Origin: an uncultured Verrucomicrobiota bacterium | GTDB lineage: Bacteria > Verrucomicrobiota > Verrucomicrobiia > Palsa-1439 | Direction of reading: 5' to 3' | Assembly (NCBI GenBank): GCA_903847335.1 | Contig: CAINDI010000104.1 | Location: forward strand, 1-36,132 | DNA length: 36,132 nucleotides | Shown here: piece by piece, positions 1-36,132 of the stretch | Numbering within the stretch: position 1 is the stretch's first letter | How the letters are laid out: every line of letters starts with the position of its first letter | The notes under the pieces: model-generated | Database searches by the model: none | The model's input: only the letters and a program-made list of their open reading frames with translations | Told to the model about the DNA's origin: nothing | Translations under genes and position numbers: made by a program

Positions 1-97
1 TGAGGGTCGTATGATTAAGTTTCCGTCCATCAGTCCGTGTCATGCCGCCATAATACAGAGCAGCTATGTAATGTCTATACTATTATGCACGGATTAG

Positions 98-475
98 TAT
101 CCGGACTACCGACAGCCGCAGTTATTCAACCGGCACCGCATGCGCTACCGGGAGGAGGCCGTCCATGAAGGTTTTGAAGCGGATGCACCGGTTGGTTACC
201 TCAAGGAACACGTTACTCAGATTCCATTCCGCGATATCAAACAGTTTCTCGGCAAGATGGACCGGTACTCCGATTTAATGGCGCAGCGATTAGTGGAGAA
301 AAAAAGAAAATTCCACGCGCACCAATTAATCACTCATCCGACATTCACATTTGTGAAAATGTACTTCTTGCGACGTGGTTTCCTTGACGGACTGCAAGGA
401 TTCATCTTGTCTGGTCTCTATGCCTATTACACATTTATCAAGTATGTACGGCTGTGGGAGCAGACACGCGACTAG
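98..475 (+). pseudogene. C-terminal remnant of family-2 (WaaE/KdtX-like) glycosyltransferase
   Basis: An open frame from ATG 140 to TAG 475 encodes 111 residues that match the C-terminal third of LPS-core type family-2 glycosyltransferases: a VHEGF motif, a YSDLMAQ helix, and the tail F-x-KMYFLRRGFLDG followed by AYYTFIKYVRLWE. The same frame continues upstream of ATG 140 with family-like residues (YPDYRQPQLF from base 98) and then meets TAG at 95-97, where this family normally has Trp (WYPD). A single G-to-A change of TGG would explain the stop. The GT-A catalytic domain (nucleotide-sugar DxD region) is not in the window, and bases 1-94 resemble the family only weakly. I read this as a decayed gene. 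It could instead be a separately translated C-terminal piece, but no good ribosome binding site precedes ATG 140. Its stop codon overlaps, within one CTAG, the stop of the convergent PEP-CTERM gene. Confidence 0.65.
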
Positions 476-1353
476 GCGATTGGTGTGCAGCCGAAAATCC
501 GAACGCGACACCAGATCAGACCGGTAATGCCACCAAGGATGAGTAATTGCCAGAGGCCGGGTTCCGGTACGGATGCTACAGAAGTTAACGGATGGCCGTC
601 ATCGCTAACAGCAACGGTACCGGAGCCATACACTGTGACGTTAGTGCCATTCACTTCTTGAACCGGGACACCGGGTAATGTTGAGCCATCACCGGCAACT
701 GTTCCGTAGGCCGCCGCGCGGACGGTCCAGTTATCCGACTCAAAACCGCTGGTTCCGGGATTGCTGAGGACAATCTTGTCGAACGTGGCACCGCCGACCG
801 CGTAAAAATTAATAAAAGCAAAGGCTTCGCCGCTGTCTTTTCCATTGTTACTGCCGGGAACTGGATTTCCGTAGTAGGATTTCCCAACTTTTTGATCGAG
901 CCACTTGGTGTCGAATTGGCCGACTAAGTTAGTGCCGCTGTAAAAATAAAGATAATTGTTTGGATCACCGGCGGACCACCACATGCCAAAGTATGAACTG
1001 GGTTGGTTCCAATTCAAAGTGGTAGTTTGATTGGCTCCGAGTCCGGAACTCGAAGATTCGACAGCGTACGGCGAGCCATTGGGATACGCGGCATCGGCGG
1101 CACCACCGTATTGGTTGGCAGGAATAACGTAAACTTTGTCAATGGTACCGGCGCCGAGAAAGTCAACATTTTTGGAGAGCTTGCCGGTCGGTAAGGAATC
1201 GAAATTGAACATCGTGGTGTCAGCCACGGTAGAGACTTGCACGCCTGGTTGCTCGGCGTAGGTCATGATCAGATTTGCTTTGGCATTGGAAATAGCCAGC
1301 CCACCGGCGAGTCCGATAACAACTGTGCATCTTATGATTGACGTTCCTCTCAT
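472..1353 (-). CDS. PEP-CTERM surface protein, Npun_F0296-like family
   Basis: Predicted exported surface protein of 293 aa. The N-terminus has a basic start and hydrophobic core (IIRCTVVIGLAGGLAI) typical of a signal peptide. The C-terminus has VPEP followed by a hydrophobic stretch and an Arg-containing end, the PEP-CTERM sorting signal cut by exosortases. The middle contains SSYFGMWWSAGDPNNYL, YYGNP, EAFAFINFY and GFESDNWTV, the pattern of the Npun_F0296 exosortase-dependent family. I chose the ATG at 1353 rather than the upstream ATG at 1380 because an AAGGAG (complement of 1361-1366) sits 7 nt before it. It is the last gene of a three-gene PEP-CTERM group and follows an intercistronic stem-loop. 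The biological role of the domain is unknown; attachment to or release from the outer surface is inferred from the sorting signal. Confidence 0.85.
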   Translation of the reverse strand: MRGTSIIRCTVVIGLAGGLAISNAKANLIMTYAEQPGVQVSTVADTTMFNFDSLPTGKLSKNVDFLGAGTIDKVYVIPANQYGGAADAAYPNGSPYAVESSSSGLGANQTTTLNWNQPSSYFGMWWSAGDPNNYLYFYSGTNLVGQFDTKWLDQKVGKSYYGNPVPGSNNGKDSGEAFAFINFYAVGGATFDKIVLSNPGTSGFESDNWTVRAAAYGTVAGDGSTLPGVPVQEVNGTNVTVYGSGTVAVSDDGHPLTSVASVPEPGLWQLLILGGITGLIWCRVRIFGCTPIA

Positions 1354-1405
1354 ATTGCAGCTCCTTATTTTCATCAACATTTATTCTTTGTCAAGTCCTG
1401 TAAAT

Positions 1406-1431
1406 AAGTGGGAGCGTCATGGCCCCCGCTT
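1406..1431 (-). terminator. Intercistronic stem-loop, possible attenuator or weak terminator
   Basis: On the minus strand the arms AAGCGGGGGC and GCUCCCACUU can pair over ten positions with one C-A mismatch and one G-U pair, closing a 6-nt loop. It lies 7 nt after the stop codon of the PEP-CTERM gene ending at 1438 and before the start at 1353. No run of U follows, so it may stabilise or partly terminate the transcript rather than end it. Seen by eye; no folding energy was computed. Confidence 0.4.
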
Positions 1432-1437
1432 GAAATA

Positions 1438-2253
1438 TTAGCTCGCCACGCTCCGGTTTTGGTAGCAGCGAACGGCAACAACACCAAGCATTCCTAACCC
1501 CAGCATGATGCCGACGCCGGGTTCTGGGACTGATGCGACATTTGGTAAAACATCTGCCGCTGTTGTCCCAATGCGAATATCACTAAAATTCATTGCACCA
1601 CTACCGCTCGCGAGACGAATCCGGTCAAACGTCATCGGTGATTGAACAAAAGTTCCAACCGCCACCGCATCTTGATTAATCAACTGTGATATTGAAGTCG
1701 GATCCAACCACAGAGTCATTGTTCCCGTGCCGTCTGCAGCAATCGAATAGCGCTCGATCAGTAACGACTTAACATTGGCCGCATCCTTGGAATTTACTTG
1801 TGGACCTGAATTGGACAATCCTGTGGGCTGGAGTCCCCATGTGGTCGGACCTGAATTTGGATCCCCAGCAAATCCACGCTCACCTGTACCTAAAAATACT
1901 GACAACCCCGCATAGGTACTTACCGGTGATATCTCTTGCGCTGTGAAGCTGAACCATACTTGAGTGTTGGGCGTTAACGTAACCGGCGTAGCTAGCAAAC
2001 GAAATGCGGCCGAGGTTCCAGAAACCATGGCCTGTTGATTATTGACAGATGCCGAACCATACGAAGTATACCAAGCTCCATTCCAACCGATTCCACCATT
2101 ATCACTCGCCAGTGATCCCGCTGCGTATTCAAAATTCTCATCGGCGATTAGGGCCGCCTCCATCCGGTTACTCAGCATCAACCCAAAAATAATCATCAAT
2201 CCCGAAAAGCCGCCGGCTTTCAAAGCGGTGGTTGATGTAAATTTTCGTCTCAT
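1438..2253 (-). CDS. PEP-CTERM surface protein with LamG/concanavalin-like domain
   Basis: Predicted exported protein of 271 aa. An N-terminal hydrophobic segment (GLMIIFGLML) precedes a beta-rich body that begins with a DENFEYAAGSL-type segment, typical of concanavalin/LamG-like PEP-CTERM proteins. The C-terminus is VPEPGVGIMLGLGMLGVVAV then RCYQNR, a full PEP-CTERM signal. The start is placed at 2253, not at the upstream in-frame ATG 2271: a GGAGG (complement of 2265-2269) lies 11 nt upstream, and the ATG overlaps the stop of the preceding gene as ATGA. The binding site is thus embedded in the last codons of the upstream gene (Lys-Trp-Arg-Asn), which argues for translational coupling. Ligand and function are unknown; carbohydrate binding is only a family-level possibility. 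Confidence 0.82.
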   Translation of the reverse strand: MRRKFTSTTALKAGGFSGLMIIFGLMLSNRMEAALIADENFEYAAGSLASDNGGIGWNGAWYTSYGSASVNNQQAMVSGTSAAFRLLATPVTLTPNTQVWFSFTAQEISPVSTYAGLSVFLGTGERGFAGDPNSGPTTWGLQPTGLSNSGPQVNSKDAANVKSLLIERYSIAADGTGTMTLWLDPTSISQLINQDAVAVGTFVQSPMTFDRIRLASGSGAMNFSDIRIGTTAADVLPNVASVPEPGVGIMLGLGMLGVVAVRCYQNRSVAS

Positions 2254-3188
2254 GATTTGCTGTTCCTCCATTTCTTCATGCCAACGATTCCAACCAAACC
2301 TAGTCCTAACATCATGCTGATGCCGGGTTCTGGAACAGCAGCAACACTGCCGAGCGGGCCAGCCTCGGTGAAGTTTTGGTTTAATGGGAAGCTTCCGCTA
2401 GCATTTCCGGCTAGCAGTGTGGTGTAGTTCACGATTGGCAATTGCCCACTTCCGCCAAGAGGATTTGCTCCCATCGTCGCTGTGATAGTCGGACCAAAAT
2501 CCAGCAAGTCAGCAAGTGCGTTGCCGCCGTTGATTGCCGGGATGCTCGAACCGTACATGTGGGTTCCTTGATTGCCCAACACGAGCGAAGGTTGGTTAGT
2601 GACGACGCCAATGAAGTTCGCCGCACCGGTGGTGGTATTTACGGTATAAAGTTCCGTGTTATTGCCGGAGCCGGTATTGGCAACATAGAGGGTGTCGCCA
2701 TTGAAGCGCATATTCTGACCGGTACCGTTCAGATAAGTGTCGGTACCATTGGCGTTAAAATTACCGAGGTACGTCGCCGCGCCGGTGCCGGGCGTGCTGA
2801 AGTTGAACTTGTACAGACTGGCTTGAGTGCCAATGTAGAGGTCACCACTACTGTTGAAAGCAAGGGTTTCCATGCTGCCATTCATGCCGGTGGTGTTGAC
2901 GGGCGTAACAGCACCCACGTTACCGGAGAGGTTGATGGTGAACAGATTTGCACCGGACAAACCATAAAGCGTACCGGTAAGAGGATCTTGAGCAACATCA
3001 TTAATGATTCCGCCCCAGTTGACAGTGCCGAGCGGAGTCACATTGCCGGTGGCGAGGTTCACAGTTTCCAAGGTCGGATTGCCACCCGGAAACGATGTCG
3101 CATAAACATCAATCAAGTTGGCACGTCCAACATTCGTGAAACCAATCACGACTGCCAGACTGATTGCTAGGCTAAGTTTTGTTTTCAT
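2250..3188 (-). CDS. PEP-CTERM surface protein with beta-propeller-like repeats
   Basis: Predicted exported protein of 312 aa, first gene of the PEP-CTERM group. The signal peptide is MKTKLSLAISLAVVIGF followed by Ala-Asn. The body has short repeated beta segments such as LYGLSGANLFTINL, DLYIGTQASLYKFN and TLYVANTG, the look of an NHL/YncE-like propeller. The end is VPEPGISMMLGLGLVGIVGMKKWR, a PEP-CTERM sorting signal. The start at 3188 is preceded by AAGGAA (complement of 3195-3200) at 7 nt, so the longer frame to 3248 is unlikely. The stop overlaps the next start by 4 nt. Exosortase and its partners are not in this window, so they must be encoded elsewhere for the tail to be processed. Function beyond surface display is unknown. 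Confidence 0.82.
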   Translation of the reverse strand: MKTKLSLAISLAVVIGFTNVGRANLIDVYATSFPGGNPTLETVNLATGNVTPLGTVNWGGIINDVAQDPLTGTLYGLSGANLFTINLSGNVGAVTPVNTTGMNGSMETLAFNSSGDLYIGTQASLYKFNFSTPGTGAATYLGNFNANGTDTYLNGTGQNMRFNGDTLYVANTGSGNNTELYTVNTTTGAANFIGVVTNQPSLVLGNQGTHMYGSSIPAINGGNALADLLDFGPTITATMGANPLGGSGQLPIVNYTTLLAGNASGSFPLNQNFTEAGPLGSVAAVPEPGISMMLGLGLVGIVGMKKWRNSKS

Positions 3189-3252
3189 TGTTTGTTCCTT
3201 TATCGAATTACGAATTTGGGTTGACGACAGACAACATCTTGGTGTCAACGGT

Positions 3253-3336
3253 TCCGACGCGGGAACAAAATCAGACGTGGAAAACAGTCAAACGTGGAGG
3301 GAATTCAAACTTGAACGATCAATCAAACTTGGAACA
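3253..3336. repeat. Iteron-like array, five imperfect copies of TCAAACKTGGAA
   Basis: Copies start near 3253 (degenerate), 3271, 3288, 3305 and 3323: TCCGACGCGGGAAC, TCAGACGTGGAAAA, TCAAACGTGGAGGG, TCAAACTTGAACGA and TCAAACTTGGAACA. The period is 17-18 bp, so copies are offset by about 1.7 helical turns. The array lies 65 to 150 bp upstream of the PEP-CTERM start codon at 3188, a position suitable for a transcription regulator. No palindromic symmetry is obvious inside the unit. Found by eye. Confidence 0.6.
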
Positions 3337-3572
3337 GCATGTCCGAATCGCCTAGAACTCGAACTGATTCGAAGCTATCACATACTAAAGAAATGTCAAG
3401 CACAGCGATTTATCGTCCTCACTTTATACTTCTAACAATCTAATATACAAATACATCTGATTCAGAAAATATATCACTTTCAAAGTAGCCTCATTGAGGT
3501 TATCGGTGTAGAATACTAAACAGTAAATCGCATTTTCGGCAAAGACAAAGGTAATATAAGTGTTAATTATTC

Positions 3573-3596
3573 TATAAATCTGTTAATTTAAGGGAA
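3573..3596 (+). promoter_or_regulatory. Possible -10 element and ribosome binding site for the gene at 3600
   Basis: TATAAA at 3573-3578 lies 21 nt before the ATG at 3600, and AAGGGA just upstream of the ATG is a reasonable Shine-Dalgarno sequence. No convincing -35 hexamer is seen 16-18 bp upstream, so the promoter call is weak; the ribosome binding site is better supported. Confidence 0.35.
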
Positions 3597-3599
3597 CGA

Positions 3600-6479
3600 A
3601 TGGCAGAACAAACACAAGCACGATTTGGAACGGAGCAGCAACTGCGTGTGTTATTAGGTGTAATCGCGCTGGTAATCGTGCCGCCAATTATTGCGTTAGT
3701 TGTGTTGGCCACCAAATTCGATGGCTTGACGGATTTAGTCGCGCTCGATCACGCACAAGTGGCCAAGCAATTGGCAACGACCGGAAACTTCTCAACCAGC
3801 GTCCTACGGCCATTGTCGCTTGCATTACATCCTGAAGGCGCAACACATCCAGACTTATACAACGCACCGGTACATCCCGCTTTACTTGCGACATTATATT
3901 TAGCAACCGGTGCATCGGAACGACCGGCGGCAATTCTCGGTATCAGTTTGTGGTTACTTTCGGTCTGGTTAATTTTTTTGGTGGTGATGAATTGGTGGGG
4001 CCGGGCGGATTTGGGAATTGTCGCAGCGGCTTTATATGGGACAAATGTGGCGACATTAAACGCCGCAGTTGGCGGGCTGCCGTATCCGGTAGCAACGATT
4101 TGTGTGATGGTGACCGTCTGGGCATTATTCCCAAAAAATACCGGTCCAGAAATTGAAGCCGGCATGTTGTCGTCCCGGCGGTTGAGTCTCGCCGGACTAG
4201 CATGTGGCGCGGCGGTGCTGACCGATTATCTTTTACTGCCGGTGGCGTTGGTCGTGGCAATCTATTTATTCAAAACGCAAACTGAACGGTGGTCAGCGGT
4301 CCGGCGGTTCGCACTGGCGCTGGCCATCGTGATCGGACCATGGTGGTGTCGCCTCTTGTTGCAACACGGCGGACCATGGTTCGGATTATTTGGCTACAAT
4401 GCCATGAGCAATACCAGTGATTTTCCAGGCGAATCAATTTGGCGAACCACTGAAATTCCTTCTAGCCCGCTATTTTTTCTACTGCAACATCCGTTTGGGT
4501 TAATTCGAAAACTAGTTGCCGGCTTTGCGCAATACCGCTCGGCAGGTGCGAGTATTGTCGATCCGGTCATTGCCTTTATGTTTGTGGTGGCACTGTTCAG
4601 CATCGGCAGTCGGAGCATGTGGGGCAAACGCTTGTTTGCGGTTATTATCAGCAGTGTCGCACTCACCGCTGGATTTTCTTTTTTGCTCCGGCCAGAACCA
4701 CGTTTATTACTGACATGGTTACCATTGATTACCATTATCGGCACCGCGCGCTTAGTTGAATGGGGTCACGAATCTGTTGGCAATTGGTCACTCAAAACCT
4801 CGTTCATTCCCTTGCGGCAAAGTTTACCCGACATCACCTTACCCGGCCCGTTGAATCGCGCCTTACTTTATAGCGCCGTTGTGATTATCGGCGCGTTTCC
4901 ACTCGCGGTGTACTTAATCAGCAATCGCGGTAGTAACACCGGTGATGCACCGGGAAGTATTTACCGAGCGCTCGGCGACCGATTGCGAACGAATGCAGTG
5001 GTGCTAACCGACCGGCCATTTGAAGTCGCATGGTATGCCCAACGCCGGGCGGTCTGGTTGTGCCGGCACGAAAACGATCTGCAGCTCATCGAAAAATCGA
5101 CTGGGCCGATTACGGCAACCTTTGTGACTCCGTGGGTGCGAGAGATACCGACAACAGAATGGGGCGATTGGTGGTCACGCATTATGTTACCGCGCGGCGT
5201 GTACCGAGGCATGTGGCCGTCGGAAGCGTTTGGCTCGCAGTTCACCTTCCGGCAACGCCTCGACAGCGGCGAAGGGGCCGGCGCAGTCAGTGAATTAGAT
5301 TTATTGATGCGCGAAGTCGCCAACAGCCCGGATTCGTCAGAAGCGCATACTCAACTCGGCGTCGCCTACCTCGTCCGCGAACAACTACCGGAAGCCGTGC
5401 GTGAATTTGAAGAAGCGATTCGTTTGGACAACAACAATACTCAAGCGCTCCTCGGTCTCTGGCAGGCCAACGCGCGAAAAACTGAAACACCGGAAGCCCT
5501 CAACATCTCGCAACTCGCTCTGCAAACTTCGCCCCAAGACGCCGCGTCCGTCGCCGTGCTCGACCGGGCCGTCCGGTACTTCAGCACATTACTTAAACAA
5601 ACACCGGACAATCCTTGGCTCCTGCTAAACGTGGCAATGTGCCAAGCCCGTCTGAAAAAATGGGACGAAGTTGAAACCGCCTATCACGCTCTCAGCCGGC
5701 TCGCGCCCAAAACTTTCCCACCGGAGCTTTTGATGGTGAACCTCTATCTTCAGCAAGGTTTGATTCACGAAGCCGCTGTCGCCTGTGAGCGGTTGATTAA
5801 AAACCAACTCGCGTTACCGACGGCCTACCAATTGCTCGGTTCCATCCGGCAAGCCGAAGGTAAATTACCGGAGGCACTCGTTGCCTTCAAAAAAGCCATC
5901 GAGCTGCGACCGCAAGCCAGCGCGCCCTACCAACAAGCATCGCGCGTCTGTTTTCTCCTCAACCAGCCGGTGGAGGCCGCGCAATTCCTCCAAGACGCGC
6001 TCCGAGTTGTGCCGCGTTCCAGCGGCGTGCGTTTTGACCTCGCCAAAATTCGCTTGACCGAAGGCAAGCCAGAGAAAGCTATCTACATCTACGAAGATTT
6101 ACTCCGCGATTATCCAGATCATCCGGTGGCGCTGAATAACCTTGCCGAATTGCTCGCCCGGAGCGGCAAACTCACACGCGCTTTCGAACTCGCCGCCCGC
6201 GCCGTCAAAGTTTATCCGAACAACCCAGCCATTCAAGACACCTACGGATGGATTTGCTTTCAATCCGAAAAACGTCCGGAGGCCATCCGCCATCTGCACG
6301 AAGCCGTTCGGCTCGCGCCCTCCATGGGCATCGCCCACTATCATCTCGGCAAAGTTTTGCTCGCCGATTCCCAACAACAAGACGGACTCGACGCCCTGCA
6401 AGCTGCCCTCGCCCAAGGCTTACCCAAAGAAGAAGCCACTGACGCCGAGCAAATCATTAACGCCACGCTCGCGCCGTAA
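3600..6479 (+). CDS. GT-C (family 39-like) membrane glycosyltransferase fused to TPR domain
   Basis: A 959-aa inner-membrane protein. Residues 15-430 carry about ten hydrophobic segments. The first large periplasmic loop has DHAQVAKQLATTGNFST with Asp50 and then NAPVHPALLA, the arrangement of PMT/ArnT-like GT-C enzymes that move sugars from a polyprenyl-phosphate donor. A soluble module follows, and about nine tetratricopeptide repeats fill residues 562-945 (for example EAHTQLGVAYLVREQLPEAVREF with conserved small and aromatic positions). The TPR part probably lies in the periplasm and could hold partner or acceptor proteins. It is divergent from the PEP-CTERM group and ends 8 nt before the purine nucleoside phosphorylase gene. 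Transfer of a sugar to surface proteins would fit the neighbours but is inference. The acceptor and sugar cannot be read from the sequence. Confidence 0.75.
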   Translation: MAEQTQARFGTEQQLRVLLGVIALVIVPPIIALVVLATKFDGLTDLVALDHAQVAKQLATTGNFSTSVLRPLSLALHPEGATHPDLYNAPVHPALLATLYLATGASERPAAILGISLWLLSVWLIFLVVMNWWGRADLGIVAAALYGTNVATLNAAVGGLPYPVATICVMVTVWALFPKNTGPEIEAGMLSSRRLSLAGLACGAAVLTDYLLLPVALVVAIYLFKTQTERWSAVRRFALALAIVIGPWWCRLLLQHGGPWFGLFGYNAMSNTSDFPGESIWRTTEIPSSPLFFLLQHPFGLIRKLVAGFAQYRSAGASIVDPVIAFMFVVALFSIGSRSMWGKRLFAVIISSVALTAGFSFLLRPEPRLLLTWLPLITIIGTARLVEWGHESVGNWSLKTSFIPLRQSLPDITLPGPLNRALLYSAVVIIGAFPLAVYLISNRGSNTGDAPGSIYRALGDRLRTNAVVLTDRPFEVAWYAQRRAVWLCRHENDLQLIEKSTGPITATFVTPWVREIPTTEWGDWWSRIMLPRGVYRGMWPSEAFGSQFTFRQRLDSGEGAGAVSELDLLMREVANSPDSSEAHTQLGVAYLVREQLPEAVREFEEAIRLDNNNTQALLGLWQANARKTETPEALNISQLALQTSPQDAASVAVLDRAVRYFSTLLKQTPDNPWLLLNVAMCQARLKKWDEVETAYHALSRLAPKTFPPELLMVNLYLQQGLIHEAAVACERLIKNQLALPTAYQLLGSIRQAEGKLPEALVAFKKAIELRPQASAPYQQASRVCFLLNQPVEAAQFLQDALRVVPRSSGVRFDLAKIRLTEGKPEKAIYIYEDLLRDYPDHPVALNNLAELLARSGKLTRAFELAARAVKVYPNNPAIQDTYGWICFQSEKRPEAIRHLHEAVRLAPSMGIAHYHLGKVLLADSQQQDGLDALQAALAQGLPKEEATDAEQIINATLAP

Positions 6480-6487
6480 TCAATTTT

Positions 6488-7300
6488 ATGATGCCCAACC
6501 TGAAAGAGACAAAAGAATTTCTGGACAACAAATTCGCCGGATTCAAACCGGAGGTCGCAGTGATTGTCGGCTCCGGCCTCGGTGGTATCGCCGGTGCTCT
6601 CGCGAAACCGGTCACGATTCCGTACGCCGAAATTCCGAATTTTCCGAAATCAACAGTAGCCGGACACGCTGGCGAAATGGTTTTTGGTGAATTAGCCGGC
6701 AAGCGCGTGCTGGTGTTAAGCGGCCGGTTTCACCTCTATGAAGGCCGGTCGCTGGAAGAAGTCGTTTTCCCGGTGCACGTCGTGGACGCGCTCGGTGTGA
6801 AGGTGTTGCTGGTCACCAACGCCGCCGGTGGCATCAACCCGGTGTTCAATCCCGGTGATTTGATGTTGATCGAAGACCACATTAACCATCTCGGAGTCAA
6901 TCCGTTGATTGAGTTTCGCGAAAACGGCGAAGTGAAATTTTTGGACATGACGCAAGCATACTCTAGCCGGTTGCGCGAAAAATTGGACGCCGCTGCGGAA
7001 AAAGCGCAACTCACTTTGCGGCGCGGCGTGTATCTCGCCACCACCGGACCGAGCTACGAAACACCGGCGGAAGTGAAAACCTTTGCCTGGTGGGGCGCAG
7101 ACGCTGTCGGCATGAGCACCGTGCCGGAGGTAATCCTCGCCCGGTATCACAACATCGAAGTCGCCGGTATCTCCTGCATCACCAATCTCGCCGCCGGTAT
7201 CTCGTCGAAAAAACTTTCGCACGACGAAGTCCTCGAAGTCGGCAAAGCTAGCCAAGCGAAACTGGCTAAATTGCTCGGTGAATTTTTGAGTTTGTTGTAA
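6488..7300 (+). CDS. punA: Purine-nucleoside phosphorylase, trimeric type
   Basis: Cytosolic enzyme of 270 aa that splits inosine, guanosine and deoxy forms with phosphate to give the base and ribose-1-phosphate in purine salvage. Visible motifs: the phosphate-binding loop VGSGLGG near residues 27-33, AGHAGEMVFG at 58-67, GRFHLYEG at 79-86, TNAAGGI at 110-116, GPSYETPAE at 187-195 and ITNLAAGIS at 231-239. Glu191 and Asn233 correspond to the purine-binding Glu201 and Asn243 of the human trimeric enzyme, which points to 6-oxopurine specificity. Length is normal for the family. The start is one of two adjacent ATGs (6488/6491) and has no strong Shine-Dalgarno; it follows the upstream stop by 8 nt, so translation may depend on coupling. 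It converges with the M23 peptidase gene with an 11-nt gap. Confidence 0.93.
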   Translation: MMPNLKETKEFLDNKFAGFKPEVAVIVGSGLGGIAGALAKPVTIPYAEIPNFPKSTVAGHAGEMVFGELAGKRVLVLSGRFHLYEGRSLEEVVFPVHVVDALGVKVLLVTNAAGGINPVFNPGDLMLIEDHINHLGVNPLIEFRENGEVKFLDMTQAYSSRLREKLDAAAEKAQLTLRRGVYLATTGPSYETPAEVKTFAWWGADAVGMSTVPEVILARYHNIEVAGISCITNLAAGISSKKLSHDEVLEVGKASQAKLAKLLGEFLSLL

Positions 7301-7311
7301 CTGCCGGAACG

Positions 7312-8313
7312 CTACGGTCCGTAAGTCAACAGCGTCACCCATTCTCGACCGGCGGTGCTGAGATGCCAACCGGCGCGACTGCGTTCCAGAAAATGATGAC
7401 AAGCTTGCGTCATCTCCGCTTCATCCACGCGATTCAAGACCGGCAACCGCCGCAATTGTTCCGGTGAAACTTCCGCCGCAGTTCGCGCCCAAACTGTCAC
7501 CGGTACGCCAAACGGCGTGACAGCAATTTCATAGGCGACCGGAATCGCGTTGGCCTGTGCCGGTAGACAGGTTTGCTCCGGATGCAGTTGCAACCACGGA
7601 AATTGCCGGGCGCTGACGAGCACCGTGAAGCCGACATGTTGCCGAGCGACGTAGTCGGCGAAATTCAGTTTGCGATTGTTGGCGAATTCTCGGAAGAATG
7701 CCGCTGGATCAAGGCCAAATAAATTTTTCCCGTTAAAATTTCCGAATGGCGGCGCTTGCGGATCGTGTTTCGGATACCAGACGTAAAAATTTGGATTGAG
7801 CAGCAAATCGATTTCAAAATGCAAATGCGCCCGGTCAGTGGTGATCCGTTCGCGAGTATTGCTAGTGTGACCGAGCGTGCCGATGACTTGTGATTTGCGG
7901 ACCGATTGACCGGCGGCTAAACCATCCGCAATGGCGCTCAGGTGAGCGTAAAGCGTGTGGACTGGCACGCCATCCCACCGGTGCTCCAGCACGATATATC
8001 GGCCATAATTTGAGAGACCGGGCTTGGCGTTGACAAAAGCGACTGTGCCATCGGCCACCGCATGAATCGGATCGAGCGGTTCGCCGCGCCGGTCGCGTTG
8101 GAGACATTTTATGTCGATACCTTTGTGCAACCGGTGGCCGCTATTACGAACACAACCGAACATTCCAGACTCGATGGAACCTTCGACGGTGGGCTGGAAG
8201 AAACCGGCGTTATCGCCGCGCAGCAAGGCATCATTACCGGTCGGTAAACAAATATCCACCGGCCACGCCGCCACCGGTAACAACCAGAGAAGAGCGAACC
8301 AAACCGATTTCAT
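7312..8313 (-). CDS. M23-family (LytM) peptidoglycan peptidase, exported
   Basis: A 333-aa protein with a signal peptide (hydrophobic residues 4-17, ending Ala-Ala-Trp-Pro). The LytM zinc site is complete: His63 and Asp67 in HKGID, and His163-x-His165 in AHLHFE, with YAHL at 122-125. DPIHAVADGTV and GQSVRKSQVIGTLGHTS are standard M23 segments. Such enzymes cut peptide cross-links of peptidoglycan or regulate amidases in the periplasm. A C-terminal extension of about 150 residues has no domain I recognise. The ATG overlaps the stop of the upstream lipoprotein gene as ATGA, so the two are probably translated together. Confidence 0.88.
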   Translation of the reverse strand: MKSVWFALLWLLPVAAWPVDICLPTGNDALLRGDNAGFFQPTVEGSIESGMFGCVRNSGHRLHKGIDIKCLQRDRRGEPLDPIHAVADGTVAFVNAKPGLSNYGRYIVLEHRWDGVPVHTLYAHLSAIADGLAAGQSVRKSQVIGTLGHTSNTRERITTDRAHLHFEIDLLLNPNFYVWYPKHDPQAPPFGNFNGKNLFGLDPAAFFREFANNRKLNFADYVARQHVGFTVLVSARQFPWLQLHPEQTCLPAQANAIPVAYEIAVTPFGVPVTVWARTAAEVSPEQLRRLPVLNRVDEAEMTQACHHFLERSRAGWHLSTAGREWVTLLTYGP

Positions 8314-8792
8314 TCTGGCTTTGGTTTTTCGTCCGTCGACTTTTTCGCATCGGGGTTGTTCAGTGAATCCACCAACGCCTTGGTTTGCTGATCGGTCAAA
8401 TCGCCGAGGAGCAATAACTGTCCGGTCGCGTTGGGGCGATCCACCAACAACGTCGCGACCGGTTTGTCATTCACCATCACCACGAGTGATTGCCCGCGCA
8501 GCCGAGTTGTCATCTCAGAGAGCAGATTGGCACCGTGCGCATCAAACTTTAACAACACCGCATCGCCACCGGTGGTTGGAGTCAACTTCGCCGCCAACAC
8601 ATCGCGCTCCGTCAACGTCGGCTGCGGATTGATGGCCAATTGTTGTCCGGTAATCGGAATCGTTACCTGCCGCGCATAATCCGCCGGCAAGCTACCGGTT
8701 GCTTGCTCATAAAAACGCAACGTTTGAACTTTCGGCTGGCTAGCGCACCCGACGATCCACGCGAGACAAAAGATTAAAAAACTAGATTTCAT
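8310..8792 (-). CDS. Lipoprotein with SecD P1-head-like domain
   Basis: A 160-aa predicted lipoprotein. The N-terminus has a hydrophobic core and lipobox Val-Gly-Cys with Cys16 as the lipidation site. Residues 60-150 run LTERDVLAAKL, then LKFDAHGANLLSEMT, LVVMVNDK, a beta strand, and LLLLGDLTDQQTKALVDSLN. This order matches the periplasmic head subdomain of SecD, seen elsewhere also as an isolated domain. Residues 150-160 are a charged Lys/Glu/Pro tail. No transmembrane SecD part is present, so a role in protein export is not implied. It is coupled to the M23 peptidase gene by a 4-nt overlap, suggesting a shared envelope role. The 172 bp upstream (8793-8964) hold no gene and probably its promoter. 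Confidence 0.72.
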   Translation of the reverse strand: MKSSFLIFCLAWIVGCASQPKVQTLRFYEQATGSLPADYARQVTIPITGQQLAINPQPTLTERDVLAAKLTPTTGGDAVLLKFDAHGANLLSEMTTRLRGQSLVVMVNDKPVATLLVDRPNATGQLLLLGDLTDQQTKALVDSLNNPDAKKSTDEKPKPE

Positions 8793-8964
8793 ACGTCGAT
8801 ATTTCTAAGCCAGCTTACCGGTAAACGCAAGAAACGAAATTTGTAGAGTAAAAACCCATAAGGCGCGTCAGTGAAATCTGATACGAAGAAAAACTCAATA
8901 TCTGCAAAAAACCTTTTAATTTTATTTTGCCGGTCAGGAAGCCGAATTTGATATCCTTAGTTTT

Positions 8965-10323
8965 CTATGCAAACCAACCAGACGGCAACCAGTCGCGCAT
9001 AGCCGTGAGTAAATCTTCTAGCAATGGCGCGATGTCGTAACAGTCACGAACGTGCGGATCTAAAAAGAGCGCCTGCCGTGCGGCATCACGGTCACAATTC
9101 AACGCCGCTTGAATTGATAGATGATGAATCGTGCTCCAATCATTGACTAAGGCATGCGCCACCGGCGGCAGCGTAATACTAGGACCGGTAATCGTCTTGC
9201 CATCCAATGTCACGAGTGCTTCCACGCAGGCATCTTCCGGTAAACCGCGAATCAATCGACCGCGATTGAGAACGTTCAACACGCGAGTATACGGCGTGCC
9301 AGTAAAGTAGGCATATAAAATCTCATGCGCATGCTCCGTCGTTTGTAAATCCAAATCACCGGCGGGCTCGTCATAGGTCCATCGCCGAATGATTTCCGGA
9401 CATGCTCGCCGAGTGAATTTAGCACGTCCCGGAATTACACGACGTAGATGGCTCTTTAAATGCGCCTGCTCAATTCTCCGGTCGGTATAGAAAAAACGGT
9501 AGAACTCAGCCAGATGGTCGGCACCACAACTCGGCCAGACGCCCAAAATTTTATAGAGGTCTTGTTGTAAGGTTGTGTCTTCTTCGGTCACCTCCACCAG
9601 TCGATCTTCCAACTTCGCACCACTGCGTTGAACTTCGCTCAGAATATCACGCGTTCGATCCACGCCGTTTACGCGAAGACCGGAGATAAAGCTTTGATGA
9701 TTAACGCCACCGACATCTAGCGCAATCTCTGACGGCGATACGTTGAAAACTCGACCAAAGAAATTGTAAAGTTCATCCGCTGAATGGCACAAACCAAAAC
9801 ACGGAATATGCGTCGCGCGCGCCATTGCACCGGTCAGCGCCGACATCGGATTCGTAAAGTTTAGCAAAATGGCATTCGGACAGAATCGCTCCATGTCGCG
9901 AACAAGCCCGACAACCACTGGAATCGTGCGTAGGTTGCGCGCCAATGCTGTCGGCCCCATTGTGTCGCCGACGCCGACTGGAATTCGATAGTTGGCGCAA
10001 ACTTCAAAGCTCCGTTGGTCACTTTCCTGCCCACCAACGGTAATCGCCAAGAGGACGGCGTCCGCATCCTTCAAAGCTTCTGCACGATTCAGAGTTCGGG
10101 AGACAGTGACATTGGACTGTCGTTGTCGTGCGATTTTCTCCAACAAATCGGCCACGATGTTCATCGGCACTTCATCAATGTCGTGCACCACAAGATGAAC
10201 ATTGTTGAATCCGCCAACAATCAACATATCGCGCAGAACTTTGTGAACAAATAGATAGGAAGCCCCGACGAAAACAATCCGCTTATGACCGACATCAGTT
10301 ATTTTTTTTGAAGTAATATTCAT
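8965..10323 (-). CDS. GH4-family NAD-dependent glycosidase (alpha-galacturonidase/LplD-like)
   Basis: A 452-aa cytosolic glycosidase of family GH4, which uses NAD+ and a divalent metal for a redox-elimination mechanism. The N-terminus has a Rossmann strand (RIVFVGAS) and a VHDID acidic turn. Further marks are GDTMGPTALARNLRTIP near 119-135, NFTNPM at 155-160, GLCHS at 177-181 and GVNH at 206-209; Cys179 and His209 are the expected metal ligands. The GD-T-x-GP segment resembles uronide-cleaving members more than maltose-6-phosphate enzymes, so a galacturonide or glucuronide substrate is plausible but not proven. The start is 10323, because AAGGAAG lies upstream at good spacing; the longer frame to 10413 lacks support. 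It is the last gene of the sugar-acid operon. CCGG density here is lower than in most of the window. Confidence 0.85.
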   Translation of the reverse strand: MNITSKKITDVGHKRIVFVGASYLFVHKVLRDMLIVGGFNNVHLVVHDIDEVPMNIVADLLEKIARQRQSNVTVSRTLNRAEALKDADAVLLAITVGGQESDQRSFEVCANYRIPVGVGDTMGPTALARNLRTIPVVVGLVRDMERFCPNAILLNFTNPMSALTGAMARATHIPCFGLCHSADELYNFFGRVFNVSPSEIALDVGGVNHQSFISGLRVNGVDRTRDILSEVQRSGAKLEDRLVEVTEEDTTLQQDLYKILGVWPSCGADHLAEFYRFFYTDRRIEQAHLKSHLRRVIPGRAKFTRRACPEIIRRWTYDEPAGDLDLQTTEHAHEILYAYFTGTPYTRVLNVLNRGRLIRGLPEDACVEALVTLDGKTITGPSITLPPVAHALVNDWSTIHHLSIQAALNCDRDAARQALFLDPHVRDCYDIAPLLEDLLTAMRDWLPSGWFA

Positions 10324-10375
10324 TTGGCAATCTTCCTTCCGGATTATAAAATCCGATTCTCTTGTTATTTTAAAC

Positions 10376-11545
10376 TCAAGCTGGAAGCGGCACTTCCCAG
10401 AGGCTACCCGCACCGGAATCTGTTTCCGCTAAGAACAGCCGCCCTTCCACATAGGCTGCGCCATGGAAGTAGACTTTATCATATCGGTTCGTAATCGGCC
10501 CAAAGTGTTCCATGCGATTCAGGTGGCAATCATAGCGCCCAACTCCCATCACCGGGAAACCGGCAGAGAAAACAATACGCCCCTGCTCGTCTTCGATCAT
10601 GCTCGTAACTCGGCCACCTTCTCCCACAAGACCCAAATCACGCAGACTTAGCTTACGGGGATCAAACTCATAAAGATGCCCATTGCCTGCCATTCCCACA
10701 AAAACTCGTCCACTCGAATGCACGAGCCATTGATCGACACCGCGATTCCCTTGCACGCGAGGACCCGGATCGTCCAGCAATACATTCGGCAAGCGCTCCA
10801 CAAAACCTTTCGCAGGATCATACCGCAACACTCGCAATTTATCGCCACGGTCCATGTCAATCCAGGCACCATAAACAACCCCATCCTGCGCAACCACGAG
10901 GTTATGGAAGGCGAACATCGAAATCCGCCCATGATCTTCCACTGTGCCGCGAGCTAGATCCGCCACAAAGAAATGTGCGTCACCCAACGTGTGACCGTAA
11001 GCCCGTCGCCGCGCGGAATCAACCGTCATCGATTGCACATATGTCGTAAACGGAACCCGCCCCACCATTTCCACGCCGCCGGTTTCGGGGTCGAACAAAA
11101 CAATCTTCCCTCCCTTCATACAGCGGAGGTCAAACGTAGCTAGGCTGCGCAATCCAACTCGCCCCATCTGTACGGGCGGGAATCCGCTAATCTTCCTTCG
11201 TTCCTGCAAATGTGAGAGATCTTCAGAGATGTCGGAGGCTCCAAATTCGAAAGGAATACCGTCCCAAGTGTAAAGAATTCCCTCACCGATTACCAATCGC
11301 CCATCATCCAGCATTCCTAAAGCATTATGGATTTTACTGAGAACAACCTGCGGGCGTTCCTGTTCTACCCACGGGAAAATATCCACCGGTGTCTCAAATT
11401 TGCGTGTTGCCAAATCAAATGGCACTAAGCAATAGCGACCGGCCGTGAGGCCACACCAAATCTTCCCTTTGCGATGAACTACACTGGTAATCGCAATCGC
11501 CTGCGAATCTGAACCGTGAATATGCTCAATTCCCTTAAGTGCCAT
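10376..11545 (-). CDS. Beta-propeller protein of unknown function in sugar-acid operon
   Basis: A 389-aa protein without an obvious signal peptide. It contains repeated beta-rich blades with motifs such as GKIWCGLTAGRYCLVPFDL, GKIVLFDPETGG, GDAHFFVADLARGTVEDHG and GHLYEFDPRKLSLRDLG, the pattern of a six- or seven-bladed propeller of the YncE/SMP-30 or lyase-like type. I do not recognise a specific family or catalytic residues. An ATG at 11545 has a purine-rich GAGGATAG upstream. It lies between the putative TIM-barrel glycosidase and the GH4 gene with 14-nt and 52-nt gaps, so it is probably made with them. It could be a lactonase, lyase or binding protein for a sugar acid; this is inference from context. 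CCGG is sparse compared with the neighbouring upstream genes. Confidence 0.65.
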   Translation of the reverse strand: MALKGIEHIHGSDSQAIAITSVVHRKGKIWCGLTAGRYCLVPFDLATRKFETPVDIFPWVEQERPQVVLSKIHNALGMLDDGRLVIGEGILYTWDGIPFEFGASDISEDLSHLQERRKISGFPPVQMGRVGLRSLATFDLRCMKGGKIVLFDPETGGVEMVGRVPFTTYVQSMTVDSARRRAYGHTLGDAHFFVADLARGTVEDHGRISMFAFHNLVVAQDGVVYGAWIDMDRGDKLRVLRYDPAKGFVERLPNVLLDDPGPRVQGNRGVDQWLVHSSGRVFVGMAGNGHLYEFDPRKLSLRDLGLVGEGGRVTSMIEDEQGRIVFSAGFPVMGVGRYDCHLNRMEHFGPITNRYDKVYFHGAAYVEGRLFLAETDSGAGSLWEVPLPA

Positions 11546-11559
11546 TTCTTCTATCCTCT

Positions 11560-14109
11560 CTATTCCATAAATTTCATGCGACCATAAAGTCGCAAAGTTT
11601 CACTATCGTACTGCGGTGCGAATGTGTAAGCCGTGCCACGCCGGATGAATGGATTTGAGGTCACATTCAGGCCCCAAGTTTGTCCAGCCTTCGGCGTCTT
11701 ACCGAACAATTGAAATGGCAACCAAACGGTCACCTCCCACCAATCCTTACCGGTCTTAAACTCCCGCCGCACATTTTTCAAATTAGCTCCATTTCCAATT
11801 GTCACCGCTGAACCGCGTGGATAGACTGTCACTCGGCTAGCCTGCTTGCCCTTCCCTTCGGCATCAATGTGAATTTGCGTTACGAAGCTATCGCTACCGC
11901 TACCGGCAAACTCATCCCAGTGTTTTAACCGTTCTTCAAGATTCACATGATCTTCGCGTATCGAAACCACCAGCGCGTTAGTTGTCCGCGAGACGCGGAA
12001 TGATAATCCGGCCGATTTCAACCAATCCACCGGTCGAAAGAATCCAAGGAAATCATCACTAAAATGTTCACCATCTCGGAAACAATGGTCATGCATCAAC
12101 GACTGCGTCGTTCCCGGCACGAATCCGCAAGTCAACCGCGGGGCTGTCATATGCCGCTGTTCATGCTCCAAAAAGTTAACCCACGCCTGCACACGTTCCG
12201 CCCAAACTTTTTTACCGGGCGCAGTCAACTTCGCTAAAGATTTATGCGCCGCCTTCAACGCAAGTGCTAACTGCCGTCGCGCCGGCGCCAGCGTTACCGG
12301 CGTGCGGAGGCGCCGGGGACGAATTTCACGTCGGATTTCATTATAAAGCCGGTGCGATTCGATGTAATCGCCAAATGCAGCGAACGGGATTCCGGGTTGC
12401 TGTAGAAAATCCGCCAGTTCACGAACCGGCGCAACTTCGCGTTGTTCGGGATTCAAACTAATCATTACCACGCGAATAAATAATTTACGTGCAACCTCGT
12501 TGCACTGCAAAAGCGGTGCCAGCTCCTGCAAATGCGCCAGTCCACCGGCGGCGAGCTTCCGGAGGCGTTGCGGCGTCCGGGAAAAATACATCGCAAAAAG
12601 ATTCCGCCCGGCCAGAATTTCATGCCGGAAATAATCTGCCGCCATGGCGTTGTAATCGAGGTATCGACGAAAGATTGCGGCGTGTTTGCGGCCAACTAAT
12701 TTTTCGTACTTCTTGGCAGCGCTATCGGCCAATCGCGCATACCGGTCAAGCGCTCCGGCAATCCGCCGGGGCGACCAGTTTGCCGCCGGACGTTCGGGAT
12801 TCTCTTCGTCAATAATGTATTGAAATTCGTTCTCCGGACAAACGTCCGCCGGTAGCCGCTTATTAATCCACGGCATATTCGCAAATGGCTGCCACGGTAA
12901 GCGGGAGGATTGTCCATTCAATCCATTCGCCGGCCAGAGGTAAAATGGCTCCTGAATATGCGAATACCAACCGGGATTGACCACTCCATCCGGTGCTGAA
13001 CCGTAGCAGAACTGACGGAACGCCAGCAACACGAGTTGGCTCGACGCTTCAATCGCCGTCAATAGTTCTTTCCCGGCAGCTAGCGGCACATCGTTACGTT
13101 TTGCTAGTGCGGCAGCGCGTGCCGGTTGTGGCCGTGATCGACCCGCAAAAAAATCCGCCGCCGCCAGCAAGTGTAGATAATTTAACCGCGCCAAGGCGCA
13201 TTCCACCTCGTCAAACACGCCCGGTACAGTCACAAGTATCGCGGCGAATTCAGTAATGGAATGAAAACTGATTCCGTCGACTCCCTTGCGCGTCGCATCG
13301 GCTAGCAATTCCTGCACGAAGTCATAATCAGCCCAAAGCTGCTGACACAGATTTGTGCCGCAGTTATGACACGGCCCAACCTCATAGATAAATGGCACGT
13401 GCGGCAACAACCGTTTCCAGTCGCGCACCCGACTATCCACCACCGGTAGATAGTAGGTATCGTTCGTGTCGGATCCTTTGTGGCAGAGAATGGATTGCCC
13501 CCGGTAGGATTTGACAACCCGGCAAAATTCCTCCGGTTGGTTGATTCCCCAAACGCGCCATACCGCCACCGGTTTGCGTTTCATGCGATTCCACTCACAC
13601 ACCACCGTATTCTCAATGTGGCGAAAGTCCTGCGAACTCTCGAAATTAAAATACAATCCATCCAAGTCAGGCAATTGCGCGAAAGTCTCGCGATAAACCC
13701 AGCGCATATAGCGGTCAATTTCCGGGTGTGCGAGATTGGCAGTCCGGTCGCCGGCGGTGGCTCCGAGCTTGAGATGTGCACTAAATGTTTTTGGAATATG
13801 CGAAACATAATGCTGCATAAAAGTTCGCAATCCGTAACGGTGGGCAATCGCTAACCCTCGTTTCAGAACTTCGCGCGTAGCTCGACAGTCGGCCGCTTTC
13901 CGAGAAGCTGCTTCCGGAAAATTAGTATAATCGAGAATAAATTCGAATGGATGATACGTACTAGGATAAAGCACCAGCCCATTAAAACCGTGATCCACCA
14001 CATGCTGGCACAATGTCTCCCACACCGCATCGGTATATTTGCCCACGTATCGCGGTGACGCGGGATCAAGCTTCATCTCGTGTTTATAATTCCGGACACT
14101 GAATTTCAT
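11560..14109 (-). CDS. Putative large glycoside hydrolase, TIM-barrel-like with CBM9-like C-terminus
   Basis: An 849-aa protein that I cannot assign to a named family. Residues 1-330 look like a beta/alpha barrel: GFNGLVLYPSTYHP at 41-54, YGLRTFMQHYVSHIPK at 92-107, and DLDGLYFNFESS at 148-159, where Asp150 and Glu157 are candidate catalytic acids at a strand end. A CHNCGTNLC cluster follows, then GVDGISFHSITEF. The middle 330-650 is mostly helical. About 190 C-terminal residues (SIREDHVN, FVTQIHIDAEGKG, EVTVWLPFQLFGK, GLNVTSNP) resemble the CBM9-like domain found on some carbohydrate enzymes. No signal peptide is seen, so it may act in the cytosol. The start is 14109, with AAAGGA close upstream, rather than 14157, which would overlap the larA-like gene. 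An alpha-glucuronidase-like role would fit the operon but is inference. Confidence 0.65.
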   Translation of the reverse strand: MKFSVRNYKHEMKLDPASPRYVGKYTDAVWETLCQHVVDHGFNGLVLYPSTYHPFEFILDYTNFPEAASRKAADCRATREVLKRGLAIAHRYGLRTFMQHYVSHIPKTFSAHLKLGATAGDRTANLAHPEIDRYMRWVYRETFAQLPDLDGLYFNFESSQDFRHIENTVVCEWNRMKRKPVAVWRVWGINQPEEFCRVVKSYRGQSILCHKGSDTNDTYYLPVVDSRVRDWKRLLPHVPFIYEVGPCHNCGTNLCQQLWADYDFVQELLADATRKGVDGISFHSITEFAAILVTVPGVFDEVECALARLNYLHLLAAADFFAGRSRPQPARAAALAKRNDVPLAAGKELLTAIEASSQLVLLAFRQFCYGSAPDGVVNPGWYSHIQEPFYLWPANGLNGQSSRLPWQPFANMPWINKRLPADVCPENEFQYIIDEENPERPAANWSPRRIAGALDRYARLADSAAKKYEKLVGRKHAAIFRRYLDYNAMAADYFRHEILAGRNLFAMYFSRTPQRLRKLAAGGLAHLQELAPLLQCNEVARKLFIRVVMISLNPEQREVAPVRELADFLQQPGIPFAAFGDYIESHRLYNEIRREIRPRRLRTPVTLAPARRQLALALKAAHKSLAKLTAPGKKVWAERVQAWVNFLEHEQRHMTAPRLTCGFVPGTTQSLMHDHCFRDGEHFSDDFLGFFRPVDWLKSAGLSFRVSRTTNALVVSIREDHVNLEERLKHWDEFAGSGSDSFVTQIHIDAEGKGKQASRVTVYPRGSAVTIGNGANLKNVRREFKTGKDWWEVTVWLPFQLFGKTPKAGQTWGLNVTSNPFIRRGTAYTFAPQYDSETLRLYGRMKFME

Positions 14110-14132
14110 TTTTTCCTTTGAGTCGCTGGATT

Positions 14133-15383
14133 TCAAAACTGACTTCGTAACGCCCACAAACCGAGTGCCGGATTGCTGATGTAGAAAACGTCACCGTTGA
14201 AGCCGTCTTTGAGACCAGCAACGGGATAATCCTTGAGATTACCGACTTCAAAACCCACGGAGCGAATCGCGTCCGCGGTCAGACCGGATCCGGGACAATA
14301 CTTAATCCGGAACCGCCCCTCGCTCGAACCATGAATGAGATGCGCCGCCGCGCTGAGATTATTCGCTAGCTCCGGATTCGCCCTCACCGCCGCCAACGTC
14401 GGCGGCGTGCCCCGGTAACCATACTTGCGAATGAGCCGGTCAATCTCATGGTCTTCGCCAAACTCTGTGAGTCCCGGTGCAAGAATAATTAACTCACCAC
14501 CGTCGGCCATCGCCATGCGGGTCCGGTAAATCGCTTTGTTGCCAAGCCAAGTACTCTTGAACTCGTGCGGGTCGAGATACACCAACACTTTCTTCAATGG
14601 CGCGTCGAGTAAATCAAGATTCACCTGCTGCGAAAGTTTCGCACCGGTCGTGAAAGTCGCATCGTCATCGCCAATATACAACCCGCGCATCGCCATACCG
14701 GTGTTCGTCTTTTGCATCACAGTCAGCACATAAACAATCGGCAGGTCACGCAAGAAAGTTTGAATCCCGTAGTTAAACAACTTTCGCACCGGTGTCTCTA
14801 TCCGCCCCATCATCCGCTCCATGCCGAATGCCGCACCGAGAAAATGCGATTTGTTAATTGAATCCGGTCCACCGGCACCGGTCATGATATTCTTGGTGTA
14901 ATTCGCAATTCCAACAACTTCATGTGGCACAAGCTGGCCAACGGAAAGAATCAAATCATAGCCGGCAAAAAGCTGATTACTCACCTCGACGCGCACATCG
15001 TAATCTACACGGCCTTCTGACCATTCCTTAATCAACTTACCGGGAACCGTGCCGACATGCCGGATGTTGTTCCGCCAATCGTGAACAAGAAACCGGTCGA
15101 GCGGAATCGTATCGCCAAACATCATCCGCAACTGCGCCGGCGTCATCGGCGAATGCGTGCCAAGAGTCGGCAAAACGTCAACTTGCGTCGTCGGCGCCAG
15201 CATCTCGTATAAAATCGCCGTCAACGGACCGGCATCGGAATTCAACCGCGTATGGTCCGGCGGCAAAATTAAAACTTTCCGCAACGGACGATCGATTGCT
15301 TTCAGTAATTGCGCTAACGCCGCGCGCTTATCACCGGTGGAGATGGTATCGTTAACGCTGCCGCGTTGAAAATATGTTGCCAC
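14133..15383 (-). CDS. LarA-family nickel-pincer hydroxyacid racemase/epimerase
   Basis: A 416-aa member of the LarA (DUF2088) family, which uses a nickel-pincer nucleotide to racemise or epimerise 2-hydroxyacids. Key positions are present: Asp43 and Arg46 in PDHTR, His101, His154 in LVPHE, Lys164 in YTKN and His180 in NKSHF. The 10- and 16-residue spacings from His154 to Lys164 to His180 equal those between His174, Lys184 and His200 of Lactiplantibacillus plantarum LarA, where Lys184 carries the cofactor. Known homologues act on lactate, malate, phenyllactate or D-gluconate. With 6-phosphogluconate dehydrogenase and a sugar-acid kinase in the operon, an aldonate is the likely substrate (inference). 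The start is GTG at 15383 with no clear Shine-Dalgarno, 11 nt after the kinase stop. The cofactor genes larB, larC and larE are not in the window. Confidence 0.88.
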   Translation of the reverse strand: MATYFQRGSVNDTISTGDKRAALAQLLKAIDRPLRKVLILPPDHTRLNSDAGPLTAILYEMLAPTTQVDVLPTLGTHSPMTPAQLRMMFGDTIPLDRFLVHDWRNNIRHVGTVPGKLIKEWSEGRVDYDVRVEVSNQLFAGYDLILSVGQLVPHEVVGIANYTKNIMTGAGGPDSINKSHFLGAAFGMERMMGRIETPVRKLFNYGIQTFLRDLPIVYVLTVMQKTNTGMAMRGLYIGDDDATFTTGAKLSQQVNLDLLDAPLKKVLVYLDPHEFKSTWLGNKAIYRTRMAMADGGELIILAPGLTEFGEDHEIDRLIRKYGYRGTPPTLAAVRANPELANNLSAAAHLIHGSSEGRFRIKYCPGSGLTADAIRSVGFEVGNLKDYPVAGLKDGFNGDVFYISNPALGLWALRSQF

Positions 15384-15394
15384 GTTATTTTAGA

Positions 15395-16474
15395 CTACCG
15401 TTGAACGCGAGCGTTGCCTTTCCAAATACTCCAAATCTGATCTTCGTCCGCCGGCAGCGCATAATCAGTCAACATCGTCGTTGCCAACGCGCCGCTCGCC
15501 CAGCCAAATTGAATCCACTTCTCCGGTTCCCAGCCTTTGAGAATCGCGTAGAGCATGCCACCGACAAAACCATCGCCGCCGCCAATCCGGTCGAGCACCG
15601 TGATGTCGCGCGGTTCCACGACAAACCACTCATCGCCTGCCGCCATAATCGCCCCCCAGAGATGATGATTCGTGTCCACAACTTCGCGAAGCGTCGTCGC
15701 ATACGTCGAAGCATTCGGATACGCCTTCTTCACACGCTGAATCATTTCCTTGAAACCATCAATTTCCGACTTCAATCCCTTCCCGCCGGCCTCCGGACCT
15801 TTCACGCCGAGACACAATTGGAAATCTTCCTCGTTCCCGACCAACACATCCGCCACGCTCGCAATTTCCGCAAAGATGGCCGAAAGCTCCTTCTCGCGGC
15901 CTTTCCAGAACGTCGCCCGGTAATTCAGGTCGAACGAAATCTTCGTGCCGTGCTTCTTGGCGGCACGGGCGAGTTCGAGGCAGAACTGGCCGGTTTCCGG
16001 CGACAACGCGCCGACCAAGCCGGACAAGTGGACGATCTGGACGCCTTCCTTGCCGAAGATGCGGTCGAGATCGAAATCCTTCACGTTGAGTGTGCGGCCA
16101 ACTTCACCGGCACGGTCGTTCCAGACACGCGGGCCGCGCGAACCGTAACCGCTGTCGGCGATGTTGAACTGATGCCGGTAACCCCACGGGCCGCCCTGCG
16201 GCACTTCCGGCCCCTCGAAGTCCATGCCGCGGCTGCGCAGGTTATCTTTGATGATCTGGGCGATCGGGCTGCCCTTGACGAACGTCGTCAGGATCTTGAC
16301 GGGCAGGCCGAGGAACGATGACACACTGGCGACGTTCGACTCGGCGCTGGTCGCCTGCATGATGAACGTCCCGCCAACATTCACCGGCTGACCGACGGGC
16401 GGTGTGATCCGAATGCCCATGCTCGTCGGCACGACAAGCGCGTATTTGCAGTTCTTCTTCAGTTCAATCTTCAT
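15395..16474 (-). CDS. PfkB-family sugar kinase, 2-keto-3-deoxygluconate kinase-like
   Basis: A 359-aa ribokinase-fold enzyme. The PfkB signature is DRIGGGDGFVGG at 295-306, with Asp301 as catalytic base and GGGD in place of the common GAGD. FDLNYRATFW at 181-190 is the segment typical of 2-keto-3-deoxygluconate kinases. A lid strand with NVGG (32-35) and many small residues binds the sugar. The expected reaction is phosphorylation of a keto-deoxy or aldonic acid at its terminal hydroxyl with ATP; gluconate kinase activity would also suit the neighbouring gnd. The start at 16474 has AAAGGAA upstream; the longer frame to 16528 runs into the inserted cassette. The N-terminal half has noticeably more G/C at third codon positions than the C-terminal half (sampled by eye). 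No KDPG aldolase is in the window. Confidence 0.83.
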   Translation of the reverse strand: MKIELKKNCKYALVVPTSMGIRITPPVGQPVNVGGTFIMQATSAESNVASVSSFLGLPVKILTTFVKGSPIAQIIKDNLRSRGMDFEGPEVPQGGPWGYRHQFNIADSGYGSRGPRVWNDRAGEVGRTLNVKDFDLDRIFGKEGVQIVHLSGLVGALSPETGQFCLELARAAKKHGTKISFDLNYRATFWKGREKELSAIFAEIASVADVLVGNEEDFQLCLGVKGPEAGGKGLKSEIDGFKEMIQRVKKAYPNASTYATTLREVVDTNHHLWGAIMAAGDEWFVVEPRDITVLDRIGGGDGFVGGMLYAILKGWEPEKWIQFGWASGALATTMLTDYALPADEDQIWSIWKGNARVQR

Positions 16475-16524
16475 GAGGCGTTCCTTTAACTTTGTGTTGA
16501 GATCAAGTGCTTGTGGGTGAAATA

Positions 16525-17337
16525 TCAAGCGTGGCCTTTGTTACCCGCCGGTATATCTTCAATTAGTCGTATTGTGTGCCAGACGGGCGTACATCGCACC
16601 AAGTGCTTGTCTCCCGTCGCCTCTTTTGGTCCAAGCAATGTCGCTGCAAGAACTGGCTCATCTCCCATGATCCAGACACCACATCCGCTACACCCTGAAA
16701 TGTCGCGCGAGCCGCCTGTTGGTGTCACGCACTTGATTCGTTCAAGAGTTGGTGTTCCCTGACGCAGGTCATTTTTTTCGGTAATGTCGCAGATAATCTC
16801 ATCGTCTGTGACGGAAACGATAGGCCCAAGGGCGGTGTATGTCACAACTTCTGCATACGATAGCCCATCTGGGTAGTTAAACCCAACTGTCATGTTTCCC
16901 CACACACCATAGACCAGAGATGCGAGACCGCTGTGCTTGAGGAGCAAATCCTTGGTCACAACCCGGCTCTTCTCCAACGGGTATCGCGACTTAGAGTGAG
17001 CAGTCATCGGAAGGCACGATGACTCAAGGATAGCAAGGTCGCGGCTTACGCAGCGCACAAGCACCTCGATATTTCTAACAGAGCCGTGTTCTCCCTCAGG
17101 AATCATCGGTTTCGGCAGATGCTTCGGATTGGTGAAGTAAAGGCAGTCCTCTTTGGCAACATGGCTGCACGTGACAGAAAACTCTCTTGAGCCATAGGAC
17201 AGATGAACGGTCGAGCCAAAGCCCTTGCATTGTGAGCGGCCATTCTCAGGTTGAGTCAGCGCAATGATGATATCTGTATGTTGCGCGGCGCAAGCTGCCA
17301 ATTTCGCGGTGAGTGACTTAGCTTCATCAGTATTCAT
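16525..17337 (-). CDS. Trypsin-like serine protease-fold protein, foreign-looking
   Basis: A 270-aa protein with the layout of a trypsin-like peptidase: GFGSTVHLS near 39-47, His59 in CSHVA, Asp100 in SRDLAIL and Ser217 in GCSGCG, in the order His-Asp-Ser. No signal peptide is present, so it probably acts in the cytosol. It is unusually rich in Cys for this window (11 residues). The gene lies between gnd and the kinase together with the 67-aa gene 15 nt upstream, and has only 4 CCGG sites together with that gene in 1,047 bp, against 23 in 1.2 kb of the larA-like gene. These points suggest recent acquisition. Cytosolic trypsin-like proteins of this kind occur in accessory and defence loci, but no partner effector is visible, so its role is unknown. 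No strong Shine-Dalgarno precedes the ATG. Confidence 0.68.
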   Translation of the reverse strand: MNTDEAKSLTAKLAACAAQHTDIIIALTQPENGRSQCKGFGSTVHLSYGSREFSVTCSHVAKEDCLYFTNPKHLPKPMIPEGEHGSVRNIEVLVRCVSRDLAILESSCLPMTAHSKSRYPLEKSRVVTKDLLLKHSGLASLVYGVWGNMTVGFNYPDGLSYAEVVTYTALGPIVSVTDDEIICDITEKNDLRQGTPTLERIKCVTPTGGSRDISGCSGCGVWIMGDEPVLAATLLGPKEATGDKHLVRCTPVWHTIRLIEDIPAGNKGHA

Positions 17338-17352
17338 ACTGTGTGTCTTGCC

Positions 17353-17556
17353 CTATTTCTCCAACAGGACTGCCAACCAACCCTTTGCCTTCCCCTCCTC
17401 AGAATGAGACACATCTCCTCCAGAACCAACAGATGAACCGACCGGAACCATTTGGATCACCTTCCAACCATCTTGGAATTCCGTGCGAAGGTGTTCTTGC
17501 ACTCCGGTATCAGCACGTTTTGTGTCGTCGAAGTAGATTGTAATCAACTTTTGCAT
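17353..17556 (-). CDS. Small conserved-looking protein, cassette partner of the protease-like gene
   Basis: A 67-aa protein with a compact pattern: MQKLITIYFDD, then EHLRTEFQDGWKVIQMVPVG, a Gly/Ser-rich loop and GWLAVLLEK. The alternation of strand, helix, strand, strand resembles small DUF4177-like proteins, but I cannot name the family. A strong AGAGGAGAG precedes the ATG at 17556 within the 15-nt gap after the gnd stop codon, so the gene is well set for translation in the operon. It ends 15 nt before the protease-like gene, suggesting the two moved together. The short length and absence of a membrane segment allow a regulator, inhibitor or substrate of the protease; none of these is shown. 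Confidence 0.6.
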   Translation of the reverse strand: MQKLITIYFDDTKRADTGVQEHLRTEFQDGWKVIQMVPVGSSVGSGGDVSHSEEGKAKGWLAVLLEK

Positions 17557-17571
17557 TTTAGCTCTCCTCTG

Positions 17572-19026
17572 TTATACCGTGTACGTCCGGGCAGTGGTTG
17601 TGCCGCCGCGGCCGGTCCAGTTGGTGTGGAAAAATTCGCCGCGCGGTTTGTCCACGCGTTCGTAGGTGTGCGCGCCGAAGTAGTCGCGTTGCGCTTGGAG
17701 CAGGTTGGCCGGTAGGCGGTCGCTCCGGTAACCATCGAAGTACGCCAACGCGCTGCTGAGGCCCGGTACCGGGATGCCGAGCTTGGTGGCTTGCATGATG
17801 ACACGCCGCCATGCGGCTTGGCGCTTGGACACGGCCCTGTTGAAGAACTTGTCGAGGAGCAGGTTGACGAGGTCGGGGTTGCGCTTGAAGGCTTTTTTGA
17901 TGTCGCCGAGGAACGCACTGCGGATGATGCAGCCACCCCGCCACATGAGGGCGATGCCGCCGTTGTTGAGATTCCACTTGTAGGTCTTCGCCGCGGCGCG
18001 CATGAGCTGGTAGCCTTGCGCGTAGCTGACGATCTTCGAGGCGAACAACGCTTGCCGGAGGTCATTCACAAATTTCGCCTTGTCGCCTTTGAACGGCTTC
18101 GCCTTCGACGTCAGTTCTTTACTAGCTTCAACCCGCTCGTCTTTCATCGCCGAGAGGCAACGCGCAAACACCGCCTCGCCGATAAGTGTCAACGGCATCC
18201 CATCGTCGAGCGCCGCAACCACCGTCCACTTACCGGTACCCTTCTGGCCGGCTTTATCGAGAATCAAATCCACAACTTCTCTGCCGTCATCATCCTTGTA
18301 ACCCAGAATGTCACGAGTGATTTCGATGAGATAACTGTCGAGTTCACCTTGATTCCATTCGGTGAAAATCTTGTGCATCTCAGGATTCGTCAATCCGAGA
18401 CCGCGCTTCATCAAGTCGTACACCTCGCAAATCAACTGCATATCGCCGTACTCAATTCCGTTGTGCACCATCTTCACAAAGTGACCGGCACCATTTTCGC
18501 CAACCCAATCGCAACACGGATCGCCGTCTGTCGTTTGTGCGCAAATTTTTTGAAAAATCGGTTTGACGTGTGGCCAAGCGGCTGGACTTCCGCCGGGCAT
18601 GATGGACGGACCTTTCAGCGCACCTTCTTCACCACCGCTGACACCGGTGCCGATGTAAAGCAAACCTTTGCTCTCGACATAACCGGTGCGCCGAATCGTG
18701 TCGGTGAACAAGCTGTTGCCGCCATCAATCAAAATATCGCCGGGTTCGCAGACCGGAATCAACTGATCAATCAACTCGTCCACCGCCTTACCGGCTTTGA
18801 CGAGCATCACAATTTTGCGCGGCTTCTCCAGTTTATCCGCCAACTCCTTCACGCTCCGGCAGCCGATGATGTTCTTGCCTTTGGCGCGCCCGGCGACAAA
18901 CTCATCCACCTTCGCCGTCGTGCGATTGAACGCCGCCACTGTAAAGCCTTTGCTCTCCATGTTGAGCACAAGATTCTCACCCATTACCGCGAGTCCGATT
19001 AATCCGATATCTGCCTTCGATTTCAT
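17572..19026 (-). CDS. gnd: 6-phosphogluconate dehydrogenase, decarboxylating
   Basis: A 484-aa cytosolic enzyme that oxidises 6-phosphogluconate with NADP+ to ribulose-5-phosphate and CO2 in the oxidative pentose phosphate pathway. Motifs: the nucleotide-binding LIGLAVMGENLVLNM at the N-terminus, FNRTTAKVDEF, IIDGG-like ILIDGGNS, GTGVSGGEEGALKGPSIMPGG with the substrate-binding SGG, and HFVKMVHNGIEYGDMQ with the catalytic Lys and the His-Asn pair. The C-terminal GRGG segment is intact. Length is full for the long form. The start at 19026 has AAGGAAA upstream. It is the first gene of the sugar-acid operon. Its C-terminal half next to the cassette has more G/C at third codon positions than parts of its N-terminal half, which could mark recombination. 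Confidence 0.95.
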   Translation of the reverse strand: MKSKADIGLIGLAVMGENLVLNMESKGFTVAAFNRTTAKVDEFVAGRAKGKNIIGCRSVKELADKLEKPRKIVMLVKAGKAVDELIDQLIPVCEPGDILIDGGNSLFTDTIRRTGYVESKGLLYIGTGVSGGEEGALKGPSIMPGGSPAAWPHVKPIFQKICAQTTDGDPCCDWVGENGAGHFVKMVHNGIEYGDMQLICEVYDLMKRGLGLTNPEMHKIFTEWNQGELDSYLIEITRDILGYKDDDGREVVDLILDKAGQKGTGKWTVVAALDDGMPLTLIGEAVFARCLSAMKDERVEASKELTSKAKPFKGDKAKFVNDLRQALFASKIVSYAQGYQLMRAAAKTYKWNLNNGGIALMWRGGCIIRSAFLGDIKKAFKRNPDLVNLLLDKFFNRAVSKRQAAWRRVIMQATKLGIPVPGLSSALAYFDGYRSDRLPANLLQAQRDYFGAHTYERVDKPRGEFFHTNWTGRGGTTTARTYTV

Positions 19027-19105
19027 TTCATTTCCTTTTTAAATTAGATTTCCCTGCCAAAGTTTCTATGGAATCCCCATCCAAAACGCAATGCTGAATT
19101 CCCAC

Positions 19106-20074
19106 TCACCACGCTAGCCGTAAATGTTCCTGCACCATTGACCGGAGCGCCTTATCTCGTTCCGTCGCCGCCGCCAGCGCCTGCTCAAACGCCACCACCG
19201 CCTCACCCGCTTTGCCTTGTTTCAACAGCACGCATCCCAATGTGTCGAGGTAATACGCCCGGCGCCCCGGCTGCAATTTCAGTGCTTGCCGACACAACTC
19301 CGCCGCTTCGTCGAGATTCGCCCCGGTCTCCGAGTAAGCCCACGCCAAATTGTTCCGCGCATCGGCATTCGTCGTCTCAACCTGAATCGCCCTCCGGAAC
19401 GCCACAATTGCTTCCGTAAAAAGCTTTTGTTTCGCCAACGCATTTCCAAGATTCATCTGAAAATAAGAATTCGCCGGCACCAACTCTGTCGCACGCCGGT
19501 AATTCCCCGCTGCCGCCGGTACGTTACCGGTGTGTTCTAGAAAAACGCCAAGGTCATTGCACTCATCACCGGTCAACTTCCAAGTCGCCTTGTCGGGCGG
19601 ACACATCAACAATGTCCACCGGTCTGCCCGGTCCCAAACGCGCCAGAATTGCTCCTGCGACATGACCAATCCGGCACGTTGGTCGGAGTGAACCAGCACC
19701 GTCCCGGCAAACTCGTCAAAACCGAGCACCACAAAAAAATGCAGTTTGCTCCCAAATTTCCCCAACACAATCACCGGCACACCGGCGGCAAGTTTTTGCC
19801 GGATGTCAGTCGTCGTTCCCCGGTACTGCCGAGTCCAGAGATTGAATTTCTTCGCGTAATTCGCAAGGTCAGCAGTCAACGTTCCGTGAATATCCGGTAG
19901 GTAAATTGCGTTCGCGATGTCATCTTGCGAAACTGACTGACCATAAAAACCGGCCAACATTGCCAATGCCGCCGGACCACAATAACCCGGTTTTTGAACG
20001 ACAAACGGAACATCCAGCGGCTGACCAGCGTGCGCCGGTATGGCTAACAATAGGAGGAGAATCGCACTGCGCAT
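19106..20074 (-). CDS. Exported C39-like cysteine peptidase with TPRs (PA2778-like)
   Basis: A 322-aa protein with a short signal peptide (SAILLLLLAIPAHA). The papain-like C39 fold shows Gln27 as oxyanion residue, Cys32 in GYCGPAALAM and His112 in KLHFFVVLGFD, followed by an Asp-containing strand (VLVHSDQ). Residues 165-315 form three to four TPRs (SYFQMNLGNALAKQKLFTEAIVAFRRA). This order, C39-like domain then TPRs, matches the PA2778-type family found near envelope or export genes. Its substrate is unknown. The ATG overlaps the stop of the DUF721 gene by one base (TGATG), so it is the last gene of a coupled ferredoxin-DUF721-peptidase string. Confidence 0.82.
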   Translation of the reverse strand: MRSAILLLLLAIPAHAGQPLDVPFVVQKPGYCGPAALAMLAGFYGQSVSQDDIANAIYLPDIHGTLTADLANYAKKFNLWTRQYRGTTTDIRQKLAAGVPVIVLGKFGSKLHFFVVLGFDEFAGTVLVHSDQRAGLVMSQEQFWRVWDRADRWTLLMCPPDKATWKLTGDECNDLGVFLEHTGNVPAAAGNYRRATELVPANSYFQMNLGNALAKQKLFTEAIVAFRRAIQVETTNADARNNLAWAYSETGANLDEAAELCRQALKLQPGRRAYYLDTLGCVLLKQGKAGEAVVAFEQALAAATERDKALRSMVQEHLRLAW

Positions 20075-20436
20075 CAGCCGCCGATGCGGAAGACAATATC
20101 GCGAATCGCACTCTTGCCGAGGCGCTCACGAATTTTTTGAAGTAAGAGCGATTTGTGGTGTCGCGAAATTTCTTGCAGCCAAACCGGATGATCCACCGCC
20201 ACGACGAGCAATCCATTTTTGAAACTGACCGGCTGCGCGTGCCGGGAAATATCAGTGCCGACAATCGCCGGCCATTGATAAAAAATTTGCGATTGCAGCA
20301 ATCGCTGTTCTAGCCCGAGCCGCTTCATGATGCCGGGCACGAGTTGTTGCAATGCCGGCGCCGGCCGCGCCGGTGCTTCAAACTTGGCAAACGGTTGCCA
20401 TTCGCGCAGCACTTGGGCTCGCAACGCCGGCGTCAT
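20074..20436 (-). CDS. DUF721/DciA-like protein
   Basis: A 120-aa protein of the DUF721 family. The core has a helix (PGIMKRLGLEQRLLQSQIFYQWPAIVG read in parts), then ISRHAQPVSFKNGLLVVAVDHPVWLQEIS and a C-terminal IRDIVFRIG strand, the KH-like arrangement of the group. Members called DciA help load the replicative helicase in many bacteria; whether this one does is inference from the family. It sits between the ferredoxin gene (4-nt ATGA overlap) and the C39-like gene (1-nt overlap), so the three are almost certainly co-translated. Confidence 0.8.
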   Translation of the reverse strand: MTPALRAQVLREWQPFAKFEAPARPAPALQQLVPGIMKRLGLEQRLLQSQIFYQWPAIVGTDISRHAQPVSFKNGLLVVAVDHPVWLQEISRHHKSLLLQKIRERLGKSAIRDIVFRIGG

Positions 20437-20672
20437 TGCGCGTCGCCGTCGTTACCAATCGCTTCGACCGGACAGCCTTCCATCGCTTCTTTGCATTTGG
20501 TTTGCTCTTCCGGCGCAACCGGTTGCTTGAAGACGAAACTGTAACCGCCATCTTCGTTGCGGGTGAAATTATCCGGCGCAGTTTCGCGGCAGAGATCGCA
20601 GTCAATGCACTGGTCGTCCACGTAAAATTTACCGGTAACGTTATCGGAATATTTATTAGGAAATGATGCCAT
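20433..20672 (-). CDS. [4Fe-4S] ferredoxin, small
   Basis: A 79-aa single-cluster ferredoxin: CIDCDLCRETAP supplies three Cys and GCPVEAI the fourth, with an extra Cys in CKEAME. Such proteins carry single electrons in the cytosol; the redox partner is not apparent nearby. I placed the start at 20672 because homologues of this type begin MASFPxKYSDN; an in-frame ATG at 20699 could add nine residues, and neither has a strong ribosome binding site. It overlaps the DUF721 start by 4 nt and lies 50 nt after the eRF1-like gene. Confidence 0.85.
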   Translation of the reverse strand: MASFPNKYSDNVTGKFYVDDQCIDCDLCRETAPDNFTRNEDGGYSFVFKQPVAPEEQTKCKEAMEGCPVEAIGNDGDAQ

Positions 20673-20722
20673 ACAGTTCAGTAACATAGCATCCGCCACC
20701 GGCGGTGCAATTCAAAATCCGG

Positions 20723-21862
20723 TCACGCCACTTGAAATCGCAACCGCGCGCCAATCCGCCCGGCGTCACGCAACGGCGTCGCGCCTTGGAGATGTTTGAT
20801 TCGGCAATTGCGATGCAACGCCAGCGCGACCACTTCATCCACAATGTCGGCGCACGGTTCAGTCGGTTGGTGACAATGCGGACATTCTGCCGGTAACAAC
20901 GACGGATAATGACAACCAAAACAAGCCTGCCCCGGCTTCTCGAAACCTTCTTCGACCACCAACATCTGCGCCTCGCCGCGGTCGAGCGCCGCCAGCACCG
21001 CCGTTAAACCAGTCACCGCACCGTGCCCATCTTTTTCTACCAATTCGGTGGCAATCTGGAGTTCGTGGTCGCGTTCAAAACGTTGCTCAATCGCTCCGGC
21101 CTGTTGCGAAACCTCCGGGAGCGTAATCTTCGCCGGATCCGCATGGAAATCGCCCACCACTCGTTTCGCGAGATCCGGATGCAAATGCTTTTGAAATTCG
21201 TGCACTGCCTCGCGTTGGCCGGCCAAAATCAACCGGTCAAAATGATCTTTCTTAAACAATTTGAACGTCGCATCCGCGAGATGCTGGTAGTGATGCTCGA
21301 CGACTTGCGTGAAATGCCGTTCCATGTTTCGCTCATCGCGCCCCCCTTGACCGGCCTCCCGAACCCGACGCGGCAACTCATCCGTCACGTCGCCGCGCTC
21401 CACAATCTCGCCGAGATACGTCTCAAAAATCCGTCCATGCGCTCGGTCCACTATCACGATGCAATACCGGTGATACTCAGCCAGAATCGCGTTCAACGGT
21501 TGCAAATGCGGCGCATGATCGGCAACGAGAATATTTCGTCCAAGTCGCGGCAAACTGAAAGTCTGCCAGAACTTTTCGCCGACACAGGAGAAAACCGCCA
21601 TCGCTTTGCACCGGTTCGTCGCCAGTTCCGGTAAGACCCGCGCTTCAATTTCAGCAAAGTCGCAGCGCAACGATTCGCGTTGCTGGTGGGTGCCGGCCTT
21701 TTTGTCGAGTTGTTGCTGCGCCGATTGCAGCAAATCTTTAATGCGAATCTTGTGGGCCGCCGCCGGCAAATCACGCCGATCGAGATTCAGATAACAACTG
21801 GTAACGAGAAAAGTGCCATTCTGAAATGCCTGTAACTGCTCAATTTGCTGCCGGGTAATCAT
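20723..21862 (-). CDS. Bacterial archaeo-eukaryotic release factor-like (baeRF) protein
   Basis: A 379-aa protein related to the eRF1/Pelota fold. Residues 1-120 form the N-terminal domain, followed by a central domain (IVIVDRAHGRIFETYLGEI; VVEHHYQHLADATFKLFKKDHFDRLILAG) and a C-terminal eRF1 domain-3-like part with a zinc-binding insert, CFGCHYP and CPHCHQPTEPC. The GGQ-like loop is GQGGRDERN near residue 177-185, so a Gly-Gly is present but no canonical GGQ. Members are thought to release or rescue peptides on ribosomes; for this one the role is family-based inference. The start 21862 is fixed by AAGGAGG (around 21870-21876); the longer frame to 21895 is rejected. Confidence 0.8.
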   Translation of the reverse strand: MITRQQIEQLQAFQNGTFLVTSCYLNLDRRDLPAAAHKIRIKDLLQSAQQQLDKKAGTHQQRESLRCDFAEIEARVLPELATNRCKAMAVFSCVGEKFWQTFSLPRLGRNILVADHAPHLQPLNAILAEYHRYCIVIVDRAHGRIFETYLGEIVERGDVTDELPRRVREAGQGGRDERNMERHFTQVVEHHYQHLADATFKLFKKDHFDRLILAGQREAVHEFQKHLHPDLAKRVVGDFHADPAKITLPEVSQQAGAIEQRFERDHELQIATELVEKDGHGAVTGLTAVLAALDRGEAQMLVVEEGFEKPGQACFGCHYPSLLPAECPHCHQPTEPCADIVDEVVALALHRNCRIKHLQGATPLRDAGRIGARLRFQVA

Positions 21863-21949
21863 TTGCAATCCTCCTTGCGGGTTGACGAGAAGCAATCATT
21901 CGCTGACCAAATATGCGCTTTACCGGCAAAAATGCAATTCAACGTTTTG

Positions 21950-23239
21950 TCAACGAAGGGCCGCCGCAATCAACTCAATCGTCCGGTCAGTCGCGCCAAC
22001 ATTGCGCGCGATAACCAACTTCGCGGCACCGGCAACTTTGACGCGGAGTTTTTCGTCATGGAGCAAATCACGGAGTGCGTGGACGAATTCAGACCGGTCC
22101 GCAACCTGCACACCGGCACCCGCCGCGACAAACTCGGCGGCAATCGCTTTGAAGTTTTGCATATTCGGCCCGAACACCACCGGATGTCCACTGGCAGCCG
22201 CCTCGACAATATTCTGACCACCCTCGCCCACTAAACTTTTGCCGACAAAAATCACGGTGGCCACCTCGTAAAACCATTTCAGCTCACCGGTGGTATTCAC
22301 CAGCAAACAATCCGGATTCGTCACCGGCTCGCCACTTTTGCGGAGCGCGAGTTTGATATTCTGCCGCTTGGCTAGCTCGACAATCTCCGGTGTTCGCTCC
22401 ACATGCCGGGGCACGAGCACGAGAAATAAATCCGGCACCTTCTGCCGTAACTCCGTCAACGCTGCAAAAATAATTTCTTCCTCGCCCGGCCAAGTGCTAC
22501 CGGCGACAAAAATCGGCCGCGTGCCGGTCACACCTAAATCGTTGAGCACTTGCCGGACATTGACCGGTGCCGCACCGGTGCTGGAAAGCGAGGCATCGTA
22601 TTTCAGATTACCGGTCATTTCTACCTGTGGCGCACCAAACCGCCGGAAGTTCTCGGCGTCTTCTTGGCTCTGCGCGCCGACCAATGTGATTTTATCGAAG
22701 ATGTGACGGAACAACCATTGTCCGTACCGCTGCCGGCGAGCGGAACGCGGCGACATCCGGGCGTTCACCATGAAAATCGGAACATTACGCCGCGCGCCTT
22801 CCCAAATATGATTCGGCCAAACTTCGGATTCCATCAACACGATGCAATCTGGTTGAATCAGATTGTAAGCGTGCCGGACCGACCACGGAAAATCTTGCGG
22901 GAAGTAAAGTAATACGACATCCGCCGGTAAGCGTTCACGACCAAAAGCATAACCGGTGGAAGTGGTGGTGGTGACAATGAGTTGATTATTGGGGAAACGT
23001 TTCCGGAGCGCCGCGACTAATAGGAGCGCCAGATTCATTTCGCCAACACTAACGGCTTGAATCCAAATTCGCAGCGCAGTTTTACCGTTGAGTTGCCGGT
23101 GAAGTTCCGGAGCATACCGGCCAAATCGTTGGAAGAAATTCTCCCGGTATTTCCCGCGTTTCCACATTTTGTAGACGAACGCCGGGCTAAGCAGCGCAAA
23201 TCCCAGCGAATACAAAATGGTGTAAATCACCTGCAGCAT
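21950..23239 (-). CDS. waaA: 3-deoxy-D-manno-octulosonic acid (Kdo) transferase
   Basis: A 429-aa inner-membrane-anchored glycosyltransferase that adds Kdo from CMP-Kdo to lipid A precursor, an essential step in LPS. The N-terminal anchor is IIYxxxF-type (residues 3-22). The GT30 marks are QAVSVGEMN with Glu67 as catalytic base, TTTTSTGY, ESEVWPN near 137-143, and GGQNIVEAAASGHPVVFGP in the C-terminal Rossmann half. It shows the cell has a Gram-negative outer membrane. The gene is flanked by DUF167 (31 nt upstream) and baeRF (87 nt downstream). The start lacks an obvious Shine-Dalgarno. Confidence 0.93.
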   Translation of the reverse strand: MLQVIYTILYSLGFALLSPAFVYKMWKRGKYRENFFQRFGRYAPELHRQLNGKTALRIWIQAVSVGEMNLALLLVAALRKRFPNNQLIVTTTTSTGYAFGRERLPADVVLLYFPQDFPWSVRHAYNLIQPDCIVLMESEVWPNHIWEGARRNVPIFMVNARMSPRSARRQRYGQWLFRHIFDKITLVGAQSQEDAENFRRFGAPQVEMTGNLKYDASLSSTGAAPVNVRQVLNDLGVTGTRPIFVAGSTWPGEEEIIFAALTELRQKVPDLFLVLVPRHVERTPEIVELAKRQNIKLALRKSGEPVTNPDCLLVNTTGELKWFYEVATVIFVGKSLVGEGGQNIVEAAASGHPVVFGPNMQNFKAIAAEFVAAGAGVQVADRSEFVHALRDLLHDEKLRVKVAGAAKLVIARNVGATDRTIELIAAALR

Positions 23240-23270
23240 GGAAACAACATATCGGAATCCACCGGTGATG

Positions 23271-23495
23271 TCAGGGAAGATTTACTTCCACAAGTTTACG
23301 ACGGCTGGCGTGACCGTGCACAATCGTCACCGCACGCGGTTTGACTTTGAAATGCTCAGCGAGCGCGGCAATAACGGCATCGTTGGCTTTTCCATCTTCA
23401 GCTGGTTCGCGAACTTTAACAACCAGTGTGCCATCCGCCGCCGGTGCAATGCCAGTTTTCTTCGCACGAGGAACGACTTTCACCGGAAAGCGCAT
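23271..23495 (-). CDS. DUF167/YggU-family small protein
   Basis: A 74-aa protein with the DUF167 (UPF0235) pattern: VKVVPRAKKTGI, a strand LVVKVREPAEDGKAN, a helix DAVIAALAEHF, and VTIVHGHASRRKLVEV. The KVREPA-x-x-GKAN segment is the family hallmark. Function is unknown in this family. It follows the GH57 gene stop by 6 nt and is read before waaA, so it is part of the long minus-strand run. Confidence 0.88.
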   Translation of the reverse strand: MRFPVKVVPRAKKTGIAPAADGTLVVKVREPAEDGKANDAVIAALAEHFKVKPRAVTIVHGHASRRKLVEVNLP

Positions 23496-23501
23496 CGCGA
23501 C

Positions 23502-25085
23502 TCAGACGTAGTAGTGGTAGTTAACGTCAGGGAAGATGTTGTCGCGCCACTCGACACTCGCCAGCCACGGTTCGTCAATCTGACCGGCTTTGATCTGGTC
23601 GTAAATCCGGTTGAAACGCAGGAGATGATCCTTCGTGCGTTTGACAGCGTACTGGACGGTGGTGGCAGTCTTCATGATGAACGCCCAGTCGCTGGACTGC
23701 GCCAGTAATAATTCGCGCGCCGCCTGTTTGAGCGCACGCTCGGTGAGGCTGTCGGGATTCGAATATTGCTGAGCTAACTCAATCATCCGGTCGGCGGCAA
23801 CGTGCAGGTGTTGATAAATCCAAGCATTGGAGCTTTCGAGCCAGACTTCCCAGTGACCTTTGTGTCCCCAACTTGAGGCCGCCGGTTGCGCGACCTGTTG
23901 TGTCGGATGATTGCGCAGATATTCGGTCGGCGTGGTGAGCTTGAAAGTCTGTTGGTCAAACGCCGTTTTGCGCATGAAGAAATTCAGAAATTCTGGACCT
24001 TCAAACCACCAGTGACCGTACAGCTCGGCGTCGTACGGCGCGAGAACCAACGGCGCGCGTTGCAAAACGCCGTGAAGATACTCCACCTGTTTGATCCGGT
24101 TCTGCATGAAGTTACCGGCGTGACTAGCGGCTTTTTCCATCGCCCAGTTGCGGACGTAATATTCTTTGTACTGACTCTTACCGGTGATGCGGTGGTATTT
24201 GATACCGGTGAAAGTGCGAATGCCGTCGGGGTGAATGTGCGGTTTGATGTAATCGAAATCCAAATCAAAACCAATGTCCCGGTAAAAGTCCCGGTAGTCC
24301 ACGTCGCCGGGATAACCTTCCTCCGCGCTCCAGACTTGTTTCGAAGATTCAACATCGCGTCCGAATGCAGCCACGCCATTCGGCGCAAAAATCGGCGCGT
24401 ACACTCCGTATCGTGGGCGCGGATGGGAAAACATGACGCCATGCGTATCGGTGATAAACCACCGGATGCCGGCTTCCGCGAGAAAGTTTTCGATACCAGG
24501 AGCATACGCGCATTCTGGCAACCAAATCCCTTTCGGGTCACGTCCAAAACATTGCCGGTAATGGTCACGCGCTGTGAGGATTTGGGCGCGGACACATTGC
24601 GGATGCTCCATCAACGGCAAAAAACCGTGCGTCGCGCCGCAAGTGATGATTTCGAGTTTTCCGAGTTCTTGAAACTTACGAAATGCGCCGACGAGATTGC
24701 GACCATAGCCGTCACAAAATGTGGCACGTGCCTCGTGAAATCGATTGTGGTAAAACCACGCAAGATCGTGAAACGGCTTATCCCATTTCGTGCGTTCGAT
24801 TTCTTTTTCGGTCAGCGCAATCAGTCGTGTGAGATGCCGGACATAACGCTCTTGCAACAACGGGTCTAGCAACATCGAGCAGAGCGGCGGCGTCATCGAC
24901 ATCGTGAGACGAAAATCTACGTTGTCTCGAACGAGACCTTCCATCACCTTGATGAGCGGAATGTAAGTTTCGGTGATTGCCTCGTAGAGCCAATCTTCTT
25001 CGAGAAAATCCTCGTACTCGGGATGGCGCACAAACGGTAAGTGCGCGTGCAAAACGAGCGCGACATATCCCTTCGGTTCCATCAT
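23502..25085 (-). CDS. GH57 1,4-alpha-glucan branching enzyme (DUF1957 type)
   Basis: A 527-aa cytosolic GH57 enzyme that probably makes alpha-1,6 branches in glycogen. Conserved regions appear in order: HAHLPF at 13-18, GATHGFLP at 150-157, WLPECAY at 188-194 with Glu191 as nucleophile, and APYDAELYGHWWFEGP at 349-364 with Asp352 as acid/base. The C-terminal helical DUF1957 part (SSDWAFIMKT, HLLRFNRIYDQIK) is complete; its SDW motif is typical of branching enzymes rather than amylases. The gene starts ATGATG, and the first ATG overlaps the stop of the DUF4912 gene by 4 nt, so the two proteins are coupled. Confidence 0.92.
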   Translation of the reverse strand: MMEPKGYVALVLHAHLPFVRHPEYEDFLEEDWLYEAITETYIPLIKVMEGLVRDNVDFRLTMSMTPPLCSMLLDPLLQERYVRHLTRLIALTEKEIERTKWDKPFHDLAWFYHNRFHEARATFCDGYGRNLVGAFRKFQELGKLEIITCGATHGFLPLMEHPQCVRAQILTARDHYRQCFGRDPKGIWLPECAYAPGIENFLAEAGIRWFITDTHGVMFSHPRPRYGVYAPIFAPNGVAAFGRDVESSKQVWSAEEGYPGDVDYRDFYRDIGFDLDFDYIKPHIHPDGIRTFTGIKYHRITGKSQYKEYYVRNWAMEKAASHAGNFMQNRIKQVEYLHGVLQRAPLVLAPYDAELYGHWWFEGPEFLNFFMRKTAFDQQTFKLTTPTEYLRNHPTQQVAQPAASSWGHKGHWEVWLESSNAWIYQHLHVAADRMIELAQQYSNPDSLTERALKQAARELLLAQSSDWAFIMKTATTVQYAVKRTKDHLLRFNRIYDQIKAGQIDEPWLASVEWRDNIFPDVNYHYYV

Positions 25086-26443
25086 TTAGTTATCGGCGGT
25101 TGAAGGTGTGCCGGTTGATTGACTTTGCCAACGTCGTCATGCGTCTCTGTTTTGCGTTCAAACTGCAATTCGACAGAGCGAGTTTCGCCATTCTTACCAG
25201 AGGCGGCCACGACCGGTAACCGATACTTGCCGTCCGGAAACGTCCAGTGAAATGAGAACGTCCCGTCCGTGCGTAACGCGATTGACTTGCCATCCACCGT
25301 CACTTTTGCATCTGGTTCGGTCGCACCGTAGATAATTAACTCCGCGTTCACGGCAAACCAAAAACCTTTTTGTGGCGCACCGGCCCAACTCGAACCACTT
25401 GGGCTGAATCCACTGAACATGCCGGAACTAGTTTCGCCTTGTAATCGCCGGCGCAGCCATTCGGTTAACTCGACCGAACCGACTTGCACCCGCTGCAAAA
25501 CATCGCCGCTGAGAATGTGTTCGACTTGCGCGGCTTGCTCCTTCGACCACGGACCGAGTTCGACATCGACGCGAAACGGAAATTGGAAGCCAGTCGCCTG
25601 CAAACGTTGCAAACCTTCGGCGAGTTGTTCGCCATCGTTGAGATAGTGACGGACAATCGTCAGCAATTCATCGAAATTCACATCCACCGGAATCGTGGCA
25701 AACTGCGCCGTCGTATCCACCGAAAGTGCGTCCGGTGGCGTGGTCGCTTCGCGCGACCGGCTGACGACATTGAACGAACCATCGTGCCGCCAAAAACCGA
25801 GTTCAGCAGAATAGGATGTCGCCGCTTTGTTGGCCGGCAAATACCAGTTACGAGCGTCATGCGCCAAAGTTAATTCCGCAACCGGCGTAGCGTGATTTTT
25901 CTCAAACACGCGCAAGACCATCCGGCCATCGGAAGCCTGCCGGCGGAAACCCGCCATTTGCTCATGGCTAAAATCCCAATAAGCAAACAGCCAATGTGGA
26001 TCACGCGCTGCGAGGAACAATCGTCCCGTTCCGTATGTCTCCGGTAGCTCACCCAGATTCTCTTCTTTGAAAATTTGTTTGAGCGCCTTCTTCACCGGCG
26101 CCACATCAAACTTGTGCGCCGCTTGTCTCGTTGCCGCAGCCACAGCAACCGCGGTGGCTTTTTTGGAAACAACTTTCGTCGGCTTCTTGACGGTGGTTTT
26201 TGCTTTTGCGGTCGCCACCTTTTTAGCCGGCTTGCGCATCGCCCGGCGTTTAATCGCAGTGGCAACTTTTTGCACGGCAATCGCGGCTTGCTTCCGGAAG
26301 GTTGTGGTTCGCCTCTGTTTGGCACGCCCGATGGTGTCAACGAGTTTGGGTTTGGTCATCGTGGAAATTCCACGCAACCCGAGGCGCTGCGCCATTTTCA
26401 AAAGCTCAGCTTTGGTTTTGGCTTTCAAATTCATCGCACTCAT
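25082..26443 (-). CDS. DUF4912 protein with SAP/Rho-N-like head and histone H1-like linker
   Basis: A 453-aa protein in three parts. Residues 1-40 (KTKAELLKMAQRLGLRG, KPKLVDTIGRAK) resemble a SAP/Rho N-terminal helix pair. Residues 40-115 are Lys/Ala/Thr-rich (KPAKKVATAKAKTTVKKPTK) like histone H1 tails. From 140 the DUF4912 domain follows (LPETYGTGRLFLAARDPHWLFAYWDF; RVFEKN; YSAELGFW), ending in a Gly-rich stretch and a beta sandwich (ELIIYGATEPDAKVTVDGK). It is coupled to the GH57 gene; DUF4912 and GH57 genes are neighbours in many bacteria, so a role in glycogen handling is likely though the basic N-terminal part suggests nucleic acid or polyanion contact. Start is uncertain between 26464, 26443 and 26434. 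Confidence 0.8.
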   Translation of the reverse strand: MSAMNLKAKTKAELLKMAQRLGLRGISTMTKPKLVDTIGRAKQRRTTTFRKQAAIAVQKVATAIKRRAMRKPAKKVATAKAKTTVKKPTKVVSKKATAVAVAAATRQAAHKFDVAPVKKALKQIFKEENLGELPETYGTGRLFLAARDPHWLFAYWDFSHEQMAGFRRQASDGRMVLRVFEKNHATPVAELTLAHDARNWYLPANKAATSYSAELGFWRHDGSFNVVSRSREATTPPDALSVDTTAQFATIPVDVNFDELLTIVRHYLNDGEQLAEGLQRLQATGFQFPFRVDVELGPWSKEQAAQVEHILSGDVLQRVQVGSVELTEWLRRRLQGETSSGMFSGFSPSGSSWAGAPQKGFWFAVNAELIIYGATEPDAKVTVDGKSIALRTDGTFSFHWTFPDGKYRLPVVAASGKNGETRSVELQFERKTETHDDVGKVNQPAHLQPPITK

Positions 26444-26484
26444 AGTGCCGGCAGAGTAGCCCACAATCCGACTGTCCGTCCAGC

Positions 26485-27141
26485 CTAGTTTTGTCCGACG
26501 AGATCGTTCGGCAAATCACCTTGCAATTTTTTCCACAACTCCGCCTGCCGGAGCTGCTGCTGCAATACACTCACCAACCGCTCCAAGCGCTGCCCCACAT
26601 CGAGCGTTTCCAGTAATAATTGTTTCTGCCGGGAATCATCCAGCAACGTGTGCCCGACCAAATCCGTCAAATGCTCTAAATCTTCCACCGTCAGCAACGA
26701 CTTCAGCGCCGCTACCGGTAATTCCGAACCAAAGTTGGCACGCACTTTCGTCAATTTTCTCACCGTCGCCACCAACTCCGCTCGGGCGAGCGACGACTCA
26801 GCGGCAATACTATCCAACGGTTGAATGCGCGCCACCCGGTACGGCTTCAGCTGCGTGAATTCCAAAATCCGGACACGCGCTAATCCTTCGACGACTAAAT
26901 TGGAAGTGCCATCCGCCTGCCGGATGCTCGTCCGAATCACACCAATCCCGGCCACTGAATGCGGCATTGCCGTGGCCGCGCCTTCCCGGCGTAATGCGAC
27001 CGCCAATAACCGCGAATCCACCAGCGATTCCGCGAGCATTTGCCGGTATTGCTCCTCAAAAATGTGCAGCGGCAAAAACGCGCGCGGAAACAAAATCGCG
27101 TTTGGCAATGTCATCACCGCTACTTGTTCCGGTAAGTCCAT
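26485..27141 (-). CDS. LON N-terminal (substrate-binding) domain protein
   Basis: A 218-aa protein consisting of the LON substrate-binding domain without ATPase or protease parts: LPNAILFPRAFLPLHIFEEQYRQML, LLAVALRR, GIGVIRTS, LVVEGLARVRI, then a helical bundle. Stand-alone LON proteins occur widely; their function is not settled. The start at 27141 (ATGGACTTACC) is 5 nt after the lepB stop, and GGTGGA upstream may serve for binding. The longer frame to 27234 overlaps lepB and is rejected. Confidence 0.85.
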   Translation of the reverse strand: MDLPEQVAVMTLPNAILFPRAFLPLHIFEEQYRQMLAESLVDSRLLAVALRREGAATAMPHSVAGIGVIRTSIRQADGTSNLVVEGLARVRILEFTQLKPYRVARIQPLDSIAAESSLARAELVATVRKLTKVRANFGSELPVAALKSLLTVEDLEHLTDLVGHTLLDDSRQKQLLLETLDVGQRLERLVSVLQQQLRQAELWKKLQGDLPNDLVGQN

Positions 27142-27146
27142 GATGG

Positions 27147-28100
27147 TTAATCCACCAAGCCGAACCGTTTCGTCATCGGCCAATACACAAAAATCGCACG
27201 CCCAATCAGCGCACGCTCCGGTAGCGATCCCCAAAACCGACCGTCCAGACTGCTCCGGCTATTATCGCCGAGCACAAAGAGATCACGCGGTGGAACCTGA
27301 AAAATATTTCCGGCGTTATGCAGAAATTCCGCACCGGGCACGAGCACATAACCGTTGTAACCATCGGCCCGCGAATAAATCCGTTCAAACGCCGGCCGAC
27401 TATCTAACTTCTTATCGTTGACCAAAACATACGGCGGTTGAATCTGAATTGTGTCACCACTGAGACCAATCAACCGTTTGATATAAAATTTTCCGCGCGA
27501 ACTCTCCGGCAACCGGTCAATCTCCGTGGTATCAAACACAATCACTTCACCGCGCTGCGGTTTTCGGAAGTGATACGTGAACCGATCTACAAAAATATGG
27601 TCGCCCCGGCTCCGGTACCCATTCGCCTCGTAAATTTTACCTTGCACCGCCATGCCGAATAATCGCTCCGGCAACGATGGTTGACCGGCAAGATACGGCA
27701 ACGGCGGCTCCATGCGTTGCTCATCTCGATATGGATAAATCCCGTAGAGCGTCGGCTGCATTGAACCAGTCGGAATTTTGAACGGCTGAATAAAAAATGT
27801 CCGCACGCCCATCGCCACGATTGCGGCGACAAGAAAAACTTCGACGTTTTCTCGCAACGCCGCCCACGGTTGACGGGGAAATGCTTTCCCAAGTTTTTCG
27901 TCGAGCTTACCGGTCAAACTTTCAAGCACGTCAGCATTCTGGGCTTTGACAGCAACGGCAAGATGATCTGCCGCCACGCTAACCGCCGCGACATCCACCG
28001 GCGCGATAATGTCCCGGTGCATCCGCAAAAGTTTGTGCGTATTCTTCACCACTTCCCGCGCTTGCTTGAGCGCGGCCCGGCGTTTCCACCAAGTGAACAT
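27147..28100 (-). CDS. lepB: Signal peptidase I
   Basis: A 317-aa membrane protease that cuts signal peptides after Sec export. One transmembrane segment lies at 86-103. The catalytic Ser is Ser113 in IPTGSMQPTL and the general base is Lys208 in KFYIKRLIGLSGD. Box E is GDNSRSSLDGRFWGSLP. An N-terminal cytosolic region of about 80 residues is longer than in Escherichia coli-like enzymes. The gene begins 4 nt after lepA, the common lepA-lepB order. Confidence 0.94.
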   Translation of the reverse strand: MFTWWKRRAALKQAREVVKNTHKLLRMHRDIIAPVDVAAVSVAADHLAVAVKAQNADVLESLTGKLDEKLGKAFPRQPWAALRENVEVFLVAAIVAMGVRTFFIQPFKIPTGSMQPTLYGIYPYRDEQRMEPPLPYLAGQPSLPERLFGMAVQGKIYEANGYRSRGDHIFVDRFTYHFRKPQRGEVIVFDTTEIDRLPESSRGKFYIKRLIGLSGDTIQIQPPYVLVNDKKLDSRPAFERIYSRADGYNGYVLVPGAEFLHNAGNIFQVPPRDLFVLGDNSRSSLDGRFWGSLPERALIGRAIFVYWPMTKRFGLVD

Positions 28101-28103
28101 CGC

Positions 28104-29900
28104 CTACCCCGCCTTCAAGACGGAGATGAATGCTTCCTGCGGAATGTTCACCTTACCGATTTGTTTCATGCGTTTCTTGCCTTCCTTCTGCTTTTCCCAA
28201 AGTTTGCGTTTTCGAGAAATATCACCGCCGTAACATTTCGCCGTCACGTTTTTCGACAATGCTTTCACAGTTTCACGCGCAATAATTTTCCCACCAATCG
28301 CCGCCTGAATCGCAATCTGGAACATCTGCTGCGGAATCACTTCCTGCAATTTCAACGCCAATGCCCGGCCGCGCGTCTCTGCTTTCGTCCGGTGTACGAT
28401 ACTGGAAAACGCATCCACCGGCTCACTGTTGACGAGAATATCGAGTTTGATTAAATCGCCCTCCCGGTAGCCGGCATGCTCGTAATCCAGCGAACCATAC
28501 CCGCGCGTGACACTTTTAATCTTGTCGTGAAAATCCACCAGAATTTCGTTCAACGGCATCAACGCCGTCAACATCACCCGTCGCGTGTCAATCGAATCAG
28601 TCTTCTTCACCTCACCGCGTTTTTCCATGATGATTTGGAGCATGTCGCCGATATTTTCGTTCGGACTAATCACGAACGCTTTCACATACGGCTCCTCAAT
28701 GTGATCCACTTGCGACAGGTCCGGCAGGAAAGCGGGATTGTCCACTTGCAACACGGTGCCGTCTGTCTTTAGCACCTGATAAATCACGCTCGGATACGTC
28801 GCAATGATGTCCATGTCAAACTGCCGGCGCAACCGCTCCTGCACAATTTCCAAATGCAATAAACCGAGGAATCCGCACCGGAACCCAAACCCTAACGCCG
28901 CTGAACTTTCCGCCTGATATTGAAACGCCGAATCATTCAAATTTAATTTCGCCAGCGCCGATTTCAGATGTTCGTAGTCGGCCGAATTAACCGGATAGAT
29001 ACCGGAGAACACCATCGGATGCACTTTCTGAAAACCCGGCAGCATCGTCTTCGCCGGCGACTTCGCATCGGTCATCGTCTCGCCGATTTGCACGTCGGCG
29101 GTGCTCTTGATATTGGCAATCACATAACCCACGTCTCCGGCACCAAGGCGCGGACGCTTGACCGGCTTCGGATTAAACACACCGACATCCTTTACCTCAA
29201 ACTTCAATCCGGAATTCATCAACTGAATCATCATCCCCGGAACAATTTCACCGGCAAACAATCGCACATACGTCACCACACCCCGGTACGTATCGAACAT
29301 CGAATCAAATACCAACGCCTGTAATGCTTGCTCTGGATTCAAACGCGGCGGCGGCACATGCGCAATCACGGCTCGCAAAATTTCTTTGATTCCCACCCCG
29401 GTCTTCGCGCTAGCTAACACCACCGTGTCTGCTGAAATCGCCAAAATATCTTCAATCTGCCGCTTCGTCTCCTCAATATTCGCGTTCGGCAAATCAATCT
29501 TATTAATGACCGGGATAATCGCCAGCCCCTGTTTTGTCGCCAGATGAACATTCGCTACCGTCTGCGCTTCGACGCCTTGCGCCGCGTCCACAATCAACAG
29601 CGCACCTTCGCACGCCGCTAGACTCCGGGACACTTCATAGGCAAAATCAACATGGCCCGGTGTATCAATCAGATTGAGAATGTAATCTTCGCCGTCCTCG
29701 GCGCGAAATTCCATCGTGACCGGGTGCGCCTTGATGGTAATGCCGCGCTCGCGCTCGAGATCCATCGAATCCAGCATCTGATCGCGCATCTCACGTTTCT
29801 GCAAAGCACCCGTCTCTTCAAGCAACCGATCCGACAACGTAGTCTTGCCGTGATCAATGTGCGCGATAATACAAAAATTCCGAATGTGTTGGACGTCCAT
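28104..29900 (-). CDS. lepA: Elongation factor 4 (back-translocating GTPase)
   Basis: A 598-aa translational GTPase. The P-loop is [10 protein letters not shown] at the N-terminus, with G2 ITIK, DTPGH, NKID and SAKTG following. Domains II, III/V and the EF4-specific C-terminal domain ([34 protein letters not shown]) are all present, and length is normal. It acts on the ribosome to remobilise stalled complexes. It heads the minus-strand run with lepB directly behind it. Confidence 0.97.
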
Positions 29901-29960
29901 GAAGTGGCGGACTCTATCACTCTTCCCAAAATTTGGATAGTCCCGGATTTACCAGAAGAG

Positions 29961-30043
<83 letters not shown>

Positions 30044-30097
30044 ATGCTGATTATTCTGCCGTAATTCTTTTGCGGATGCAAACTCTCTTACCGGTTA

Positions 30098-30556
30098 TCA
30101 GGGAAGAATTGTTACCGGATCACCAAGTTCTAACCGGTCATAAAGTTGCTCAATATGCGGAATGCTCATCGCAACGCAACCATGTGTCCAAGTGACATTC
30201 GGACACGGACCGTGTAAACCAACTTCGCCGCCGAGCGCGGTTTTCCATGGCGGACATTGTTGACCGGTAATGGCTGACCGAATCGCAACCGCTTCCGCCG
30301 GTGCAATGAGCTGGTCTCGTTCACCTCGGTCAGCATCTTCGACATTTGGATAGCTCAGACCGAGAAACCGGTGATAGCGGCTGGCGGGATTTTTGTAGCA
30401 AATATAAAATTCGCCTTCCGGTGTCGCAAGATCACCTTCCCGTTCTTTGTCACCGGGATTTTTCCCAATCACCACCGGAATACACAACGTCGCAGTCCCA
30501 TCATGAAAAACTAGTGTTCGCGTGTGTTTGGTGATTACGACGCGGCGGTCACTCAT
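30098..30556 (-). CDS. L,D-transpeptidase (YkuD family)
   Basis: A 152-aa protein with the YkuD catalytic motif: His115 in LHGPCPN, His125 and Cys127 in THGCVAMS. An N-terminal strand region (VVITKHTRTLVFHDG) and TPEGEF before the fold core are standard. No signal peptide is evident with this start, so export may need another start or the protein may have a different location. Family members cross-link peptidoglycan or bind Braun lipoprotein. The start ATG 30556 overlaps the end of the upstream zinc-ribbon gene by 8 nt. Confidence 0.87.
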   Translation of the reverse strand: MSDRRVVITKHTRTLVFHDGTATLCIPVVIGKNPGDKEREGDLATPEGEFYICYKNPASRYHRFLGLSYPNVEDADRGERDQLIAPAEAVAIRSAITGQQCPPWKTALGGEVGLHGPCPNVTWTHGCVAMSIPHIEQLYDRLELGDPVTILP

Positions 30557-31424
30557 GGCGCAATCCAACCGGCCGTAACGCCGGCTGGTTCGCCTGCAAC
30601 CACTCCGTCGCAGCTAAATGAATTTGCAGCATTGCCGAGACTGGGCTGGGAGCGCTGTCGTTGAAATAAATCAAGGCATCCACGCGAACCTTCCCGTCCA
30701 TCCAGAGCAATGCGCGCCGCCGTGGAAAGCTCGCCAGCTTGCCGGCGAGATCGTCTTGAGATGAACCGATGTGAAGACTATTCAGCCCTAAGCGGCCGGT
30801 GCCACTAGTTTCGTCGGTTCGAGTCTGCGGCTCACCGAAGTTTTGAATTAATTCCTGTTCAATTACCTCCGGTAAGACTGGCCGCGCGCGCATAATCAAC
30901 GTCGTCTCTTTGAGCACACCATCGTAAAAATCAGCGTTAATCAGCAAAACATCACCGGCATTTTTTCCCTCGTAAATCTCCGGCCGGATTCCGCGCGTAT
31001 TTTGGAGAATCAAATTAAACGACTTCTCCAACTCCTCGCGCCGACTGTCGAGGCGCACACCGCCAAACAACGTCAGGTCGCGCCCGCTGGCTGCCAAACT
31101 ATTAGTGGGCTGCAAAGCGTCACCAAAAAAAACGTGGTTGTGTTGAAAAAAATCCAAAACTCCGCTCGCCCAGAATGGCGAAAGAATCAGCAAGATTAAT
31201 AATAATCCACCCGCATACGCCGCCGCTCGTGGAATCGGTTCAAAAACTCGCCGGGACGCCGCCCGATCTCTTTTCTCCGCATGTTTGGCGTCCTCCTCCG
31301 CAGTCGGCAGCGTTGCCGAATGAATCAGAATCATCGTCCCGCAATGCGGACATCGCGTTTTCTTCGTTGGCCCCACCGACGGCACGCTGAGTCGCGCATC
31401 GCAGTTTTGACAGCGGACTTCCAT
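30549..31424 (-). CDS. Zinc-ribbon single-pass membrane protein
   Basis: A 291-aa protein. Residues 1-30 form an MJ0042-type zinc ribbon with two CxxC pairs (CQNC, CPHC). A linker rich in charged residues leads to a transmembrane helix at about 68-88 (AGGLLLILLILSPFWASGV). The remaining 200 residues contain a beta-rich region (FGGVRLDS, DVLLINADFYDG, RLGLNSLHIGSSQDDL) that I do not recognise. A TATACT ends 7 nt upstream of the ATG at 31424, close enough that the transcript may be leaderless. The gene is divergent from the FHA gene and overlaps the L,D-transpeptidase gene. Confidence 0.78.
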   Translation of the reverse strand: MEVRCQNCDARLSVPSVGPTKKTRCPHCGTMILIHSATLPTAEEDAKHAEKRDRAASRRVFEPIPRAAAYAGGLLLILLILSPFWASGVLDFFQHNHVFFGDALQPTNSLAASGRDLTLFGGVRLDSRREELEKSFNLILQNTRGIRPEIYEGKNAGDVLLINADFYDGVLKETTLIMRARPVLPEVIEQELIQNFGEPQTRTDETSGTGRLGLNSLHIGSSQDDLAGKLASFPRRRALLWMDGKVRVDALIYFNDSAPSPVSAMLQIHLAATEWLQANQPALRPVGLRHE

Positions 31425-31507
31425 GTACGGAGTATAACAACTGCCTCTCAAAAATCTACAGGAAATCTTTTTGCAAGCTCACCGGCTATGGTAACATGCC
31501 AGCCAGC

Positions 31508-32314
31508 ATGTATCGTTTGGCATTCCAATCTCATACCGTCGCACGACCACCGGTGACCGGCGACACCGCCGGCCTGCTCATTGGCCGGGACGCCGCGTGC
31601 GGTTTACGACTCACCGATGCCGGCGTCCAAGACCGGCACGCCACGATTGATTGCCGCGCCGATGGCTACTTCATTCGCGACCTCACCACCAGTGCCGGTG
31701 TCCACGTCAACGGCACAGCTGTCACCGACCAACGTCTCACCACCGGCGACGAAATTGAAATCGGCTCCGTCCGTTTCACTTTTGAAGTCGTTCATCAACC
31801 ACCACCGGACCGCCGCACTTTTGACCCGTGGCAATTTCTCGGTGCCGGCATCATCGCCGCACTGGTCGTGGGCCAACTCGCATTATTCGTCTGGATTTTC
31901 ACCCAACCACATCCGCGCCACGCCCGCACCGATTTCACCGCCAACCAGCCAACACCATCACCCACTCCGGTAGCTCCGACCAATACTCCGGCCTTACTTC
32001 CTCTAACCACCGGCACCACTAGCACACCGGAAGTTTTAAGCCGGATGATAAAAATCATTCGCGCCGACCGTCCCGACACCGGCACCTTGCGCCTCCTCAT
32101 CAAAGCGCAAGTCGGCGACCGGCAACTCGACCCCAAAGCGATTGCCATCAGCGTGCAATGTTCTCCCGCCGCAATCCAATGGCTCACCATCCCGGCGACT
32201 TGGGAAAATTTCAAAACTAAAGAATTATCCATCCGCCTACCGGAACCTTGTCCTGGTTGCATCGTCCGCACCTATTACCGGAATCAACCGCAAGACAGCG
32301 CGACCATTCCATGA
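31508..32314 (+). CDS. FHA-domain membrane protein
   Basis: A 268-aa protein. Residues 1-92 are an FHA domain (LLIGRD, LRLTDAGVQDRHATI, YFIRDLTTSAGVHVNG, GDEIEIGSVRFTF), which binds phosphothreonine peptides. A single transmembrane segment lies at about 103-125. A Pro/Thr-rich linker (PTPSPTPVAPTNTP) leads to a small beta domain of about 90 residues. A start at 31496 is possible; 31508 places the methionine directly before the first strand of the domain. Its stop overlaps the start of the QGAG-repeat gene (ATGA), so the two are coupled. Confidence 0.84.
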   Translation: MYRLAFQSHTVARPPVTGDTAGLLIGRDAACGLRLTDAGVQDRHATIDCRADGYFIRDLTTSAGVHVNGTAVTDQRLTTGDEIEIGSVRFTFEVVHQPPPDRRTFDPWQFLGAGIIAALVVGQLALFVWIFTQPHPRHARTDFTANQPTPSPTPVAPTNTPALLPLTTGTTSTPEVLSRMIKIIRADRPDTGTLRLLIKAQVGDRQLDPKAIAISVQCSPAAIQWLTIPATWENFKTKELSIRLPEPCPGCIVRTYYRNQPQDSATIP

Positions 32315-35070
32315 ACTTCGCCCGCCGTCTCCTGTTGCTAGTCGCACTGCTGGCACCGGCTTGGCTCCACGCCGCACCACCGGTGGCGTTTGACACCGCA
32401 GACGAACGCGCCCTGCAACTCGCCCTCCGCACTCTCAAAATGACCGAACGCGATTTGGCATTCCAGAAAACCAATGTCGAATCCGAACTGGTCATTGCCA
32501 AGTCCTGTCAATTTTTACAAGATCCGCTCCATCTCCCTAGCTACGCCGAATCTGTTATGAGCAACTGCGCCGCCACCACCCGCCTAGGTGCGCTTACCGA
32601 TTTTGCTTTTCGTCAACTCGAAATTCAGCTTCCCCCCGAAAGCTTCGTGTATCCACTCATTACCGTTGATGCTGCATTTCTCGCTAAGTTGCCGGCACCC
32701 GTTGCCCAAGCGATTCAGAAGATTACCGATGCGGTCGCATTAAGCTCCGCGCTACTGAAATCTGCGCTACCGGCTGACAGAGCCGCTGCGCTGGCCGGTT
32801 TCGCCACAGAGTCACTCCACATCCAGCAGGACAAAGCTGAAATCGAAAGTTGGCAGCAACTCGGTCTCGACACAGCACCGCTGAAACGATTTCTCGAACG
32901 CGATGCGCACTTGGAACTCCAAGACACCGAGTTGGCCGACGCCATTCTCAACGCGTCCGAAAAATTTAACTTACCGTTATTAATGGAGGCAGCCATGCAA
33001 CTTGCCGGTGCTGTCGACAATGCGGTGGCATTGTTGCGCACAAACAAATTTACCAGCGACTTCCGGTATGAGACCGACACGAACCTCGGTAAGATTATCG
33101 TTACTGGCACCGGTAAACACGTTTTCACTAACGAAGCATTTCTGATCATCGGACTCGGTGGTGAAAACATTTACTCAAACTCCGCTGGTGGAGCCAACGG
33201 TCTCGCCGGACGGCCAATTTCCATCGTCATCGATCTCGGTCACAATAGTCAGTTCGTTTCCAAACGCAGTTTCTCGCAAGGCTCCGGTGTATTTGGCATC
33301 GGCATTCTCGCCGCGCTCGGCAGCAACTGCACGTTTCAAGCCAAACATCTTTCGCAAGGTGCCGGCTTTTTCGGTTGCGGGATTTTGATGACCGGTGCTG
33401 GCAAACAAACTTTCGAAGCCGACACTTTTTGCCAAGGTGCCGGCATGTTCGGCACCGGCATCCTCTGGCAACGTGGCGAAAATTCAACGTGCCGGGCCGC
33501 TGAACTGGCGCAAGGTTTTGGCGGCGTGCAAGGTGTCGGTTTGTTACTCGACGAACGCGGCCACAATTCGTACTTCGCCGGTGGAAAATATCCGTGCGAT
33601 TGGTTGCCGGGACATTTCTTTTCACTCTCGCAAGGCTTCGGCTACGGCATGCGACCATTGGCCGGTGGCGGCATCGGCATCCTGTGCGGTTTAGCCGGCC
33701 ACAATCAGTATCAAGCCGATGTCTATGGCCAAGGCGCGAGCTATTGGTATTCCGTCGGCCTTTTGCTCGACTCCGGCAATAACCGGTACGACGCTCATCA
33801 ATACTGCCAAGGTGCCGGCATCCATCTCAGCACCGGCGCGCTCATTAATTTTGCCGGTAACAACATCTACACCGCCGGTCACATTTGCCAGGGTGCGGCG
33901 CACGATTACGCCGTCGGAATGTTAATCAATCGCACCGGTAACAATCAATTCACCGGCGACACTACCGCCCAAGGCGCGGCCATCAACAATTCTTTCGCGT
34001 TGCTTCTCAATCATGCTGGTACCAACACCTACACCGGCACCGACCCGAAACAATCGCAAGCCACCGGTCACGATGGCGGCAAACGCGAATACGGCTCCAT
34101 CGCCTTACTCCTCGACCTCGGTGGCCACGGCAATTATTCGCAAGGCCAAACCAACAACGCCATCTGGTTAAAACCATTCTACGGGGCCGGCCTCGACTGC
34201 GAAATTTCATCCATCGGAACACCTTTCCAGCCGCGACAAGAATCACCGGTAGCACCGCGAGTCTCCGGTCGCCTCAATAAAGTCACATCAGTCAATCCCC
34301 ATCACCCCATCGAAAATCTTTTCCGCCGCGCCACCAGCGACCGGCCCGATGCCGCTCAAGCGTGGGACGAACTCAAAAATCGCGCCACCGAAGCGCTCCC
34401 CTATTTAATCACTCGGCTCGCCAGCCCTAACGTCATGGTGCGCGTCAAAGTCGAAGAACTCGTCGATTACCTCGGCACGAATTCGATTCCACCGCTCATC
34501 GCCGGTATCCGCACCGCCACCGATGACGACACCGCTCGGCTCTGCTGTTATTACCTCGCCCGCTTCGACGAAAAAGCCCGCGCCAGCATCCCCGCTATTT
34601 TGCCGCTACTCCACCGCGACAAAACCCGCACCACCGCCTTCTACACACTCGGCCATCTCCGCGCCACCAAAGCCTTCCGCCCAGCTATGGCAGCTTTGAA
34701 TGGCACACCAGAATTGGTTCGCCTCCGCGCCGCGCAAGCGCTGGGGAAAATCGGCGACCGGCGCGCCATTCCCGCTTTACTCCGCAAACTCGACGATGAA
34801 ATGTATGATGTCCGCTATGCCGCCGAAGATGCGCTCGTCAATTTTGGAAATCCAAGTCTCACTTCGTTGCGCGAAGCCTACCGGCGCGCCACGCCACGTG
34901 CCCGACCGCACATTTTGGAAGCACTCGCCAAACTCGGCGACGAAACCGCGTTGACTTGGGCACGTGAGTATTACCGGAACGATGACCCACTCGTCCGCAC
35001 CGCCGTCCTAAAATCGCTCGCTGCCGCACTCCCACCGGCTACGCCGATTTCGGTAGCCGCGACAAAATAA
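32311..35070 (+). CDS. Exported QGAG-repeat and HEAT-repeat protein
   Basis: A 919-aa protein with a signal peptide (MNFARRLLLLVALLAPAWLHA). Residues 25-300 are mostly helical. From about 318 to 615 a repeat of about 26-29 residues recurs, with a [SCA]QG-[AS]-[GA] core at 322, 348, 374, 400, 440, 473, 499, 526, 553, 582 (variant QATG) and 610; each unit continues with a GIGILL-like strand and a GxNxY turn. This suggests a beta-solenoid. Residues 700-905 are HEAT/PBS-lyase-type repeats (RLRAAQALGKIGDRRAIPALLRKLDD, VRYAAEDALVNFG). The combination is unfamiliar to me. The likely location is periplasm or cell surface. It is coupled to the FHA gene upstream. Start at 32311 is preferred over a longer frame beginning at 32248 because of the signal peptide and the ATGA overlap. 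Confidence 0.8.
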   Translation: MNFARRLLLLVALLAPAWLHAAPPVAFDTADERALQLALRTLKMTERDLAFQKTNVESELVIAKSCQFLQDPLHLPSYAESVMSNCAATTRLGALTDFAFRQLEIQLPPESFVYPLITVDAAFLAKLPAPVAQAIQKITDAVALSSALLKSALPADRAAALAGFATESLHIQQDKAEIESWQQLGLDTAPLKRFLERDAHLELQDTELADAILNASEKFNLPLLMEAAMQLAGAVDNAVALLRTNKFTSDFRYETDTNLGKIIVTGTGKHVFTNEAFLIIGLGGENIYSNSAGGANGLAGRPISIVIDLGHNSQFVSKRSFSQGSGVFGIGILAALGSNCTFQAKHLSQGAGFFGCGILMTGAGKQTFEADTFCQGAGMFGTGILWQRGENSTCRAAELAQGFGGVQGVGLLLDERGHNSYFAGGKYPCDWLPGHFFSLSQGFGYGMRPLAGGGIGILCGLAGHNQYQADVYGQGASYWYSVGLLLDSGNNRYDAHQYCQGAGIHLSTGALINFAGNNIYTAGHICQGAAHDYAVGMLINRTGNNQFTGDTTAQGAAINNSFALLLNHAGTNTYTGTDPKQSQATGHDGGKREYGSIALLLDLGGHGNYSQGQTNNAIWLKPFYGAGLDCEISSIGTPFQPRQESPVAPRVSGRLNKVTSVNPHHPIENLFRRATSDRPDAAQAWDELKNRATEALPYLITRLASPNVMVRVKVEELVDYLGTNSIPPLIAGIRTATDDDTARLCCYYLARFDEKARASIPAILPLLHRDKTRTTAFYTLGHLRATKAFRPAMAALNGTPELVRLRAAQALGKIGDRRAIPALLRKLDDEMYDVRYAAEDALVNFGNPSLTSLREAYRRATPRARPHILEALAKLGDETALTWAREYYRNDDPLVRTAVLKSLAAALPPATPISVAATK

Positions 35071-35129
35071 TCCGGATTATCGACTATCCGTCTAAGTTAT
35101 GTGACCACCAACCAGTAGACCGGTTCTGG

Positions 35130-35474
35130 TCAATTCGGCAGGGTAAGTTTTTCACTCGCCTGCACCACGGCGTCCCACTCCGTAACCGCATACCCATCGA
35201 TGGCGACAAATTGTACCTCCCCACCACCCTCGCGTAGTTTTTTGATTTGCGCGTATTCTGGCGACTGGTAAAAGGCTTTAGCGTTTTCCAGCGACGGAAA
35301 CTCGATGAGAACGATACGGAGTTTCTCCTCCGGCCCTTCCAACGTGACCATCTGGCCACCACGGGCGATAAACCGTCCGCCATATTTCCGAATCACACGT
35401 GGCGTGTGCCGCATGTACTCCTGATACGCATTTCTGTTCTGAACATTCACCCGAGCAACGATATAAGCAGCCAT
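35130..35474 (-). CDS. DUF1330-family protein
   Basis: A 114-aa protein of the DUF1330 dimeric alpha/beta-barrel fold: YIVARVNVQNRNAYQEYM, GGRFIARGG, LEGPEEKLRIVLIEFPSLENAKAFYQSPEYAQIK. Function is unknown in the family. An AAAGGA is placed well before the ATG at 35474. It converges with the QGAG-repeat gene; the 59-bp gap between them shows no strong terminator. Confidence 0.88.
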   Translation of the reverse strand: MAAYIVARVNVQNRNAYQEYMRHTPRVIRKYGGRFIARGGQMVTLEGPEEKLRIVLIEFPSLENAKAFYQSPEYAQIKKLREGGGEVQFVAIDGYAVTEWDAVVQASEKLTLPN

Positions 35475-35526
35475 TCAATATCCTTTCTGTTTTTCAGATG
35501 TGATAAACCTAAGGCCACACTGCTAC

Positions 35527-36132
35527 TTACCGGAACAGCCGCCGCACATCAGGCATCCGCACCGTGCCGGCAATGAGCGTCAACGCGTTCGCCGCGCCAC
35601 AGGCCACGCCGTACCGGACCGCTTCCGGCATCGCAATCCCCTGCTCCAACTTCCGGCAAATCCCCGCCAGCATCACATCACCGCTACCAGTCGGATTCAC
35701 CGGCGTAATGCGTGGCGGTTGGTAACGCCAAACTTCTTTACCAGTCACCAACCACGCCCCAGCCGCGCCATTCGTAACGACAATATTTTGCGCACCGCGC
35801 CGCACCAATTCCCGCGCGCCGGCCAAAATCTCCACTTTCCCTAGCGTGTTTTTCAACTCGTGCACATTCAACTTTGCAATCAGTGGCCGAAATTCCAGCA
35901 CGCCGAGCAACGGTTCGCGCTGCGAATCAATAATCACCGGCACGCCGCGCCGCGCAATCTCCCGGTAAATCTCCGGTGACGCTCCCGGCATCAACGCCCC
36001 GGCGATCACGACATATCGAGCTTTCGCCAGATTCCGGTCCAGTGTCCGAAAAAAATTCTGCCACGCCGCCCGCGTCGGCAACTGCGCTTCCTCAACTAAC
36101 TCCGTAATGGTACCGGTGGCGTGGTCAAATAA
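35527..36132 (-). CDS. 1-phosphofructokinase-type PfkB kinase, N-terminus beyond window
   Basis: The C-terminal 200 residues of a PfkB kinase that continue past the end of the window without a stop. The GTITEL segment, AGALMPGASPEIYREIARRG, a NVVTNGAAGAW strand and NPTGSGDVMLAGI (catalytic Asp in GSGD) match hexose-phosphate kinases of the FruK/LacC type. The substrate, fructose-1-phosphate or tagatose-6-phosphate, cannot be decided from this part. Any start at an internal TTG (36081) is not needed, since the frame stays open upstream. Confidence 0.85.
   Translation of the reverse strand, partial: LFDHATGTITELVEEAQLPTRAAWQNFFRTLDRNLAKARYVVIAGALMPGASPEIYREIARRGVPVIIDSQREPLLGVLEFRPLIAKLNVHELKNTLGKVEILAGARELVRRGAQNIVVTNGAAGAWLVTGKEVWRYQPPRITPVNPTGSGDVMLAGICRKLEQGIAMPEAVRYGVACGAANALTLIAGTVRMPDVRRLFR

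Follow-up and report, generated by a model that had tools for sequence, protein, structure and literature searches.

Proteins with a right-handed beta-helix often turn out to be lyases or hydrolases of polysaccharides, and asparagine or amide ladders occur in parallel beta-helices.

Calcium-binding beta-rolls and pectate-lyase-type helices are among the described systems that come closest to the protein studied here. In RTX beta-rolls, the Asp residues of the turns bridge rows of Ca2+ (PMC6891781), while region IV of the Marinomonas ice-binding adhesin (MpIBP) is a beta-roll with an xGTGND turn that holds Ca2+ on one edge only (PMC6891781). Pectate lyase C is without repeating sequence motifs (PMC6891781).

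The window, i.e., the whole stretch of 36,132 nucleotides analysed here from an uncultured Verrucomicrobiota bacterium, encodes a predicted exported protein with a beta-solenoid at its centre. Like RTX and MpIBP region IV (3p4g), the family of this protein combines an exported beta-solenoid with a G-N-D turn per coil and Asp aligned along one edge. However, its coils are 26-27 residues long rather than 18 (RTX) or 19 (MpIBP region IV), and it further differs from RTX in its DxxGNDxY turn, its two Asp columns, a nearly constant number of twelve coils and, by inspection, a Sec-type signal peptide. Parallel repetitive coils of similar length are shared with pectate lyase and PL6 alginate lyase, but the family has one regular motif per coil and neither a sequence match nor a significant structural match to proteins of the pectate-lyase type. 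Bacterial HEAT_2/HEAT_PBS proteins resemble its C-terminal domain, whereas here HEAT is paired with a solenoid, either fused or as the next gene. PDZ and PpiC envelope proteins have domains that are also found in relatives of the window protein, although the conserved core of those relatives is the solenoid. A search for literature on the solenoid and its partner combination, with partial coverage, found nothing, and as far as we could find the window protein is a member of a widespread family that is undescribed.

Domain organisation and solenoid repeat

The features of the locus, in window coordinates, are as follows.

31496 to 32314, + strand: FHA-domain protein (PF00498, 1.5e-14) with one likely transmembrane segment, by inspection
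32311 to 35070, + strand: whole gene (919 aa); signal peptide, helical part, 12-coil beta-solenoid and HEAT tail, from the AlphaFold2 model
32311 to 32373, + strand: signal peptide predicted by inspection, residues 1-21, MNFARRLLLLVALLAPAWLHA
32395 to 33060, + strand: conserved helical N-terminal domain, residues about 29-250, helices in the AlphaFold2 model
33064 to 34206, + strand: beta-solenoid, with lead-in strands from residue 252 and twelve coils at 279-632, from repeat statistics, coil table and model
33145 to 34131, + strand: span of the two Asp-ladder columns, with Asp at 4 of 24 positions in the window protein; column 1 at residues 281, 308, 335, 361, 387, 414, 460, 487, 513, 540, 567 and 602 (Asp kept at 4 of 12), column 2 at residues 286, 313, 340, 366, 392, 419, 465, 491, 518, 545, 572 and 607 (Asp kept at 0 of 12)
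33652 to 33990, + strand: stripe formed by R448-P449, Y478-W479, Y498, H505, H531-D532 and N560, which occupy roughly equivalent places from one coil to the next
34303 to 35028, + strand: HEAT-repeat domain, residues 665-906, from Pfam and helices in the AlphaFold2 model

The full-length AlphaFold2 model, built with 20 related sequences (mean pLDDT 85.9, pTM 0.88), has helices at residues 29-243, strands at 252-629 and helices at 666-906, and renders the predicted signal peptide as a helix, after which comes a stretch of low confidence. An earlier note, made from the letters of the DNA, had described an open reading frame at 32311-35070 for an exported protein with a helical N-terminal part and a HEAT tail. 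Coordinates, strand and length proved correct, the N-terminal helices appear in the model, and a signal peptide (MNFARRLLLLVALLAPAWLHA) is predicted, signal peptides being judged by eye throughout. The C-terminal tail, which is helical in the model, exceeds the Pfam gathering thresholds of HEAT_2 (E = 2.7e-19; 69.7 bits against 27.7), HEAT (E = 6.8e-8; 32.5 against 23.5) and HEAT_PBS (26.5 against 20.9). The helical N-terminal domain has no Pfam match at the curated cut-off; its profile matches many family members from other phyla.

Repeat detection and structure prediction, both proposed in that note, found periodicity and regular strands. Residue autocorrelation along the solenoid peaks at lag 27 (-0.02) and lag 26 (-0.20), against -0.40 for the best of 500 shuffles, and strands assigned by DSSP are evenly spaced in the models. 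Because structural searches with the full-length model were dominated by HEAT designs, the solenoid was also modelled alone (from 69 sequences), with a pLDDT of 94.1 and a pTM of 0.92. Most coils are about 26-27 aa long, the longer ones being coil 6, which carries an insert (46), coil 11 (35) and coil 12 (30), and at nine sites (322, 348, 374, 400, 440, 473, 499, 526 and 553) a QG motif follows S, C, A or G. The repeat that had been noticed is therefore real by both autocorrelation and model, but it comprises twelve coils and not about eleven, and these occupy residues 279-632, with lead-in strands from 252, rather than 318-615. The GxNxY turn that had been taken as its signature did not hold up as a family motif: one coil of a typical member reads L-x-D-x-x-G-N-D-x-Y, the family consensus turn is G-[N/D]-D-x-Y, and GxNxY is a derived form that reflects a lineage-specific loss of Asp.

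Searches of known families and distribution

Neither Pfam nor NCBIfam has a match to the solenoid at curated cut-offs, also across a scan of 69 members, PHROGs has none, and a profile search found no significant match to PDB sequences. A Foldseek search with the solenoid model gave no hit at E ≤ 0.001, the best values being 1.5 in the PDB and 0.08 in BFVD. For the calcium-binding beta-rolls in particular, HemolysinCabind (GGxGxDxUx nonapeptide repeats) matched none of the 69 members at E values up to 10, Peptidase_M10_C was touched by two of the 69 (best 0.0087), and no significant fold match was found to known Ca2+ beta-rolls, the best RTX-like structure being 3p4g (E 1.8). TM-scores to RTX-like structures, normalised by target length, reached 0.46, for a chain other than this best match. 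Profiles of pectate-lyase-type parallel beta-helices in Pfam and NCBIfam likewise gave no match. Membership of a known beta-helix or RTX family was rejected on the results from Pfam, NCBIfam, PHROGs, the PDB sequence profile and Foldseek on the PDB and BFVD. This agrees with the earlier impression that no named family has this layout; a described beta-helix family that clearly matched the repeats would have spoken against it, and none was found in these searches.

Nor is the layout peculiar to the window protein; it represents one form of a family that spans phyla and regularly has HEAT as its partner. A scan of genome contigs confirmed 335 relatives, and the titles of the 80 relatives that were kept name Verrucomicrobia, Kiritimatiellia, Planctomycetota, WOR-3/Stahlbacteria, Zixibacteria, Eisenbacteria, Cloacimonadota, Latescibacterota, Ignavibacteria, Kapaibacterium, Gemmatimonadetes, Nitrospinota, Nitrospirae and Armatimonadetes. 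Most relatives are metagenome bins, of which single taxonomic placements may be wrong, but it is unlikely that the breadth of phyla is. With the query genome counted in, matches were found in 19 of 57 near genomes and, in a profile search of other Verrucomicrobiota of the kind suggested earlier, in 14 of 195 sampled genomes of its own phylum. Among Planctomycetota, 82 of 197 genomes carry the family, some with several matches (up to seven).

The window protein, itself among the sequences of the 12-coil profile, matches that profile at E = 3.6e-145 over model positions 3-389 of 392, and a search with its single sequence reached relatives in other taxonomic families down to 4.7e-34. In terms of sequence, family membership is full-length homology, for which the Asp ladder is typical and not defining. 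No match was found in plasmids, phages or viral contigs, and a mobile-element origin was rejected; the family is chromosomal.

Domain partners and gene neighbourhood

Almost all members carry one solenoid of full length. Labels were assigned to 141 target ORFs; these were picked by similarity, with some records duplicated, and so do not form a random sample. Within this set, HEAT accompanies the solenoid as solenoid-HEAT (44), HEAT-solenoid-HEAT (7), HEAT-solenoid (1) or an adjacent HEAT gene (20); the others are PDZ-solenoid (22), solenoid-PpiC (17, and 1 more with an adjacent HEAT gene) or unlabelled (29). For 13 of 14 unlabelled solenoid-terminal members, a same-strand HEAT gene was found at or near the stop codon (two lie about 600 bases off), and where the HEAT gene is separate a 4-bp overlap with the solenoid gene is frequent. 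As judged from these arrangements, the HEAT module regularly accompanies the solenoid, in cis or in trans. Genes that are fused in one lineage and neighbours in another classically point to a functional pair, which solenoid and HEAT probably form.

Other lineages have an N-terminal PDZ domain or a C-terminal PpiC rotamase fused to the solenoid, called from Pfam and extended with small local profiles. PDZ, PpiC and HEAT are generic modules. No protease domain was found in those relatives with PDZ or PpiC that were scanned. In one lineage, ExbB/TolQ and ExbD/TolR genes flank the solenoid gene. The N-termini of many members are, by inspection, signal-peptide-like or lipobox-like and, together with the PDZ, PpiC and Tol/Exb associations, these favour an envelope location and a role in protein handling.

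Upstream of the window gene, the FHA stop codon overlaps the solenoid start in the sequence ATGA at 32311-32314. This overlap could mark a dedicated phosphopeptide-sensing pair of solenoid protein and FHA membrane protein, a reading that we consider very improbable: no FHA homologue lies next to the relatives at any of the loci examined, the same genus included, and their upstream genes are unrelated to FHA, e.g., a molybdopterin oxidoreductase. The translational coupling described previously is therefore real as an overlap with a PF00498 gene but, among the loci examined, is confined to this genome, so that a conserved FHA system is ruled out and a conserved function for the pair is already contradicted. 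Molybdopterin enzymes were also considered as partners. They occur in two unrelated lineages as two different enzyme families (Oxidored_molyb upstream in L030 and its like, a xanthine-dehydrogenase type in L074 and its like), and because the association is lineage-bound we judged it to be chance.

Loss of the Asp ladder in the window protein

At 26 positions Asp is present in at least 75 percent of members (86 aligned), and 24 of these form two columns over the twelve coils, with one pair per coil. Members outside the taxonomic family of the window protein (n = 77) have a median of 23 of the 24 ladder Asp, with a minimum of 20. In the window protein the lost Asp are replaced mostly by Asn, also by other residues, and column 2 is largely Asn. 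A relative from the same genus (G001) has 18 of 24 and, since it keeps these, the loss in the window protein is derived.

Comparison with three close relatives (L032, L029 and L030) gives the same picture. Asp is found in all three at 20 of the 26 positions, and 14 of these 20 are lost in the window protein, 10 of them to Asn. With the ladder sites defined after the data had been seen and the p-values thus descriptive, the ladder stands out against non-ladder Asp (5 of 23 lost; Fisher p = 0.002), other solenoid residues common to the relatives (165 of 178 kept, 13 changed; p = 5e-10) and the Asp-to-Asn background (75 of 1102 sites in 73 ortholog pairs from two genomes that were each only partly sampled, as stretches, against 10 of 20 on the ladder; p = 3.7e-7). 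Among the Asp of the HEAT domain that are common to the relatives, 8 of 9 are kept. Between the two species Asp-to-Asn change is mildly in excess genome-wide (75 against 36 in the reverse direction), so part of the ladder change could be mutational, but against the 73 ortholog pairs a genome-wide loss of Asp is insufficient as the sole cause.

A second protein, G009 from another genus, has 12 of 24 ladder Asp, with Asn in column 2 and none in column 1, whereas 18 are retained in its two genus-mates. In the tree, the window protein (G000) clusters with G001 (99) and G009 with its genus-mates (97-100), and because G009 is placed with these Asp-richer proteins the two losses appear to be independent.

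The loss might instead be decay, with the window protein losing its function and the ladder under relaxed selection. The ladder is among the most conserved features of the family and is mostly gone here, coils 3-5 have lost their Asp in most of the window's taxonomic family, and the mild genome-wide excess of Asp-to-Asn change points the same way. However, the reading frame is intact, the stripe is complete, the other solenoid residues and the HEAT Asp common to the relatives are kept to the extent given above, Asn accounts for 10 of the 14 losses, and G009 independently shows the same column 2 pattern, all of which makes decay improbable.

The conserved stripe

The stripe runs along about five successive coils, and its residues are close to invariant: R448, Y498, H505 and D532 are conserved in 86 of 86 aligned members, Y478, W479 and H531 in 85, P449 in 77 and N560 in 73. 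All are kept in the window protein. Most lie a few positions past the QG motif on consecutive coils, and by this repeat register they should align on one face. The stripe is a putative ligand- or substrate-binding surface, with which the invariant His, Asp, Arg and Tyr are compatible; they are equally compatible with an enzyme.

Since the stripe is rich in catalytic-type residues, the main rival reading is enzymatic: the protein would act on a polymer, glycan or peptide, of the envelope or outside the cell, through a groove formed by R448, Y478, W479, Y498, H505, H531 and D532, and its HEAT, PDZ or PpiC parts would be accessories. The invariant Arg, His, Asp, Tyr and Trp of consecutive coils resemble an active-site cleft, lyase or hydrolase activity is frequent among right-handed beta-helix proteins, and the very weak structural matches include PL6 lyases and pectin methylesterases. 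These structural matches are all non-significant, though, no CAZyme or lyase match was found in Pfam, NCBIfam or the PDB, and polysaccharide-utilisation neighbours are not recurrent among the clusters and Pfam-scanned genes; we regard an enzyme as rather unlikely.

A structural, surface-layer or adhesion protein, with the solenoid serving as a rigid rod and the stripe mediating packing or self-assembly, would fit the predicted export, the frequent use of solenoids as stalks and adhesins, and the closest sequence analogue, which is the Ca2+-dependent RTX adhesin turn. While adhesin repeats vary in copy number, coil number in this family is nearly constant between phyla and certain residues are invariant at particular coils, unlike simple expandable repeats, and this reading seems quite doubtful to us.

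Discussion

The invariant core of the family, as seen in alignments and models, is the helical domain together with one 12-coil beta-solenoid. The reading that we tentatively prefer, short of calling it probable, is an exported envelope scaffold in which relatives have a cation-binding Asp ladder, the window protein has an amide ladder in its place, and the stripe is kept.

By analogy with the MpIBP xGTGND turn, the Asp ladder of the relatives would bind divalent cations in a row, with Ca2+ the likeliest, and the bound cations would stiffen the solenoid after export. The stripe would be the surface for ligand or substrate binding, the HEAT domain (PDZ or PpiC in other lineages) would dock or handle a protein partner, and the whole protein would act as a periplasmic or surface scaffold, or as a chaperone-like factor. 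In the window protein the Asn of column 2 would form an amide ladder, comparable to those of parallel beta-helices, whose hydrogen bonds hold the coils without metal. Because the column 2 Asp are gone, largely to Asn, while the stripe is retained, this protein may keep its job with little or no metal dependence; judging by sequence, its ladder has been rebuilt while the putative functional stripe is unchanged. A bolder version, to which we give limited credence, is a Ca2+-stabilised cross-phylum envelope solenoid in an as yet undescribed protein-handling system linked to HEAT, PDZ and PpiC, in which whole metal-binding Asp ladders have, independently in related lineages, been converted to metal-free Asn ladders with the functional site unchanged.

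Many candidate phyla and 82 of 197 sampled Planctomycetota genomes carry the core and, since it has no entry in the family and structure libraries searched, routine annotation is likely to miss it. The Asp-to-Asn swap amounts to a natural experiment, with one Asp-rich and one Asp-poor protein in one genus, and this pair bears on how a repeat protein may switch from ion to amide stabilisation with its active surface retained. Furthermore, the HEAT, PDZ and PpiC partners offer concrete ways into function for the envelopes of these phyla, which have been little studied.

Neighbouring genes and family variation

Several solenoid members from planctomycetes, e.g., those at loci L181 and L184, are lengthened at the N-terminus by long stretches that match nothing in Pfam, and the Planctomycetota include genomes with six or seven solenoid matches each (G277, G303 and G350). 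Elsewhere in the window, Pfam gave nothing better than E 0.2 for an 865-residue open reading frame at 11560-14157 on the reverse strand.

In one unclassified lineage (loci L115, 3534-7498, and L120), the solenoid-HEAT gene is flanked by ExbB/TolQ and ExbD/TolR genes, the latter overlapping its stop codon. At five Eisenbacteria-like loci (L062, L068, L074, L080 and L109), the solenoid gene shares a 4-base overlap with an upstream gene for a xanthine-dehydrogenase-type molybdopterin subunit, and a different molybdopterin oxidoreductase is encoded upstream of the solenoid gene in three relatives from the family of the window. In two Kapaibacterium genomes (L088, 7057-8670, and L111, 6897-8411), the next gene starts 5-7 bases downstream and appears to encode an NFACT/RqcH-like protein, the Pfam run having covered L088 only.
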